Below, piece by piece: positions 1-64,000 of a stretch of DNA of 64,000 bases. The DNA lies in NCBI RefSeq assembly GCF_030816915.1, contig NZ_JAUSYN010000002.1:620001-684000 (forward strand), written 5' to 3'. This stretch comes from Streptomyces sp. B3I8 (GTDB taxonomy: Bacteria; Actinomycetota; Actinomycetes; Streptomycetales; Streptomycetaceae). The notes beneath the pieces are model-generated. The model saw only the letters and a list, made by a program, of their open reading frames with translations, made no database searches and had not been told where the DNA came from. How positions within the stretch are numbered: the first letter of the stretch is position 1; each line of letters starts with the position of its first letter. A program made the position numbers and the translations under genes.

Positions 1-1753
1 GGCTGTCGGCCAGCGTGCCGCTGCTGAGCAGCAGCCGGGCGCGGGAGTCCTCGGCCATGTAGGCCAGCCGCTCGGCGGGGAGGCTGGGGTCCAGGGGGAC
101 GTAGGCGGCCCCGGCCTCCAGGACGCCGAGGAGGGCGGCCACGAGCGGGGCGCCGCGGTCGGCCATGACGGCGACCCGGTCCCCGGCGACGACCCCGGCA
201 GTCCGCAGCGCGGCCGCGACCGTCTCGACCTCGGTCAGCAGCCGGGCGTAGCTCCACTGCTCCTCCCCGGTCTTCCCGGCGACCAGCGCGATCGCCTCGG
301 GGGTGCGGGTGGCCTGCTCCCGGAAGAGGTGCGGCAGTCCGGCCTCGGGGACGGTGCGGGCGGGTCCGGTGCCCCAGTCGGCGATCCGGGTCCGCTGCCG
401 CTCGTCGCCCCGGGGCAGGCTGCCCAGCGGCTCGTCGGGGCGGGTGACCAGCGTCTCCACGGTGGTGACGAAGGAGGCGGCCAGTTCCCGGGCCGTCCGC
501 TCGGTGAAGACGTCGGTGTTGAAGCGCAGGACGCCCGCGTAGGCGCCGGCGCGCTCCGCGCCCATCTCGATCCAGAGGTCGGTCTGGCCCTCCTGCTGCG
601 GCAGCGGGTACGGCCGCAGGGTGGCCCCGGCCAGCTCCAGCTCGGTGCCCTCGCCGGGCTCCAGCAGGAAGAAGTCGTCCATGTCGTTCAGGAACGGCAG
701 CCGGTCCCAGGCGAAGCCGGCCTGGTACAGGGGTGTGCGGCTGGGGTCGCGCGGCGGCGCGAGCTCCCGGACCAGCCAGGGGAAGGGCAGTTCCTGCGCC
801 CGGGTGGCCCGCAGCACCCGCTCGCGGGAGGAGGCGAGGAGCTGACGGTAGGTCGACTCCTCGTTCACCTCGCCGCGGACGACGACGGTGTTGACGAAGT
901 TGCCGAGCGCGTCGCGGAACTGCCGCTGCACACGGCCGGAAGTGGGGGTGCCGACCATGACGTCCGCCTGGCCGCTGAGCCGGCTGAGCAGCACCAGGTA
1001 GGCGGAGAGCAGCACGGTGTACGGCGTCGTGGAGGACTCGCGCGCCAGTCGCCGTACCGCCTCGGTGGTGTCGGCACTGAGGCCGAAGGGCACCGAGGCG
1101 CCGTCGTAGGACGGGGCGGGCGGCCGGGGCCGGTCGCCGTACAGGTCGAGGGCGGGCGGCGCGTCGGCGAGCCGTTCCTCCTCACCGGCGAGGAGGGCGG
1201 CGGCCCGCTCGCCGGTGAGGAAGTCGCGCTGCTGCTCGGCATAGGCGGCGAAGGAGCCGCCGTCCAGAGTGAACCGGTTGGGGGTGCCCTCCAGGCGGCC
1301 GCGCACCTCGGACAGCAGGAGCGCCAGCGACCAGAAGTCGATCGCGATGTGGTGCATCACGACGGTGAACACCCAGGTGCGCTCGGCGGTCCGGTAGAGG
1401 TGGACGCGCCACAGCGGCGGGCGGGCGAGGTCGAACGGCTCGCGGCTGTCGGTACGGATGCGGTCGCGCAGCTCGGCCGGGTCGGTGCCGCGGACGTCGG
1501 CGTGCCGGATGTCGGGCCGGACGGTGCCGGACACCCACTGCTCGGGCCCCTCGGGGCCGGCGCGGAAGGCGATGCGGAGGGCGTCGTGCTCGCGGGTGAG
1601 GTCCTCGACGACGTCCAGGACTCGGGGGCCGAGTTCCGGGTCGGCGGTGACCTCGGCGGCGAAGGTGATGTGGTAGGCCGCGCACCCGGGGTCGGTCTCG
1701 TGGATGAACCAGAGCCCGGCCTGCTGGTGGTTGGCGGGTATCGGGTTGCTCAT
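1..1753 (-). CDS. Non-ribosomal peptide synthetase, N-terminal condensation domain and start of adenylation domain (partial)
   Basis: The reading frame is open from an ATG at 1753 to the left edge (584 codons), so only the N-terminal part is present. The first ~440 residues are a condensation domain starting MSNPIPANHQQAGLWFIHE, with the catalytic motif read as HHIAIDFW around residues 134-141. The usual HHxxxDG has Phe in place of Gly. From about residue 470 an adenylation domain begins (SYARLLTEVETVAAALR, then the A2-like AGAAYVPLDPSLPAERLAYM). A condensation domain at the extreme N-terminus, right after a free-standing acyl carrier protein (TGATG, one shared base), suggests acylation of the first amino acid, that is, a lipopeptide starter module. 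Substrate specificity cannot be read because the pocket residues are outside the window. Confidence 0.93.
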   Translation of the reverse strand, partial: MSNPIPANHQQAGLWFIHETDPGCAAYHITFAAEVTADPELGPRVLDVVEDLTREHDALRIAFRAGPEGPEQWVSGTVRPDIRHADVRGTDPAELRDRIRTDSREPFDLARPPLWRVHLYRTAERTWVFTVVMHHIAIDFWSLALLLSEVRGRLEGTPNRFTLDGGSFAAYAEQQRDFLTGERAAALLAGEEERLADAPPALDLYGDRPRPPAPSYDGASVPFGLSADTTEAVRRLARESSTTPYTVLLSAYLVLLSRLSGQADVMVGTPTSGRVQRQFRDALGNFVNTVVVRGEVNEESTYRQLLASSRERVLRATRAQELPFPWLVRELAPPRDPSRTPLYQAGFAWDRLPFLNDMDDFFLLEPGEGTELELAGATLRPYPLPQQEGQTDLWIEMGAERAGAYAGVLRFNTDVFTERTARELAASFVTTVETLVTRPDEPLGSLPRGDERQRTRIADWGTGPARTVPEAGLPHLFREQATRTPEAIALVAGKTGEEQWSYARLLTEVETVAAALRTAGVVAGDRVAVMADRGAPLVAALLGVLEAGAAYVPLDPSLPAERLAYMAEDSRARLLLSSGTLADS

Positions 1754-2067
1754 CACTTGCCGTCCGCGGCGGCCGTCCGGGCCGGTACGGCGCCGTCGGC
1801 GGGCGTCCCGCCGTTGATCAGCACCACAAGCGCCTCGGCGAGGGAGTCGACCGTGGGGTGGTCCCAGAGCAGGTCCACCGGCGGGTCGGTGAGGCCGAAG
1901 GAGTCCTCTATCTCCATGCCGACGGTGAGTGCCGCCATGGAGTCCAGGCCGTAGGAGGTGAAGGGCCGGTCGGTGGCCAGTTCGGCGGGGGCGATGCCGG
2001 CTTCGGCGGCCACGGCCTTGATCAGTACGTTGCGGACGTCGTCCAGCGTCATGTCCGTGCTGCTCAT
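1753..2067 (-). CDS. Free-standing acyl carrier protein
   Basis: A 104-residue carrier protein with the phosphopantetheine attachment motif YGLDSMAAL (Ser near residue 43), followed by the typical acidic recognition helix (EIEDSFGL). It should carry the acyl starter as a thioester. It starts 46 bp after the acyl-CoA dehydrogenase gene ends and its stop shares one base with the NRPS start, so the three are probably co-transcribed and translationally coupled. A GGAAAGG ribosome binding site precedes the ATG. A role in loading the acyl chain onto the NRPS is inferred from gene order; a general fatty-acid AcpP role is unlikely in this context. Confidence 0.92.
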   Translation of the reverse strand: MSSTDMTLDDVRNVLIKAVAAEAGIAPAELATDRPFTSYGLDSMAALTVGMEIEDSFGLTDPPVDLLWDHPTVDSLAEALVVLINGGTPADGAVPARTAAADGK

Positions 2068-2113
2068 CTCGGATCGGAACCTTTCCGGTGGTCCGGGTGG
2101 GGGTGGGTGACGT

Positions 2114-3964
2114 TCAGGCGGCGGTGGGCGAGGCGGACGGCCGGTCGGTGCCGTCCTCCTCGGGGGCGCCGGGTTCGGCCATGCGCACGGTGAGGAGGGA
2201 GAAGTACTCGCCCTCCGTGCGCTGGCGGTGCATCTCGGCGGCGAGGGTCCGGGCGGCGGCCGGGTCGAGGTCGCCGGTCTCGTACTGGTGGACCTTGCCG
2301 CGGTTCAGTGCGGCCTCCAGCCAGGCGCCGTCGGCGAAGAACTCGCCGAGGTGGTCGCGGTTGAACAGCCAGATGCCGAGTGCCGCCACCTTGGCGTGCA
2401 GGGCGCTCAGTTCCTCGGCGATCCGGATCAGGGCGGGCGCGGTGGTCTTGGTCGACGTCGTCGCGGTGTCCGCCGGGTCCTGTCCCGCCGGGGTGCGGCG
2501 GGCGTCCTGGACCCGGGCGAGCAGCGCCTCCAGTTCCTCGCGCAGTCCCTCCCCGCGGGTGCGCAGGGCGGCCAGCCGGCCGGCGTCGAGGCCGCCGGAG
2601 GGTTCGAGCGCGGCGAGGCGGTCGAGGAGGTGGGGCAGGCTGGCGAAGGTGGCGTCCCGGCCGCGGCCGAACACGCTGACGCGGTGCGGCTCGAAGACGG
2701 GCAGTTCGGCCCGCAGGTCGTACAGCGGGCGCCAGTCCTCGTCGCGGTCTTTGCCGTACGCCTTGGCCAGGGCGGGCAGTTGGAGGGCGATGCTGTCCAT
2801 GCAGACGGGCTCGCTGCCGTCGAAGACGGAGACGACGGCGCTGTCGCGGTACATCTTCTGGAACGTGCCCACGTGCTCGTGGGCGCGCATGAAGTAGCGG
2901 GCGCCCAGGGTGCGGGCGAGCGCCTTGGCGCTGAAGTCGACCAGGCGGGCGACCTGCACCTTGGCGAGGTTGCCCCAGATGCTGAACTGCTCGGTGTACA
3001 GGTGCAGTCCGCGCATCGCGACGAGGCTCTCGCACTCCGCCACCAGCAGGCTGAGGTAGGCGTTGGCGAGGGACTCGTTGACGTAGGGGATCTCGGCGGC
3101 GGGTCCGTCGTAGAGCACACGGTCGGAGAGGAAGTCGCCGACCGTGCGCAGCATGGTGTCGCCGGTGCCCAGGGACAGGCCGGTGCAGAAGGTGCGGGTG
3201 ACGAGGAGGCCGCGCAGGGCGAGTTCGAGTCCCTCCCCCTCGGCGCCGAGCCGGGCGAAGCCGTCCACCCGGGTCTCGTCGAAGGCGACACCGCTGATGT
3301 CGCAGCCGCGCAGACCGTAGGTGGGGACGCGCGGGACGCCGGTCACCTCGCCGGAGAGCACGGTGGAGCGGTCGACGAGGAACATGGACTGCCGGCGCTT
3401 GGCCGGGGTCGTCCCGTCGCCGGTGGTGCCGAGCAGCACCACGTGGGTCGAGGTACGGCCCCGGTTGATCGGCCACTTCTCGCCGGACAGGACGTACTGG
3501 CCGCCGTCCGGGGTGGCGCGGAAGGTGTTGGCCGCGAGGTCGGCCCCGTGCTCGGGCTCGGAGTAGGCCAGGCACGGCACGACCCCGCCCTGGAGCACGC
3601 TGGCCGCGTGCTTGGCCTGCTGCTCGGGGGTGCCGCCGATCCAGGCGAGCATCATCCACACCTGGGTGCTCTCGCTGACGGCGACGTTCATGTCCCGCCG
3701 GGCGATGACACGGGTCAACATGAGGATGTCTTCGGCGGCGCGCAAGTTACCGCCGAGTTGCTCCGGGACGAAAAAGCGGTTGAATCCGAACCCGCGCAGC
3801 CGCTCGATTCCGGCGGCCGGCAGTTCATTGCGCTCGTCCAGTTCCAGAGCTGAGGAAAAATTGAGGGAGTTGGACTCCGTGCCGGGGTCGCCGAACCATT
3901 TCTCGAGCGACTCCGCCAATGCGATGGGGGTGACAGTGGGTGACTCGGACTCTAACTGGGTCAT
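2114..3964 (-). CDS. Acyl-CoA/acyl-ACP dehydrogenase (oxidase-like), NRPS-associated
   Basis: A 616-residue flavoprotein of the acyl-CoA dehydrogenase superfamily. The N-terminal helical domain covers about 20-140, the middle beta domain about 140-260 (CLAYSEPEHGADL, YVLSGEKWPINRG) and the C-terminal helical domain follows, with a long extra C-terminal part (400-616). That length is closer to the larger acyl-CoA oxidases and the NRPS-associated acyl-ACP oxidases than to a ~380-residue beta-oxidation enzyme. It probably introduces a double bond or epoxide into the fatty acid on the downstream carrier protein (inference). The ATG at 3964 was chosen because an open upstream extension looks non-coding and a GGAAA lies upstream. 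Codon 4 is TTA (3953-3955), the bldA-dependent leucine codon. The first ~40 codons also use more A/T third bases than neighbouring genes. Confidence 0.88.
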   Translation of the reverse strand: MTQLESESPTVTPIALAESLEKWFGDPGTESNSLNFSSALELDERNELPAAGIERLRGFGFNRFFVPEQLGGNLRAAEDILMLTRVIARRDMNVAVSESTQVWMMLAWIGGTPEQQAKHAASVLQGGVVPCLAYSEPEHGADLAANTFRATPDGGQYVLSGEKWPINRGRTSTHVVLLGTTGDGTTPAKRRQSMFLVDRSTVLSGEVTGVPRVPTYGLRGCDISGVAFDETRVDGFARLGAEGEGLELALRGLLVTRTFCTGLSLGTGDTMLRTVGDFLSDRVLYDGPAAEIPYVNESLANAYLSLLVAECESLVAMRGLHLYTEQFSIWGNLAKVQVARLVDFSAKALARTLGARYFMRAHEHVGTFQKMYRDSAVVSVFDGSEPVCMDSIALQLPALAKAYGKDRDEDWRPLYDLRAELPVFEPHRVSVFGRGRDATFASLPHLLDRLAALEPSGGLDAGRLAALRTRGEGLREELEALLARVQDARRTPAGQDPADTATTSTKTTAPALIRIAEELSALHAKVAALGIWLFNRDHLGEFFADGAWLEAALNRGKVHQYETGDLDPAAARTLAAEMHRQRTEGEYFSLLTVRMAEPGAPEEDGTDRPSASPTAA

Positions 3965-4454
3965 GACGCGTCGATTTCCGTTTCGCGCGAGAGGTACGGT
4001 CTTTGACGAGAGGGCAGGGCATACCGACCGGCCGGTCAACGGCGACGGATAGCCGAGAATGATGAAATGGCGCACGTCGAATTGCGGTCCGCACAGGGCG
4101 CGGCGCAAGGCGACGAGAAGATCGAGAGGCCGGGTGGGAGGCACCTACACCCGGGCTGACCAGCATGGATGGGCATGCGGGACCCTGGCGTCGAGACGAT
4201 TCCCCCACGACGACCCGCGGTCGAATGATGTGCCGTCGGACTGTTCCCCGTGACCCGGGCCGGGCCACAACGGACTACGACGTGCTATTCCCCGTGAATT
4301 CCCTCGAAGCTACTCCCGCTGCCTCGTGTACGGACTCTCTGGCTGACAGATACGCGACTCGAATCGAGCCTACACAATGCACTCCCCTAAGCCACTGTGC
4401 GTGATGTTCCGGCCAACGGAGAGGGAGCGTAGCAGGGCAGCTATTCATAAAGCC

Positions 4455-4470
4455 TGTGATCCAGCTCACA
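4455..4470. promoter_or_regulatory. Crp-type binding site TGTGATCCAGCTCACA
   Basis: TGTGA (4455-4459), six bases, TCACA (4466-4470) is a perfect match to the classical CRP palindrome and close to the GTG-N6-GNCAC form reported for Streptomyces Crp (one mismatch). It lies ~490 bp upstream of the NRPS-associated dehydrogenase and ~420 bp upstream of marR, in the AT-richer part of the spacer. Binding is inferred. Confidence 0.5.
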
Positions 4471-4846
4471 TTTTTGTTTACCGAGCCCCTTCCGTGGGGC
4501 AGTACCGCGCACCCCGGATAGGCGTCCGACCAAGCGCGGTGCAGGTGAACCACTCATTCCGCCGAACAACGGGCCGCAAGGCGGCCGGAAGATTTTGCCA
4601 TTTCATGGGTGGACGGCCGCTCGGCCCGTAACGGGGGCGTGAACAGGCCGCTCGGGCCGGCACCGCCGGGCCCGGTGGAGCGTCGGCGTGCGCGCGCCGG
4701 GCCCGCGCGCGATCGCCCGCGCGGCACCCCGCACGCGGACGGGCCCGCCGGTACACCCGGTTGCGGCGTGCGTCCAGGTCACGCGGACCGGGCCCGCGCA
4801 AGGTCCTGGCCGGATGCGGACTGGATCTCCGGCCGGGAACGTTGCT

Positions 4847-4876
4847 ATCTTGATGGTCGGAGTTTCGTATCATCGA
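4847..4876. promoter_or_regulatory. Candidate MarR operator in the marR leader
   Basis: ATCTTGAT (4847-4854) and ATCATCGA (4869-4876) lie just upstream of marR. The leader of the downstream exporter has the related ATCTAGAT and an identical ATCATCGA. Shared words in front of a MarR gene and its adjacent pump suggest one operator recognised by this regulator. A TATCAT at 4868-4873 could be the -10 element. Confidence 0.4.
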
Positions 4877-4889
4877 GAGGAGCGGGTTC

Positions 4890-5387
4890 ATGGCGCGCAC
4901 CACCCACGCCGGACGGCCCGAGGCGCGGCAGTCCCCGCGAGCGGACTTCCTCATCGCCGAGCGCCCCGGGTACCTGCTGCACAAGGCGGGTCTGGTGCTG
5001 GTGGAGGACGCCGAGAAGGCGCTGGCCCGGGTCGGCATGCGCATCCGCTACTTCTTCGTGCTGGCCGCCCTGGCGGGTGGGCCCGAGCTGTCCCAGCAGG
5101 ATCTGAGCCGGCTGCTCAACCTGGACCCGACCACCGTGGTGACGGTGATCGACGAGATGGAACGCAACAAGCACGTCGAGCGCCGCCGCAACCCCGCCGA
5201 CCGCAGGCGCTACAACCTGATTCTCACCGACTCCGGCCGGGAGGCGCTCGCCACCGCCGACCGGGTGGCCTCCGAGGTGGAGACGGAGTTCTTCGGCGCA
5301 CTGGAGGACGGCGAACGCGAGGCGCTGCGCGGCATGCTCGGCAGGCTGCTCGAGGGCCGCTGGCCGGCGTCCGTCTGCACCGACTGA
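4890..5387 (+). CDS. MarR family transcriptional regulator
   Basis: 165 residues with a MarR winged helix: LSQQDLSRLLNLDPTTVVTVIDEMERNKHVERRRNPADRRRY, the DRR wing motif at about 113-116, and dimerisation helices at both ends. A GAGAGGAG ribosome binding site sits 7-8 bp before the ATG. It lies upstream of a DHA2 drug exporter in the same direction but is separated from it by a strong terminator, so each has its own promoter. The usual role for this pairing is repression of the pump until a drug or pathway product binds. Location at the edge of an NRPS cluster suggests the ligand may be the cluster product (inference). Confidence 0.93.
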   Translation: MARTTHAGRPEARQSPRADFLIAERPGYLLHKAGLVLVEDAEKALARVGMRIRYFFVLAALAGGPELSQQDLSRLLNLDPTTVVTVIDEMERNKHVERRRNPADRRRYNLILTDSGREALATADRVASEVETEFFGALEDGEREALRGMLGRLLEGRWPASVCTD

Positions 5388-5428
5388 CGCGAGGCGTCCC
5401 CGGGTCCCCGGAGGACCCCAGAAGCCCT

Positions 5429-5465
5429 GAGAAGGGGTGTCCGGCTCGGCCGGGCACCCCTTCTC
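5429..5465 (+). terminator. Intrinsic terminator hairpin after marR
   Basis: GAGAAGGGGTG-TCCGGC is followed by its near-perfect complement GCCGGG-CACCCCTTCTC around a 3-nt loop. It lies 42 bp after the marR stop and has no T-run, as is usual in Streptomyces. Confidence 0.8.
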
Positions 5466-5640
5466 GCACGTCCGGGGCGAGTGTCCCCTCCCCCGACCCA
5501 CCGGCGCCCCGCGCCTCGCCGTCCCTCTGCGTCATTGCCCAACCGGCCGCCGTCGCAAGGGAATTCATCATGAGTTCGGCCACGCAGAGTCGCGCCCGGA
5601 CCCCCGCACCGGCCGGCCCCGCACGCCCGACCGGCTCGCG

Positions 5641-5700
5641 TTGACGCATCGCTTTCCAATCATCTAGATTCCCATCATCGACACCCCCTGCTGATTGGAA
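5641..5700 (+). promoter_or_regulatory. Promoter and operator of the DHA2 exporter
   Basis: TTGACG (5641-5646) and TAGATT (5665-5670) with an 18-bp spacer form a good HrdB-type promoter. The palindrome ATCTAGAT (5662-5669) covers the -10. A perfect 9-bp inverted repeat, TTCCAATCA (5654-5662) and TGATTGGAA (5692-5700), flanks the -10 and predicted transcription start. Its right arm overlaps the GGAAGG ribosome binding site. This is consistent with MarR repression and possibly RNA-level control. Confidence 0.6.
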
Positions 5701-5710
5701 GGTTCCCCGC

Positions 5711-7330
5711 ATGTCCGCAGAACGCGTCCCGTCCCCCACGAGGTGGTGGACGCTCGGGATCGTCGCGTTGGGCTCGTTCATGCTGATGCTCGACCTGAGC
5801 GTGGTCTCGATCGCGCTGCCGCAGATCCACGAGTCGCTGGGCAGCAGCTTCGCCGACCTGCAGTGGGTGTTCGACGCCTACGCCCTGACGCTGGCCATCT
5901 TCCTGGTCGCGGCGGGCTCGCTGGCCGACCGGATCGGCCGCAAGAAGCTCTTCCAGGTCGGCTTCGCCGTCTTCACCGCCGCCTCGCTGGCCTGTGGCCT
6001 GGCGGACGGCGCCAACGCGCTCAGCTGGTTCCGGGCGATCCAGGGCGTCGGCGCCGCCGTCATGTTCGCGGTCGGCCCGGCCATGCTCAGCCACGAGTTC
6101 CACGGCAAGGAGCGCGCGACCGCCTTCACCGCCTTCGGTGCGGCCATCGGCCTCGCCGTGGCCACCGGCCCGCTGATCGGCGGCTCGCTGATCAACTCCC
6201 TGTCCTGGCGCTGGATCTTCTACATCAACGTGCCGGTCGGCGTGATCGCCCTGGTCATCGGCGCCCTGCGGGTGCGCGAGTCGCGCAACCCGAACGCCCA
6301 CCCGACCGACTGGGCCGGTCTGGGCACCTTCAGTGTCGCCCTCGCCGCCCTGGTCTACGCCACCATCCGCGGGCCGGTGGAGGGCTGGACGAGCGCCACC
6401 ACCCTCGGCCTGTACGCGGCCAGCGCGGTGTTCCTGGCCCTGTTCGTGTTCATCGAGAAGCGCATGGGCGAGCGCGCCATGATCGACCTGGCGTTCTTCC
6501 GCAGCCCCACCTTCATCGGCATCTCCCTCGTCGCCATGATCGGCAACGCCGGCGCACTGCCGTCGGTGTTCTTCGAGACCAGCTACATCGAGAACATGCT
6601 GCACGTGGACGCGTGGGGCACGGGTCTGCGGTTCCTCCCGCTGACCGGCGCGATGTTCGTGGCCGGTGCCCTGGGCGGCGGCCTCATCGGCAAGGTGCCC
6701 TTCCGGGTGCTGCTGGGCGGCTCCACCCTGGTGATGGCCGTCGGCATCCTCTTCCTCAACATGACCGAGGCCGACTCCAAGTGGACGGTCCTCATCCCGG
6801 CCCTGGTCATCTCCGGCTTCGGCATGGGCGCCTTCAACCCGGCCCGCGCCGCCCTGGCCATCGGTGTCACGGAGCCCGCCAAGTCGGGTGTCGCCTCCGG
6901 TATCAACGAGACCTTCCAGCAGGTCGGCATCGCGGTCGGCATCGCCGCCGTGGGCGCCTACTTCCAGCACACGGTCACCGAGGACTTCACCGGCTCCGCG
7001 GTGGGCAAGCAGATGGGTGACGACGCCGCCCACGAGGCCGCGCACGGCATCAGCGCCGGCGGTCTCGACGCCGTCGCCCAGGCCGCGGGCCCGCTCCGCG
7101 ACAAGGTGCTGGTGGCCGGCCAGGACGCGTTCATGAACGCCTTCCACGGCGCCATGACCTTCAGCGCGATCCTCGGCTTCGTCGCCGCGGTCATCGGCTT
7201 CACCATGCTGCGCACCAAGGACGTGCACGCCAGCGCGCTGTCCACGATCCCGCCGGACCTCGAGGAGAGCGCCGAGGACGGCGAGGCGCGCCCGGGCGCC
7301 GCGGACGCAGCCGTGGGTGCCTCCGCCTGA
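5711..7330 (+). CDS. MFS drug exporter, DHA2 (EmrB/QacA) family, 14 TM
   Basis: 539 residues with 14 predicted membrane helices, a proton-driven multidrug exporter of the DHA2 subfamily. Visible signatures are LDLSVVSIALPQI in TM1 (family D1 motif), the motif A loop GSLADRIGRKKLFQ between TM2 and TM3, and motif C-like GPLIGGSLINSLSWRWIFYINVPVG in TM5. A cytoplasmic C-terminal tail of ~30 residues is rich in Glu and Ala. GGAAGG lies 8 bp before the ATG. Context (MarR upstream, NRPS operon beyond it) suggests export of, or self-resistance to, the NRPS product; a general toxin pump is the alternative. Confidence 0.93.
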   Translation: MSAERVPSPTRWWTLGIVALGSFMLMLDLSVVSIALPQIHESLGSSFADLQWVFDAYALTLAIFLVAAGSLADRIGRKKLFQVGFAVFTAASLACGLADGANALSWFRAIQGVGAAVMFAVGPAMLSHEFHGKERATAFTAFGAAIGLAVATGPLIGGSLINSLSWRWIFYINVPVGVIALVIGALRVRESRNPNAHPTDWAGLGTFSVALAALVYATIRGPVEGWTSATTLGLYAASAVFLALFVFIEKRMGERAMIDLAFFRSPTFIGISLVAMIGNAGALPSVFFETSYIENMLHVDAWGTGLRFLPLTGAMFVAGALGGGLIGKVPFRVLLGGSTLVMAVGILFLNMTEADSKWTVLIPALVISGFGMGAFNPARAALAIGVTEPAKSGVASGINETFQQVGIAVGIAAVGAYFQHTVTEDFTGSAVGKQMGDDAAHEAAHGISAGGLDAVAQAAGPLRDKVLVAGQDAFMNAFHGAMTFSAILGFVAAVIGFTMLRTKDVHASALSTIPPDLEESAEDGEARPGAADAAVGASA

Positions 7331-7401
7331 GGGGTGTGACACCTCTTCCCACGACACCGTCCCGGTGGTCACATCCCCCGCGCCACCGGGACGGCCTCCC
7401 G

Positions 7402-7435
7402 GCCGACACCCCCTGGATCCCCAGGGGGTGTCGGC
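7402..7435 (+). terminator. Intrinsic terminator after the DHA2 exporter
   Basis: Perfect 15-bp stem GCCGACACCCCCTGG (7402-7416) and CCAGGGGGTGTCGGC (7421-7435) with a 4-nt loop, 72 bp after the stop codon. Confidence 0.85.
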
Positions 7436-7461
7436 ATGTCCGCACCACGGCCGCCGTCGCG

Positions 7462-7518
7462 GGTGAGCACCATCGGCACGGGTGACCACCGCCGTCACAG
7501 GTGACCTTCGCCGTCACG
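7462..7518. repeat. Three tandem 19-bp operator-like repeats upstream of dhaK
   Basis: Three consecutive units start at 7462, 7481 and 7500, each beginning GGTGA and ending near CAC(G/A): GGTGAGCACCATCGGCAC, GGTGACCACCGCCGTCAC and GGTGACCTTCGCCGTCAC. The last two are also inverted repeats (GTGAC-N7-GTCAC). They end ~75 bp before the dhaK start, followed by the short palindrome GGCAGATACTGCC (7520-7532). The layout suggests cooperative binding of a regulator controlling dhaKLM. Confidence 0.6.
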
Positions 7519-7591
7519 GGGCAGATACTGCCGGTAGGAGCGGCCCAGGACGCAGGCCGGAGCGAGGCCTGCCGGTGCACCGGAGGTACCC

Positions 7592-8584
7592 ATGAAGATG
7601 CTGATCAACGTCGCGGAAACGGTGGTCACGGACGCGCTGCGGGGGATGGCCGCCGCCCACCCCGAGCTGGCCGTGGACGTGGAGAACCGGGTGATCGTAC
7701 GGCGGGACGCGCCGGTGGCGGGGAAGGTGGCCCTCGTCTCCGGCGGCGGCTCGGGGCACGAACCGCTGCACGGCGGCTTCGTCGGTCCGGGCATGCTGTC
7801 GGCGGCCTGCCCCGGCGAGGTGTTCACCTCCCCCGTCCCGGACCAGATGGTGCGGGCCGCGGCCGCCGTGGACAGCGGCGCCGGGGTGCTGTTCATCGTC
7901 AAGAACTACACCGGTGACGTCCTCAACTTCGACATGGCGGCCGAGCTCGCCGAGGACGAGGGCATCCGGGTCGCCAGGGTCCTCGTCAACGACGACGTCG
8001 CCGTCACCGACAGCCTCTACACCGCGGGGCGCCGGGGCACCGGCGCGACCCTGTTCGTGGAGAAGATCGCGGGCGCGGCCGCGGACGAGGGGCAGCCCCT
8101 GGAACGGGTCGAGGCGATCGCCCGGCAGGTCAACGACAACGCGCGCAGCTTCGGCGTGGCCCTCTCCGCCTGCACCACGCCCGCCAAGGGCAGCCCGACC
8201 TTCGACCTGCCCGCCGGTGAGCTGGAGCTGGGCATCGGCATCCACGGTGAGCCGGGGCGCGAGCGGCGCGGGATGATGACCTCGCGGGAGATCGCGGACT
8301 TCTCGGTCGACGCCGTGCTGGAGGACCTGGAGCCGCGCAACCCGGTCCTCGTGCTCGTCAACGGCATGGGCGCGACGCCGTTGCTGGAGCTGTACGGCTT
8401 CAACGCGGAGGTGCAGCGGGTGCTCACCGAGCGGGGAGTGGCCGTGGCCCGCACGCTGGTGGGCAACTACGTCACCTCCCTGGACATGTCCGGTGCGTCC
8501 GTCACCCTGTGCCAGATCGACGAGGAGCTGCTGCGGCTGTGGGACGCGCCGGTGAGCACTCCGGGGCTGCGCTGGGGCAGGTAG
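7592..8584 (+). CDS. dhaK: PTS-dependent dihydroxyacetone kinase, substrate-binding subunit DhaK
   Basis: 330 residues, full length for DhaK. It binds dihydroxyacetone covalently so that DhaL can phosphorylate it to dihydroxyacetone phosphate. The key residues sit at the same positions as in E. coli DhaK: His56 in GSGHEPLHGGF, Asp109 in NYTGDVLNFD and the covalent His218 in ELGIGIHGEPG. It is the first gene of dhaKLM and is preceded by three 19-bp repeats and a possible promoter. A GGAGGTACCC ribosome binding site precedes the ATG. Confidence 0.97.
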   Translation: MKMLINVAETVVTDALRGMAAAHPELAVDVENRVIVRRDAPVAGKVALVSGGGSGHEPLHGGFVGPGMLSAACPGEVFTSPVPDQMVRAAAAVDSGAGVLFIVKNYTGDVLNFDMAAELAEDEGIRVARVLVNDDVAVTDSLYTAGRRGTGATLFVEKIAGAAADEGQPLERVEAIARQVNDNARSFGVALSACTTPAKGSPTFDLPAGELELGIGIHGEPGRERRGMMTSREIADFSVDAVLEDLEPRNPVLVLVNGMGATPLLELYGFNAEVQRVLTERGVAVARTLVGNYVTSLDMSGASVTLCQIDEELLRLWDAPVSTPGLRWGR

Positions 8585-8675
8585 ACGCCCCGGCCGATGC
8601 CCGAGGCCGCCCCCTCGGCCGTCCCGGGCCGCCCCACCCCGCCCCCGCAACGTCCGTACCACGCAAGGAGAACCT

Positions 8676-9275
8676 GTGCTCGACGCCGACTTCTTCCGCC
8701 GCTGGATGGCGGCGACCGCCGCGTCCGTCGACCGTGAGGCCGAGCGGCTCACGGCCCTCGACTCGCCGATCGGCGACGCCGACCACGGCAGCAATCTGCA
8801 GCGCGGGTTCCGCGCCGTGAAGGCCGTACTCGACGAGGAGGCGCCGAAGACCCCGGGGGCCGTGCTGACACGGGCCGGACGGCAGCTCATCTCCACCGTC
8901 GGCGGTGCGTCCGGGCCGCTGTACGGCACGCTGCTGCGCCGCACGGGCAAGGCGCTCGGGGACGCCGCCGAGGTCTCACCGGAGCAGCTCGCGGACGCGC
9001 TGCGCACCGGCGTGGACGCGGTGCGGCAGCTCGGCGGGGCGGCGCCGGGCGACAAGACCATGATCGACACGCTGGTGCCGGCGGTCGACGCCCTCTCCGA
9101 GTCGTTCGCCGCGGCCGGGGCCGCCGCGGAGGAGGGCGCCGTGGGCACGACGCCGATGCGGGCCCGCAAGGGCAGGGCCAGTTACCTGGGTGAGCGCAGC
9201 ATCGGGCACCAGGACCCGGGCGCCACCTCGGCCGCCCTGCTGATCGCCGCACTGGAGGAGGCACGCGGTGAGTGA
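8676..9275 (+). CDS. dhaL: Dihydroxyacetone kinase ADP-binding subunit DhaL
   Basis: 199 residues. GTG start with AAGGAG 7 bp upstream. DhaL holds a tightly bound ADP/ATP and two Mg ions. The metal-binding Asp cluster is visible as LDSPIGDADHGSNLQRGF (Asp29, Asp34, Asp36), with the nucleotide-binding GGASGPLYGTLLRRTGKAL further on. The C-terminal RKGRASYLGERSIGHQDPGA matches the conserved DhaL end. It follows dhaK after 91 bp and overlaps dhaM by 8 bp, indicating translational coupling. Confidence 0.96.
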   Translation: MLDADFFRRWMAATAASVDREAERLTALDSPIGDADHGSNLQRGFRAVKAVLDEEAPKTPGAVLTRAGRQLISTVGGASGPLYGTLLRRTGKALGDAAEVSPEQLADALRTGVDAVRQLGGAAPGDKTMIDTLVPAVDALSESFAAAGAAAEEGAVGTTPMRARKGRASYLGERSIGHQDPGATSAALLIAALEEARGE

Positions 9276-9687
9276 GGAGACCCGGGAACGGCTGGTCGGT
9301 GTCGTGCTGGTGTCGCACAGCGCGGAGGTGGCCGCGTCGGTGGCGGAGCTGGCCCGGGGTCTGGCGGGCGGTGCGACGGTGCCGCCCGTCGCGGCGGCGG
9401 GCGGCGCGCCGGACGGCGGGCTCGGCACCAGCGCGGAGCTGATCTCCGCGGCGGCGGCCTCGGTGGACCGGGGCGCGGGCGTCGCGGTCCTGGTGGACCT
9501 GGGCAGCGCGGTCCTCACGGTCAAGGCGCTGCTGGCGGAGGGCGACGAACTGCCGGAGGGGACCCGTCTGGTCGACGCCCCGTTCGTGGAGGGCGCGATC
9601 GCGGCGGTCGTGACGGCATCGACGGGAGCGGACGTGACCGCCGTCGAGGAAGCGGCGAAGGAGGCGTACGCCTACCGCAAGGAGTGA
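9268..9687 (+). CDS. dhaM: Dihydroxyacetone kinase phosphotransfer subunit DhaM (EIIA-type)
   Basis: 139 residues with only the EIIA-mannose-like domain, unlike the E. coli protein, which also carries HPr and truncated EI domains. The phosphorylated histidine is His17 in VLVSHSAEVA. It receives phosphate from HPr of the sugar phosphotransferase system and passes it to ADP on DhaL, so the activity of this operon is tied to the PTS. GTG start inside the dhaL end. It is followed by a 570-bp repeat-rich spacer. Confidence 0.95.
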   Translation: MSEETRERLVGVVLVSHSAEVAASVAELARGLAGGATVPPVAAAGGAPDGGLGTSAELISAAAASVDRGAGVAVLVDLGSAVLTVKALLAEGDELPEGTRLVDAPFVEGAIAAVVTASTGADVTAVEEAAKEAYAYRKE

Positions 9688-9689
9688 CG

Positions 9690-10258
9690 GGCGGCCGCCG
9701 ACCGGTACCGGCGGGGGCCCGGACCGGCACCGGTGTGGACCCCGGGCCCGCCCTGCCGGGGCCCCGAGCCTCGCCCCCGGCGGGCCGACGTCCGGTTCCG
9801 CCGGAGGCACCGGCCGGCACCCGTGGAAGCCCTGGACCCATATCGCCGGAGCCTCCGGCCCGGCCCCGGCGTGCCGCCCACCGGCACAGGGAGGGCGCCG
9901 GCCGACCCGGTGAGAACCCCGAGCCGCGTCGCCGGCGCCCCGGACCCCCGCTGGGCCTCCCCCCGGTACCGGCGAGGAGCACCGACCGACCCCGGTGAAG
10001 ACCCCGGACCCGCACCGCCGGAACCACAGACCCGACCCCGTCGAGCCACCGACCGGCCGACTCCGGCCAGGACGCCGAGCACCACCGGCGAGAACCCCGG
10101 AACCGCGGGCCCCGACCCCCACCGGGCCGACGACCGACCGGTACCTGCGAGGACGCCGCCCGGCACCAGTCAGGCCCCGGGCCCGCGTGGCCGGGACCAT
10201 GGACCGACCCCGGCGCGCCGCCGGCCGTTACCGCCGACGGCCTCCTCGCGCCGAGTCG
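9690..10258. repeat. Degenerate ~86-bp tandem repeat array
   Basis: The spacer between dhaM and the chitosanase gene consists of about six to seven imperfect copies of an 83-90 bp unit. Each has a core like CCGACCGGTACCGGCGAGGA, then a CCGGCACCGGTGAGGACCCC-like segment, then CGCCGGAGCC. Clear unit starts lie near 9698, 9785, 9867, 9957, 10040 and 10130. Long frames across it on the minus strand just translate the repeat (recurrent GVLAGxGRSxARRG) and lack ribosome binding sites, so I do not call a gene. Confidence 0.6.
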
Positions 10259-10259
10259 C

Positions 10260-11168
10260 TCACCGTCGGTGGGGTGCGGAGGCCGCGGGGGCGGCCGCCG
10301 GTCTCGTTCCGTCGCCCGACCTCCAAAGGAACCGGCGGGCCAGTTCCTCCCCGCGTTCCGCCGTCGCCTCGCGGTCGTCGAGGGGGGTCACGACGGAGTC
10401 GGGGAAGACGACGTACGTCACTTCGCCGTCCGTGCCGCCGCCGCGCGGGTCGGGGCGGATACCGAGCCCCTTCGCCGTGGCGTACGAGGCCTCGCCGATG
10501 ATGTCGCGCGGCCCCGTGTCGCCGACGACCGCGTACTGCACCCGGTCGCCGTGGATGACCGCGGCGACCGAACCGCCGCGGACCCCGTCCGCCCGGTGGT
10601 TCCAGATGCGGCTCGGCCCGGGGACCACGATGTAGGGCACCCTCTCGGCGTCGAGACGGTGCCCGTCCGCCCCTTCGAAGGCGGTGGAGCCGGTGAACCG
10701 GGGGTCGGTCCGCCGGTTGCAGTGGCGCCCGGCGCGACCGTCGCAGTCGATGTCCATGTCCGCCTTCCAGAAGACCGCGCCGTGCCGGCCGCAGACGGGG
10801 ATGTCGGCGCGGGCGCCGGCGTCGCTGCGGTAGCGGCCGTGGGAGACCGGGGTGCAGTGCCGTGTCCGGGCGAGCAGGTCGGCGGCGGCGACCCGATCCC
10901 CGTGTCCCCCGCGGTCCCCGCGTACGCCGGGATCCTCGCGCGCCCCGCGCCGCCCGAGGACGGGCCGTTCCCGGCCGCGGTCGCGGTCGCGGAAGGCGGG
11001 CCCGGACCGGGGCGGGAGCGCGCCGCCGCGCGACGCGACGGCGTCGCCCGGACCGACGGCGGTCTCCGCCGCCGCGGGCAACCGGGGGCGGACGTCCGTG
11101 ACCGGCCCGGCCGGGGCGAGGAGGGCGGCACTGGCCGCCACCAGCGACAACGAGGTGGTGTAACGCAC
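10260..11168 (-). CDS. Secreted chitosanase, glycoside hydrolase family 75
   Basis: 302 residues from GTG at 11168 (AGAGGG ribosome binding site; longer upstream frame rejected). The N-terminus VRYTTSLSLVAASAALLAPAG is a signal peptide, followed by a low-complexity Arg/Gly/Asp linker to about residue 110. The GH75 catalytic domain follows: DIPVCGRHGAVFWKADMDID CDG with the family's catalytic Asp in the DMDIDCDG motif, then PYIVVPGPSRIW, YAVVGDTGPRDIIGEAS with the catalytic Glu in IIGEAS, and TYVVFPDS near the end. It would hydrolyse chitosan outside the cell by endo-cleavage. It stands alone, with no transporter or regulator of amino sugars beside it. Confidence 0.9.
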   Translation of the reverse strand: MRYTTSLSLVAASAALLAPAGPVTDVRPRLPAAAETAVGPGDAVASRGGALPPRSGPAFRDRDRGRERPVLGRRGAREDPGVRGDRGGHGDRVAAADLLARTRHCTPVSHGRYRSDAGARADIPVCGRHGAVFWKADMDIDCDGRAGRHCNRRTDPRFTGSTAFEGADGHRLDAERVPYIVVPGPSRIWNHRADGVRGGSVAAVIHGDRVQYAVVGDTGPRDIIGEASYATAKGLGIRPDPRGGGTDGEVTYVVFPDSVVTPLDDREATAERGEELARRFLWRSGDGTRPAAAPAASAPHRR

Positions 11169-11691
11169 GGCTACGGACCCTCTCACGGCGGTCGGCGCCG
11201 AGCACGCACCACGCGGCGGGCGGGGCGGTCCGGGGCGCCGTCCGCGCGGCGGGCGGGGGCGGTCCGGCCGGGGCCGGTCACGGCCGGGGGCCGGGCCGGA
11301 CCCGGCGGCGGCCCCCGGCCGTCCGCGGTGGCGCGGGCTCAACGACGACAGCGGTCCGCGCCGCGGACGCGAACTGCCGCCGTCGACGGCGGAGTTCGCG
11401 CCCCGTGGACGTATCAAGCATACGAAGCTCCGCGCGTCCGGCGCACACGCCCCGTCCGCCGCACGCGGCCGCGCGCACGGCCGGTGTCCGGCCGGGGGCC
11501 GGTCCCGCGCCGGTCCCGCGCGGGACGTGCACCGGCGGTGCGCCGGACGACGGAAAGGTTCACCTGGCCGGGGGCCGTCCGGATGCGGGCCGCCCGCGGA
11601 CGGTCTGAGATCGCTTCGAGGCGGCGCGAACGTTCCCCGATCCCGGCGGCGCAAGGGTGTGCCGCCGGCCGTGCCGCTGGAGGGAAGTCCC
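11169..11691. other. Divergent intergenic region (chitosanase / surface protein)
   Basis: 523 bp without a gene between the divergent chitosanase and surface protein genes. The part at 11220-11330 is extremely GC-rich low-complexity sequence. The inverted repeat CGTAT-CAAGC-ATACG (11410-11424) stands out as a possible operator. No promoter boxes could be assigned with confidence. Confidence 0.5.
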
Positions 11692-12252
11692 ATGCGTGTA
11701 CTTCAGATATCGGTCCGCAGCGGCCTCGTCGCGGTCACCGCCGCGCTGCCGCTGGCTCTTTCCTCGCCCGCCTCTGCCGCGGGCATCTCGGTGAGCACCG
11801 CGGGGTCCACGGTGTCGGTGGCCACCACCGCCTGCAAGCAGATGGGCGGCAGCTTCGGCAACGCCTCGCTGCTCTCCCCCGGGCAGTCGCGCTTCGCCCA
11901 GGGGCGGCAGGTGGCGCTGTCGCAGGCGAACGGGACGCAGTCCGCGGCCTGGTCGAACGTGGGCCGCGGCACGTTCACGGTGGTCGTGGTGTGCGCCGAC
12001 GGCTCGACCGCGGGCACCCAGCCGATCCTCGTCTCGCCGTCCGCCACCAGCAGGCCCCCCGCCGCTCCGGCCACCCCGGCGGCCCCGGCGCCCGCGGTGT
12101 CCCCCTCGCTGGGCGTCATGGGCGGGGCCGGCGGATCGGTCCACGACTACGGCACCCTCACGCTGGTGGCCGGCGGCGTCCTCGCCACGACCGGGGCGGG
12201 CGTCGCCGCCTGGTACCTGCGCCGCCGCACCCGCCGCCCGCACCACCTCTGA
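11692..12252 (+). CDS. Secreted, C-terminally membrane-anchored surface protein of unknown function
   Basis: 186 residues from the ATG at 11692, preceded by GGAGGGAAGTCCC. It has a signal peptide (VRSGLVAVTAALPLALSSPASA, cut near residue 30), an extracellular domain of ~90 residues with two Cys (TTACKQMG and VVVCADGS), a Pro/Ala linker (RPPAAPATPAAPAP), and a C-terminal TM helix (TLTLVAGGVLATTGAGVAAWYL) followed by RRRTRRPHHL as a stop-transfer. There is no LPxTG sortase signal. I do not recognise the extracellular domain. Confidence 0.85.
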   Translation: MRVLQISVRSGLVAVTAALPLALSSPASAAGISVSTAGSTVSVATTACKQMGGSFGNASLLSPGQSRFAQGRQVALSQANGTQSAAWSNVGRGTFTVVVVCADGSTAGTQPILVSPSATSRPPAAPATPAAPAPAVSPSLGVMGGAGGSVHDYGTLTLVAGGVLATTGAGVAAWYLRRRTRRPHHL

Positions 12253-12267
12253 CCCGGCGCCGCCTGC

Positions 12268-12825
12268 CTATGTCCGCTCGCCCTCCGGCGCCGGCAGCCG
12301 GCCGAATTCCTCCAGGGCGTGGGTGAGCCATCCCGCCCAGAAGGTCTCCAGGTCGATGCCGGCCCGCAGGATCAGATGCCGCAGCCGGTCCTGGGCGGTG
12401 TCCCGGTCGGCGCCGAAGTCCCGCTCCTCGATCTCCCGGTACTCGGCCAACTGCCTCTCGTGCAGGGCGAGATGGCGGCGCAGATCGTCCTCGATCCCGG
12501 CGGTTCCGACGACGGCCGCGGCACGCAGCCGCAGCAGCAGCGTGTCGCGCAGCGGCTTGGGATCCTGGGCCTTCGCGGTCCAGCGGGCCAGTTCGGCACG
12601 GCCCGCGGGCAGCACCTCGTACGCCTTCTTCTGCCCGCGGGCCGGCTGCTCGGCCGGGAGCGCCCGGATGTGTCCCTGGCTCTCCAGTTTCCCCAGTTCG
12701 CGATAGATCTGCTGGTGGGTCGCCGACCAGAAGTAGCCGATCGACATGTCGAACCGGCGGGTCAGCTCCAGCCCGGACGAGGGCCTCTCGAGCAGGGCGG
12801 TCAGGATCGCGTGCGGGAGTGACAT
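12268..12825 (-). CDS. PadR family transcriptional regulator
   Basis: 185 residues with an N-terminal PadR winged helix: MSLPHAILTALLERPSSGLELTRRFDMSIGYFWSATHQQIYRELGKLESQGHI. The Trp- and Gln-rich recognition helix is typical. A C-terminal helical dimerisation/ligand region of the PadR C2 type follows (DLRRHLALHERQLAEYREIE). It lies 31 bp upstream of, and in the same direction as, the gap after fadH ends, so it is not in an operon with fadH (fadH reads toward it and ends just before its start). The target is unknown. Confidence 0.92.
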   Translation of the reverse strand: MSLPHAILTALLERPSSGLELTRRFDMSIGYFWSATHQQIYRELGKLESQGHIRALPAEQPARGQKKAYEVLPAGRAELARWTAKAQDPKPLRDTLLLRLRAAAVVGTAGIEDDLRRHLALHERQLAEYREIEERDFGADRDTAQDRLRHLILRAGIDLETFWAGWLTHALEEFGRLPAPEGERT

Positions 12826-12855
12826 GACGTCATCCTAGGAAGGACCTCGCCGCGG

Positions 12856-14962
<2,107 letters not shown>

Positions 14963-14967
14963 AGAAC

Positions 14968-15798
14968 TCACCGGCGGACGCCGATCACCACCGTCGTCCC
15001 GAACTCCTCCCACCGCGCGAGCCGGGCCCCGAGCCCGGCGCCGGTGAAGGCGGCCACGGCCGCCGCCGCCTGCCGCTCGCTGGTCTCGACGAACAGGGCG
15101 CCGCCGGGGGCCAGCCAGTGGGGCGCCCCGGCGGCGACCCGGCGCAGCAGGTCGAGACCGTCCGCGCCGCCGTCCAGGGCGACCAGCGGCTCGTGCTCAC
15201 GGGCCTCGGCCGGCAGCAGGCGCACCTCGTCGGTGGGCACGTACGGCACATTGGCGGTGAGGACGTCGATCCGTCCGCGCAGGGCGGGCGGGAGGGCCGC
15301 GTACAGGTCGCCCTCGTGCACGTGGCCGCCGTACGGGGCGACGTTGCGGCGGGCGCAGCGCACGGCCGCAGGGTCGATGTCGGCGGCGTGCAGGCGCGGC
15401 GCGGCCGACGACGCGGCGAGGGCCGCGCCGACCGCGCCCGAACCGCAGCACAGGTCCACGACGAGACCCTGGTCGGGGAGGAGGGCGAGGGCCTGGTCGA
15501 CGAGGAACTCGGTGCGCCGCCGGGGGACGAACACGCCGGGCTCGACAGTGATGCGCAGACCGTGGAACTCGGCCCGGCCGACGACGAGTTCCAACGGCTC
15601 ACCGACGACCCGCCGGTCGACCATCGCGGCGACCTCGGCCGGCGTACGGGCCGCGGCGAGGATCAGCTCCGCCTCGTCCTCGGCGAACACGCAGCCGGCG
15701 GCACGCAGCGCGACGACGACGGAAGCGAGCACGGCGGACGACGGGCGCGCAGGAGGTACGGGGGGCGTAGGGGACGCAGGGGGCACGGAAGAAGGCAT
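14968..15798 (-). CDS. Putative protein-(glutamine-N5) methyltransferase, PrmC-related
   Basis: 276 residues. A short helical N-terminal domain is followed by GEPLELVVGRAEFHGLRITVEPGVFVPRRRTEFLVDQAL, a hallmark of the PrmC/HemK group. The SAM-binding motif VVDLCCGSGAVGAAL follows. The active-site motif is NVPYVP instead of the usual NPPY, a variant typical of a PrmC-related paralogue group of unknown substrate rather than the release-factor enzyme itself. Start taken at ATG 15798; no close ribosome binding site is obvious and a start a few codons later is possible. Confidence 0.85.
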   Translation of the reverse strand: MPSSVPPASPTPPVPPARPSSAVLASVVVALRAAGCVFAEDEAELILAAARTPAEVAAMVDRRVVGEPLELVVGRAEFHGLRITVEPGVFVPRRRTEFLVDQALALLPDQGLVVDLCCGSGAVGAALAASSAAPRLHAADIDPAAVRCARRNVAPYGGHVHEGDLYAALPPALRGRIDVLTANVPYVPTDEVRLLPAEAREHEPLVALDGGADGLDLLRRVAAGAPHWLAPGGALFVETSERQAAAAVAAFTGAGLGARLARWEEFGTTVVIGVRR

Positions 15799-16028
15799 GA
15801 CGGCCGATGGGCCTTTCGGGGTGAGAGCCGAAGGCGCTCTCCCGACCGGCGGCTAGCGGACCGCGCCGCGCGGGGACGAGAGCACCCGACCTGACACTGC
15901 GGTAATGGGTCCCACCTCCTCGCCCCGGTCCGGCGGGGGCCGTCCTCGCCGGAGCGGTCACCCTAGCAGCCGGCCCCCCCTTCCGCGGCACCGTAGGCTG
16001 GTTGCGGCAGGCGACCGAAGGAGGCCCC

Positions 16029-16472
16029 GTGAGCGCGGCCGACCGTTCCGCCGAGACGATCCAGCGCGAGATGACGGCGTTCGCCCGCCGGGCCAGGGCG
16101 TCGGCGGGGCGGATGCACCCGGAGCTGTCCCTGGTGTCGTACACGCTGCTGGGGCATCTCGAGGACAGCGGGGGGTGCCGTGCGACGGATCTCGCCGCGC
16201 ACTACGCGCTCGACAAGTCGACGGTGAGCCGGCAGGTGACGGCGCTGGAGCGGGCCGGGCTGATCGAGCGGCGGCAGGCCCCGGAGGACCACCGGGTGCA
16301 GGTACTGCGCCTGACGGAGGAGGGCACGCGGATCCTCGCCCGGGTCACGGAGCGACGGCGCCGGGCGATCCGGGAACGCCTGGCCGACTGGCCCGAGGAG
16401 GACCTCGACCGGTTCGCGCAGTACCTGGTCCGGTACAACGACGGGCTGCCCCCGCGGCCGGGCGGGCACTGA
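16029..16472 (+). CDS. MarR family transcriptional regulator
   Basis: 147 residues from GTG 16029, preceded by GAAGGAGG. The winged helix is CRATDLAAHYALDKSTVSRQVTALERAGLIERRQAPEDHRVQVLRLTEEG, with the DHR wing. N- and C-terminal helices form the usual MarR dimer. It is divergent from the prmC-like gene (230 bp spacer) and lies 190 bp before an Rv1733c-like gene in the same direction. The ligand and targets are not evident. Confidence 0.92.
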   Translation: MSAADRSAETIQREMTAFARRARASAGRMHPELSLVSYTLLGHLEDSGGCRATDLAAHYALDKSTVSRQVTALERAGLIERRQAPEDHRVQVLRLTEEGTRILARVTERRRRAIRERLADWPEEDLDRFAQYLVRYNDGLPPRPGGH

Positions 16473-16663
16473 GGGGCCCTCCGCGCGAGCGGACCGGTGC
16501 GCGCGACCGGTCCGTACCGGCCGACCGTGCCGACCGGTTCGTGCCAGCGGGTGCGCCGAACGCCCGTACGGGCGGAGAATTGGCTGTGCGGACCGTTCGC
16601 GGACGCCGTCGCCCAGGCGCGGGGCCTCCGACCGGGGCGAACCGGAGCGGCGAGGAGGTCACG

Positions 16664-17251
16664 ATGCGAACCCGGGTGCCCGGCCGACGCACGCGCCGCA
16701 ATCCGCTGCGCCGCCGCTCCGACGTCTTCGACACGTGGGCGGCCCTGGTCTTCGCCGTTCTGTTGTGCGTCGGCGCGCCCCTGGCCGGCGTGGTGACCGG
16801 CCTGCGTGCGTACGACGACGCGCGGGCGCAAGCCACCGCCCAGCGCGCCGCCCGTCACGAGGTCTCCGCCGTGCTGCTGGAGGACGCGCCCGCCGCCGTG
16901 TCCTCCACGGAGGGCGGCACGCAGCCGCTCTACCGCGTGCGGGTGCGGTGGACCGTCCCCGACTCGGGCGCGCGGCGGACCGGCCGTGCCCTGGTCCCGG
17001 CCGGCACCCGCCAGGGCGACCGGGCCGAGGTCTGGCTGGACCGGCAGGGGCGCGGTGTCGAGGCGCCGGTGACCGGCACGATGGTCTGGCAGCACACGCT
17101 GACCACCGGCATCTGGGCCATGGGCGGAGCCACCGCCGTGGTCCTGCTGGGCAGGGTCACCGTGCGCCGCGCGAGCGAACGGCACCACATGGCGGAGTGG
17201 GAACGCGAGTGGGAGCGCACGGAACCCGAGTGGCGCAACCGCACGCCGTGA
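16664..17251 (+). CDS. Rv1733c-family membrane protein
   Basis: 195 residues from ATG 16664 with AGGAGG 8 bp upstream. Architecture: basic N-terminus, TM1 (WAALVFAVLLCVGAPLAGVVTGL, about 26-48), an extracytoplasmic domain of ~85 residues containing RHEVSAVLLED and a repeat-like WTVPDSGARRTGRALVPAGTRQGDRAEVWLD segment, TM2 (TTGIWAMGGATAVVLLGRV), and a cytoplasmic Glu/Arg-rich tail. A clear paralogue lies at 39068-39682. The family is widespread in actinobacteria; its function is unknown. Confidence 0.85.
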   Translation: MRTRVPGRRTRRNPLRRRSDVFDTWAALVFAVLLCVGAPLAGVVTGLRAYDDARAQATAQRAARHEVSAVLLEDAPAAVSSTEGGTQPLYRVRVRWTVPDSGARRTGRALVPAGTRQGDRAEVWLDRQGRGVEAPVTGTMVWQHTLTTGIWAMGGATAVVLLGRVTVRRASERHHMAEWEREWERTEPEWRNRTP

Positions 17252-17443
17252 ACGGGCGTCCGGGGCCCCGCCGGGGCGGTGCGCGCGTCGCTCGACGCCC
17301 GCCCGCCCCGGACCGGACCCGGGTGAGCAGCCGTCCCGCACCGCCGAACCCGCCCCCACCCCACCGCCCGGGCCGCACGTACGGTGTGCTCACCCGCAAC
17401 CGGCCGCCCGGGCCGGCGCCCGACGCCGTGAAGGCGGTCCTCG

Positions 17444-18412
17444 ATGGCCCTGTTCGACCTTCCCCTCGACGAGCTGCGCGACTACCGCAGCGACTCCGTC
17501 GCACCCGAGGACTTCGACGCGTTCTGGGCGAAGACCCTCCAGGAGGCCCGCGCACACGACCTGGACGCCCGCTTCGAGCCGGTCGAGACGGGTCTGAAGA
17601 CCGTCCGCGTGCACGACGTCACCTTCGCCGGCTTCGGCGGCCACCCGGTCAAGGGCTGGCTGACGGTGCCGGCCCGGGCCGACGGCCCGCTGCCGACCGT
17701 CGTGGAGTTCATCGGCTACGGCGGCGGGCGCGGCCTGCCCCACACCCACCTGCTGTGGGCCTCGGCCGGCTTCGCCCACTTCGTGATGGACACGCGCGGC
17801 CAGGGCAGCGGGTGGGGCGGTGGCGGTGACACCCCGGACCCGGTGGGCTTCGGACCCGCCTTCCCCGGCTTCATGACACGCGGCATCGAGGACCCGGAGA
17901 CGTACTACTACCGCCGGCTGTTCACCGACGCGGTCCGCGCCGTGGAGGCGGCCCGCGCCCACCCGCTCACCGACCCGGCCCGCACCGCCGCCGTCGGCAT
18001 CAGCCAGGGCGGCGGTGTCACGCTCGCGGTGGGCGGCCTCGTGCCCGACCTCGCCGCCGTCGCCCCGGACGTCCCGTTCCTGTGCGACTTCCCCCGCGCG
18101 ACGACCCTCACGGACCGCGACCCGTACCGGGAGATCGGCAACTACCTGAGGACCCGCCGCGGCCGCACCGAGCAGACGCTGCGCACCCTGTCGTACTTCG
18201 ACGGCGTGCACTTCGCCGCCCGCGGCACCGCCCCGGCTCTTTTCTCCACGGCCCTGGAGGACCAGACCTGCCCGCCGTCCACGGTGTTCGCCGCGTTCAA
18301 CGTGTGGGCGGGCGAGGACAAGGCGATAGAGGTGTACGACTTCAACGACCACGAGGGCGGCGGCCCTTACCAGCAGGCGGCCCAGCTCGCCTGGCTCCCC
18401 ACCCGCCTCTGA
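17444..18412 (+). CDS. Acetylxylan esterase / cephalosporin-C deacetylase family (CE7)
   Basis: 322 residues, full length for CE7. Alpha/beta hydrolase with nucleophile GISQGG (Ser about 187), Asp in TALEDQTCPPSTVFAAFN (about 271) and His in FNDHEGG (about 305). The conserved N-terminal DFDAFWAKTLQEA and RGQGSGWGG (substrate-cleft) motifs are present. It removes acetyl groups from xylo-oligosaccharides or cephalosporins. There is no signal peptide, so it should act in the cytoplasm on imported oligosaccharides. It is alone in the region. Confidence 0.92.
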   Translation: MALFDLPLDELRDYRSDSVAPEDFDAFWAKTLQEARAHDLDARFEPVETGLKTVRVHDVTFAGFGGHPVKGWLTVPARADGPLPTVVEFIGYGGGRGLPHTHLLWASAGFAHFVMDTRGQGSGWGGGGDTPDPVGFGPAFPGFMTRGIEDPETYYYRRLFTDAVRAVEAARAHPLTDPARTAAVGISQGGGVTLAVGGLVPDLAAVAPDVPFLCDFPRATTLTDRDPYREIGNYLRTRRGRTEQTLRTLSYFDGVHFAARGTAPALFSTALEDQTCPPSTVFAAFNVWAGEDKAIEVYDFNDHEGGGPYQQAAQLAWLPTRL

Positions 18413-18479
18413 GCCACCGGCGCCCGCCCGCCTCCGAGCCCCTCCCGGAGCCCTCCCGTCGCCGTCCGCGCGCGTGCCG

Positions 18480-19235
18480 TCAGGCGGCGGCCCGCGTCGC
18501 GACGACCAGCCGGCCGCGCGGGCTGCCGTCGGGCCGCCGCCCGAACTCCGGCAGGGCGCGCAGCCCGACCTCGAATCCGGCGCCCTCCAGTGCGCGCAGC
18601 ACGTCGCCGAGACGGAACGTCCGGTAGTACATGACGAACGGCGGCCGCCACAGCGCGTTGCGCACCCGCATCGCCGTGTCGAAGCCGAGCAGGGCCCAGT
18701 ACCAGGGCGACGTGAGGGGCGGCGGGGCGCCGATCGGGAAGGCGAACCGCCCGCCCGGCCGCAGTACCGCGTGGACCTGGGCGAACAGCGCCGGCAGTTC
18801 CCGGGGCAGGAAGTGCCCGAACGCCCCGAAGCTGACGACCAGGTCGAAGTCCGGCCCGAAGGGCAGCGCCCGGGCGTCCCCACGCACCCAGTCGACACCC
18901 GGTCCGACGGCCCCGGCTCCGGTCCCGGCGCCCCGGTCCAGCTCCCGCCGCCGGGCCTGCGCGAGCATCCCCGCGCTGATGTCGACGCCGGTGACACCGG
19001 CCCCGCACACCGCGCGCAGCACGTCCGTCCCCGCCCCGGTGCCGCAGCACAGGTCGAGGCCGCGCTCGAAGGGGCCCAGTCCGGTGAGGGCGCGGGTCAC
19101 CGAGTCGAGGACGGCGTCGGAGGTGCGGAACGGCGTGTGGTCGAACTTGGGCGCGAGGAGGTCGTAGCCGTGCTCGACGGACGACAGCGCCTGGACGGCC
19201 AGTTCATGGAGGCCGGGGCCCTGGGGAGAGAACAT
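18480..19235 (-). CDS. SAM-dependent class I methyltransferase
   Basis: 251 residues from ATG 19235 (GGGGAGAGAAC upstream; an earlier start was rejected because it adds a non-conserved Arg-rich stretch). Motif I is LDLCCGTGAGTDVLR (about 66-80), motif II acidic VTGVDISAGMLAQARRR, motif IV FDLVVSFGAFGHFL, and post-motif VLRPGGRFAF. A UbiE/Methyltransf_11-type fold. The C-terminal part is extended with YWALLGFDTAMRVRNALWRPP, which may form the substrate pocket. Substrate unknown. It is convergent with the CE7 esterase. Confidence 0.88.
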   Translation of the reverse strand: MFSPQGPGLHELAVQALSSVEHGYDLLAPKFDHTPFRTSDAVLDSVTRALTGLGPFERGLDLCCGTGAGTDVLRAVCGAGVTGVDISAGMLAQARRRELDRGAGTGAGAVGPGVDWVRGDARALPFGPDFDLVVSFGAFGHFLPRELPALFAQVHAVLRPGGRFAFPIGAPPPLTSPWYWALLGFDTAMRVRNALWRPPFVMYYRTFRLGDVLRALEGAGFEVGLRALPEFGRRPDGSPRGRLVVATRAAA

Positions 19236-19320
19236 CACCGCACAGCCTATGCGCGGCCGTGCCGCCCGTGCGCCCGGCCGCGACGGTCGTCGTTCCTCGA
19301 CCAAATCCGAGTGGGACCGC

Positions 19321-20113
19321 TCAGTCCCTGAGCGCCTCCAGCGTGGACTCGGTGTCCGTCTTCAGCCAGTCGGTGACCTCGTCGAGTTCGGGCGGGTCCT
19401 TGTCCTCGTCGTAGGAGGTGAGGTAACTGCTGTACGTCATCGTCCACGTCATCCAGCCGTCCCGCACGGCGAGGGTGGCGTAACGGGAGCCGCTCGTGGT
19501 GTCGCCGGTGGTGTCCTGGCTGACCAGGTACGCCTCGTCACCGATGCCGTCGACGGTGTCCACGTCGTAACCGTCGTGGAGGTCCCCGTACTTCTTCCAG
19601 ACGGCCCGGAACTCCGGCCCCGGATCGGTCCGCTTGTGCAGGTCCAACTGGAGGGTGAGGTAGGCGTCCGCGTAGCTCGACGTGGTCTTCTTCAGGTTCA
19701 GGCTGCAGTAACTCTGGTCGAGCGCGGTGTCCTTCAGGGAGTTGTGGGTCGGGGAGCCGCTGTCGTCCGGGTACTCGTCGTCGAAGGACGAGTGGTCGGC
19801 CTTGCCGCACAGGTTGGCCGCGGCGGTGTAGCCGCGCAGATCGGCGTCGTCCTTCCCGGCGTCGAGGGCGAGGAACGCGACGGCCCAGGCCGCGGAGGCG
19901 ACCACGGCCCCGACGGCCGCCCACAGCACCGCCCGTCCGGCCCCGCCGCTGCCGCCGGGAGGCGGCGCCGAAGTCGCGGCGTACGGTCCGGGCGAGGCGT
20001 AGGGGGCCGCCGCCCGGCGGCGGGTACGAGTAGGCGCTCGGGGGCGCCGGCGGCGGCGGCTCCGGCGGCTCGGGGGGCTCGGGGGGCTGCGAAGGCTTCG
20101 GCGGCGTGGACAT
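19321..20113 (-). pseudogene. Membrane-anchored protein with proline-rich N-terminus, interrupted by a +1 frameshift
   Basis: The start MSTPPKPSQPPEPPEPPEPPPP (ATG 20113) continues into AYSYPPPGGG in one frame. The expected continuation (PYASPGPYAATSAPPPGG, then a TM helix GRAVLWAAVGAVVASAAWAVAFLAL, then an extracellular domain with two Cys) is in the next frame. The switch falls in a run of five G on the plus strand (20002-20006); four G would restore one frame of ~263 residues. It resembles the common actinobacterial layout Pro-rich tail, single TM, unknown extracellular domain. A sequencing error in the homopolymer and a true mutation are both possible. Confidence 0.7.
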
Positions 20114-20575
20114 GATGTGACGATAATGCTCGATGAGTGGTCAAGTCCCCCTCCGTGCCGCACCGTTGTGGTTTGCGGTGATCCGCGAGGAGGCCCGAGA
20201 GCGGGTTTCGGCCACCTGGCCCCGGGCCGGGCGGACCGGGAGGTCCGAGCGCAACCGGAAGCCCGACCGGACGCCTCGGCCCGGGGTCGACGGCCATTGA
20301 CGTCCGCGGGTCAAGTGCTACAGTGCGAAGAGCACCTGTGTCACGCCCCGTCCGGGGCGCCGGTGCCGCTGTCACTCTCTTTTCCCGCCGCCCCGCCCGT
20401 CGTACGACCGGCCGGTGGCTTCTCACCCGGTATTCCGCCGACACCGCGGTTCCCTGTAGCGGAACACGGCCGGGATGCCGTTCTCGCCGCTCCGTGGAGA
20501 CGTGCCCACCGGCCCTCCCCCCGCGGCCCTCTCCCCTACCGCGTGCTGTCGCGTTCCGTCCCGAAAGGCCCCTCC
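20114..20575. other. Upstream region and long C-rich leader of the rho gene
   Basis: 462 bp without a gene. A HrdB-type promoter is visible at 20297-20324. From its predicted start (~20331) to the rho ATG is ~245 nt, a long untranslated leader rich in C and poor in G stretches (for example around 20385-20400 and 20515-20545). This resembles the unstructured C-rich rut sites Rho binds and could allow autoregulation. Confidence 0.5.
20297..20324 (+). promoter_or_regulatory. Promoter of the rho gene
   Basis: TTGACG (20297-20302), 16-bp spacer, TACAGT (20319-20324): close to the vegetative sigma consensus. The -35 is part of the inverted repeat TTGAC-N8-GTCAA (20297-20314), possibly an operator. 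Confidence 0.6.
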
Positions 20576-21805
20576 ATGACGACCACCACCTCCACCCTCG
20601 GACGATCCGCCGCGGCACGGCGGACCCCCGACCGCACCACGAGCGGCCCCGCCGCCGCTCGCACCCCGGACCGTGCGGGCCCCGACCGCACCTCCGCGCG
20701 CACCGCCGCCGGTCTCCTCGACGTCGACCGGCACGGCAAGGGGCACCTGCGCACCGGCGACTTCCTGCCCACGCCCGCCGACGCCGAGGTCCCGGCCGCG
20801 CTGGTCCGCCGGTACGGGCTGCGCACCGGCGACCATGTCGAGGGCGTGCTCGGCGACCGGCATGCCCTGACCGACGTCGCCCGGGTCGGCGGCCGCACCC
20901 CCGGCGAGGCCCGGCACCGGCCGCACTTCCACGACCTCACCCCGCTGCACCCCCGGGACCGACTGCGCCTGGAACACCCGGCGAGCGGGGTCTCCGGACG
21001 CCTGATCGACCTGCTCGCGCCGGTCGGCAAGGGGCAGCGCGGGCTGATCGTCGCCCCGCCCAAGACCGGCAAGACCGTACTGCTGCAGCAGATCGCCGCG
21101 GCCGTGGCGGGCAACCATCCGGAGAGTCACCTCATGGTGCTGCTGCTCGACGAGCGGCCCGAGGAGGTGACCGACATGCGGCGCTCGGTGCGGGGCGAGG
21201 TGTACGCCTCCACGTTCGACCGGGCGCCCAAGGACCACATCGCGCTCGCCGAACTCGTCGTGGAGCGCGCCAAACGGCTCGTCGAACAGGGCCGTGACGT
21301 GGTGATCCTGCTCGACTCGCTGACCCGGCTGTGCCGCGCCCACAACAACGCGGCGGGCTCCGGCGGCCGCACGCTCAGCGGCGGCGTCGACGCGGCGGCG
21401 CTGCTCGGCCCGAAGCGGTTCTTCGGGGCCGCGCGGCTCGCCGAGGAGGGCGGTTCGCTCACCATCCTGGCCACCGCCCTGGTGGAGACCGGCTCGCGGG
21501 CCGACGACTACTTCTTCGAGGAGCTCAAGAGCACCGGCAACATGGAACTGCGGCTCGACCGCACCCTGGCCGGCCGGCGTGTCTTCCCCGCCGTGGATCT
21601 CGCGGGCTCGGGCACCCGGCGCGAGGAACTCCTGCTGCCGCCCAGCGAGTTGACCACCGTACGCGGACTGCGGCGAGCCCTCGTGTCCCGCGACGGGCAG
21701 GGCCAGGGACCCGGCGGCTACGAGACGCTGCTGCAGCGGCTGCGCGGCACTCCGGACAACGCCACGTTCCTGCACCAGGTCCAGCCGACGCTGCGACAGG
21801 GGTGA
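20576..21805 (+). CDS. rho: Transcription termination factor Rho (short form)
   Basis: 409 residues from ATG 20576 (GAAAGG 8 bp upstream). This is close to the 419 residues of E. coli Rho and much shorter than the ~650-700-residue housekeeping Rho of Streptomyces, which has a long Arg/Asp-rich insert. The N-terminal RNA-binding domain spans about 45-125 (GLLDVDRHGKGHLRTGDFLP). Walker A PPKTGKT is at 161-167, the catalytic DERPEEVTDM at 192-201, Walker B VVILLDSLTRL near 242-252, Q-loop region TLSGGVDAAALLGPKRFFGAARLAEEGGSLTI, and R-loop ELKSTGNMELRLDR. All ATPase and translocation motifs look intact. It is probably a second Rho paralogue. Divergent from the frameshifted membrane gene. Confidence 0.93.
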   Translation: MTTTTSTLGRSAAARRTPDRTTSGPAAARTPDRAGPDRTSARTAAGLLDVDRHGKGHLRTGDFLPTPADAEVPAALVRRYGLRTGDHVEGVLGDRHALTDVARVGGRTPGEARHRPHFHDLTPLHPRDRLRLEHPASGVSGRLIDLLAPVGKGQRGLIVAPPKTGKTVLLQQIAAAVAGNHPESHLMVLLLDERPEEVTDMRRSVRGEVYASTFDRAPKDHIALAELVVERAKRLVEQGRDVVILLDSLTRLCRAHNNAAGSGGRTLSGGVDAAALLGPKRFFGAARLAEEGGSLTILATALVETGSRADDYFFEELKSTGNMELRLDRTLAGRRVFPAVDLAGSGTRREELLLPPSELTTVRGLRRALVSRDGQGQGPGGYETLLQRLRGTPDNATFLHQVQPTLRQG

Positions 21806-21905
21806 GCGCGGCGCCGCGCGGCGGCTGCGTCAACCGGGTGCCGGATCCGCCCGTTCGGACCGGTCCGACCGGCGCGGGCGGACTCCCTTCCCGACCGTAG
21901 CCGGT

Positions 21906-23138
21906 ATGACCATCGGCTTCTCACACCGCATTGCCGTCTGTGGCGCCACTCTCTGCGCGGTCGGCGCGCTGGCCCTCGCGCCGAGCCCGTCCGCCGCCGA
22001 CGCGGCCCCTCCCGCACCGGCGTCCGAGGCGTCCTTGATGTCGCCGACGGCACCGGCTCCGGCACCGGACCCGGCGGCCGACGGAGCGGACACGCGGGTG
22101 CGGCCGGGGGCGGGGGCGCCCGCGGTCCCGGAGGTCTCCGCACTCTCCTGGCTGGTGGCCGACGCCGACACCGGGGACGTGCTCGCCGCGCACGACCCGC
22201 ACCGCCCGCTGCCGCCCGCCAGCACCCTGAAGGCACTGTTCGCGCTCACCGTGCTCCCCGCCCTGCCCGGCGACGCCCGGCACACCGTCGACGAGAGCGA
22301 ACTGCGCGACATCGGCCCCGGCAGCAGCCTCGTCGGTGTCGCCGAGGGACTCACCTACACCGTGGCCGACCTGTGGCGCGGGGTGTTCCTCAGCTCCGGC
22401 AACGACGCGGTGCACGTGCTGGCCGCGATGAACGGCGGCCTGGCGGCCACCACCCGCCGGATGCAGGCCACGGCACGGGAACTCGGTGCCCGGGACACCC
22501 ATGTGGTCTCGCCCGACGGCTACGACCGGCCCGGGCAGGTGTCCTCGGCGTACGACCTCGCCGTGTTCGGCCGCGCCGGACTGCACGACGCGGACTTCGC
22601 ACGGTACTGCGCCACGCCCGAGGCCTACTTCCCCGGGTACGGGCAGCCGTACGGCATCCAGAACACCAACCGCCTGCTGACCGGAACCGACGGGGTGGCC
22701 CCGTACCCGGGCCTGATCGGCGTCAAGAACGGCTACACCAGCGGTGCCGGCAACACGCTGATCGCCGCGGCGCGCCGGGGCGGCCGCACGCTGGTCGTGA
22801 CGGTCCTCCACCCGCAGGCGGGAGGCGGCTTCCAGGTGTACGAGGAGGCGCGCGCGCTGCTCGACTGGGGGTTCGCGGCGGAGGGCCATGTGACGGCGGT
22901 GGGCTCCCTGGAGCCCCGCCACCCTACGAAGACACCCCCGGCGCCGGCCTCCGCCCCCGCGAGGGCCCGCCCCGGCCCGCCGGCCCGGGCCCACGCCTCG
23001 GCCGGCCCGCACTGGCCGACGGGCGTGGCGGTGGTGTGCGGGGCGGCGCTGTCGGCGGCGACGGTGCTCACCCTCGTGCTGCGCGCCGCGTCCCGTCGCC
23101 GCAGGGGGGTGACTCCCGGGGCCCGGCGCGTTCGGTGA
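21906..23138 (+). CDS. D-alanyl-D-alanine carboxypeptidase (penicillin-binding protein, S11 family)
   Basis: 410 residues. Signal peptide (about 1-33), an Ala/Pro-rich linker to about 72, then a serine-type DD-peptidase domain with SxxK as PASTLK (Ser106, Lys109), SxN as SSGN (163-166) and the KTG box as KNGYTSG (Lys274). KNG for KTG occurs in several S11 enzymes. It trims D-Ala from peptidoglycan stem peptides outside the cell. A Pro/Ala spacer and a C-terminal TM helix (WPTGVAVVCGAALSAATVLTLVL) followed by RRRRG anchor it in the membrane. It starts 100 bp after rho. Confidence 0.93.
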   Translation: MTIGFSHRIAVCGATLCAVGALALAPSPSAADAAPPAPASEASLMSPTAPAPAPDPAADGADTRVRPGAGAPAVPEVSALSWLVADADTGDVLAAHDPHRPLPPASTLKALFALTVLPALPGDARHTVDESELRDIGPGSSLVGVAEGLTYTVADLWRGVFLSSGNDAVHVLAAMNGGLAATTRRMQATARELGARDTHVVSPDGYDRPGQVSSAYDLAVFGRAGLHDADFARYCATPEAYFPGYGQPYGIQNTNRLLTGTDGVAPYPGLIGVKNGYTSGAGNTLIAAARRGGRTLVVTVLHPQAGGGFQVYEEARALLDWGFAAEGHVTAVGSLEPRHPTKTPPAPASAPARARPGPPARAHASAGPHWPTGVAVVCGAALSAATVLTLVLRAASRRRRGVTPGARRVR

Positions 23139-23183
23139 CCGGCGGACGAGCGTGCCGCGGGCCACCCGACGCCGCCGTACGAT

Positions 23184-24278
23184 CTACCCGGCGCTCGGAG
23201 CCGGCAGCGGCGGCACCGCCGAGACGGCGCCCACCGGGCGGCCGCCGCCCAGCAGCACCGCCCCCGAGAACGGCTTCAGGACGTCCCCCTCCACCCCCGC
23301 CCACTCCAGCGCGGCGGCGGTCACCGGCACCCTCGCCCGCTCGGCCCCGTCGGACACCTTCACCGCCACCGCGCGTCCGTCCGGCAGCGCGGCCACCTGT
23401 ACTCCTTCGAAGCCGTCCTTGGACAGCAGCCCCGGCACCGCCCGCATCAGGGCCGCCACGTCGCGGGTGCTCCCGGACGCCATCTCCGGGTGCTCCCGCA
23501 TCGCGTCCGCCACGCGTGCCTCCGGCGTTCCGGCCGGCGCGGTGGTGAGCCGGGCCGCCGCCCGTGCGAGTCCCCGCAGGGAGACGGCGAACAGCGGGGC
23601 GCCGCAGCCGTCGACGCTGACCCGGGCGATCCGCTGTCCGGTCAGCTCCTCGGCCGTCGCGGCAACCGCCCGCTGCAACGGGTGCCCGGGATCGAGGTAG
23701 TCCTCCAGCGACCAACCGTTCACCCGGCACGTGTACAGCATCGCCGCGTGCTTGCCGGAACAGTTCTGGGCGAGCCGCGACGGTGCCCGTCCCGCCCGGA
23801 TCCACTCGTCCCGCTCCCCCGTGCCGTACGGCAGGTCGGGCACGTTGCGCAGGTCGTGCTCGGTGAGCCCGGCCCGCTCCAGGAGGCGGCGCACGCCGTC
23901 GAGGTGCCGCTCCTGGCCCGAGTGGCTCGCCGCGGCCAGCGACAGCGGCTCCCCGTCGAGCGGCAGTCCGGCCCGCACCATCGCGACCGCCTGGACGGGC
24001 TTGAGCGCGGAGCGCGGATAGAACGCGGCCTCGGTGTCGCCGACGTCCAGCAGCGTCTCGCCGCCCGTCCCGAGGACGACGACCGACCCGTAGTGGACCC
24101 CCTCGACGAGTCCGCCGCGCACCACGTGGGCGACGGGGGCGTGGCGCGGCTCCCGGATCACGGGGGCGTCGGCCACTCCGGCGCGGGGGGCCGGGGTCAC
24201 GGCCCCGACCCCGGTTCCGGGCTCGGGGTGCCGGTGCCGGTCCGGGGTGACGGTTCCGGGCTCGGGGTGCTCGCTCAA
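23184..24278 (-). CDS. L-asparaginase II family protein (AnsA / Rhizobium type)
   Basis: 364 residues. The first ~40 (HPEPGT repeats) are low-complexity. The catalytic domain has HVVRGGLVEGVHYGSVVVL, the Ser-Lys pair in RSALKPVQAVAM, ASHSGQERHLDGV and the Cys/Lys zinc-site segment NCSGKHAAML typical of the thermolabile rhizobial asparaginase family, which is unrelated to the E. coli type I/II fold. It converts L-asparagine to aspartate and ammonia. Its ATG overlaps the stop of the GntR gene by 4 bp (ATGA), so the two form an operon and the regulator probably senses asparagine, aspartate or a linked acid. Confidence 0.9.
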   Translation of the reverse strand: MSEHPEPGTVTPDRHRHPEPGTGVGAVTPAPRAGVADAPVIREPRHAPVAHVVRGGLVEGVHYGSVVVLGTGGETLLDVGDTEAAFYPRSALKPVQAVAMVRAGLPLDGEPLSLAAASHSGQERHLDGVRRLLERAGLTEHDLRNVPDLPYGTGERDEWIRAGRAPSRLAQNCSGKHAAMLYTCRVNGWSLEDYLDPGHPLQRAVAATAEELTGQRIARVSVDGCGAPLFAVSLRGLARAAARLTTAPAGTPEARVADAMREHPEMASGSTRDVAALMRAVPGLLSKDGFEGVQVAALPDGRAVAVKVSDGAERARVPVTAAALEWAGVEGDVLKPFSGAVLLGGGRPVGAVSAVPPLPAPSAG

Positions 24279-25006
24279 CTCTCCGGTCCGCCTTCCGTGG
24301 GGGTGTCCGTGCGCGCCGGGCGCACGATGTCCGTGAGGGTGGTCTCGACGCGGTCGAGGTGGTGGGACATGGCCCGCACCGCGTCCTGTTCACGGCCGTC
24401 GCGCAGGGCTTCTACGATCGCGCGATGCTCACGGTCGGACTGCTCGCGCCGGCCGCCCAGATCGTTGAGGAAGGCGGACTGGCGGGCGAGCGCGTCCCGG
24501 ATCTCCTCGATCACCCGGCGGAAGACCGGGTTCCGGGCGGCCTCGGCCACACGGAGGTGGAAGAGGGTGTCCATCGCCACCCAGGCGGTGGTGTCCGTCT
24601 CCCGCTCCATGCGGTCCAGGAGGCCGGTCAGCCGGTCCAGGTCCTCAGGGGTGCGGCGCAGTGCCGCGTAGCCGGCCACCGGGATCTCGACGTGCCGCCG
24701 CACTTCGAGCAGGTCGCCGGCCGTGTAGTCGCCGAAGGTGAGGTCCCGGGCCGTGTCGGCGACGACGAAGGTGCCCCTGCCGGTCCGGGAGACGGTCAGT
24801 CCCATGGTCTGCAGGGCGCGCAGGGCCTCGCGCACAACGGGGCGGCTCACCTCCAGGGCACGGCACAGTTCGGCCTCGGAGGGCAGCCGGTCGCCGATCG
24901 CGTACTCGCCGCGCTCTATGGCACCGCGCAGGTGGGTGAGCACCGCCTCCATGGCGCTGACCCGCCGCGGGGTCCCGACGCCTGTCTGGCTGTCTGACAG
25001 GTTCAC
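24275..25006 (-). CDS. GntR family regulator, FCD (FadR-type) subfamily
   Basis: 243 residues from GTG 25006 with AGGAT upstream; ATG 24952 (MEAVLTHLR) is an alternative. The N-terminal winged helix reads RLPSEAELCRALEVSRPVVREALRALQTMGLTVSRTGRGTFV. The C-terminal all-helical FCD domain has the metal/ligand-binding pattern (D in MDTLFHLRVAEAARN, H in REQSDREHRAIVEALRDGREQDAVRAMSHHL). It is translationally coupled to the asparaginase gene. The palindrome CTGTCTGACAG (24990-25000), which contains GT-N3-AC as in FCD operators, lies over the first codons and suggests autorepression. Confidence 0.92.
   Translation of the reverse strand: MNLSDSQTGVGTPRRVSAMEAVLTHLRGAIERGEYAIGDRLPSEAELCRALEVSRPVVREALRALQTMGLTVSRTGRGTFVVADTARDLTFGDYTAGDLLEVRRHVEIPVAGYAALRRTPEDLDRLTGLLDRMERETDTTAWVAMDTLFHLRVAEAARNPVFRRVIEEIRDALARQSAFLNDLGGRREQSDREHRAIVEALRDGREQDAVRAMSHHLDRVETTLTDIVRPARTDTPTEGGPES
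24990..25000. promoter_or_regulatory. Candidate GntR/FCD operator CTGTCTGACAG
   Basis: An 11-bp perfect palindrome inside the larger CCTGTC/GACAGG repeat (24981-25001), matching the GT-N3-AC core seen in FadR-like operators. It sits 6-16 bp inside the predicted coding start, so it either supports roadblock repression or points to the later ATG at 24952. Confidence 0.45.
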
Positions 25007-25074
25007 CAGGCGATCCTGCGGCCGCGGAAACGTTTCTGTCAAGCTCCCGCCCGGCGGTGGAACTCCACCGGGCC

Positions 25075-25115
25075 CCCGTCCGGCGGGACCGCGCGCCGCG
25101 GCCCCGCCGGACGGG
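25075..25115 (-). terminator. Terminator after uppP
   Basis: Perfect 13-bp stem CCCGTCCGGCGGG (25075-25087) and CCCGCCGGACGGG (25103-25115), just beyond the uppP stop on the minus strand and upstream of the GntR gene. Confidence 0.75.
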
Positions 25116-25127
25116 AACGGAAGGTGG

Positions 25128-25964
25128 TCAGCTGTCGAGCACACCCGCGCCGAGCAGACCCATCAGGGCCACGCCCACCACGATGCGGTAGATCACGAAT
25201 GCGTTGAAGGAGTGCTTGGCGACGAACTTCAGCAGCCAGGAGATGGACGCGTAGGCGACCACGAACGACACGATCGTGCCCGCGGCCAGCGGCGCGACGC
25301 CCACGCCGGCGCCCAGCGCGTCCTTCAGCTCGTACAGGCCGGCACCGGTGAGCGCGGGGATGCCGAGGAAGAACGACAGACGGGTCGCGGCGACGCGGTC
25401 CAGGTCGAGGATGAGCGCCGTGGACATCGTGGCGCCGGAGCGGGAGAAGCCGGGGAAGAGCAGTGCCAGGATCTGCGAGGTGCCGACCAGCATCGCGTCC
25501 TTGAACGACGTGTCGTCCTCGCCCCGCTTGTGCCGGCCCATCTGATCGGCCGCCCACATCACCCCGCTGCCGACGATGAGCGAGGCCGCCACCACCCACA
25601 GCGAGGCCAGCGGCCCCTCGATCAGCGGCTTGGCGGCCAGGCCCACGATCACGATCGGCACGGTCGCCGCGATCACCCACCAGGCGAACTTGTAGTCGTG
25701 GTTGTGCCGTTCCTCGCGGTGGGCCAGGCCGCGGAACCAGGCGGAGACGATCCGCACGATGTCCTTGAAGAAGTACACGAGCACCGCGGCGATCGCGCCG
25801 ACCTGGATGACGGCCGAGAACCCGACGACGGCGTCGTCGTCGACGGGAATGCCCATCAGTCCCTCGGTGATCTTCAGATGGCCGGTGGAGGAGACGGGCA
25901 GGAATTCGGTCACCCCCTCGACGGCTCCGAGGACGACGGCCTGACCGACGTTGATGACGCTCAT
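25128..25964 (-). CDS. uppP: Undecaprenyl-diphosphatase UppP (BacA)
   Basis: 278 residues, about 8 TM helices, full length for the family. It dephosphorylates undecaprenyl diphosphate to recycle the lipid carrier of cell-wall synthesis and gives bacitracin tolerance. Conserved catalytic motifs: EGVTEFLPVSSTGHL (about 16-30) and PGFSRSGAT (about 175-183). Start at ATG 25964; an upstream Arg-rich extension is unlikely. Streptomyces usually has more than one uppP; this one lies beside the crcB operon with a 310-bp gap. Confidence 0.94.
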   Translation of the reverse strand: MSVINVGQAVVLGAVEGVTEFLPVSSTGHLKITEGLMGIPVDDDAVVGFSAVIQVGAIAAVLVYFFKDIVRIVSAWFRGLAHREERHNHDYKFAWWVIAATVPIVIVGLAAKPLIEGPLASLWVVAASLIVGSGVMWAADQMGRHKRGEDDTSFKDAMLVGTSQILALLFPGFSRSGATMSTALILDLDRVAATRLSFFLGIPALTGAGLYELKDALGAGVGVAPLAAGTIVSFVVAYASISWLLKFVAKHSFNAFVIYRIVVGVALMGLLGAGVLDS

Positions 25965-26275
25965 GGGATCCAGTTCTGCTCGCGGGAGACGTGTGGCGCG
26001 GACACGCCAGGAACGCACGTGTACGTAAGGACGGCGACGGGACCGCGGCAAGTTGTCCGGCAGGAGCGTCTTGCCCACGGTGTGTCAGCGGCCTGTCGGC
26101 GGTGTGCCGACGGCGGGGACAGTCTTACTACACGAAGGTGCGGGCCTCCGCACCGCCCTGGGGCTGCACGGGATCGGGCCTGCGCACGCACGCGCGGAAG
26201 CGGCCCCGCACCGCCGTGCGAGGGCGGCACGAGGAGTGGCATGGCGACATGCCTCCGCGCTGCCGGGGGCTGCCC
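25965..26275. other. Intergenic region upstream of uppP
   Basis: 311 bp between the crcB operon end and uppP, both on the minus strand. It holds a weak inverted repeat GTCGGC-GGTGT-GCCGAC (26095-26111) that may be a terminator of the crcB operon or part of the uppP control region. No gene seen. Confidence 0.4.
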
Positions 26276-26651
26276 TCAGCGCCACAGGACTCCGGCGAGC
26301 GAGACGCCGGCGAACGCGGCGGCGAGCCCGGCCGCCACACTCGCCGCCGCGTTGAGGACCGCGTAGGAGCGGGCGCCGTCCTGCGCCAGGCGCAGGGTCT
26401 CGTAGGAGAAGGTCGAGTAGGTGGTCAGGGCCCCGCACAGACCGGTGCCGAGCAGCAGTTGCAGCCGCGAGCCGGCCGCACCCGCGGTCGCGGCGCCGGT
26501 CAGGGAGGCCGAGGATCACGCACCCGGCGACGTTGACGACGAAGGTGCCCCAGGGGAAGACCGAGTCGTGCCGGGCCTGCACCGCACGGTCGGTGAGGTA
26601 GCGCAGCGGTGCGCCGACCATGGCACCCGCGACGACCAGCAGCCAGTTCAC
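26276..26651 (-). pseudogene. crcB: Fluoride channel CrcB (Fluc), second subunit, with a +1 frameshift
   Basis: GTG 26651 begins [25 protein letters not shown], and WGTFVVNVAGCVILGL carries the conserved pore Asn. After that the frame is lost. One base less in the GGG run at 26503-26505 (plus strand) restores LTGAATAGAAGSRLQLLLGTGLCGALTTYSTFSYETLRLAQDG and a proper end at 26276-26278 (about 124 residues), including the central Na-binding GALTTYSTF motif. The rest is fully conserved, so the break is either very recent or a sequencing error. It overlaps the DUF190 gene by 4 bp and would pair with the other CrcB as a dual-topology heterodimer. Confidence 0.8.
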
Positions 26652-27055
26652 GAACGGTTCTTACCTTCCTCGGTCCGATTCGTCCCGATACTGCCCGTCG
26701 GTTGCCCGGTCTCCCGGTCGTCCGGCCATGCGGGGGCGAGCACCTCGCACGCGTCGAGGACGGCGAGTCCGTCGGTGAGCAGTTCCTCGATCCGGGGAAG
26801 GAAGGCCCGTACGCGGTCCTCGGCGTCCACGATCACGACGGCCACGGGGAGGTCCTCGCCGAGCGAGAGCAGCCGGGAGGTGTGGATCACCGAGGAGGCG
26901 CCGAACCCCTCGATGCCGCGGAACACGCTCGCGCCGGCGAGGCCGGCGGCGTGCGCCCGGTGCACGATCTCCGCGTACACGGGCTTGTGGTGCCAGGTGT
27001 CGCACTCGCCGACGAGGACGGTCAGGCGCAGGGCGCGACGGGTGGGGACGGTCAT
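26648..27055 (-). CDS. DUF190 domain protein of the fluoride operon
   Basis: 135 residues from ATG 27055. The DUF190 core is [81 protein letters not shown], a ferredoxin-like PII-type fold with the conserved GxEGFG loop. It overlaps both crcB genes by 4 bp each. DUF190 proteins are regularly encoded with crcB and probably regulate the channel (inference); no enzymatic motif is visible. Confidence 0.9.
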
Positions 27056-27540
27056 CGGGTCCTCCGGGTCGAGCTCAGCAGGCGGTAGGTCGCGGCGGCG
27101 GCGAGCCACACCGCGGCCAGGGCCGCGAACAGGGTGGCGGCGAGGTAGGCGAGGCCGGTGCGGGGACGGCCGGCGTCGAGGAGCCTCTCGATGTCGACGG
27201 CGTAGGTCGAGAACGTGGTGAAGCCCCCGAGCACTCCGGTGCCGAAGAAGGGCCGTACCAGGGGGTGGGGGGCCCACACCTCGGCGAGGAGGGTCATGAC
27301 GACGCCGATCACCGCGCAGCCGACGACGTTGATCCACAGGGTGGTCCAGGGGAAACCGCCCGTGGGCGTCGGCCACAGCAGGCCGGCGGCGTAGCGGGCG
27401 GTGGCTCCGGTGCCGCCGCCGAGCGCGACCGCCGCGACGGCACGGCCCTGACCGTGCCGGACGGGCGGGCGGCGTACGGGAGGGGCGGTGGTGTGCGCGG
27501 ACTTCCCGGCGTCGACACGTTCGGGGTGCGGGACCGTCAT
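27052..27540 (-). CDS. crcB: Fluoride channel CrcB (Fluc), first subunit
   Basis: 162 residues; a hydrophilic N-terminus of ~35 residues, then four TM helices. Family motifs: [30 protein letters not shown] with the conserved Asn, and [17 protein letters not shown] with the central Na site. Exports fluoride passively. First gene of crcB-DUF190-crcB with 4-bp overlaps throughout. AGTAGGAG precedes the ATG. I looked for a crcB riboswitch in the 190 bp upstream and did not see its conserved core. Confidence 0.93.
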
Positions 27541-27735
27541 GGGCTGCTGCTCCTACTCGCCGGGGCCCGGTCCGCCGGGCACGCTCGGGTGCAAGTAGGG
27601 ACCGTCGGCGGCGACCCCGCCGCGGTTCGGGTACGGCGGGCCCCACCGCCGCGCCGCGTGTCGGGAGCGCGGCCGGTGGCAAGGTTATCGCGGGGTACGG
27701 GAGGCGTGCGACCGGCCGGCGGGGCGCCGGCGCCC

Positions 27736-27987
27736 CTACCACCCGGATTCGAACAGGTCGCGGGCCTCGGCGATGCGTGCCTCGTCGCGGTGGTAGCACG
27801 TCCGCCCGGCGACGCGCTCGGCGCGGAGCAGACCCGCCGCGGCGAGGACGCCGAGATGGGCGCGGGCGAGGTCGGGGGTGATCCCCAGGACGACGGCGAC
27901 GGCCGGGGCGGTGGCGCCGTCGAGGTCCACCAGCAGCTCCAGGATGCGGCGGCGGATTCCGCCGCCGCCCATGGGTGACTTCAGCAC
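27736..27987 (-). CDS. Small winged-helix (ArsR-like) DNA-binding protein
   Basis: 83 residues from GTG 27987 (AAGGGG upstream); ATG 27972 is equally possible. It is a compact winged helix: [65 protein letters not shown], resembling ArsR repressors but without metal-binding Cys pairs. It lies ~195 bp upstream of crcB on the same strand, so it may control the fluoride operon or itself. Confidence 0.78.
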
Positions 27988-28229
27988 GGCGCCCCTTCCC
28001 GACGACCTCGCGATGCCCACTGTGACGCGGGGCGGGGAGCCGCACAGAGGGCGTAATGGGCCGAAGTGCGGGCGCGCGGGCGGCACGGCTCCCGGAACGC
28101 GGGGACGGGGCGTGGCCGCGCGCGGGGACCGGTCAGTTTTCGAGAAGCGGGTGGGTGCCCCTCCCGCCTAGCGTGGATCTCACCGGGGCCGCACGGCCCG
28201 GGACCACACGAGAGCTGAGGAGCGCCGCC

Positions 28230-28592
28230 ATGACCGGTGGAGTGCGGACCGTCATCTACCCCGTCAACGATCTCGCCCGGGCGAAGAAGCTGTTCAAGGC
28301 ACTGCTGGAGACCGAGCCCTACGCCGACGAGGCGTACTACGTCGGGTTCAAGGACTCCGGGCAGGACATCGGGCTCGACCCCAACGGGCACGCCCGGGGA
28401 ATGACCGGTCCGGTTCCCTACTGGCACGTCAGCGACATCCGGGCCCGGCTCACCGCGCTGCGGGAGGCCGGGGCCGAGGTGCTGCAGGACGTGCAGGACG
28501 TCGGCGGCGGAAAGCTCATCGCCTTCGTGAAGGACGCGGACGGCAACCTGCTGGGTCTCACCGAGGACCCGGCGGGCACGACCCAGAGTTAG
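28230..28592 (+). CDS. VOC family (glyoxalase-like) protein
   Basis: 120 residues from ATG 28230 with GAGGAG upstream. One vicinal-oxygen-chelate module: VRTVIYPVNDLARAKKLFKALLETEPYADEAYYVGFKDSGQDIGLDPNG, then PYWHVSDIRARLTALREAGAEVLQDVQDVGGGKLIAFVKDADGNLLGLTED. Two modules of a dimer would build the metal site. A small-molecule or antibiotic-binding role is possible; the substrate is unknown. Its stop lies inside the presumed promoter of the next gene, a MarR regulator. Confidence 0.88.
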   Translation: MTGGVRTVIYPVNDLARAKKLFKALLETEPYADEAYYVGFKDSGQDIGLDPNGHARGMTGPVPYWHVSDIRARLTALREAGAEVLQDVQDVGGGKLIAFVKDADGNLLGLTEDPAGTTQS

Positions 28593-28609
28593 TTGCACGC
28601 TCAACGAAT
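28590..28609. promoter_or_regulatory. Candidate MarR operator upstream of the third marR gene
   Basis: TAGTTGCAC (28590-28598) followed by GCTCAACGAA forms GTTG-N6-CAAC (28592-28605). The word TAGTTGCAC also makes up the centre of the 40-bp palindrome upstream of fadH (14942-14950), suggesting a shared regulator. Confidence 0.35.
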
Positions 28610-28634
28610 GGCCGGATTCTGTTACCGTTCGGGT

Positions 28635-29024
28635 ATGTCAGCGAAGACAGCCACCTCCCCGCTCGAGGAGCGGTGGCGGGACATCCTGTCGGTGCACGCG
28701 CGCACGATGTGCGAGATCGACCGCGCACTGCACCCGCACGGCCTGGGGGCCAGCGATTTCGAGGTGCTCGACCTCCTCGCCGCGCAGGCGCCGCAGGAGG
28801 GCGAGCAGTGCCGGGTGCACAACCTCGTCGGCCGGGTCCATCTCAGCCAGAGCGCGCTGTCCCGGCTCATCGGCCGGCTGGAGAAGGACGGCCTGGTGAC
28901 GCGTTCCGTCTGCGCGCACGACCGGCGCGGAGTGTGGGTCGCCCTGACCGAGAAGGGCCGCACCCTGTACGCCGAGGTGCGGCCCCTGCAACGGGCGGTG
29001 CTGGAACGGATGTTGAGCGACTGA
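28635..29024 (+). CDS. MarR family transcriptional regulator
   Basis: 129 residues from ATG 28635. The winged helix reads RVHNLVGRVHLSQSALSRLIGRLEKDGLVTRSVCAHDRRGVWVALTEKGRTLYAEV with the DRR wing. Cys in the recognition-to-wing turn (VCAHDRR) and CEID near the N-terminus could allow redox sensing, but this is speculation. 42 bp after the VOC gene, same direction, so possibly its operon partner. Confidence 0.92.
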   Translation: MSAKTATSPLEERWRDILSVHARTMCEIDRALHPHGLGASDFEVLDLLAAQAPQEGEQCRVHNLVGRVHLSQSALSRLIGRLEKDGLVTRSVCAHDRRGVWVALTEKGRTLYAEVRPLQRAVLERMLSD

Positions 29025-29050
29025 CGTCGAAGTCGAGCGACCGACGTCAG
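29021..29050. terminator. Bidirectional terminator between marR and the SseB-like gene
   Basis: CTGACGTCG (29021-29029) and CGACGTCAG (29042-29050) form a perfect 9-bp stem with a 12-nt loop; it overlaps the marR stop and faces the converging gene. Confidence 0.65.
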
Positions 29051-29066
29051 GGCTGGGTGGCTCGGG

Positions 29067-29468
29067 TCAGGGCCGGGCCAGTCGGCTGCGGACACCGTGC
29101 GAGTCGAGGGTCAGGCCGTGCGGCGAACTGGCGTCGATGGTGAGGGACAGTTCGTCGGCGGGCCACTGGGCGGCCAGTGCCCCGAGCGGGACCAGCCGGT
29201 AGCGGGTCACGGACGGCAGCAGCTCCGCCATCTCCCCCTCCGAGGTGAACACCGGCACGGTCTGCGTCCCGCCCGGCTGTTCCAGTACGGGCAGGGCGAC
29301 GGTGGTCGGGTCGGTGGCGTCCTCGCCGGTGGCGTCGTCCGGCACGGGGATCAGGACCTCGCTCCCGGCCAGCGTGTCCAGCGCGTCGGTGTCCTCGGCG
29401 TCCACCAGCAGGGTGGTGAGCGCGTCCCGGACGGCGGTGGTCGTGCGGGGGCTTTCGGGTGTGTCCAT
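29067..29468 (-). CDS. SseB family protein
   Basis: 133 residues with the SseB N-terminal fold: LTTLLVDAEDTDALDTLAGSEVLIPVPDD, LPVLEQPGGTQTVPVFTSEGEMAELLPSVTRYRLVPLGALAAQWPADELSLTIDASSPHGLTL. Such proteins are common in Streptomyces outside secretion systems and their role is unknown. No signal peptide or TM. It converges with marR. Confidence 0.85.
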   Translation of the reverse strand: MDTPESPRTTTAVRDALTTLLVDAEDTDALDTLAGSEVLIPVPDDATGEDATDPTTVALPVLEQPGGTQTVPVFTSEGEMAELLPSVTRYRLVPLGALAAQWPADELSLTIDASSPHGLTLDSHGVRSRLARP

Positions 29469-29591
29469 GGCAGATTCCCAGGTCGTGGCGGTCGGGCGGC
29501 CCCGTGTGTGAGCGGCCCGATCGGACCTCGGGGCGCCTACCCAGGCGCACCCGGACCATGCGCCCCGGGTCCCGGAAGTGACGTCGCGTCC

Positions 29592-30068
29592 TCAGCCGGC
29601 GGTGGCTTCGAACCAGGTCGGCTCGTCGGAGAGCGCCTGCTTGATCCGGAGGCGATGACCGTTCCGCAGCGGGGGCAGGGCGTCCAGTGCGAACCAGCCC
29701 ACCGCGAGCGACTCGTCATCGTTCACCCGGGGCTCGCCGGCCACGGGCCGGCAGCGGAAGGTGATGTCCATGAACTGGCAGATGTCACCGTTGGCGTAGG
29801 TGATCTCGCGGCTCACGCCGACCGAAACGACGCGCTCGGCGACGCAGCGCACCGCTGTCTCCTCGTACACCTCGCGCACGGCACAGTCGGCCGGCTGCTC
29901 ACCGGGGTCCGGGATGCCGCCGATCAGCGCCCACTCGTGGTTGTCGGCGCGCTGCCCGAGCAGGATCCGTCCGGCGTCGTCCAGGACGACGGCGGTGACG
30001 CCGGGGATCCACAGCAACTGGTGGCCCGCGGAGGCCCGGAGGGTGTGAATGAAGTCAGGGGTGGCCAT
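29592..30068 (-). CDS. Nudix hydrolase
   Basis: 158 residues. The Nudix box GGIPDPGEQPADCAVREVYEETAV (about 50-73) has the metal-binding REVYEE; the usual EExGU glycine is replaced by Ala. N-terminal WIPGVTAVVLDDAGRILLGQRADNHEWALIGG is typical of the MutT/NudF-like group. Likely hydrolyses a nucleoside diphosphate derivative; the substrate is unknown. It stands ~95 bp from lnt, same strand. Confidence 0.92.
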   Translation of the reverse strand: MATPDFIHTLRASAGHQLLWIPGVTAVVLDDAGRILLGQRADNHEWALIGGIPDPGEQPADCAVREVYEETAVRCVAERVVSVGVSREITYANGDICQFMDITFRCRPVAGEPRVNDDESLAVGWFALDALPPLRNGHRLRIKQALSDEPTWFEATAG

Positions 30069-30163
30069 GCCACGACCCTAGAGCTCCTCCCGCGGCCACC
30101 CTCCGCCGGGCCCGGCCGCCGTCCGGCCGTGACTCCTGCTCGGACGCCGTCCGTCCGGCGTCG

Positions 30164-31801
30164 TCACCCCTGCTCGGACGCCTGCCGCCCGGCGCCTCCC
30201 GTCCGTCGGGCGCGGACCGTGCCGGTCACCGCCCGGCCGAGGCCGCCGGCCGCGACGAGCACCAGCGCCAGTTCGGGCAGGGTGCCCAGCCGGGTCGCGG
30301 GCGTCTGCGAGGAGCGCAGCGGCACCTTCTGCACCAGGGAGTCCGCGACGAACATGCCGGTCTTCTGGGTGATCCGCCCGTCCGGCATGATCACCGCGCT
30401 GACGCCGCTGGTCACCGGCACGGTGACGGTGCGGCTGTGCTCCACGGCGCGGACCCGGGACATGGCGAGCTGCTGGTACGTCATCTCGCTGCGGTCGAAG
30501 GTGGCGTTGTTGCTGGGCACCGAGATGATCTGGGCGCCGTCGGTGACGGTGGAGCGGACGGTCCAGTCGAAGGCCGCCTCGTAGCAGGTGACGAGGCCGA
30601 CGTGGGCGCCCGCCATGGTGAAGACGCCCGGCTCGTGGCCCCGGCTGAAGTCCTGGCGCACCATCGACGTCCACGTCTTGTTGATCGCGCCGATCATGCC
30701 GCGCAGCGGGAGGAACTCCCCGAAGGGCTGGATCTGCCGCTTGTCGTAGATGTCCCGCGGCCCCTTCTCCGGGTCCCAGAGGATCTGCTCGTTGTAGAGC
30801 TTGCCGTCGCGTTCGATGACGGCGCCGACCGAGAGCGGGGCCTTGATCGCCTCGGCCGCGCCCTCGATGACGGCGTAGGCGTCCGCGTTGGTGTAGGGGT
30901 CGATGTCGGAGGAGTTCTCCGGCCACAGCACGAGGTCGGGCCGGGCCTTCTTGCCGGCGTCGACCTCGGCGGCCAGCCGCCGGGTCTCGCGCACGTGGTA
31001 GTCGAGGACGGCACGGCGCTGGGCGTTGAAATCGAGGCCCGCGCGCGGCACATTGCCCTGGATGACGGCGACCGTGGTGGTGCCGTCCTCGGCCTTGTCG
31101 CTCACCAGCGTGCGGGAGGCGAACGCGCCTGCCACGGGGACGGCCACGCTCAGCAGCGCGACGGCGGCGGCCCCGCGCCGCAGCCCGCCGGTACGCCGCG
31201 CCGCGACCGCGAGCCGGACCGCTTCGCCGAGTCCGAAACCGCACAGGACGACCGCGAAGCCGAGCACCGGGGTGCCGCCCGCGGCCGCGAGGGGGAGGAA
31301 GATCCCGTCGGCCTGACCGAAGGCGACCTTGCCCCAGGGGAAGCCGCCGAACGGCACCCGCGCGCGTGCCGCCTCCCCCGCCGTCCACAGCGCCGCCGCC
31401 CACAGCGGCCGGCCGGGCAGCCGGGAGACGGCGGTGATACCGGCGCCGACCAGGGCGACGAAGGCCGCCTCCGCCGCGACGAGCGCCAGCCACGGTCCGG
31501 GACCGACCTCGACGCCGGTCCAGACCAGGAGCGGCAGCAGGAACCCGAGGCCGAACAGATAGCCGAGGCCGAGCCCGGCCTTCCAGGTGCGGCCGCGCAG
31601 CAGCAGTCCGAATCCGGCGAAGGCCGCCAGGGCCAGCCAGGACAGGGTGCGGGGCGGGAAGCTGACGTAGAGGAGCACTCCGCAGAGCGCCGCGACGGCG
31701 GCCGGCAGGAGTCGGCGCAGCAGGCGGAGGGAGCGCGCGGCCGGCGTGGCCCTGGGGCCGAGCCGGTCGGGCCGGTCCACGGTGGTGGCGGTGGCGGTCA
31801 C
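30164..31801 (-). CDS. lnt: Apolipoprotein N-acyltransferase
   Basis: 545 residues from GTG 31801. About six to eight N-terminal TM helices (LLPAAVAALCGVLLYVSFPP etc., 30-230), then a periplasmic nitrilase-type domain with the catalytic triad Glu295 (VLWPENS), Lys354 (IYDKRQIQPFGEFLP) and Cys406 (VGLVTCYEAAFDW), and a final TM helix near the C-terminus (LPELALVLVAAGGLGRAV). It adds the third acyl chain to the N-terminal Cys of lipoproteins. Lys-to-Cys spacing (52) equals that of E. coli Lnt. Actinobacteria often have more than one homologue. Confidence 0.94.
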   Translation of the reverse strand: MTATATTVDRPDRLGPRATPAARSLRLLRRLLPAAVAALCGVLLYVSFPPRTLSWLALAAFAGFGLLLRGRTWKAGLGLGYLFGLGFLLPLLVWTGVEVGPGPWLALVAAEAAFVALVGAGITAVSRLPGRPLWAAALWTAGEAARARVPFGGFPWGKVAFGQADGIFLPLAAAGGTPVLGFAVVLCGFGLGEAVRLAVAARRTGGLRRGAAAVALLSVAVPVAGAFASRTLVSDKAEDGTTTVAVIQGNVPRAGLDFNAQRRAVLDYHVRETRRLAAEVDAGKKARPDLVLWPENSSDIDPYTNADAYAVIEGAAEAIKAPLSVGAVIERDGKLYNEQILWDPEKGPRDIYDKRQIQPFGEFLPLRGMIGAINKTWTSMVRQDFSRGHEPGVFTMAGAHVGLVTCYEAAFDWTVRSTVTDGAQIISVPSNNATFDRSEMTYQQLAMSRVRAVEHSRTVTVPVTSGVSAVIMPDGRITQKTGMFVADSLVQKVPLRSSQTPATRLGTLPELALVLVAAGGLGRAVTGTVRARRTGGAGRQASEQG

Positions 31802-32049
31802 TCCGGGAGTGTACGGGGCGTGACCAGCGGGGCGACAGATCGGTCCGGTCCGTCCCGCCGCTCCCCCGGCACCGGCCGTCACCTCAGCTGGACCGTTTCT
31901 GCACAGCTCGTACACAAAACGGCCCCCGACCGTTACGGTGTGCCCCGGACCCGGGACGAGGGACGCCCACCGGGTCCGGCCACCGCCTGGGGGCGGGGCG
32001 CCGACCGGGGGCCGTCGCGGGCCGGGGCACGACAGGGCGGGGGTGTGGG

Positions 32050-33126
32050 GTGGGCACCGCAAGAGACGGAGCGGAGGCCACGGGGCAGAGGGCGACGGCC
32101 GGGGGAACGGCTGTCCGGGAGCGCCGTGGCAGCGCGGACGCGTGGGGGGTGACGATCCTCGGCGCCTGCGCCGGGTGGGCGCTGCTCACGGCGGCCGGGC
32201 GGGACGGCAGACCCGAGGGGGTGCTGCTCGCGGTGCTCGCGGTCGCCGCCGGATACGCCACCGGCCGGATCGCCGGTGCCCTGCTGCCGGTGGCCGCGCC
32301 CGCCGTGGCCGCCCTGGCCGGGCTCGGGCTGGCGCTGGGGGTTCCGGGCGCGACGGCCGGTCCCCGGCTCGCCGCGCCGCTCGGTCACGCCGGTGCCACC
32401 GCCGCGCTGCTGACACTTTCGTCGGGCGCCGCCTGCTGCGCCGCCTTGGCGGCCGCGGCACCGCTGCCCCGGTTCACGCTGCGACTGCTTGCCGCCGGTA
32501 CCGCCGTGGCCGCGGCTGTCCAGGGGTCGGTGGCCGGCTGCCTCGCGTGTGCCGGGGTGCTGCTCTGTTCGCCGGCCGCCGCGCGGATGCGGCACCGCGG
32601 GCTCGCTCTCGCCGGTCCGGCGGCCGCGGTCGCGGCGGCGGGCGCTCTGGCCTGGGCGGTGGCCGAGGACGCCCTGCCCGAGGGGCTGGCCGCGTCGGCG
32701 GAGGGACAGCTGGGCGGGTACCGGGTCCTGCTGTGGCGGGACGCGGTGGGGATGGCGGGCCGTGATCCCCTGCTGGGCGCGGGGCCCGGACGGTTCGGTG
32801 AGCTGAGCCCGACCGCCGCGGCCACACTGACCTCCGACGGCCGGCCGCACTCGGCGGCCCTGCAGCAGGCGGCGGAGCAGGGTCTGGTCGGGGTGGCACT
32901 GCTGGCGGCCGCGGGCGCCTGGGTGCTGTACGCGCTGTGGCGTTCGCCGCGCGGTACGCCGGTGGTGCTCAGCGCGGGTGTGGCGCTGGCCGCGGTGGGC
33001 GTGCTGGCGACGGTGGGCAACGCCCTGAGCTTCACGACGGTCACCGCGGGGGCGGGCGCGCTGGCGGGCGTCGCGACGGCCCGGCCGCTCGGCGGCGACG
33101 AGGGTGAGGGCGCCCCGGAGCGGTGA
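32050..33126 (+). CDS. O-antigen ligase-like polytopic membrane protein
   Basis: 358 residues from GTG 32050 (GGCGGGGGTGT upstream; the start is uncertain and could be a few codons later). About 9-10 TM helices with few charges, then a hydrophilic loop GYRVLLWRDAVGMAGRDPLLGAGPGRFGELSPTAAATLTSDGRPHSAALQQAAEQGLVGVALL, which matches the Wzy_C/WaaL signature (GxGpG.f, then H.a.lq...E.G..G). Suggests glycan polymer ligation or polymerisation. It is divergent from lnt with a 248-bp spacer. Confidence 0.8.
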   Translation: MGTARDGAEATGQRATAGGTAVRERRGSADAWGVTILGACAGWALLTAAGRDGRPEGVLLAVLAVAAGYATGRIAGALLPVAAPAVAALAGLGLALGVPGATAGPRLAAPLGHAGATAALLTLSSGAACCAALAAAAPLPRFTLRLLAAGTAVAAAVQGSVAGCLACAGVLLCSPAAARMRHRGLALAGPAAAVAAAGALAWAVAEDALPEGLAASAEGQLGGYRVLLWRDAVGMAGRDPLLGAGPGRFGELSPTAAATLTSDGRPHSAALQQAAEQGLVGVALLAAAGAWVLYALWRSPRGTPVVLSAGVALAAVGVLATVGNALSFTTVTAGAGALAGVATARPLGGDEGEGAPER

Positions 33127-33157
33127 GGGCGGGGGAACCGTCTCCGCGCGGTGCGGT

Positions 33158-33700
33158 TCAGCCCGCCGTGTCCGCCACCGGCGGGTGCAGGCGGTCGCTG
33201 ATGACACGGACCGCGGCCTCCGCGTTGTCGACGGTGATGGTGAACACGTGCCCGTCCCACAGCCGCAGCACGAGCCCCTCGCCCCGCCGTACGACCACCG
33301 CGGTGCCCTTCTCGGGCCGCCAGCGGTAGCCCCAGCCGCCCCATTGGCGCGGGGTGACTCTGGGCGCGAACTCGGCGCCCACGACGTGGGACAGGGGGAT
33401 GCGGCGGCGCGGCACTCCGATGTGGCCGCAGCGCACTTCGAGGCACTCCCCGTCGACCCTCACCGCGACGTGCACGAAGGCGAGGGTGCCGAAGAGGATG
33501 AGCAGCCCGGCGGCGATGCAGCCCACGACGGACATGGCCAGCGCGGCGACGCCGGATTCCCATGCGGAGTCGATGGCCAGCTCGATGCCGAGCGCGAGGC
33601 AGGCGGCGCCGGCGAGGGCCGCGAGCCACTGGGCGCGGTTGGTGGCGCGTCCGGTCCAGATGTCCGGGTGCCTGTGGTCACCGTGGGGGTGGTCCCTCAT
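33158..33700 (-). CDS. Membrane protein with PH-like (bPH) domain
   Basis: 180 residues. Short His-rich cytoplasmic N-terminus, two TM helices (WLAALAGAACLALGIELAI and AALAMSVVGCIAAGLLILFGTLAFVHVAV), then a cytoplasmic domain VRVDGECLEVRCGHIGVPRRRIPLSHVVGAEFAPRVTPRQWGGWGYRW, typical of bacterial PH-like proteins of the DUF3093/bPH type. Function unknown. Convergent with the ligase-like gene (31 bp). Confidence 0.82.
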   Translation of the reverse strand: MRDHPHGDHRHPDIWTGRATNRAQWLAALAGAACLALGIELAIDSAWESGVAALAMSVVGCIAAGLLILFGTLAFVHVAVRVDGECLEVRCGHIGVPRRRIPLSHVVGAEFAPRVTPRQWGGWGYRWRPEKGTAVVVRRGEGLVLRLWDGHVFTITVDNAEAAVRVISDRLHPPVADTAG

Positions 33701-33781
33701 GTCCCTGAGGGTAGCCCGATTCCGCTGCGCGGGCAGTCGCTCGCACAGCGTCGCCCCCGCGGTGGCCGGGTTCCGGAGGCG

Positions 33782-34567
33782 TCAGCGTGCGGGGCTGACC
33801 GTGTCCAGCAGTCGGCCCTCCTCGTAGGCAGCGGCCTCCGGCGGCAGCGGCGCCTCGCGCCCGCTCAGGAGCACCGTCAGCGTGCCCCGTACCGCGGCCT
33901 CCGGGTCCGGGAGCGCGCCGAGGCGGCGCAGCGCCTGCGCGGCGACGGCGGTGGCGGACCCGTGCAGGACCGGCGAGGGGCGGCCGGGGCCGCGCAGGGC
34001 GGCGCGGATGCGCTCGGCGACGAGCTCGTAGTGGGTGCAGCCGAGGACGACGGTCCTCACGTGGTCCGGCGTGCGCGCGGCGGCGTCGGCGATCGCGGCG
34101 TCGATCGCGGTCTCGTCGGCGTGCTGCACGGCCTCGGCGAGACCGGGGCAGGCCACCTCGGTGACGTCCAGGTCGTCGGCGAACTCCCGGATGAGGCCGC
34201 GCTGGTAGGGGCTGCCGGTCGTGGCGGGGGTGGCCCAGATGGCGAAGGGTGCGCCGCCGGCCGCTGCCGGCTTGATCGCGGGGACGGTGCCGATGACCCG
34301 CAGCCCGGGTTCGAGGCGGGCCCGCAGCGTGGGCAGGGCGTGCACGGAGGCGGTGTTGCAGGCGACGATCAGCGCGTCGGGGCGCTGTGCGGCGGCGGCC
34401 TCGGCGACGGCCACGGCATGAGCGGTGAGATCCTCGGGGGTGCGCGGGCCCCAGGGCATGCTGTCGGGGTCGGAGGACAGCACGAGATCGGCGTCGGGCC
34501 GCAGTCGGCGTACCGCGGCGGCGGTCGGGAGCAGTCCGATTCCTGAGTCCATGAGCGCGATCTTCAC
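33782..34567 (-). CDS. Glutamate/aspartate racemase-family protein
   Basis: 261 residues. Family features: N-terminal IALMDSGIGLLPT (Asp-Ser catalytic loop), ALIVACNTASVHALP with the first catalytic Cys (about 75) and VVLGCTHYELVAE with the second Cys (about 180). It could make D-Glu for peptidoglycan, but the sequence around the substrate loop (WATPATTGSPYQRGLI) differs from housekeeping MurI, so it may serve another amino acid. Single gene. Confidence 0.82.
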   Translation of the reverse strand: MKIALMDSGIGLLPTAAAVRRLRPDADLVLSSDPDSMPWGPRTPEDLTAHAVAVAEAAAAQRPDALIVACNTASVHALPTLRARLEPGLRVIGTVPAIKPAAAGGAPFAIWATPATTGSPYQRGLIREFADDLDVTEVACPGLAEAVQHADETAIDAAIADAAARTPDHVRTVVLGCTHYELVAERIRAALRGPGRPSPVLHGSATAVAAQALRRLGALPDPEAAVRGTLTVLLSGREAPLPPEAAAYEEGRLLDTVSPAR

Positions 34568-34604
34568 CCGGTCACCTTAGACGATCCGTGTCGGGAGGCC
34601 GCCG

Positions 34605-35801
34605 GTGTGGGGCAGACTGCGGCGGATGAGTGCCGTTGTGTGGATCGCCCTGGGATCGCTCCTCGCCTGGCTGTGGCTGCTGCTCGGCCAGGGCTTCTTC
34701 TGGCGCACGGACGTCCGGCTGCCGCTCCGCCGGGACCCGGAGGTGTGGCCCCCCGTGTGCGTCGTCGTACCGGCCCGGGACGAGGCGGAGGTGCTCCCCC
34801 GGAGTCTGCCCACGCTGCTGACGCAGGAGTATCCCGGGCGGGCCGAGGTCTTCCTCGTCGACGACGGCAGTACCGACGGCACCGGGGAACTGGCCGCGGA
34901 GCTGTCCCGGCGCCACGGCGGTCTGCCGCTGACCGTGACCTCCCCCGGCGAGCCGCCCGCCGGCTGGACCGGAAAGCTGTGGGCCGTGCGGCACGGCATC
35001 GGCCTGGCCCGCACCCGTGAGCCCGCGTTCCTGCTGCTGACGGACGCCGACATCGCGCACGCCCCGGACAGCCTGCGGTCCCTGGTCGCCGCGGCCGAGA
35101 CCGGGGCGTACGACCTGGTGTCCCAGATGGCGCGGCTGCGCGTGGAGAGCCGGTGGGAGCGGTTCGTCGTCCCGGCCTTCGTCTACTTCTTCGCGCAGCT
35201 CTATCCCTTCCGGTGGATCGGCGTGCGGGGCGGGCGCACGGCGGCGGCGGCCGGCGGCTGTGTGCTGCTGCGCGCGGAGGCGGCCGAGCGGGCGCGGATC
35301 CCGGACGCGATCCGGCAGGCGGTCATCGACGACGTGGCGCTGGCGCGGGCCGTGAAGGGCGGCGGCGGGCACATCTGGCTGGGGCTGGCCGACCGGGTCG
35401 ACAGCGTCCGCCCCTACCCGCGGCTGCGCGACCTGTGGCACATGGTCGCGCGCAGCGCGTACGCGCAGCTCCGGCACAGCCCGCTGCTGCTGCTCGGCAC
35501 CGTCCTCGGGCTGGCCCTGGTGTATCTGGTGCCGCCGGTGGCGTTCCTCGCCGGCCTCGTCACCGGGTCCTGGGCGGCCGCGGCGGCCGGGGGGCTCGCA
35601 TGGCTGGTGATGACGGCGACGTTCGTGCCGATGCTGCGCTACTACCGCCTGCCGCCGTGGCTCGCCCCCCTGCTGCCGTTCACCGCGCTCCTCTATCTGC
35701 TGATGACGGTGGACTCGGCGGTGCGGCACTACCGGGGGCGCGGTGCCGCCTGGAAGGGCCGGACCTACGCCCGGCCCGACACGGCCCTCGAGGAGAGCTG
35801 A
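34605..35801 (+). CDS. hpnB: Family 2 glycosyltransferase of the hopene-associated HpnB type
   Basis: 398 residues; GTG 34605 with GGGAGG 6 bp upstream, or ATG 34626. N-terminal TM, then the GT2 domain VCVVVPARDEAEVLPRSLPTLLTQEYPGRAEVFLVDDGSTDGTG, PAGWTGKLWAVRHGI, LLLTDADIAHAPDSLRSL (DxD), YPFRWIGVRGGRTAAAAGGCVLLRAEA and VIDDVALARAVK, matching the HpnB signature along its whole length. Three C-terminal TM helices. HpnB normally sits in hopanoid clusters; no squalene/hopene cyclase gene is nearby here, so it is an orphan. A role in glycosylating hopanoids or another lipid is inferred. Confidence 0.85.
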   Translation: MWGRLRRMSAVVWIALGSLLAWLWLLLGQGFFWRTDVRLPLRRDPEVWPPVCVVVPARDEAEVLPRSLPTLLTQEYPGRAEVFLVDDGSTDGTGELAAELSRRHGGLPLTVTSPGEPPAGWTGKLWAVRHGIGLARTREPAFLLLTDADIAHAPDSLRSLVAAAETGAYDLVSQMARLRVESRWERFVVPAFVYFFAQLYPFRWIGVRGGRTAAAAGGCVLLRAEAAERARIPDAIRQAVIDDVALARAVKGGGGHIWLGLADRVDSVRPYPRLRDLWHMVARSAYAQLRHSPLLLLGTVLGLALVYLVPPVAFLAGLVTGSWAAAAAGGLAWLVMTATFVPMLRYYRLPPWLAPLLPFTALLYLLMTVDSAVRHYRGRGAAWKGRTYARPDTALEES

Positions 35802-35819
35802 TCCCTCGCAGGCGGCTCC

Positions 35820-37157
35820 TCACTTGCGGCCGGGGGTCCAGTTCATGCCCCAGCCGTAGGCGCGGTCGAGGGTGCGCTGGGGGCTGACCCCGCGGTCCGG
35901 GACCAGGTAGCGCGCCTCGCGCTGGACGACGAGATCGCCGCCGGTGTTGGTGATCAGGGCGAGCGCGCACACGGTGGAGGGCACCGTGCACTCGTCGAGG
36001 GAGAAGTCGACGGGTGCGCCGTGCTGCGGCCGCAGGGTGACGGTGGCGTGCAGGTCGGCGAAGGAGCGGGCGCCCTCGTAGATGGTCACGAACACGAGGA
36101 TGCGGCGGAAGTCCCGCAGGTGGTCGAGGTTGATGGTGAGGTTCTCGCCGGTCTCGACCGCGCCGGTGCGGTCGTCGCCGTCGAGGTGGATGTACGGCGG
36201 CCGGTCCAGCGCGCCGAAGGCGTTGCCGAGGGCCTGGACGACGCCCTTGCGCCCGTCGGCGAGTTCGAACAGGGCGCACAGGTCCAGGTCGAGGTCGCGG
36301 TGGTGGGCGACGGCCCGGCCGCGCTTGCTGCCCCAGCCGGAGAACTGCTTGCGCACCTCCCAGTTGAGGTTGACGCGCATGGCACCGGAGGTGCCGCCCT
36401 GCTTGGCGAGGGAGACGGAGGGGGCCTCCTTGGTGAGCGTCACCTTGGCGAGGCGGACGGGGGCGGGCGACGCCGGCGGCGGGGGCGGTGCCGCCGGGGA
36501 GACACCCACGGGGGGTGGCAGTGGCACGGGGGCGCCGGTGGGCGGGGGCGCGGTGACGGGCGCGGCCGGCCAGTCGACACGAGGTGCGGGAGCCGGGGCC
36601 TGGGCGGTTGCCGGGGTGGTGGCGGCCGGTCGCTGCGGCTCGTCCACGGTGATGCCGAAGTCCGTGGCGAGCCCTTCCAGTCCGCTGCTGTATCCCTGGC
36701 CGACGGCGCGGAACTTCCAGGCGCCCTGACGCCGGTACAGCTCCCCGAGGACGAAGGCGGTCTCGACGGTCGCGGTGGCGTCGAAGCGTGCGACCTCCTC
36801 GCCGCTGCGTGCGTCCAGCACGCGGATGTACAGCCCGGGCACCTGTCCGAAGGTGCCGCCGTCGACGGAGGCCGCGAGGACGATGCGGTCGATCGCACCC
36901 TCGACGCGGGGGAGGTCGACGAGGAGCGTGTCGGTCACCTCGCCGCCGGTGGTCCGGCTGCCCTCGTGGCGCACCGCGCCGGAAGCGTGCGTGGGCTGGT
37001 TGTAGAAGACGAAGTCGGCGTCGGTGCGCACCCTTCCCGAGTCCAGCAGGAGTGCCGAGGCGTCCGCGCCGGGCACCCCCGGACCGGACCGCCGGCCCAG
37101 TTCGACGCGGAGTTCCGCCGTCGGCACCGGAACGTTCGCCCCCTTCAGCATGGACAT
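35820..37157 (-). CDS. Double TerD-domain (tellurium resistance family) protein
   Basis: 445 residues from ATG 37157 (GAGGGGGAGC upstream). First TerD domain about 1-170 ([74 protein letters not shown]). A Pro/Ala-rich linker spans about 175-235. A second, divergent TerD-like domain ([62 protein letters not shown]) with acidic Ca-binding loops follows. TerD proteins bind calcium and act in stress responses; this one is not in a ter operon. It is divergent from a DUF6643 gene with a 300-bp spacer. Confidence 0.9.
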
Positions 37158-37457
37158 GCTGCTCCCCCTCACACCTCTCGGCACCGGCCCGCCCGGCGGC
37201 GGCGCCGTCGGAGGGTTTCCAGCCAAATCTACGGCGCCGTGTCCCGGGAATCCCCGTGCGTCACTTTCCTGGACGGAAGGGCGCCGGACCGCTGGTCACC
37301 AGCCCCGGAGCGCGGCCTATACCGCATCAGGACGCCAGTCGCCGCCCCTTTTCGGCGAGTTCGCTCGTATTGGGGATCCGACGTCACCAGCCGACACGGA
37401 AAACAACCCTCTTATCGGTCTCCCCAACCAGCACATCGTGGGCTTAACTTATGTGCC
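37158..37457. other. Divergent promoter region, TerD / DUF6643
   Basis: 300 bp with no gene, relatively AT-rich at 37340-37450. TAACTT (37445-37450) directly before the DUF6643 start could be a -10. Boxes for the TerD gene were not assigned. Confidence 0.4.
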
Positions 37458-37901
37458 ATGACCTCCCCCCGCTCCACCTATGGCGGCGGTTACTACTCCG
37501 CGTCGCCTTTCCCGGACACCCCGATCTACGACTCGCTCGTGGCCGAGCGGGGCACCCCGCAGATCGCCCCGATCCGGGTCCCCTCGGCCTACGAGCCGAG
37601 CAACAACCTGCCCGCCCTGCCCTCGGCTCTTCCCGCGCTGCCGTCCGGCCCGTCCCCCCAGATCCCCGCGTACGGCTACCCACAGGCGCAGCAGCCCACA
37701 CCACTGCAGCAGGCGGCGCCCGCCGCCTACATTCCCCAGCAGGTGGGCCCGCGCGGCTACCCGGGCGCCCAGGCACCGCAGCCGCCCCGCCCCATGGTGG
37801 GCGGCACGGGGTACGAGGCGATGCGCCCCGCCGCCCCGCGCCCGGCCCCGACGCCGTACCAGGACCCGTACCAGAACGGGCAGCAGTACCGGGGCTACTG
37901 A
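37458..37901 (+). CDS. DUF6643 family low-complexity protein
   Basis: 147 residues from ATG 37458 (upstream frame is not coding). Rich in Pro, Tyr, Gln and Gly: MTSPRSTYGGGYYSASPFPDTPIYDSLVAERGTPQIAPIRVPSAYEP, then PxxP-rich stretches and YQDPYQNGQQYRGY at the end. Probably intrinsically disordered and cytosolic; no enzyme fold. A very short distance from a possible -10 (TAACTT, 37445-37450) suggests a leaderless or nearly leaderless transcript. The conserved first 50 residues are the family signature in Streptomyces; the role is unknown. Confidence 0.82.
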   Translation: MTSPRSTYGGGYYSASPFPDTPIYDSLVAERGTPQIAPIRVPSAYEPSNNLPALPSALPALPSGPSPQIPAYGYPQAQQPTPLQQAAPAAYIPQQVGPRGYPGAQAPQPPRPMVGGTGYEAMRPAAPRPAPTPYQDPYQNGQQYRGY

Positions 37902-37966
37902 GCCACCGAGCACACCGGCTCGACGCCGTCGGGTCCCGGAGCACCGCCGGGACCGTGACGGCCGCC

Positions 37967-38001
37967 GGGAGCGTCACGGCTGTCCGGGCCGTGACGCTCC
38001 C
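37967..38001 (+). terminator. Terminator after the DUF6643 gene
   Basis: Perfect 14-bp stem GGGAGCGTCACGGC (37967-37980) and GCCGTGACGCTCCC (37988-38001), 7-nt loop. Confidence 0.8.
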
Positions 38002-38040
38002 ACCGGGCCCCGTGTCAGGGGTTGCTGACACGATGGCCCC

Positions 38041-38868
38041 ATGCCGAAACCAGCGCTGCACTCGCTCCACATCCACCCGGTCAAAGCGCTGCGGGCCCAG
38101 CCCTTGCCCGCGGCCGTGGTCGAGCCTTGGGGGCTGGCCGGGGACCGGCGCTGGGCGGTGATCGACGACACCGGCAAGGTCCTCACCCAGCGTGAGGAAC
38201 CGCGCCTGGCGACTGCCGCCGCCGAGGCCCTGCCCGGCGGCGGCATCGTGCTGTCCGCGCCCGGCCGGGAACCGCTCACGGTCGCCGTGCCGGAGCCGGG
38301 CGTCACCACGACGGCGCGGATCTTCGGGCAGAAGGTGGACCTGGTGTCCGCCGGCACCGAGGCGCGGGACTGGCTCAGCGGCCATCTGGACAGCGACGTC
38401 TTCCTGGCCCACCTCGACGACCCCGCCGTGCGCAGGCCCATCGACGATCCGCCGTACAGCTCCCCCGGCGAGATGGTCAGCCTCGCCGACCGCTACCCCC
38501 TGCTGCTCACCACGCTCGCCTCCCTCGACTCCCTCAACGCACTGATCGCGCGGGGCGATCACGCGGCGGAGGGCCCGCTGCCGATGAACAGGTTCCGGCC
38601 CGGCGCCGTCGTCTCGGGCACCGAACCCTGGGCCGAGGACGACTGGAACCGGGTGGCGATCGGCGAGGTCGTCTTCCGCGTGGCCAAGTTGTCCGGACGC
38701 TGCGTGGTGACCACCACGGACCAGGACACCGGGGCCCGCGGCAGGGAACCACTGCGCACCCTCGCACGGCACCGGCGCTTCGACGGCCGGCTGGTCTTCG
38801 GCCAGAACCTCGTCCCGCTGACCACAGGGACGATACGGGTGGGCGACCCCGTCGAGGTGCTGGGCTAG
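38041..38868 (+). CDS. MOSC domain protein
   Basis: 275 residues. N-terminal MOSC_N beta-barrel (LHSLHIHPVKALRAQPLPAAVVEPWGLAGDRRWAVIDDTGKVLTQREEPRLA), then the MOSC domain with NRFRPGAVVSGTEPWAEDDWNRVAIGEVVFRVAKLSGRCVVTTTDQDTG, where Cys in SGRCVVTT is the conserved molybdenum-ligand position, and FGQNLVPLTTGTIRVGDPVEVL. Likely a molybdenum cofactor-dependent reductase or sulfur-carrier enzyme of the mARC type. Single gene. Confidence 0.92.
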   Translation: MPKPALHSLHIHPVKALRAQPLPAAVVEPWGLAGDRRWAVIDDTGKVLTQREEPRLATAAAEALPGGGIVLSAPGREPLTVAVPEPGVTTTARIFGQKVDLVSAGTEARDWLSGHLDSDVFLAHLDDPAVRRPIDDPPYSSPGEMVSLADRYPLLLTTLASLDSLNALIARGDHAAEGPLPMNRFRPGAVVSGTEPWAEDDWNRVAIGEVVFRVAKLSGRCVVTTTDQDTGARGREPLRTLARHRRFDGRLVFGQNLVPLTTGTIRVGDPVEVLG

Positions 38869-39067
38869 GCCCGGCTCGGGCCCGGGAGCAGCCCACCGAA
38901 GCGGGGGCGGGAGGGCGGTCCCGGGGAACCCCCGCCGGGTCCGCGAGCGTTGGGACGCGTGAGACGTTTCTGAAGATCCGTGGAGCACGGCGGCGTGATG
39001 TCGCTCTCTCTTCTCCGCGCCCGGGCGCCTTCGGCCCGCGCGCGGAGTTATCACGGAGCGGAAGGGG

Positions 39068-39682
39068 GTGGGGCGGTTGCGGGCGGTTCGCGGACTCTGG
39101 CGCTGGCGGGGCAATCCACTGCGTCGTACGACCGACCTGGTCGAGGCATGGCTGGCACTGGTCGCCCTCGTGCTGATCCTCGTCGTGGCGCCGCTGGTCG
39201 GCGCCGCCGTGGGGGCGGCCACGCAGGACGCCCTGCAACACGCCGTGCGGGAGCAACGGCACGCCCGTCACGAGGTGGTGGCCACAGTCGTCCGAAGACT
39301 GGACCACAGCCCGCTGGACCCCGATCCGGAGACCGCCACCGCCCGGGACGCGCACAGTCACGTCCTGGCGAGCTGGACGGGCCCGGACGGCACGGTCCGG
39401 CACGGGGCCGTCCTGGCCGACCTCGAACAGCCGCGTCACGGCGACCACTTCACCCTGTGGACCAACGCCCGCGGCCACCCGGTGGACCGTCCGCTGGACA
39501 CGGTCACGGCCACCACCCACGCCGTCCTGGCGGGCTTCGGCTCGGCCGTCGCGGCGGCCGGACTCGTCGAGGGCGGCAGACGGTTGCTGGTGTGGCGCAT
39601 GGTCCGTCGCCGGTACGCCCGCCTGGACCGGGCGTGGGAGAAGGCCGGCCCGGACTGGGGTCGCACCGGCACCGACGCCTGA
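39068..39682 (+). CDS. Rv1733c-family membrane protein, second paralogue
   Basis: 204 residues from GTG 39068 with GGAAGG close upstream. Same layout as the protein at 16664-17251: basic N-terminus, [37 protein letters not shown] (TM1), [15 protein letters not shown], extracytoplasmic [36 protein letters not shown]2 ([18 protein letters not shown]) and a basic tail. It precedes the beta-helix/AAA+ gene by 107 bp, which may indicate a functional link. Confidence 0.85.
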
Positions 39683-39789
39683 ACGGCCTTCGGCTCCGGT
39701 CCGTCCACCCGCCCCGCGCACGCTACGGTGGACCGGCCGAACTCTTCGGCAACGACCCGCGTACGACGAGGTGGGGGCACGGCAACGCC

Positions 39790-42237
39790 ATGGCACAGGG
39801 CACGGTCCAGGTGACGCACACCGGTACATCGAGGTGGCGGCGCCGCACGGGTGAGTACGCGTCCCTCGCCGCCGCGCTGGAGGCCGCGGGCGACGGCGAC
39901 GTCCTCACCGTCGCCCCGGGCACCTATCGGGAGAACCTCGTCGTCCAGCGGGCGGTGACGCTGCGCGGGCCGGAGGGTTCGCCCGGTTCCGTGCGCATCG
40001 CCCCCGTGGACGGGGTGCCGTTGACCGTCCGCGCCTCCGCGGTCGTGCAGGACCTGCACGTGGAGGGCCAGGACGCGTCCGCGCCGGCCGTCCTGGTGGA
40101 GGAGGGCACCCCCGAGCTCACCGATCTGCGGATCATGACGCGTTCGTCGGCCGGGATCGAGGTGCGGGCCGAGGCCCGTCCCACCGTCCGGCGCTGCACG
40201 GTGGACAACCCGGCGGGTGTCGGGATCGCCGTGGTCGACGGCGGGGGCGGGGTGTTCGAGGAGTGCGAGGTGGTCGCGGCGGGCCAGTCCGGCGTGGCCG
40301 TGCGCGGGGGCGCGCGGCCCCGGCTGGAGCGCTGCCGAGTGCACCACGCCTCGGGCGCGGGGCTGTCGGTCACCGGGGAGAACTCCTCGCTGGAGGGCGT
40401 CGGTTGCGAGGTCTACGAGATCAAGGGCTCCGGTGTGCAGGTGACCGGGCGGGGGACGGCGCACCTCACCGACTGCGACGTGCACCGCACCACCGCGGAC
40501 GGCGTCACCCTGGACACGGACGCGGTGCTGACCCTCGCCGACTGCCGCATCCACGACGTGCCGGAGAACGCGGTCGACCTCCGCTCGCGCGCGGTCCTCA
40601 CACTGACCCGCACGACGGTGCGCCAGTTCGGGCGCAACGGGCTGTCGGTCTGGGACCCGGGCACCCGTGTGGACGCCAACCAGTGCGAGATCTTCGACTC
40701 CACCGGCGACTACCCGGCGGTGTGGATCAGTGACGGCGCCACCGTGGTCCTGGAGTCCTGCCGGGTGCACGACGTGCCGGACGCGCTGTTCGTGCTCGAC
40801 CGGGGCTCGCGCGCCGACGTGATCGACAGCGACCTGACGCAGGTGCGCAACACCGCGGTGTCGGTGAGCGACGGCGCGACCGCGCAGTTGGACGACTGCC
40901 GGATCAAGGACGCGGCGACGGGCGCCTGGTTCCGCGACCACGGCAGCGGCGGCACCCTGAGCGGCTGCACGGTGGACGGCGTGCAGACGGGCGTGATCGT
41001 CACCAAGGGCGCCGATCCCACCGTCGAGCGCTGCACCATCGCCTCCCCGGCGGAGGCCGGCTTCTACGTCTCGGCGGGCGGCCGGGGCACCTTCCAGAAC
41101 TGCCGGGTCACCGACAGCGACGGATACGGCTTCCATGTGATCGACGGCTGCCGTACGACGCTGCGCAAGTGCCGTACGGAACGGTGCGCGCGCGGGGGTT
41201 ACGAGTTCGCGGACGGCGGGCCGGAGGCTCCGGGCGGTGGCGGCGCGCTCGTCGAGGACTGCACCAGCGACGAGAGCACGAGCCTGCGCTCCCCCGCCCG
41301 GGAGACGGCCGTGCAGACCACACCGGCACCCGGGTCCGGGCTGCTGGGGTCCATCCCCGGTCAGCGCACCACGGAGCCGCAGGGCCTGGTGGCGGCGCCC
41401 GAACCGGCGGCCCCGGCGGCCCGCACCTCGGAGGCGGTGCTGGGCGAACTGGACGCGCTGGTGGGGCTGGAGAGCGTCAAGCGCGAGGTGCGGGCCCTGA
41501 CCGACATGATCGAGGTGGGACGGCGCCGCCGGCAGGCGGGCCTGAAGGCGGCCTCCGTACGACGCCACCTGGTGTTCACCGGCTCCCCCGGCACCGGCAA
41601 GACGACGGTGGCCCGGCTGTACGGGGAGATCCTGGCCTCGCTCGGGGTGCTGGAGAAGGGCCATCTGGTCGAGGTGTCCCGGGTCGACCTGGTGGGCGAG
41701 CACATCGGCTCCACCGCCATCCGCACCCAGGAGGCGTTCGACCGGGCGCGCGGCGGTGTGCTGTTCATCGACGAGGCGTACGCACTGTCCCCCGAGGACT
41801 CCGGCCGCGACTTCGGCCGTGAGGCGATCGACACGCTGGTGAAGCTGATGGAGGACCACCGGGAGGCGGTGGTGGTGATCGTCGCCGGCTACACCGCCGA
41901 GATGGAGCGCTTCCTGAGCGTCAACCCGGGGGTCGCCTCCCGCTTCTCACGGACGATCACCTTCGGCGACTACGGCCCCGAGGAGCTGCTGCGGATCGTG
42001 GAGCAGCAGGCGGAGGAGCAGGAGTACCGGCTGGCGGAGGGGGCGTCCGAGGCACTGTTGAAGTATTTCGCGGCGATACCGAAGGGCCCCGCCTTCGGCA
42101 ACGGCCGTACGGCGCGGCAGACGTTCGAGGCGATGGTGGAGCGGCACGCGGGCCGGGTCGCCCAGTTCGCCGAACCGAGCACGGACGACCTGACGCTGCT
42201 CTATCCGGAGGACCTGCCGGAACTGCCGGGCGCCTGA
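39790..42237 (+). CDS. Fusion of right-handed parallel beta-helix domain with CbbX/EccA-type AAA+ ATPase
   Basis: 815 residues from ATG 39790 (upstream frame lacks coding character). Residues about 20-530 are ~20 beta-helix turns of ~22 residues, e.g. [29 protein letters not shown], like NosD/PbH1 repeats, rich in C-x-V/I strands. A Pro/Ala linker follows (540-585), then an AAA+ domain: [25 protein letters not shown], Walker [14 protein letters not shown] (about 598-606), Walker [15 protein letters not shown] (about 657-663), sensor region [24 protein letters not shown] with Arg finger near 718. The ATPase is of the CbbX/EccA/SpoVK group, which remodel proteins or drive type VII secretion. 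No signal peptide, so it is cytosolic. Its end overlaps the converging hydrolase gene by 37 bp. Confidence 0.92.
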
Positions 42238-44561
42238 GGCGTGTTGTCCGTGGGTGCCGTGCCGTCCGCCTCCTCGACGGGGCGGGGGGCCGGCACTCCG
42301 GGCCGCAGCCGGGCCAGCAGCAGTCGGCGTTCCTCGGCGAACGCCGGGTCCGCCTGGTAGTCGCTGTGCCCCAGGATCGGGGCCGGCAGCGGGTGCAGCG
42401 CGGTGCGGCCGTAGGCGAGCGGGTCCTTGAGCGGGGCGCGGTCCACCTCGGGACCGCAGTCGCCGGGCAGCCGGACCGGCCCGCCGATGGGGTCGGTGAG
42501 CCGGTAGAGGTTGCGCCAGCAGTCGACCTCACGGTGCAGGGCGCTGAGCGAGGCGGGCCCGAAGTGCGCCGGGAACCAGCGCCCGTACAGCCGTTCCAGG
42601 GGTGAGCCGTAGGTCAGCAGGGCCACCCGGCGGCGTACCGAGGGCTTGAGCTGCCAGGCCGCCGCGGCGGCGAGCACACTGCCCTGGGAGTGGCCGGAGA
42701 GCACCAGCCGGCCGCCGGTGGAGCCGGTCCAGGTCGCCATGCGCCAGGTCAGGTCGGGCACGGCGCGCTCGGCGTAGCAGGGTGGGGCGAAGGGATGCGC
42801 GGCGCGCGGCCAGAAGGTGCCGACGTCCCACAGGATGCCGATGGTGCGGCGGGCGGCGGGGTCCTTGTAGGCGCGTCGGCCCCAGGTGACGAAGAGCAGG
42901 AAGCCGACCCCTATCAGCCAGGAGCCGCACGCCTGGGTGGTGTCGGCGGCGCCCTGCAGCGCGGAGGAGGTGCCGCGGGCGGCGTCGCCGGGGACCTCGT
43001 CGGTGAGTTCGGCGCCGACCAGTGAGGCGGTGCCGAGCAGCAGCGTGGCGACGGCGACGACGCCGATGACGCGGGGGGCCAGGTCGGTGAGGGGGGCCAT
43101 CGCCCTGGCCCCGGCGATACGGCGGGTGCGGGCGGCGTCGGTGGGTTCGCCGGGGTGGTCGCGCTCGACCTGGACGGCCTCGGCCCGGCGCAGTCGCAGG
43201 GTGCGGCGCGCCAGCAGGGCGACGACCACGAGCAGCAGCAGGAGCAGCGGCGGGATCGCGGAGGCCTGCCAGGTGAGCAGGACGGGCGGTCCGGGCAGGG
43301 TGCGGCGGGTGCCGTCGAGCCAGTCGGAGACCCGCTGGGCGACGCCGCCGGACATCACCCCGCCGAGCGCGCAGGCGAGCATGGCGACGGCGGGGCCGGC
43401 CAGCCCGCGCAGCGCGGTGCGCGGGTGACGGTGCGTGCGGTACAGGGTGTGGGCGACCAGGGCGAGTACGACGACGAGCAGGCACTGCGTGAGGGTGAGC
43501 GTGCCGAACACCCGGTCGCCCGGCAGCCGTCCGGCCGACCGCCAGTCGGGGCGCGACCAGCAGGCGTACCCGAGCGAGAGCACGAGCAGGGCCAGGGAGC
43601 TCATGGGCAGCAGGCGGACCAGGGCGCGGTCGAGCCCCCGGTCGAGACGGTTCTCGGTGCGACCGCGGCGGCAGACCACCCAGACCACGACGAGCGCGCC
43701 GGCCACGTACGCCGACTCGAACAGCGGGGCCAGGGCGTCGAGGAGCGCGGGTCCGCCCGGGCGTCGGTCCTGGCGGGCGGCGGCGGTTCCGACGGCCGCG
43801 GCGACGGTGAGGAGGGCGGCGGCGGTGTGCGCGGCGCGCAGCCGGGCCACGAGTCGGCGCCCGTACCAGAAGCCGGGGCGGGCGAGCGCGCTGCGGTAGG
43901 CGTCCTCCCCTGCTTCCCCGTCGGCCTCCTCGTCCTGCGGCGGTGGCGGCTGGGACTCGTAGGCGCTCCAGGTGCGGTGGGAGAGGTACCACAGCAGTCC
44001 GGTGAGGGCGGTCGGCACGAGCGCGGCCAGGGCGAGCCGGCGGCCGGGCTCGCTCCACCAGCCGCCGTCGGAGACGACGGGTGACAGGAAGCCGAGCCAG
44101 GAGTGCCGCCCGGCGCACGCGGGGGTGCCCGCGCACTGCCAGGCGGTGAGGTCGAGGGCGACCTCGCAGGCGGCGGCGACCAGCAGCACCGTGAGGCTGA
44201 GTCCGGCGAGCCGCACCAGGAGGCCGTACAGGCGTACGGTCCGGATGCGGTGACCCTCGGTGCTGGGGCGCATCCAGTGGGCCAGGTTGACCACCATGAA
44301 CGGCAGGAGCAGCAGCCACAGGGCGCGCGAGCCGTTGCCGGAGGTGAGGTTGCACCAGACGTAGGCCTCGGGCACCGGCGCGTCGCCGTGGTCGGCGGGC
44401 CGTTCCTCGGCGTCGACGTCGTCGGCGCGGCGGAAGACGGCGGCGGTGTCGTCGCCGGTGATCCGGACCGTGCGCGGATCGTTCAGCATCTCCTGCGGAG
44501 TGGTGCCGCCGACCCCGTGGACCAGGAGTTCCAGGGTGTTCTGTGCCGCTGCGTGTTCCAC
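42201..44561 (-). CDS. Large polytopic membrane protein with C-terminal alpha/beta-hydrolase (lipase-like) domain
   Basis: 786 residues. It starts [26 protein letters not shown] (a lipase-like HGxGG oxyanion motif near residue 16), followed by about 10-12 TM helices (about 75-580) and a C-terminal part with [23 protein letters not shown], the GxSxG nucleophile elbow (Ser about 655), Asp in [10 protein letters not shown] and His in LGHSDYQAD. The N-terminal HGVGG and the C-terminal GHSQG would belong to one hydrolase fold split by the membrane part. Probably acts on lipids or esters at the cytoplasmic face. Substrate unknown. Divergent from a DeoR regulator; converges with and overlaps the AAA+ gene. 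Confidence 0.85.
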
Positions 44562-44945
44562 CGTCTCGCACTTCCCCCGCGCGCGGTGCGCGCCTGTGGC
44601 GGGCGTCTGTCTTCATGTCATGTGCAGGCACAGGATTGCCGATGTGGGGCACGGCCACACCTGTGTGACCGAAATGTTTTCAGGATGCGTGACGCGCGGG
44701 CAGGAGAAACGCGGCCGACGACGCCCCCCGGCACCGGTCCGAGGGTGCCGCCTGCACGGTCGGCGGCAGGGACGGCGATGGTGCGGGCAGTGGCGCGGAT
44801 GTCGCTGGGGCGTGCGAGGATGGGGCGTCCTTCGCCACCGCCGCCCCTCGGTACGCGCCGGTCGGAGCCGGTACGGACGCCGTGCGGCGGGTGGTGCGCG
44901 CAAGGACCGGACGGAGTCGGGACGAGGAAAGGATCCGCAGCGGAC
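44562..44945. other. Divergent intergenic region (membrane hydrolase / deoR)
   Basis: 384 bp without a gene. The stretch 44600-44700 is less GC-rich and carries TGTGG-N7-CCACA (44643-44659), a possible operator. Promoter boxes not assigned. Confidence 0.4.
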
Positions 44946-45815
44946 GTGAGCGAGAATCAGAACCTGCTCGCGGAGCAGCGCCGCACCCTGATCCTCGACG
45001 AGGTACGCCGACGCGGCGGCGTCCGGGTCAACGAGCTGACGCGCAAGCTCGGCGTCTCCGACATGACGGTCCGCCGGGATCTCGACGCGCTGGCCCGCCA
45101 GGGCGTGCTGGAGAAGGTGCACGGCGGCGCGGTGCCGGTGGTCGAGGCGAGCACGCACGAGCCCGGGTTCGAGGCCAAGTCGGGCCTGGAGCTGACCGCC
45201 AAGGAGGACATCGCGCGGGCGGCGGCCCAACTGGTCGCGCCGGGCACGGCGATCGCGCTCTCCGGCGGCACGACGACGTACGCGCTGGCGCACCACCTGC
45301 TGGACGTGCCGGACCTCACCGTCGTCACCAACTCGGTGCGCGTGGCCGACGTCTTCCACTCCGCGCAGCGCGCCATGGGCCGCCGGCAGGGCGCGGCCAC
45401 GGTGGTGCTGACCGGCGGGGTGCGCACACCGTCCGACTCGCTGGTGGGCCCGGTCGCCGACCAGGCGATCGCCGCACTCCACTTCGACGTCCTGTTCCTC
45501 GGCGTGCACGGGATATCCGCCGAGGCGGGTCTGTCGACGCCGAATCTGGCCGAGGCCGAGACGAACCGGCGGCTGGTGCAGTCCGCGCGGCGTGTGGTGG
45601 TGGTCGCCGACCACACCAAGTGGGGCACGGTGGGGCTGAGTTCGTTCGCCACGCTGGAGCAGGTGGACACGCTGGTGACCGACTCGGGGCTGCCGGGCGA
45701 GGCCCGGGCGGAGATGGCGGAACACCTCGACCGACTGGTGGTGGCCGGAGAACCGGAGGAGCGGGAGGCTCCGGAGCCGGCACAGCAGGCACAGACGGCG
45801 GAGGGATCGGGCTGA
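44946..45815 (+). CDS. DeoR family transcriptional regulator
   Basis: 289 residues from GTG 44946 (AGGAAAGGAT upstream). N-terminal DeoR helix-turn-helix RRTLILDEVRRRGGVRVNELTRKLGVSDMTVRRDLDALARQGVLEKVHGGAV, then the sugar-phosphate-binding DeoRC domain with GGTTTYALAHHLL, TVVTNSVRVADVF, LTGGVRTPSDSLVGPVADQAI, FLGVHGISAEAGLSTPNLAEAETNRRLV and VVADHTKWG. It should respond to a phosphorylated sugar. No sugar operon is adjacent, so the target is elsewhere or unknown. Confidence 0.93.
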   Translation: MSENQNLLAEQRRTLILDEVRRRGGVRVNELTRKLGVSDMTVRRDLDALARQGVLEKVHGGAVPVVEASTHEPGFEAKSGLELTAKEDIARAAAQLVAPGTAIALSGGTTTYALAHHLLDVPDLTVVTNSVRVADVFHSAQRAMGRRQGAATVVLTGGVRTPSDSLVGPVADQAIAALHFDVLFLGVHGISAEAGLSTPNLAEAETNRRLVQSARRVVVVADHTKWGTVGLSSFATLEQVDTLVTDSGLPGEARAEMAEHLDRLVVAGEPEEREAPEPAQQAQTAEGSG

Positions 45816-45870
45816 GGCGCGGCGCCGGGCGGGTGACTCCGGCGCGACCGTCGACCCCCGGCGCGCCGTT

Positions 45871-46995
45871 CTACTCCGACCAGGCCCCCGTGCTCAGCAG
45901 GGTGTCGATCGCGGCCGCGTACGGGGCGACGTCCAGTCCCTCCGCCGCGAGCCAGGCGTCCGAGTAGTACTTGTCCAGATAGCGCTCCCCCGGGTCGCAC
46001 AGCAGGGTGACGACGCTCCCCCGGCGCCCCTCGGCCACCATCTCCGCGACGATCTTCAGCGCGCTCCACAGTCCGGTTCCCGTACTGCCGCCCGCCTTGC
46101 GGCCCGTGACGCGGTCCAGCGCGCGGACGGCGGCGACGGCGGCCGCGTCCGGCACCTTCATCATGCGGTCGACGGCGCCCGGCACGAAGCTGGGCTCCAT
46201 GCGCGGCCGGCCGATCCCCTCGATGCGGGAGCCCCGCTCGCAGACGACGCCCGGGTCACCGGTCGTCCACCCCTCGAAGAAACAGGAGTTCTCCGGGTCG
46301 GCGACACAGACGCGGGTGTCGTACTGCATGTAGTGCACGTACCGGGCGATGGTCGCGGAGGTGCCGCCGGTGCCCGCCGTGGCGACGACCCACGCGGGCT
46401 CGGGGAACCGTTCCCGTTCGAGCTGGCGGAAGACGGACTCGGCGATGTTGTTGTTGCCGCGCCAGTCCGTGGCCCGTTCCGCGTAGGTGAACTGGTCCAT
46501 GTAGTGGCCGCCGGTCTCCGCCGCGAGGCGGGCGGACTCCTCGTACATCGTGCGCGGGTCGTCGACGTAGTGGCACCGGCCGCCGTGGAACTCGATCAGG
46601 CGGATCTTCTCCGCGCTCGTCGTGCGTGGCATGACCGCGATGAACGGCACGCCGATCAGTTTGGCGAAATACGCCTCCGAGACGGCCGTCGAACCGCTGG
46701 ACGCCTCGATCACCGGGCGGCCCGGGCGGATCCACCCGTTGCACAGCCCGTAGAGGAAGAGCGAGCGGGCCAGACGGTGCTTGAGGCTGCCTGTGGGGTG
46801 CGTCGACTCGTCCTTGAGATAGAGGTCGACGCCCCACTGTTCGGGCAGCGGGAAGAGCAGGAGGTGCGTGTCGGCCGAGCGGTTGGCGTCCGCCTGCACC
46901 TTGCGCACGGCCTCTTTGAGCCAGTGCCGGTACGACACGTCGGTCCGGTCGACGTCGAGGGTGGCGCCGGGCTGGTGGGTGGGGGTGGTGCTCAC
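45871..46995 (-). CDS. PLP-dependent cysteine synthase-family enzyme (Cds1-like)
   Basis: 374 residues from GTG 46995 (AAGGAG upstream). Fold-type II PLP enzyme: [19 protein letters not shown] with the PLP-binding Lys (about 72), [29 protein letters not shown], the glycine-rich phosphate-binding loop [15 protein letters not shown], and [42 protein letters not shown]. The whole resembles the actinobacterial cysteine desulfhydrase Cds1 more than CysK/CysM. It may release sulfide from cysteine. A CTTTGAG-GTA-CTCAAAG palindrome lies 100 bp upstream. Confidence 0.9.
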
Positions 46996-47354
46996 GCCGG
47001 GACTCCTTACACGGTGCGCCGAGAGCGCCTCCGTGCGCCCGGACGTCTCGATGATAGGCACGCTTGCGCACGCTTCCCACCTGCATAAACACGTCTTTGA
47101 GGTACTCAAAGGTGGTCCTGGGGGCCGGGATGGGCGCGCAAGGGGGGCGCGCTCGCGTGTGTGCGCCCGGTGATGCACGGTGCACCCCTTATGCGCACTG
47201 GTGCTCGGGGCCGTGCGCGGGCAGACTGCACGGCGCGGGACCGTTCGACCGCTCGGACGCTCGGACGCTCGGACGGGCCGGGTTCGGAAGTCGTACGGCC
47301 ATGCCCGCGCGGAACCACGGAGGACCACCCAGGCGCACGAGGGGGCGGAACACC
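46996..47354. other. Divergent intergenic region (Cds1-like / unknown gene)
   Basis: 359 bp without a gene. It contains a perfect inverted repeat CTTTGAG-GTA-CTCAAAG (47095-47111) and three consecutive copies of CTCGGACG (47252-47275). Confidence 0.5.
47095..47111. promoter_or_regulatory. Inverted repeat CTTTGAG-GTA-CTCAAAG
   Basis: Perfect 7-bp arms with a 3-bp centre, 100 bp upstream of the cysteine-synthase-family gene. Candidate operator for a regulator of this gene. Confidence 0.5.
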
Positions 47355-47678
47355 ATGCCTGAACCGGAGTTCACGGCCAGAGGCGTGCGGATCGGCAAAG
47401 GGCTGCGGTCCCTGACCAGGGCCGGGCAAGTCCGGATCAGCGACGGCCGGTTGCGGTTGCTCACCAGCTACGGCAGCGAGATCGACAGCGCGCCGGTACA
47501 GGCGGTGCGCGCGTCCAGGCCGTGGTTCGGCGCCGAGGACCGGGCCCGTGCGGACCTGGGCGGGACGCGGTACTCGCTGACCCTCGGGGAGAGCGATCCC
47601 GCCCCGGGCGCACAGGGGTCGCCGCCGGCCCGGCGGTTCATCGAGGCGGTCCGCAGGGCGTCCGGCCGCGGCCGTTGA
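47355..47678 (+). CDS. Small basic protein of unknown function
   Basis: 107 residues from ATG 47355, preceded by GAGGGGGCGG. I do not recognise it. The sequence ([53 protein letters not shown]) looks like a beta-rich fold similar to small PH/GRAM-like modules, without signal peptide or TM. The third-position GC bias and clear start support a real gene. Confidence 0.7.
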
Positions 47679-48005
47679 ACGGCTCGGGCGCCACGGGGGC
47701 GCGAGTTGCGCATCCCAACCCCGTACGTCACGCTGGTCACACGTCACTCTGGGTTTACCGGCGATCACGCTGAAGAACCAGCCCGCCGGCCACGACAAGC
47801 GGGCGGCCGACGTACGGAGCCGCCCCGAGCCAGGCGGCACGCTCACCGGCCGCCCCGATCGGCGGACGGCCGTCGTACGCGGTCGTCGCCCCCACAGCGG
47901 TCGCCGGACGTGGGCCGCGCAGCACCAGGCGGCGTATTACACGCGGCCACCTACGCAGGATCCGTTCTCGTCTTCTTCCGGACCTCAATTCGGGGAGTCG
48001 CAGCC
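47679..48005. other. Intergenic region upstream of the RsbW-like gene
   Basis: 327 bp without a gene. Two direct repeats ACGTCAC(G/T)CTGG start at 47725 and 47741 (16-bp period). TATTAC (47935-47940) could be a -10 of the downstream gene; no -35 is obvious. Confidence 0.45.
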
Positions 48006-48506
48006 GTGATCAGCCAGCGAAGCAGGCACTGCACGGTGGAGCTCCAAGCCCTGCCGTCGCGGATCGGCCAGGTCCGCAGAATCGTATCGGCGCAATTGCG
48101 CTACTGGCATCTGGATGCCCTCATCGACCGGGCCTCGCTCGGTGTGACCGAGTTGCTCACCAACGTGCACCGGCATGCCGAGCCCGACAAGACGTGCACC
48201 GTGGAGATCGAGCTGCGGCTCGACCGTCTGACGGTCTCGGTGCACGACCACGACCCCCGGCTGCCCGCCGCGTGCGAGGCGGAGCCCGGCTCCACCTGTG
48301 GGCGGGGGCTGGCGATGGTGGCCGAGCTCAGCGAGAGCTGGGGCGTGCGGCCGGACGGGGAGGAGGGGAAGGTGGTGTGGTTCGCGCTGTCGGCGTGCGC
48401 GCCGGTGGTGTCGGTACGGAGTCTCGCGTCCGGGGACGTGGAGGGGGTCGCGGCGGTCGGCGGCGTTGCCGGACGGCGCGGGGAGCGGGCGGTGGTGCCG
48501 GGATGA
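48006..48506 (+). CDS. RsbW-like ATP-binding protein (anti-sigma factor family)
   Basis: 166 residues from GTG 48006. Single HATPase_c domain: N-terminal strand CTVELQALPSRIGQVRRIVSAQLRYW, N-box GVTELLTNVHRHA (Asn about 52), G1-like HDHDPRLP and G2-like CGRGLAMVAELSESWG. Such stand-alone GHKL proteins in Streptomyces act as serine kinases on anti-sigma antagonists or as small anti-sigma factors. No antagonist gene lies next to it. The C-terminal ~35 residues are a Val/Gly-rich tail. Confidence 0.88.
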   Translation: MISQRSRHCTVELQALPSRIGQVRRIVSAQLRYWHLDALIDRASLGVTELLTNVHRHAEPDKTCTVEIELRLDRLTVSVHDHDPRLPAACEAEPGSTCGRGLAMVAELSESWGVRPDGEEGKVVWFALSACAPVVSVRSLASGDVEGVAAVGGVAGRRGERAVVPG

Positions 48507-48518
48507 CGGCGCTTCGCG

Positions 48519-48683
48519 CCGTCGGGGGCGTGCGGGTTCCCTGCGGGGCCGCACGGGTTCCCGGAACGGCGCGGGTTCCCTGCGGGGGCGTGCGGTGCCC
48601 CGGCGGGGGCGGATCGGCGCGTTGCCGGGTGCGGGTCGCCGGGGGCTGCTCGCGCGGTTCCCGCGCCCCTTGGGGGGCGCGGG
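48519..48683. repeat. Streptomyces-type intergenic GC-rich repeat with terminator hairpin
   Basis: Direct repeats of GCGGGTTCCCTGCGGGG-like units (48533-48595), then GGGGCTGCTCGCGCGGTTCC (48641-48660) and CGCGCCCC-TTGG-GGGGCGCG (48662-48681), which match the well-known repeated Streptomyces intergenic element around CGCGCAGTTCCCCGCGCCCC. It lies between convergent genes and can act as a terminator for both. Confidence 0.65.
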
Positions 48684-48693
48684 GCGGGTGGGG

Positions 48694-48984
48694 TCAGAGG
48701 GTGGGGGGCTTGTTCGTGGGGCCGAAGTGTTCCTCCAGGACGGAGGCACGGCGCCAGTACTCGTCCTCGTCGATCTCACCGGAGGCGAACCGCCGGCCGA
48801 GGACCGCGAGGGGCGAGTCGCCCCGCGGGCGGCCGGCGTCCACGGGGTGCCACGGACCCCGTTGCCCGCGCCGGCCGGTGCGGCGCAGCAGCGTCACGCC
48901 GGCCACCACGACCGCCGCCCAGATCAGCGGGAAGAACAGGATCCACGGGCCGGGCCCGCCGTTCCATTGCGCCAGCGTCTGCAT
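48694..48984 (-). CDS. SHOCT domain membrane protein
   Basis: 96 residues. One TM helix (WILFFPLIWAAVVVAGVTLLRR), a short Gly/Arg linker, and a C-terminal SHOCT motif DSPLAVLGRRFASGEIDEDEYWRRASVLEE. SHOCT modules are thought to mediate assembly. ATG 48984, GAGGAGATGACCCGAG upstream. Single gene. Confidence 0.9.
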   Translation of the reverse strand: MQTLAQWNGGPGPWILFFPLIWAAVVVAGVTLLRRTGRRGQRGPWHPVDAGRPRGDSPLAVLGRRFASGEIDEDEYWRRASVLEEHFGPTNKPPTL

Positions 48985-49121
48985 CTCGGGTCATCTCCTC
49001 GGGTGTGCGTCGTTCCGATGACCTCAGCGTCGCTCCGGCACGGGGCCCGCGTCGTCGTACGGCCGGCGGCGGTGCGCCTACCGCCCGGGGAGTAGGCGCG
49101 CGCGGCGCAGACCCTGGACGT

Positions 49122-49143
49122 CTGTAACTACTGGTATGTACAG
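49122..49143. promoter_or_regulatory. Candidate TetR operator CTGTA-N12-TACAG
   Basis: Perfect 5-bp arms 12 bp apart covering the first ATG of the tetR gene, with TAACTA (49125-49130) inside as a possible -10 of a leaderless promoter. Consistent with autorepression. Confidence 0.4.
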
Positions 49144-49723
49144 TCTCCGCATGAGCACCTCGGAGCGACTCATCGAGTCCACGCGCGACCTGTTGTGGGA
49201 GCGCGGTTACGTGGGCACCAGCCCCAGGGCGATCCTGGAGCGCGCGGGCGCCGGCCAGGGCAGCATGTACCACCACTTCAAGGGCAAGCCCGATCTGGCG
49301 CTGGCCGCGATCCGCCGTACCGCCGACGAGATGCGCGCGTCCGCGGCCGGCGTGCTGCGCGGACCCGGGACACCGTCCGCGCGCGTGACGGCGTATCTGC
49401 GGCGCGAGCGCGACGTCCTGCGCGGGTGTCCCGTCGGGCGGCTGACCATGGATCCGGACGTGATCGCGAACGACGAGCTGCGCGCACCCGTCGACGAGAC
49501 ACTGGACTGGCTGCGCGAGGAGCTGGCCGGCATCGTCGAAGAGGGTCAGGAGCAGGGGGAGTTCGCGACCGCGCTGGACGCCGAGGAGGTGGCGGCGACG
49601 ATCGTGGCGACGGTCCAGGGAGGCTATGTCCTGGCCCGTGCGTCGGGCTCCCCGGCCGCCTTCGACACCGGGGTGCGCGGACTGCTCGCCCTGCTGCGGC
49701 CCGCCGACCGGGGAGACGTGTGA
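49136..49723 (+). CDS. TetR family transcriptional regulator
   Basis: 195 residues from ATG 49136; ATG 49151 (MSTSERLIEST) may be the true start since neither has a ribosome binding site. HTH: RLIESTRDLLWERGYVGTSPRAILERAGAGQGSMYHHFKGKPDLALAAI. The C-terminal ligand domain is of the YxaF/AcrR-C type (CPVGRLTMDPDVIANDELRAPVDETLDWLREEL). Its stop shares one base with the DUF4865 gene start, so the two are an operon. The imperfect inverted repeat CTGTA-N12-TACAG (49122-49143) spans the first ATG and is likely its operator; TAACTA directly upstream suggests a leaderless transcript. Confidence 0.92.
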   Translation: MYSLRMSTSERLIESTRDLLWERGYVGTSPRAILERAGAGQGSMYHHFKGKPDLALAAIRRTADEMRASAAGVLRGPGTPSARVTAYLRRERDVLRGCPVGRLTMDPDVIANDELRAPVDETLDWLREELAGIVEEGQEQGEFATALDAEEVAATIVATVQGGYVLARASGSPAAFDTGVRGLLALLRPADRGDV

Positions 49724-50307
49724 TGCAGGCGATGCAGTACGAGATCACCCTGCCCGCCGACTACGACATGGGGATCGTGCGGGACCGGGTGGCCCGCGCC
49801 GGGCACGCGCTCGACGACTGGGAGGGGCTCGGGTTCAAGGCGTACCTCGTGCGCGAACGCGGGGTGGACGGCTCGCCCGTCAACCAGTACGCGCCCTTCT
49901 ACCTGTGGCACGAGGCGCGCGGCATGAACGCCTTCCTGTACGGAGGCCCGTTCCAGGGACTCGTCGACGACTTCGGGCGGCCGTCCGTCCGCCAGTGGAC
50001 GGGGCTGTGGTACGAGGAGAGCGCGGTCCCGGGCGCCGAGGCGCGGTACGCGGTACGGCACCGCACGCCGGTGCCCGAGGGGGCCGCCCTCGGCGAGGTG
50101 GCGGAGGAGGTCATGCACGACGCGGGGCTGCTGGTGGCGCTGGACGGCGCCGTGTGCGCGGCGGTGGCCGTCGACTCCCGGCACTGGGAGGTGGTGCGGT
50201 TCTCGCTCTGGGAGCACGCGGCGCCGAGGACGGAGGGCGACGTCTTCCGGGTGCTGCGGCTGTCGGCCCCGGGACGGGACCGGCTACCGCGCGGGCGGCA
50301 GTGGTGA
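49723..50307 (+). CDS. DUF4865 family protein
   Basis: 194 residues, starting TGATG with the tetR stop. The family pattern is visible: MQYEITLPADYDMGIVRDRVARAGHALDDWEGLGFKAYLVRERGVDGSPVNQYAPFYLWHEARGMNAFLYGGPFQGLVDDFGRPSVRQWTGLWYE. Probably two ferredoxin-like domains, perhaps a monooxygenase-type fold, but the function is not known. TetR next to it likely represses it. Confidence 0.88.
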   Translation: MQAMQYEITLPADYDMGIVRDRVARAGHALDDWEGLGFKAYLVRERGVDGSPVNQYAPFYLWHEARGMNAFLYGGPFQGLVDDFGRPSVRQWTGLWYEESAVPGAEARYAVRHRTPVPEGAALGEVAEEVMHDAGLLVALDGAVCAAVAVDSRHWEVVRFSLWEHAAPRTEGDVFRVLRLSAPGRDRLPRGRQW

Positions 50308-50376
50308 GGCGGCAGCGGACGGGTGCGGGGACCGTCACGGCGCGGCTGACGGGCTGACGGGCCGGGTGGCCGGAGG

Positions 50377-51624
50377 TCAGACCCCCGCGAGTGCCGTCAG
50401 CGGGTCGTCCAGGACCGGCTGCCAGGCGAGTTCCGCCGCGCCGACGAGGCTGTTGTGGTCCAGGGTGCACGGCAGGATCGGCACGCCGCCGCTGCGCCCC
50501 CACAGGCTGCGGTCGGCGACGACCGCGCTCAGCCGGTCGGGGTCGGTGTCCAGCAGGGTGCGGTGGAAGCCGCCGAGGATGATCCGGTCGGGGTTGAGGA
50601 TGTTGACCAGCCCGGCCAGCCCCAGGCCGAGCCGGTCGATCAGCGCCTCGGTGGCGGCGCGGACGGCCGGGTCGTCGGCGTGGTGGGCGCGGATCAGGTC
50701 GTTCGCCTGTTGCAGCAGGGAGAGTTCGGGGCCGGGGTCGCGGCCCGCGGCGGTGAGGAAGGCCAGCGGGTCGGCCTCCACGTCGAGGCAGCCGCGGCTG
50801 CCGCAGTGGCAGGGGCGGCCCTCCGGGTTGACGGTGAGGTGTCCCACTTCCAGGGCCAGTCCCGAACTCCCGGTGTGCAGCCGTCCGTCGAGCACCAGCG
50901 CGCCGCCCACGCCGCGGTGCCCGGTGGCCACGCAGAGCAGGTCGCGGGCGCCGCGGCCGGCCCCGTGCCGGTGTTCGGCGAGGGCGGCGAGGTTGACGTC
51001 GTTGGCGGCGAAGGCGGGACCGTCGAGGCCGGCGGCGCGCACGCGCTCCGCGAAGATCTCCCGCACGGGGGAGCCGGCCGGCCAGTCCACGTGCATCGGG
51101 TTGAGCGCGAGCCCTTCCGGTGCGGCCACGGCGGCCGGGACGGCCAGGCCCGCGCCGACGCAGCGCAGGCCGGTCGCGCGGAGCAGGTCGGCGCCTGCCT
51201 CGACGACGGAGCCGAGCACCTTGGCCGGGTCGGGGTCGACGGTCTCGCAGCCGGGGGCCGTGGCCACGATGCGGCCGCCGAGGCCGACGAGGGCGGCGCG
51301 GTATCCGTCGGCGTGGACCTGGGCGGCCAGGGCGACGGGGCCGTCCTCGGCGACCTCCAGACGGTGCGAGGGGCGGCCCTGGGAGCCGGCGGCGGCGCCG
51401 GGGTGGGCGTCGACCCGGATCAGACCGAGCGCCTCCAGTTCGGCGGCGACCGCGCCGGCGGTCGCGCGGGTGACGCCGAGGGCGGTGGTGAGGACGGCGC
51501 GGGTGGGGGCGCGGCCGGTGTGCACGAGTTCGAGTGCGGGGCCGAGGGCACCGCGGCCCCGGTCCAGCCGTGCCCGGGTGGTGTTCCCTTCCCCCGCCGC
51601 GCGCGGGGCCGCATTGCCGCTCAT
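50377..51624 (-). CDS. ROK family transcriptional repressor
   Basis: 415 residues from ATG 51624. N-terminal winged helix (APTRAVLTTALGVTRATAGAVAAELEALGLIRVD), then a sugar-kinase-like ROK domain: GAGLAVPAAVAAPEGLALNPMHVDWPAG, FAANDVNLAALAEHRHGAGRGARDLLCVATGHRGVGGALVLDGRLHTG, LEVGHLTVNPEGRPCHCGSRGCLDVEADPLAFL with the zinc-binding His/Cys set. The catalytic Asp of ROK kinases lies in ANDVNLAA, but the HTH marks it as an XylR/NagC-type sugar-responsive repressor. No sugar operon is adjacent. Confidence 0.92.
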   Translation of the reverse strand: MSGNAAPRAAGEGNTTRARLDRGRGALGPALELVHTGRAPTRAVLTTALGVTRATAGAVAAELEALGLIRVDAHPGAAAGSQGRPSHRLEVAEDGPVALAAQVHADGYRAALVGLGGRIVATAPGCETVDPDPAKVLGSVVEAGADLLRATGLRCVGAGLAVPAAVAAPEGLALNPMHVDWPAGSPVREIFAERVRAAGLDGPAFAANDVNLAALAEHRHGAGRGARDLLCVATGHRGVGGALVLDGRLHTGSSGLALEVGHLTVNPEGRPCHCGSRGCLDVEADPLAFLTAAGRDPGPELSLLQQANDLIRAHHADDPAVRAATEALIDRLGLGLAGLVNILNPDRIILGGFHRTLLDTDPDRLSAVVADRSLWGRSGGVPILPCTLDHNSLVGAAELAWQPVLDDPLTALAGV

Positions 51625-51714
51625 GAGGGCGAGTCTCCCATGATCCGCGGGTACGGACGGCGCCCCTGGGCGCTCCCGGACGCTCCCCGGCCGCTCCGAT
51701 AGCCTGGGCACGCG

Positions 51715-52899
51715 ATGAACGACCCCATGACCACTCCCCAGGGCACCTATCACCTCACCCGCTTCCCCGCGGACCCCCGCGACCGGCTGCGCGCCTGGGA
51801 CGCCGCCGACGCGTACCTGCTCCGCCACCTCGCGGTGGCCGGCGTTCTCGGGAACGCGGGAACCGTCGAAGGTGCCGACGTCCCCGCCGTCGTCGTCCTC
51901 GGCGACCGCTGGGGCGCGCTCACCACCGCGCTCGCCCCGTACCGCCCCACCCAGGTCACCGACTCGTTCCTCGCCCGGCAGGCCACCCTCGCCAACCTCG
52001 CGCGGGCCGGCGTCGACCCGTCGGCCGTGCGCCTGCTCACCACCCAGGATCCGCCCCCGGACACCGTCGACGTCCTCCTCGTCCGCGTACCCAAGAGCCT
52101 CGCGCTGCTGGAGGACCAACTGCACCGGCTGGCCCCGGCCGTGCGCCCGGACACGGTCGTCGTCGGCGCCGGCATGGTGAAGGAGATCCACACCTCGACG
52201 CTGCGGACCTTCGAGCGGATCCTCGGTCCGACCCGCACCTCCCTCGCCGAGCAGAAGGCCCGGCTGATCCACTGCGCCCCCGACGCGCACATGGCCCGTG
52301 GGCGCGACCCCTGGCCGTACCGCTACGCGCTCCCCGACGACGTCGGCGTGCTGTCGGGACGGCCGGTCACCAACCACGCGGGTGTCTTCTGCGCCGACCG
52401 GCTCGACATCGGGACCCGCTTCTTCCTGCGCCACCTCCCGCGTGCCCGCGCCGGACAACGCGTGGTGGACCTCGGCTGCGGCAACGGGATCGTGGGCACC
52501 GCGGTGGCTCTCGACGAGCCCGGAGCCGACGTCCTGTTCGTGGACGAGTCGTACCAGGCGGTGGCGTCGGCCGAGGAGACGTACCGGGAGAACACCACGG
52601 GCACGGACCGCGCCGGCGGGGCGGAGTTCATGGTCGGCGACGGCCTCGCGGACCTCGCCCCGGCCGGGGTCGACCTGGTGCTGAACAATCCGCCGTTCCA
52701 CTCCCACCAGGCCACCACCGACGCCACCGCCCGGCGCATGTTCACCCAGGCCCGCCGTGCCCTGCGTCCGGGCGGCGAACTCTGGGTGGTCGGCAACCGC
52801 CACCTCGGCCACCACGTCACCCTGCGCCGCCTGTTCGGCAACAGCGAACTGGTGGCGAGCGACCCGAAGTTCGTGGTGCTGAAAGCCGTGAAGAAGTGA
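51715..52899 (+). CDS. Class I methyltransferase, RlmG/RsmC-like rRNA guanine-N2 methyltransferase
   Basis: 394 residues. The N-terminal half (about 1-190) is a degenerate methyltransferase fold used for RNA binding; the C-terminal half has the SAM site VVDLGCGNGIVGTAVALDEPGADVLFVDES and the catalytic NNPPFHSHQATTDATARRMF. This two-domain layout with NPPFH is that of RlmG (23S rRNA G1835) and RsmC (16S rRNA G1207). The exact target is inferred. 90-bp divergent spacer from the ROK gene. Confidence 0.9.
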   Translation: MNDPMTTPQGTYHLTRFPADPRDRLRAWDAADAYLLRHLAVAGVLGNAGTVEGADVPAVVVLGDRWGALTTALAPYRPTQVTDSFLARQATLANLARAGVDPSAVRLLTTQDPPPDTVDVLLVRVPKSLALLEDQLHRLAPAVRPDTVVVGAGMVKEIHTSTLRTFERILGPTRTSLAEQKARLIHCAPDAHMARGRDPWPYRYALPDDVGVLSGRPVTNHAGVFCADRLDIGTRFFLRHLPRARAGQRVVDLGCGNGIVGTAVALDEPGADVLFVDESYQAVASAEETYRENTTGTDRAGGAEFMVGDGLADLAPAGVDLVLNNPPFHSHQATTDATARRMFTQARRALRPGGELWVVGNRHLGHHVTLRRLFGNSELVASDPKFVVLKAVKK

Positions 52900-52998
52900 C
52901 CGTGCGCACCGGACGGTGACCGCTGGGGCGGTGACCGCCGTGCCGTCGGTGTCCCTGGGCTCCTGCCGCCCTGTTGACAGCACTCCTAGTCTGATTTT

Positions 52999-54204
52999 GT
53001 GCCGCAAATAAACAAAGCCCGTCCGCACACCGTCGTGCCGGGCCGCACCACCGATCTCGTCCGCCTGCGTATCGCTCTGACCACCTTCTTCGCCCTCGAC
53101 GGCTTCGTCTTCGCCGGCTGGGTCGTGCGCATCCCCGCCATCAAGGCGCAGACCAGCGCCTCCACGAGCGCGCTGGGGCTGGCACTGCTCGGGGTCTCGG
53201 CCGGGGCCGTCGTCACGATGACGCTCACCGGGCGCCTCTGCCGCCGGTTCGGCAGCCACCCCGTGACCGTCGTCTGCGCCGTACTGCTCTCCCTCAGCAT
53301 CGCCCTGCCGCCGCTCACCCACTCGGTCTGGGCGCTGGGCGCGGTGCTGTGCGTGTTCGGTGCGGCGTACGGCGGGATCAACGTCGCCTTCAACAGCGCG
53401 GCCGTGGACCTGGTGGCCGCGCTGCGGCGGCCCGTCATGCCCAGCTTCCACGCCGCCTTCAGCCTGGGCGGGATGGTCGGAGCCGGGCTCGGCGGCCTGG
53501 TGGCGGGGTCGGTGACGCCGACGTGGCACCTGTGCGGTCTCACCGTGATCGGCCTGGCCGTGACCGCCGTGGCGGGCCGGGAGCTGCTGCGCCAGGAACC
53601 GCCCGAGCCCCCGGAGCCGACGCCGGAGGAACGGCGGGCTCCGCGGCGCTCGCAGCCGCGCACCCGCGCCCTGGTGCTGACCTTCGGGCTGATCGCGCTG
53701 TGCACCGCCTACGGCGAGGGGGCCATGGCCGACTGGGGCGCGCTCCACCTGGAGCAGGACCTCGGCGCCACGCCGGGGCTCGCCGCGGTGGGGTACTCGT
53801 GCTTCGCCCTCGCCATGACCGTCGGCCGACTCACCGGGACGGTGCTGCTGGAACGGCTGGGCCGGACCCGGACCCTGGTGGCAGGGGGCGCGACGGCCGC
53901 GGGCGGCATGCTGCTCGGTTCGCTCGCCCCGTCCGCCTGGGCCGCCCTGCTCGGCTTCGCCGTCACCGGGCTGGGGCTCGCCAACATCTTCCCCACCGCG
54001 GTCGAACGCGCCGGTGCGCTCGGCGGCCCCGACGGCGTCGCCACCGCGTCCACGCTCGGCTACGGCGGCATGCTGCTCGGGCCGCCCACGATCGGCTTCA
54101 TGGCGGAATGGTTCTCCCTGTCCACCGCGCTCACCAGCGTCGCCGTGCTCGCCGCGGTGGCCGCCCTCATCGCCTTCCTCACCCGCCACGCGGCCCGCAC
54201 CTGA
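52999..54204 (+). CDS. MFS transporter (12 TM)
   Basis: 401 residues from GTG 52999; no ribosome binding site is visible, so the transcript may be leaderless or the start slightly later. Twelve TM helices with conserved motifs GRLCRRFGSHPV (motif A) and FGAAYGGINVAFNSAAVDL. It resembles the FucP/BtlA-like group of MFS proteins found in actinobacteria. Substrate unknown. It lies 100 bp after the RlmG-like gene. Confidence 0.88.
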   Translation: MPQINKARPHTVVPGRTTDLVRLRIALTTFFALDGFVFAGWVVRIPAIKAQTSASTSALGLALLGVSAGAVVTMTLTGRLCRRFGSHPVTVVCAVLLSLSIALPPLTHSVWALGAVLCVFGAAYGGINVAFNSAAVDLVAALRRPVMPSFHAAFSLGGMVGAGLGGLVAGSVTPTWHLCGLTVIGLAVTAVAGRELLRQEPPEPPEPTPEERRAPRRSQPRTRALVLTFGLIALCTAYGEGAMADWGALHLEQDLGATPGLAAVGYSCFALAMTVGRLTGTVLLERLGRTRTLVAGGATAAGGMLLGSLAPSAWAALLGFAVTGLGLANIFPTAVERAGALGGPDGVATASTLGYGGMLLGPPTIGFMAEWFSLSTALTSVAVLAAVAALIAFLTRHAART

Positions 54205-54281
54205 GGGCCGGGACAGGACCGCCCCGGCCGGCTCACTGCCCCTCTCTCGCCCTACGACCGGCCGTCGGCCAGACTGCGCGC

Positions 54282-55043
54282 ATGGACACTGCCCGCTTCC
54301 TCCGGACGCTCGACCACGAGGGCCGGCTGCTCGGCGAGATCGCCGAGGAGACCGGTCCCGGGGCCGAGGTGCCGACCTGCCCCGGCTGGCGGATGCGCGA
54401 CCTGCTGGGGCACACCGGCGCGATCCACCGCTGGGCCGGCGCCTTCGTCACCGGTCGGCACACCTCCGCACGGCCCCGGGACAAGGTCCCGGATCTGGAC
54501 GGGGAGGCGCTCCTCGCCTGGTACCGCGACGGCCACCGTCTGCTCGTCGACGCGCTCGCCGGTGCCCCGTCCGACCTGCGGTGCTGGACCTTCCTGCCCG
54601 GTGCCGGAACCCCGGTCGCCTTCTGGGCGCGGCGCCAGGCGCACGAGACCGCCGTGCACCGCGTCGACGCCGAGGCCGCGCGCGGCGCCGCCCCCGCCGC
54701 CGTCGCCGCGGATCCCACGCACGGGTTCACGGCCGAGTTCGCCGCCGACGGCATCGACGAACTGCTGCGCGGCTTCCACGCCCGGTCCCGGAGCCGGGTG
54801 CGGGCGCCGGCCCCGCGCGTCCTGCGCGTCCGGACCACCGATGTCCCGGACACCGCGTGGACCGTACGGCTCTCTCCCGAGCCCCCGGTCACCGAGCGGG
54901 GCGCCACCGCGGAGGCCGACTGCGAACTGGCCGGGCCCGCCGCCGTCCTGTACCTCGCCCTGTGGAATCGCGCTCCGGTCCCCTCCGTCAGCGGCGACAC
55001 CGCACTCGCCGGCCTCTGGCGGAGGACGTCGGCCGTCGGCTGA
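54282..55043 (+). CDS. Maleylpyruvate isomerase / mycothiol-dependent DinB-like family protein
   Basis: 253 residues from ATG 54282. The DinB-like N-terminal four-helix domain has metal ligands in GAEVPTCPGWRMRDLLGHTGAIHRWAGAFV (His about 44) and RRQAHETAVHRVDAE (two His, about 124-130), followed by a C-terminal domain ADGIDELLRGFHARSRSRVR. The family uses mycothiol. Its function (isomerase, thiol transferase) cannot be read from sequence. Confidence 0.88.
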   Translation: MDTARFLRTLDHEGRLLGEIAEETGPGAEVPTCPGWRMRDLLGHTGAIHRWAGAFVTGRHTSARPRDKVPDLDGEALLAWYRDGHRLLVDALAGAPSDLRCWTFLPGAGTPVAFWARRQAHETAVHRVDAEAARGAAPAAVAADPTHGFTAEFAADGIDELLRGFHARSRSRVRAPAPRVLRVRTTDVPDTAWTVRLSPEPPVTERGATAEADCELAGPAAVLYLALWNRAPVPSVSGDTALAGLWRRTSAVG

Positions 55044-55049
55044 GAGCAC

Positions 55050-55075
55050 GACGGGCCGTCGGACGGCGGCCCGTC
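55050..55075. terminator. Bidirectional terminator
   Basis: GACGGGCCG (55050-55058) and CGGCCCGTC (55067-55075), 9-bp perfect stem, between the converging DinB-like gene and response regulator. Confidence 0.65.
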
Positions 55076-55123
55076 GGCCCGTCGGTCAGGGGCACGCCCC
55101 GGCGCGCGTGCGGCCGGTTCGTC

Positions 55124-55789
55124 TCAGCCCAGCCACCCCGGCCGCACCAGCCCCGACTCGTAGGCCAGTACGACCAGTTGCGCGCGGTCGCGGGCGCCCA
55201 GTTTGACCATGGTGCGACTGACGTGCGTCTTTGCGGTCAGCGGGCTGACGAAGAGGCGGCGCGCGATCTCCTCGTTGGACAGCCCCAGCCCGACCAGGGC
55301 CATCACCTCCCGTTCGCGTGTCGTGAGCCGGGCGAGCGACGCGGCCGCCGCGGGTTCCTTGGAGCGCGCGGCGAACTCCGCGATCAGCCGCCGGGTCACA
55401 CCGGGCGACAGCAGCGCGTCCCCCTCGACCACCGCCCGTACCGCGCGCAGGAGTTCCGCCGGCTCGGTGTCCTTGACGAGGAAGCCGGAGGCACCGGACC
55501 GGATCGCCTCGAAGACGTACTCGTCGAGTTCGAAGGTGGTCAGCATGATCACCTTGACCTCGGCCAGCCGCGCGTCCTCGGTGATGCGGCGGGTGGCGGC
55601 GAGCCCGTCGAGGGCGGGCATGCGGATGTCCATCAGGACGACGTCGGGGGTGAGCGCGCGCACCGCTCGCAGGGCCTCCTCCCCGTCGGCGGCCTCGCCC
55701 ACCACCTCGATGTCCGGCTGGGCGTCGAGCAGTGCCTCGAAGCCCGCTCTGACCAGCGACTGGTCGTCGGCGAGCAGGACGCGGATCAC
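55124..55789 (-). CDS. NarL/FixJ family response regulator
   Basis: 221 residues. Receiver domain with phosphoacceptor Asp54 (DVVLMDIRMPALDG), acidic DD at 8-9, Thr and Lys of the switch (MLTTF, LVKDTEPAE), then a LuxR-type HTH LTTREREVMALVGLGLSNEEIARRLFVSPLTAKTHVSRTMVKLGARDRAQLVV. Its ATG overlaps the histidine kinase stop by 4 bp. Pairs with the upstream kinase. Confidence 0.95.
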   Translation of the reverse strand: MIRVLLADDQSLVRAGFEALLDAQPDIEVVGEAADGEEALRAVRALTPDVVLMDIRMPALDGLAATRRITEDARLAEVKVIMLTTFELDEYVFEAIRSGASGFLVKDTEPAELLRAVRAVVEGDALLSPGVTRRLIAEFAARSKEPAAAASLARLTTREREVMALVGLGLSNEEIARRLFVSPLTAKTHVSRTMVKLGARDRAQLVVLAYESGLVRPGWLG

Positions 55790-57141
55790 CGTTCCTCCTG
55801 GGATGGGCCATGGGTCGCCGGGGGCTCCGGGGTGCCGTCGGCCGCGGATGCGCGCAGGGGCAGTACCGCGAGCACCCGGAAGCCGCCGTCCGCCCGCGTG
55901 CCCGCCTCGATCGTGCCGCCGAGACCCGCCGCCCGCTCGCGCATGCCGGCCAGACCGTTGCCGCTGCCTCCGGCGTCGGCGCCGGTCGCGGGACCGTCGT
56001 CGTCGATCCGCAGCCGCAGAACGCCCTCGCCGGACGTGAGCGTGACCCGCGCGTGCCGGGACCCGGAATGCCGTACGACGTTGGTGAGCGCCTCCTGGAC
56101 GATGCGGAACGCGGCCAGGTCGGCGCCGGGCGGCAGCTTCGGCGGGGTGCCCTCGACCTCGACGCCCAGTCCGGCGTCGGCGGCCTGCGCGACCAGTTCC
56201 GGCAGCCGGTCCAGACCCGGCGCCGGCGCCCGGGGCGCCTCACCGGGCGTGCGCAGTCTGTCGAGCACCTGCCGCACCTCCCCCAGGGCTTCCTTGCTGG
56301 CCGCCTTGATCGTGGTGAGCGCGGTACGGGCCTGTTCGGGGTCGGAGTCGAGCAGCGCCAGGCCCACACCCGCCTGCACGTTGATCACGGAGATGCTGTG
56401 CGCGAGGACGTCGTGCAGTTCCCGGGCCATCCGCAGCCGCTCCTCGTCGGCGCGGCGCCGGGCGGCCCGGGCGCGTTCGGCCCGCTCGCGCGCCCACTGC
56501 TCGCGCCGTACGCCCACGAGTTCGCCGACCGCGACGACCGCCGCCACCCACGCGGCCACGACGGCCTCCTGCCCCCAGGAGGCGGCCGCGTCCCCCGAGG
56601 GCGGCAGCGCACGGTACAGCCAGTGCGCCACCACGACGTGCCCCGCCCACAGCATCGCCACCGCGGCCCAGGCCGCCCGTCTGTGCCCGGTGACGACGGC
56701 GCCGAAGCAGGCGACGGCGACCGCCAGGAACACCGGACCATAGGGGTAGCCGGCTCCCAGGTAGACCATGACCACGGCCGCGGTGGTGAGGACGACGGCC
56801 ACCGGGTGGCGCTGCCGCCACAGCAGCACCCCGCAGCCGAGCAGGAGCAGCAGCAGCGCGAAGCCGTCCAGCTCCGCGCGCCCGCTGCCGCGCTGTCCCT
56901 GCGCGGCGGCATGCGTGCCGACCAGCACGACGGCCGTGAGGAGCACGGTGGAGGGCCACGGCAGCCGGCGCCCGCCGGACGCGGAGGTGCGGCGGGGACC
57001 GGCGCCGACCGGACCTCCGGCGCCTCTGACGCGGCCGAACCCCCCGCCGCTCCCCGCGTCGTCGTCCGTGCCGTGCCACCAGGGCGGCCCGGACCCGGGC
57101 GTGGACCACCACGCCGGGGCCCGCGTGTGTCGCTCCTTCAT
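55786..57141 (-). CDS. Sensor histidine kinase, HisKA_3 family
   Basis: 451 residues from ATG 57141 (GTG 57162 possible). About five TM helices (AVVLTTAAVVMVYLGAGY etc.), then the dimerisation/phosphorylation helix ERLRMARELHDVLAHSISVINVQAG with the phosphoacceptor His in ELHD, and an HATPase domain with FRIVQEALTNVVRHSGSRHARV (N-box) and GSGNGLAGMRERAAGLGG (G2). Translationally coupled to the response regulator. The signal is not evident; typical of the Streptomyces DesK/NarL-like systems. Confidence 0.95.
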   Translation of the reverse strand: MKERHTRAPAWWSTPGSGPPWWHGTDDDAGSGGGFGRVRGAGGPVGAGPRRTSASGGRRLPWPSTVLLTAVVLVGTHAAAQGQRGSGRAELDGFALLLLLLGCGVLLWRQRHPVAVVLTTAAVVMVYLGAGYPYGPVFLAVAVACFGAVVTGHRRAAWAAVAMLWAGHVVVAHWLYRALPPSGDAAASWGQEAVVAAWVAAVVAVGELVGVRREQWARERAERARAARRRADEERLRMARELHDVLAHSISVINVQAGVGLALLDSDPEQARTALTTIKAASKEALGEVRQVLDRLRTPGEAPRAPAPGLDRLPELVAQAADAGLGVEVEGTPPKLPPGADLAAFRIVQEALTNVVRHSGSRHARVTLTSGEGVLRLRIDDDGPATGADAGGSGNGLAGMRERAAGLGGTIEAGTRADGGFRVLAVLPLRASAADGTPEPPATHGPSQEER

Positions 57142-57261
57142 GCCCGTCACGCTAGACGGCACCGGGCGGGTGCCGCGTCACCCGCGCGGGGCGATCACCG
57201 GTACTCCCCCGGTAGTACCGGGGGGTATCACAGGGGTCCCCGATCGGCGCCGACCGACCGC

Positions 57262-58467
57262 CTACCGGTCGAACGCCGTCAGCGCCCGCTGGGCCAGCGG
57301 ATGGCTGCGGACCAGTTCACCCAGCGTGGTGGCACCCCGGGTGATGTCGGTGAACGCCTTCCACGCCGGGCGGAACCCGGTGAGGGCCGCGTGGAACAGC
57401 CCCGGACGGCGCTCGAAGGCCTTCAGCATCCGCTTGCCGACGCTCATCTCGACCCCCAGCCCGGCCTTGATCGCGAAGGCGTAGTTCAGGGCCTGTCGGC
57501 GTGCGTCGACCGCGTCGTGCGCCTCGGAGATCCGTACCGCCCACTCCCCCGCGAGCCGCCCGGAACGCAGGGCGAAGGAGATGCCCTCGCGGGTCCACGG
57601 CTCCAGCAGCCCCGCCGCGTCCCCGCACACCAGTACGCGTCCGCGGGTGAGCGGCGAGTCGTCGGCGCGGCAGCGGGTCAGATGGCCGGAGGAGACGCTG
57701 GGTTCGAACCCGGCGAGGCCGAGCCGGGCGACGAAGTCCTCCAGGTACCGCTTGGTGGCGGCGCCCTCGCCGCGCGCGGAGATCACGCCGACGGTGAGCG
57801 TGTCCCCCTTGGGGAACACCCAGCCGTAACTGCCGGGCATGGGGCCCCAGTCGATGAGCACCCGGCCCTTCCAGTCCTCGGCGACGGTCTCGGGCACCGG
57901 GATCTCCGACTCCAGGCCGAGGTCGACCTGGTCGAGCTTGACCCCGACGTGCGCTCCTATGCGGCTGGCACTGCCGTCGGCGCCGACGACCGCGCGGGCC
58001 AGCACCGTCTCGCCGCCCTGGAGGACGAGGGCGACCGTGCGCCGGTCGGGCACGGCCGCGCCGTGCTGTTCGACCCGGACGACGGTGGCGCCGGTGCGCA
58101 GTTCCGCGCCCGCCTTCTGCGCGTGTTCGACCAACTGCTGGTCGAACTCAGGACGGTTGATGAGACCGAACAGCATCTGCCGGGAGCGGCGGGTACGGGT
58201 GAAGCGGCCGTTGTTCGAGAAGGTGACGGCGTGCACCTTGTCCTTGAACGGCAGGTCGAAGCCGGGCGGCAGGGTGTCCCGCGAGGGCCCGATGATGCCG
58301 CCGCCGCACGTCTTGTAGCGGGGCAGGTCGGCCTTCTCCAGCAGCAGCACGCTGCGTCCCGCGACCGCCGCGGCGTAGGCCGCCGAGGCCCCGGCGGGCC
58401 CCGCCCCCACCACGACCACGTCCCACACCCGTTGCGTGCCTTCCGCCGATGAGTTCTCGCTGCTCAC
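57262..58467 (-). CDS. Geranylgeranyl reductase-family FAD-dependent oxidoreductase
   Basis: 401 residues from GTG 58467. FAD-binding Rossmann GxGxxG near the N-terminus ([29 protein letters not shown]), PRYKTCGGGI, ADGSASRIG, and the second FAD motif GRVLVCGDAAGLLEPWTREGISFALRSGRLAG. This is the geranylgeranyl reductase / ChlP-like family; in Streptomyces such enzymes reduce polyprenyl chains, e.g. of menaquinone or membrane lipids (inference). Divergent from the M20 peptidase gene (194 bp spacer). Confidence 0.9.
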   Translation of the reverse strand: MSSENSSAEGTQRVWDVVVVGAGPAGASAAYAAAVAGRSVLLLEKADLPRYKTCGGGIIGPSRDTLPPGFDLPFKDKVHAVTFSNNGRFTRTRRSRQMLFGLINRPEFDQQLVEHAQKAGAELRTGATVVRVEQHGAAVPDRRTVALVLQGGETVLARAVVGADGSASRIGAHVGVKLDQVDLGLESEIPVPETVAEDWKGRVLIDWGPMPGSYGWVFPKGDTLTVGVISARGEGAATKRYLEDFVARLGLAGFEPSVSSGHLTRCRADDSPLTRGRVLVCGDAAGLLEPWTREGISFALRSGRLAGEWAVRISEAHDAVDARRQALNYAFAIKAGLGVEMSVGKRMLKAFERRPGLFHAALTGFRPAWKAFTDITRGATTLGELVRSHPLAQRALTAFDR

Positions 58468-58661
58468 GATGGTCTACTGCTCCCGCTCAAGCCGCCTGCC
58501 GCACCTGTCCCACGCATCCTACGGTGGCCGGGCGCGCGGGCCGCTGTGGGAGGATCTGCAGCGTGCGCGCGGCGCACATCCGTAAGCATCCGCGCACCAC
58601 ACGGTCACAGGCAAACAAAAGTTTTCGAAAGTAGAACGTCGCACCCACAAGGAGCGTGCCC

Positions 58662-60017
58662 ATGTCGTCGAATCCGGTCGCCGAGACCGTCGCCTCGCTG
58701 CTGCCCAGGGCGAGGGAGGAGCTCACCGAGCTGGTGGCCTTCCGTTCGGTGGCGGACTTCGGCCAGTTCCCGAAGAGCGAGAGCGAGGCCGCGGCGCGCT
58801 GGATCTGCGAGGCACTGCGCACCGAGGGCTTCCAGGACGTGGCCGTGCTCGACACCCCCGACGGCACGCAGTCGGTGTACGGCTTCCTGCCCGGCCCGGC
58901 CGGCGCCCGGACAGTGCTCCTGTACGCGCACTACGACGTGCAGCCGCCGCTGGACGAGACCGCGTGGAGCACGCCGCCGTTCACGCTGACGGAGCGTGAC
59001 GGCCGCTGGTACGGGCGGGGCGCGGCGGACTGCAAGGGCGGCGTCATCATGCACCTGCTCGCGCTGCGGGCGCTGAAGGCGAACGGCGGGGTGCCGGTCA
59101 ACGTCAAGGTGATCGTGGAGGGTTCGGAGGAGCAGGGCACCGGCGGCCTGGAGCGGTACGCCGAGGAGCACCCGGAGCTGCTCACCGCCGACGCCGTCGT
59201 GATCGGTGACTCCGGGAACTTCCGGGTCGGCCTGCCCACCGTGACGACGACGCTGCGGGGCATGACCATGCTGCGGGTCGGGATCGACACCCTGGAGGGC
59301 AATCTGCACTCCGGCCAGTTCGGCGGCGCGGCACCGGACGCTCTGGCCGCCCTGATCCGGGTGCTGGACTCGCTGCGCGGCGAGGACGGCTCCACGACGG
59401 TCGACGGCCTGGACGGCGAGGCCCACTGGGAGGGACTGCAGTACGACGAGGCGCAGTTCCGTCAGGAAGCCAAGGTCCTCGACGGCGTGGAGCTGATCGG
59501 CTCGGGCACGGTCGCCGACCGCGTCTGGGCGCGCCCGGCGGTCACGGTCCTCGGCATCGACTGCCCGCCGGTGGTGGGCGCAACCCCGTCGGTGCAGGCG
59601 AGCGCCCGCGCGCTGGTCAGCCTGCGGGTGCCGCCGGGCGCGGACGCGGTGGCGACGACCGAGCTGCTCCGGACCCACCTGGAGAAGCACACGCCGTGGG
59701 GTGCCCGGGTGACGGTCGAACAGATCGGCCAGGGCCAGCCGTTCCGCGCGGACACCACCAGCCCGGCGTACGCGGCGATGGCCGGGGCGATGGCCGTGGC
59801 CTACCCCGGCCAGGAGATGCAGCACGCGGGGCAGGGCGGCTCGATCCCGCTGTGCAACACGCTCGCCTCGCTGTACCCGGAGGCGGAGATCCTGCTGATC
59901 GGCCTCAGCGAGCCGGAGGCACAGATCCACGCGGTCGACGAGAGCGTCTCGCCGGAGGAACTGGAGCGACTGTCGGTCGCCGAGGCACTGTTCCTGCGCG
60001 CCTACGCGGGCAACTGA
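58662..60017 (+). CDS. M20 family dipeptidase/carboxypeptidase
   Basis: 451 residues from ATG 58662 (AAGGAG 8 bp upstream). Di-zinc peptidase: YAHYDVQPP (His with Asp), WYGRGAADCKGG (bridging Asp), EGSEEQGTGGL (Glu catalytic base and ligand), DAVVIGDSG (Asp), and AQIHAVDESVS near the C-terminus (His ligand). A dimerisation domain is inserted at about 195-350. Similar to cytosolic nonspecific dipeptidases (CNDP-like). Likely degrades small peptides. Confidence 0.93.
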   Translation: MSSNPVAETVASLLPRAREELTELVAFRSVADFGQFPKSESEAAARWICEALRTEGFQDVAVLDTPDGTQSVYGFLPGPAGARTVLLYAHYDVQPPLDETAWSTPPFTLTERDGRWYGRGAADCKGGVIMHLLALRALKANGGVPVNVKVIVEGSEEQGTGGLERYAEEHPELLTADAVVIGDSGNFRVGLPTVTTTLRGMTMLRVGIDTLEGNLHSGQFGGAAPDALAALIRVLDSLRGEDGSTTVDGLDGEAHWEGLQYDEAQFRQEAKVLDGVELIGSGTVADRVWARPAVTVLGIDCPPVVGATPSVQASARALVSLRVPPGADAVATTELLRTHLEKHTPWGARVTVEQIGQGQPFRADTTSPAYAAMAGAMAVAYPGQEMQHAGQGGSIPLCNTLASLYPEAEILLIGLSEPEAQIHAVDESVSPEELERLSVAEALFLRAYAGN

Positions 60018-60077
60018 CCCGAAGACGCCCACGGCCTCCGGACGTGCTGCGGGTGAACGCCCGGCCGCATCGAAGGA

Positions 60078-60440
60078 GTGACCGCTGCGCGGTGCGACCT
60101 CGGTGCCCGAGACGTCGTGATCACACCCCGGGCCACCGTGTTGCTGCGGCCGCTGGAGAACCTGGGTCCGCCATGGCCGACGGTTCACCTCGCCGAAGTC
60201 GTCGAGGAGCCCGCCGCTCACGGCCGGGCGGTCCTCGGTCTCCCGATGTGGCAGGTCGAGCCCGGTGGCGGGATCTTCGGACACCACGGTCCGGGCATCG
60301 ACCCGGAGATCGACAGACGATCGCCCTGGTGCCGGATCGTGGCCGACTGCCGGGACCGGGTCTTGCCGGCAGCCGAAGCGACCGGCAAGGCCTCGGACGT
60401 GGTCGCGACGATCTGCTGGATCGGTGCCTCGGACCTGTGA
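60078..60440 (+). CDS. Hypothetical protein
   Basis: 120 residues from GTG 60078 (GAAGGA directly in front). I do not recognise it. TVLLRPLENLGPPWPTVHLAEVVEEPAAHGRAVLGLPMWQVEPGGGIFGHHGPGIDPEIDRRSPWCRIVADCRDRV; three Cys and several His. Its codon use is similar to neighbouring genes but less extreme. Could be a decayed or recently acquired gene. Confidence 0.5.
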   Translation: MTAARCDLGARDVVITPRATVLLRPLENLGPPWPTVHLAEVVEEPAAHGRAVLGLPMWQVEPGGGIFGHHGPGIDPEIDRRSPWCRIVADCRDRVLPAAEATGKASDVVATICWIGASDL

Positions 60441-60542
60441 GGAGCAGACGAGCAGTAGGGAATGGGCAAAGGGCAGCTACTGCCAACTCCTCGTCCCGGG
60501 CCGGGATGTGACCCCTGCGGCACGGCCGCGAGGCTGAGTCGC

Positions 60543-61847
60543 TCAGCCGGGCGACTGGCCGGCAGCAGTCGACGGACGTTCGCCAGGAGCCGTCGGCATG
60601 CGGAACGCCGGCAGGTCGCGGGTTCGCCGGATCGGGGAGAAGAGCAGGATCAGTGCGGCGAGCGGCACTCCCGCGGTCGTGAGTGCCATGGCGGTGCGGA
60701 GGCCGAGCGCGGTCCCGAGCGCGCCGCCGAGCAAAGCTCCGACGGGGATGGTTCCGTAGCTGAGGAACGCTGTGCTCGCGGTGAGGCGGCCGAGGAGATG
60801 CGGCGGACAGTAGCGCTGCTGAAAGCTCGCCTTGATGATGTTGCCGGCCACGACACCCGCGGAGACACTGAAGCCGCCTGCCACGAAGAGCAGGATGCCG
60901 GCTCCGCCGACGGTCAGCGGGATGAGCAGGCCGAGCATGGGAAGTCCCAGTTCGAACAGCAGTGTCGCGCGAGCCGTGCCGATCCGGTGGGCGACCCGGC
61001 GTGCGGCGAATGCCCCGGCCACACCTCCGGCGCCCGTCGCCGCGAGGAGTGCGCCGACCGTTTCTGGGGGCAGGCCGACACTCCGGACCAGGAAGACCAC
61101 CTGGATCGACTGGTAGCCCACAAGCGCCAGGTTGGAGGCGGCCGCGAAGAGTGTGAGCGCGCGGAACCAGGGGTCGACGACGATCAGCCGCAGGCCCTCG
61201 CGGACTTCGTCGACCAGCGACTTGGGACGACGTCCGGTTCTGGTGACGCGTGGCTCACGATGCCGGATGCCCGCGAGGCAGAGGAGGGAGACGAGGAACG
61301 TCGCGGCGTTGGCGTACATCCCGTTCACCGCACCTGCCCACTGTGCGATCAGACCGCCGGAGCCGAGCCCGGCGATCTGCGCGGCGGACGCGCTGCCGTG
61401 CAGTTCGGCGTTGCCCTCGGGTTGGTCGTCGGGCTCGAGGATGCTGGGGAGGTAGGCGCTGTAGGCGGTCTGGAAGAACACCGCCGCCGTGCCCGTCAGC
61501 AGGGCGGCGGCCACGAGGAGTTGGATGCTCAACCAGCCGAAGCGTGCGGCCACCGGGACGCCGGCGAACAGCAGGAGGGAGACCGTGGCGGCGGCCAGCA
61601 TGAGCGGTCTGCGGCGAAGCCGGTCCACCCAGACACCGACCGGGAGACCGATGATCGTCCAGGGGACCCAGGCAGCGGCGTTCAGCAGACCGACCTCGAA
61701 CGTGCCGGCGTGCAGGGTGGAGACGGCAACCAGCGGCATCGCCACCCCGGTGACGGACGCGCCGAACCTGCCCGCGGTCTCGCCGCACCACAGCAGACGG
61801 AAGTCGCGGTGGCGGCGCAGGAGACCACCGCGCACGTCCTGGCTCAT
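60543..61847 (-). CDS. MFS transporter (12 TM, EntS-like)
   Basis: 434 residues. Twelve TM helices; motif A GLPVGVWVDRLRRRPLML, a long cytoplasmic loop after TM6 (PRVTRTGRRPKSLVDEVREGLRLIV) and a hydrophilic C-terminus. Pattern of the MFS_3/EntS exporter group. No RBS comparable to neighbours; the ATG at 61847 lies 6-10 bp after AGGGTGAC. Substrate unknown. Codon use is slightly less GC-biased than neighbours, so it may be an acquired gene. Confidence 0.9.
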   Translation of the reverse strand: MSQDVRGGLLRRHRDFRLLWCGETAGRFGASVTGVAMPLVAVSTLHAGTFEVGLLNAAAWVPWTIIGLPVGVWVDRLRRRPLMLAAATVSLLLFAGVPVAARFGWLSIQLLVAAALLTGTAAVFFQTAYSAYLPSILEPDDQPEGNAELHGSASAAQIAGLGSGGLIAQWAGAVNGMYANAATFLVSLLCLAGIRHREPRVTRTGRRPKSLVDEVREGLRLIVVDPWFRALTLFAAASNLALVGYQSIQVVFLVRSVGLPPETVGALLAATGAGGVAGAFAARRVAHRIGTARATLLFELGLPMLGLLIPLTVGGAGILLFVAGGFSVSAGVVAGNIIKASFQQRYCPPHLLGRLTASTAFLSYGTIPVGALLGGALGTALGLRTAMALTTAGVPLAALILLFSPIRRTRDLPAFRMPTAPGERPSTAAGQSPG

Positions 61848-62110
61848 GCGGTGTCACCCTTCATGTGGGGGAAGCACTGGAGCCGCACGACGGCAGGGAG
61901 CGCCTGCGGCACGGGCCCGGCGTCACCAAAGCGGGCTCGGCGAGGCCAGGCACGGGCGGTGGCACGGGCGGTAGCGCCACCGCCGCCGGCTCGGGCCGGT
62001 GACGCCTGCGCCCGGCCCCGCACATACTGGCCGGATCGTCGGTGCCATCCCCCACAGCCGTGCCGCACCCGCCGGTCAGCCGACCGGTGCGCCCTCCGGT
62101 GCGTCCGCGG

Positions 62111-63151
62111 TCAGCCGACCGGTGTGCCCGCTTCCAGGTAGAGAACCGTGTCACGTTCACGTGCGCGGAGGGCCCAGCGGAGGCGGGCGTAGCGGATCGG
62201 CGGGAGCAGGTCGGCGGCCTCGTCCTCGGTGACGAAGCGCCATTCGCGCAGTTCCGGGCCGGGCAGCAGCAGCCGGCCCCGCTCACCGGGGTCCAGCCGA
62301 CCGCCGTCGAAGAGCAGCCGCAGGCCGCCGTAGCCGGGCGGGTCGGGCCGTTCCCAGTCGGCGAGGAGCAGCCGGGGCACGTCCGTGAGCTGGATCCCCG
62401 TCTCCTCGGCGACCTCGCGCACCCCCGCCCGGGCCGGGGCCTCACCCGGTTCGACGACGCCACCGGGGAACTCCCAGCCGGGTTTGTAGGTGGGGTCGAC
62501 GAGCAGCACCCGGTCCTGTTCGTCGAAGAGGAGGACACCTGCCGCGAGCGTCTCGGCGGTCGGTTCGGGGGTCTGCACGATGTCACGGACCGGAACGTCC
62601 CCGGTGCGCACTCCCTCGGCGATCCGCAGGGCGGCCTCACGGGGGGTCAGGAAGCTGGTGTCGACGGCGTGGGCGTCGGCGGTGAGCCATGCGGCGAGGG
62701 CGGCACGGTAGGGCTCGATGTGGTCCAACGCCCACTGTCTGAAGCGCATGTCGCCGTCGGGGAGGTCGGGCGGGATCTCCCGCCCGGCTATTCGCTCGCG
62801 CAAAATCGTTTCGGCCGGAGCCAGCAGGACATGGCGAACCGGAATACGCCGGGAGGCGAGACTGCCGAAGATCTCGTCGCGGTACTCCTGACGCAGCAGG
62901 GTCATCGGCACGACCAGGACGCCGCCCAGTTCGGCGAGCATCGCGGCGGCGGTGTCCACCACGAGCCGTCGCCAGATCGGCAGGTCCTGGAAGTCACCGA
63001 CCTCGGCGAGGTGTTTGGGCGGCAGCAGGTGCGTGAGCGCGCCGCCGATGACCTCGGGGTCGAAGAGCGTGCTGTTCGGGATCAGGTCGATCAGTTCGCG
63101 TGCGGTCGTGGTCTTGCCCGCACCGAACGCGCCGTTGACCCAGACGATCAC
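62111..63151 (-). CDS. P-loop kinase fused to Nudix hydrolase
   Basis: 346 residues from GTG 63151 (GAGGGGG upstream). N-terminal AAA/kinase-like part: VIVWVNGAFGAGKTTTAREL (Walker A 7-14), PMTLLRQEYRDEIF, PAETILRERIAGRE, a fold like polynucleotide or gluconate kinases. C-terminal Nudix domain (about 200-346) with box GGVVEPGEAPARAGVREVAEETGI (230-253). The two would act on related phospho-substrates, for instance sensing or repairing nucleotides; the substrate is unknown. A single long gene with no adjacent partner. Confidence 0.9.
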   Translation of the reverse strand: MIVWVNGAFGAGKTTTARELIDLIPNSTLFDPEVIGGALTHLLPPKHLAEVGDFQDLPIWRRLVVDTAAAMLAELGGVLVVPMTLLRQEYRDEIFGSLASRRIPVRHVLLAPAETILRERIAGREIPPDLPDGDMRFRQWALDHIEPYRAALAAWLTADAHAVDTSFLTPREAALRIAEGVRTGDVPVRDIVQTPEPTAETLAAGVLLFDEQDRVLLVDPTYKPGWEFPGGVVEPGEAPARAGVREVAEETGIQLTDVPRLLLADWERPDPPGYGGLRLLFDGGRLDPGERGRLLLPGPELREWRFVTEDEAADLLPPIRYARLRWALRARERDTVLYLEAGTPVG

Positions 63152-63266
63152 GTTTCCCCCTCTTCTGTTCGGCCCCCTGAGGCTTGCCCGCTCCACCCTG
63201 CCACGGAAACCAGCTTCTGAAGAGGGAGCCCATCGGGCCCGGACCCGTCCCCCGCACACACGACGA

Positions 63267-63293
63267 CGCCGGTGCCCTCCGGGGACACCGGCG
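63267..63293 (-). terminator. Terminator of the small secreted-peptide gene
   Basis: CGCCGGTG (63267-63274) and CACCGGCG (63286-63293), an 8-bp stem, 20 bp past the stop of the minus-strand gene at 63313. Confidence 0.55.
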
Positions 63294-63312
63294 CCGTGCG
63301 TCGGGGCGGCGG

Positions 63313-63513
63313 TCAGCCGCGGTGCTCGTGAGTTTCGCCGACCGGGCTCAGGTTGTCGTGGCCGAGGAGCGCGGTGTGGTCGACGGCGCTTTGGGCGTCG
63401 TCGACGTTCAGGTTCCCGAGGACGCCGTGGTCGGCGGAGTGCGAGGGCGAGATCGCCGCGACGACGAATCCGGTGGCCAGGGAGGCGATGGCGAGCATGC
63501 TGCGCTTCTTCAT
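63313..63513 (-). CDS. Small secreted His/Asp-rich peptide
   Basis: 66 residues from ATG 63513 with GAGACGGG upstream. It has a signal peptide (KKRSMLAIASLATGFVVAAISPSHS) cut near residue 27, leaving ~39 residues: ADHGVLGNLNVDDAQSAVDH, then TALLGHDNLSPVGETHEHRG. Five His and several Asp could bind metal, but no known peptide family is recognised; a chaplin or rodlin is excluded by the sequence. Followed by a hairpin terminator on its 3' side. Confidence 0.7.
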   Translation of the reverse strand: MKKRSMLAIASLATGFVVAAISPSHSADHGVLGNLNVDDAQSAVDHTALLGHDNLSPVGETHEHRG

Positions 63514-63827
63514 GCCCGTCTCAACTGCGCGGGGCGCCGAAGGTCACGGCGCCGGGTCCGGGGTGATCGACGGATGCGATGTCGGCACACTTCCAACAGA
63601 GTCGAACACGGTCTACCGTAACCGCACATGCTCACATTGACGCGCGCATGTAAACCGCCGCTCGCGACCCCTGCCCGGCGCGCGCCACCGCGCTCGCGAC
63701 GCCCAGCCACCTCGCTCGGCGGACCGCCGCCCGACACCGCATCCCCAACCGCACCACCGACCCCCACCCTCGATCGCACACCTACCCCCCGAACCGCACC
63801 CCCGGCAAGGACGGAGCGAACGTAACG

Positions 63828-64000
63828 ATGCGTCACCTGCCCGGTACCACCGATCGATCCCGTACAAGAGATGCCGTGGGCCTGCTGGCCGCGGGCGTAC
63901 TGCTCGGCGCGGGCGTCCTGACGGCACCGCAGGCCACCGCCGCCCCCGCGCCCGCACCATCCGCCGCCGTTGCTGCCGCTTCCGCATCGGCCGCCGACGC
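63828..64000 (+). CDS. N-terminus of a secreted protein (partial)
   Basis: ATG 63828 opens a frame that runs off the right edge (57 codons seen). It begins MRHLPGTTDRSRTRDAVG, followed by a signal peptide core LLAAGVLLGAGVLTAPQATA and an Ala/Pro-rich start of the mature part (APAPAPSAAVAAASASAAD). A putative AAGGACGGAGCG ribosome binding site precedes it. Nothing can be said about function; an exported enzyme or structural protein is likely. Confidence 0.75.
   Translation, partial: MRHLPGTTDRSRTRDAVGLLAAGVLLGAGVLTAPQATAAPAPAPSAAVAAASASAAD

Follow-up and report, generated by a model that had tools for sequence, protein, structure and literature searches.

The beta-helix/AAA+ fusion encoded in the window (the whole 64-kb stretch of DNA analysed here; Table 1) is best explained, with a probability that we put at about 0.6, as a cytosolic, client-specific remodelling chaperone of the CbbX/SpoVK/EccA clade of AAA+ proteins, related to EccA and not tied to secretion. 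By its sequence, an intact motor, with Walker A and Walker B motifs, a sensor 1 GY, an arginine finger and a sensor 2, is carried on a long beta-helix by way of a flexible linker. By analogy with the clade, six subunits would assemble into a ring. The beta-helices may recruit one kind of client, and the motor would pull the tail of that client through the pore, leaving it disassembled or activated, much as CbbX acts on Rubisco. In the Streptomyces family the gene of this clade stands alone, with a promoter-like motif of its own within the genus. It is independent of the adjacent Rv1733c-family gene, of the adjacent hydrolase gene and of the chromosomal ESX (type VII secretion) locus, because it is kept in the absence of each.

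Table 1. Features of the locus, in window coordinates
Feature	Position	Strand	Basis or remark
MOSC-domain protein, upstream neighbour	38041..38868	+	12/19 cross-genus loci
Rv1733c-family protein, 204 aa	39068..39682	+	NF050032, 203.7 bits; hydropathy
Promoter-like motif CGCTACGGT	39721..39729	+	inside the 107-bp gap 5' of the fusion gene
Beta-helix/AAA+ fusion, 815 aa	39790..42237	+	coordinates include the stop codon
N-terminal RWRRR motif, residues 15-19	39832..39846	+	
Right-handed parallel beta-helix, residues ~20-490 (~470 residues)	39847..41259	+	Pfam search, structure model, fold matches
Disordered linker, residues 496-540	41275..41409	+	pLDDT <50
AAA+ motor, residues 545-815	41422..42234	+	alignment to CbbX and EccA1, motif counts, invariant columns
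Alpha/beta-hydrolase split by a large membrane insert, 786 aa	42201..44561	-	alignment, model, fold matches
DeoR/GlpR-type regulator, downstream neighbour	44907..45815	+	start approximate; 13/19 cross-genus loci
PLP-dependent enzyme (Pfam PALP), downstream neighbour	45871..47328	-	13/19 cross-genus loci, one weak match

Architecture and distribution of the fusion

The first-pass annotation had placed a beta-helix of about 500 residues and a CbbX/EccA-type AAA+ motor in a single protein, and this architecture is indeed what the 815-residue product has. Pfam AAA (62.1 bits) and AAA_lid_6 (59.1 bits) each scored above the Pfam cut-off. The roles of the motor residues were assigned from motif position: K604 in Walker A, D661-E662 in Walker B, the GY at 700-701 in sensor 1, R718 as the arginine finger, R776 in sensor 2, and His638 in pore loop 1 (DLVGEHIG). 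By motif count, all 49 core-clade rows have AGY in sensor 1, and all 49 have the sensor-2 arginine, in the form GNGRTAR or as the variants GNAREAR, GNGRAAR and GNGRDAR. Passages of PMC10659427 give the sensor 1 GY and the sensor-2 arginine as marks of the CbbX/SpoVK/EccA clade, and judged by these motifs the motor of the fusion is a member of that clade. They also name an asparagine four residues before the first arginine finger; in the fusion N712 stands six residues before R718 (NPGVASR), and the arginine meant there may be another. In the core-clade alignment, 49% of the columns are invariant in the AAA+ domain, 13% in the beta-helix and 2% at positions 496-543. Hydropathy analysis found no strongly hydrophobic segment, so export of the protein is not suggested. 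The helix, earlier proposed as a substrate platform, is plausibly a platform for recruitment.

The orthologue count, read from the rows, is 118 of 121 Streptomyces genomes (three fragmentary or split: G073, G102 and G106); the tally of 121/121 genomes with some match is higher because paralogues are counted in it. Across the family Streptomycetaceae, the threshold of E<=1e-100 is passed in 100 of 101 genomes, covering 16 of 17 genera. The fusion clade is therefore nearly a core gene of the whole family. It cannot be called strictly essential, since no orthologue was found in G032, G050 and G079 of the genus set or in G264 of the family set, two of these four assemblies being incomplete, in the 79-82% class. 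A protein search with the fusion returned 2108 clusters at E<=1e-3, with full-length matches in all 120 among the matches listed. The combination had earlier been called uncommon, a description that these numbers overturn. In a sample of 394 genomes from the class, 42 passed E<=1e-110, 40 of them in the same genus and two outside it, the latter aligning to part of the query at 40-43% identity; the other 352 had no match at this threshold.

The Streptomyces family consists of spore-forming mycelial bacteria, which would fit a chaperone of the cell envelope. Such a chaperone would have a peptidoglycan or envelope enzyme as its client, comparable to the activation of MurG by SpoVK in Bacillus subtilis. 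SpoVK (TIGR02881) is indeed the best NCBIfam score of the motor, and passages of PMC10659427 argue that the clade may regulate envelope enzymes. The score itself, 274.5 bits, is however far under the cut-off of 422.95. The short MurG-binding N-domain of SpoVK, as described in passages of the same paper, is replaced here by a beta-helix, and the constant neighbours of the fusion include no recognised envelope gene. We regard a SpoVK-like envelope role as unlikely.

Neighbouring genes and the upstream region

The Rv1733c-family gene 107 bp upstream and the 786-residue hydrolase overlapping the fusion tail to tail are present as first annotated; the former scores well above the NF050032 cut-off of 80 bits and belongs to the Rv1733c family. 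It had been suggested that the three genes may form a remodelling or membrane-processing system; in such a system the AAA+ motor would act on the Rv1733c protein or on the hydrolase, by extraction or activation. Within the genus the neighbourhood is well kept: among the 118 genomes with the fusion, the Rv1733c gene lies directly upstream on the same strand in 107, the hydrolase lies directly downstream on the opposite strand in 107, and both partners keep this order in 96. Outside the genus the partners are separable, so that the outcome named in advance as refuting the proposal, neighbours not conserved together, is borne out only in part. In 15 other genera of the family, 19 core loci were compared: the fusion is present at all 19, the Rv1733c gene at 7, the hydrolase at 7 and both at 4 (the partner counts, like the counts for the 19-locus and 80-locus sets, were made by eye). 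Among the 42 core loci in the best 80 of 497, each partner is found at 37. Both are absent at the Kitasatospora loci L097 and L112 and at L101. The search of the family genomes gave the hydrolase at E<=1e-20 in 60 of 101, and in 56 of these 60 it stands tail to tail with the fusion, whereas at this threshold the hydrolase goes unmatched in 41 of the 100 family genomes that have the fusion. Thus, the hydrolase is almost always beside the fusion, and the fusion can do without the hydrolase. This asymmetry favours some link between the two, and in a partial version of the three-gene proposal the hydrolase would be one client where it is present. Adjacency alone is weak evidence, as the region is a partly conserved backbone. 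The fusion is more conserved than the Rv1733c gene or the hydrolase, and the conservation of the DeoR and PLP-enzyme genes is close to that of the fusion itself.

The region upstream of the fusion bears further on this question. Of 90 core orthologues, 76 have the motif CGCTACGGT in the 300 bp before the gene, compared with 33 of 1800 random stretches taken from these loci; some of the random stretches may themselves overlap the true site. Only 5 of the 76 are among the 18 loci of other genera examined here (L046-L064), and at the remaining 13 the exact motif was missing. An alignment of the upstream sequences of 43 core loci displays GTCAAC followed by TACGGT and, after these, a purine-rich ribosome site, with a spacing of 19 bases in the three rows counted (L017, L038 and L095); the sequence of the window has GTCCAC at the GTCAAC position. 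The GTCAAC-TACGGT pair is strong in Streptomyces and patchy across other genera. CGCTACGGT is kept at loci with no detected Rv1733c gene (L057, L060, L061, L097 and L112). The motif may well act as a promoter, from which the fusion would be transcribed separately within the genus. With partners that are separable and a promoter-like motif directly before the fusion in Streptomyces, and with a hydrolase gene that is convergent, the three-gene system is not supported, and we consider it improbable.

The other neighbours were also inspected. The DeoR/GlpR-type regulator reached 197.7 bits with its best NCBIfam model, under the cut-off of 300, and the PLP-dependent enzyme may be cysteine-synthase-like. 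A passage of PMC13118837 describes a beta-helix cluster and a DeoR/GlpR regulator cluster (1455), both syntenic with cysK. Judged by its name and neighbours, this beta-helix cluster is probably the fusion gene; the passage names neither an AAA+ motor nor a function for it. TerD-domain, Asp/Glu racemase-like, glycosyltransferase 2 and MOSC proteins make up an upstream block (35820-37226 on the minus strand, 33782-35801 and 38041-38868) that is partly conserved in several other genera. The Rv1733c name brought up dormancy control by OsdR/DevR, which we rejected: the window has three sites with three mismatches, none near the locus, and 10 of 100 shuffles also reach three. A text search of PMC5069765 for the word Rv1733c gave no hit.

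The hydrolase had been described as a membrane domain joined to a lipase-like GHSQG hydrolase. The GHSQG motif and the membrane part both stand; the simple join does not, for the membrane insert (polytopic, approximately residues 76-564) splits the hydrolase fold. In the model (pLDDT 71.5, pTM 0.77; residues 724-732 of low confidence), strands 9-16, 31-36, 41-45 and 63-70 precede the membrane region and strands 618-624, 646-651 and 682-685 follow it, with the helical region between them. TesA, cutinases and LCAT match the model in structure over both halves. Since strands and matches span both parts, the protein is most likely an alpha/beta-hydrolase fold interrupted by a membrane domain. HG15-16, S625 (in GHSQG), D690 and H732 are invariant in a 27-row alignment of orthologues, and S625, D690 and H732 make a candidate Ser-Asp-His triad. 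No Pfam or NCBIfam model matched at the thresholds used, the best PHROGs score was only 13.7 bits, a profile search against solved sequences gave cutinase at a non-significant E of 0.028, and Foldseek returned no match at E<=0.001. It is possible that the hydrolase represents an undescribed family of membrane esterases or lipases.

Relatives in type VII loci and the core clade

The fusion has a common origin with the beta-helix EccA-type proteins encoded in type VII loci and falls in a clade of its own. This core clade is set apart in the AAA+ tree (24 rows, SH-aLRT 99), a quick tree with a very long outgroup branch, for which the better-matching domain was taken where a protein has two. Two paralogues of the same genome, at C1:349k and C2:6761k, adjoin EccB, EccC, EccD and mycosin, and a third, at C2:1977k, adjoins EccC and EccD, the latter a weak match. 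These beta-helix AAA+ proteins lie in further type VII-like loci of the genome, L066 (C2:1970313-1987000), L067 (C1:341000-359000) and L068 (C2:6753000-6771000), with tandem AAA+ in two of them and one locus on a second contig of 465 kb.

The association with secretion genes was counted at several sets of loci. At five of six annotated plasmid loci, ecc genes adjoin the beta-helix AAA+ protein. At least one type VII gene is present at 15 of 24 non-core loci, which were picked non-randomly (second-rank matches plus 6 of the 20 plasmid matches listed, from 37 records in total), with L069 left out as matching in the AAA+ part only and with L078 and L082 linked to secretion through weak matches (58 and 49 bits). 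In the best 80 of 497, a type VII gene lies within 5 kb at 18 of 33 non-core loci and at 0 of 42 core loci. To arrive at these 33 and 42 loci, we removed L171-L174, which match in the AAA+ part only, and L155, which matches at 69 bits. Two loci, L138 and L140, are at contig ends or on short contigs. The 19 core loci from other genera had no type VII gene either, and in the 64-kb window queries from one plasmid locus for EccB, EccC, EccD and mycosin gave no match at E<=1e-6.

The fusion could still act as an EccA in trans, serving the chromosomal ESX locus of the same genome. That locus, a 29-kb stretch, has matches to EccB, mycosin, EccC and EccD and no fusion-like AAA+ protein of its own, and relatives of the same architecture are often found in type VII loci. 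A fusion that served ESX should co-occur with EccB. However, of the 101 family genomes, 84 have a match to the ESX EccB at E<=1e-20, a threshold at which a diverged EccB could be missed, and all 17 genomes with no match keep the fusion. In the sole family genome that lacks the fusion, EccB is still matched, if weakly. Service to ESX in trans is weakened by these 17 genomes, and we judge it quite improbable. That the beta-helix is itself an enzyme of the lyase or epimerase type, with the AAA+ motor merely regulating it, is hardly credible: the fold does match AlgE4, pectate lyase and alginate lyases, but a fold match alone does not show function, the protein has no strongly hydrophobic segment to suggest export, and the invariant share is 13% in the helix as opposed to 49% in the motor.

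The core clade can be told by two local features. In pore loop 1, 49 of 49 core rows match DLVGEH[IV]GSTA, as compared with QYIG in CbbX and in short single-motor relatives and EYEG in EccA1. In the 42 core loci from the best 80 of 497 the histidine is present in 41, with tyrosine in L096, a tally that is biased because one search pattern included the histidine. Where a relative has two AAA+ domains, the pore loop of the first mostly has valine or isoleucine and that of the second tyrosine or phenylalanine (L136, L137, L139, L146, L147 and similar loci), a pattern that suggests two rings with different tasks. The exceptions in the first domain are L142 with tyrosine and L151 and L168 with histidine; the histidine is thus typical of the core clade and not unique to it. 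A pore loop without the usual aromatic residue could mean weak threading or none. The second feature is the basic head, in which R15, W16, R18 and R19 are invariant and R17 is at least 90% conserved among 32 core-clade rows. RWRRR was not seen in the inspected N-termini of other beta-helix AAA+ relatives, and in the model the stretch has low confidence.

As a tentative account, with somewhat less than an even chance, Streptomycetaceae may have taken a beta-helix AAA+ protein of the EccA kind out of secretion and made of it a core, independently transcribed chaperone with a fixed histidine in pore loop 1 and a new basic head. Streptomycetes are the main source of antibiotics. A gene that is kept in 100 of 101 genomes of their family, and for which the open-access literature searched gave no role, and no paper on function beyond the passages of PMC10659427 and PMC13118837, is a clear target for study. 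Beta-helix AAA+ proteins that are tied to secretion and those that are not offer a natural comparison, which could show how a little-known clade of chaperones selects its clients, and the pore-loop residue allows a simple mechanistic test.

Comparison with known systems

Among characterized AAA+ proteins, CbbX, the activase of red-type Rubisco, has tyrosine in QYIG where the fusion has His638, and the N-domain of the fusion is a beta-helix. Activation of Rubisco was rejected as a role, the genome having no match to the Rubisco large subunit (PF00016, E<=1e-3). SpoVK, the MurG chaperone of Bacillus sporulation, is the top-scoring NCBIfam model for the motor and differs from the fusion in its N-domain. 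Anti-phage defence was also rejected; PADLOC gave only weak matches to the AAA+ part, the best being IetA at 30.1 bits.

With the model for type VII EccA (TIGR03922) the fusion scores 239.8 bits, below the cut-off of 466.65, and it has a beta-helix in place of the TPR N-domain. TPRs are not required for an EccA, since passages of PMC10659427 name both TPRs and a beta-helix as N-domains of EccA. Beta-helix EccA-type proteins have the same order as the fusion, a beta-helix followed by a CbbX-type AAA+ domain, and can be aligned with it over much of the length at approximately 32-43% identity. The fusion differs from them in that no secretion genes were found nearby and in its RWRRR head. It has a single AAA+ domain, whereas many relatives have two, and its pore loop 1 carries histidine at a position that is tyrosine in most single-motor relatives. 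A beta-helix was already stated as a possible N-domain of EccA in those passages of PMC10659427. The combination is known in kind, and it is the family-wide, stand-alone clade that, by the open-access papers searched, appears to be new as a described variant.
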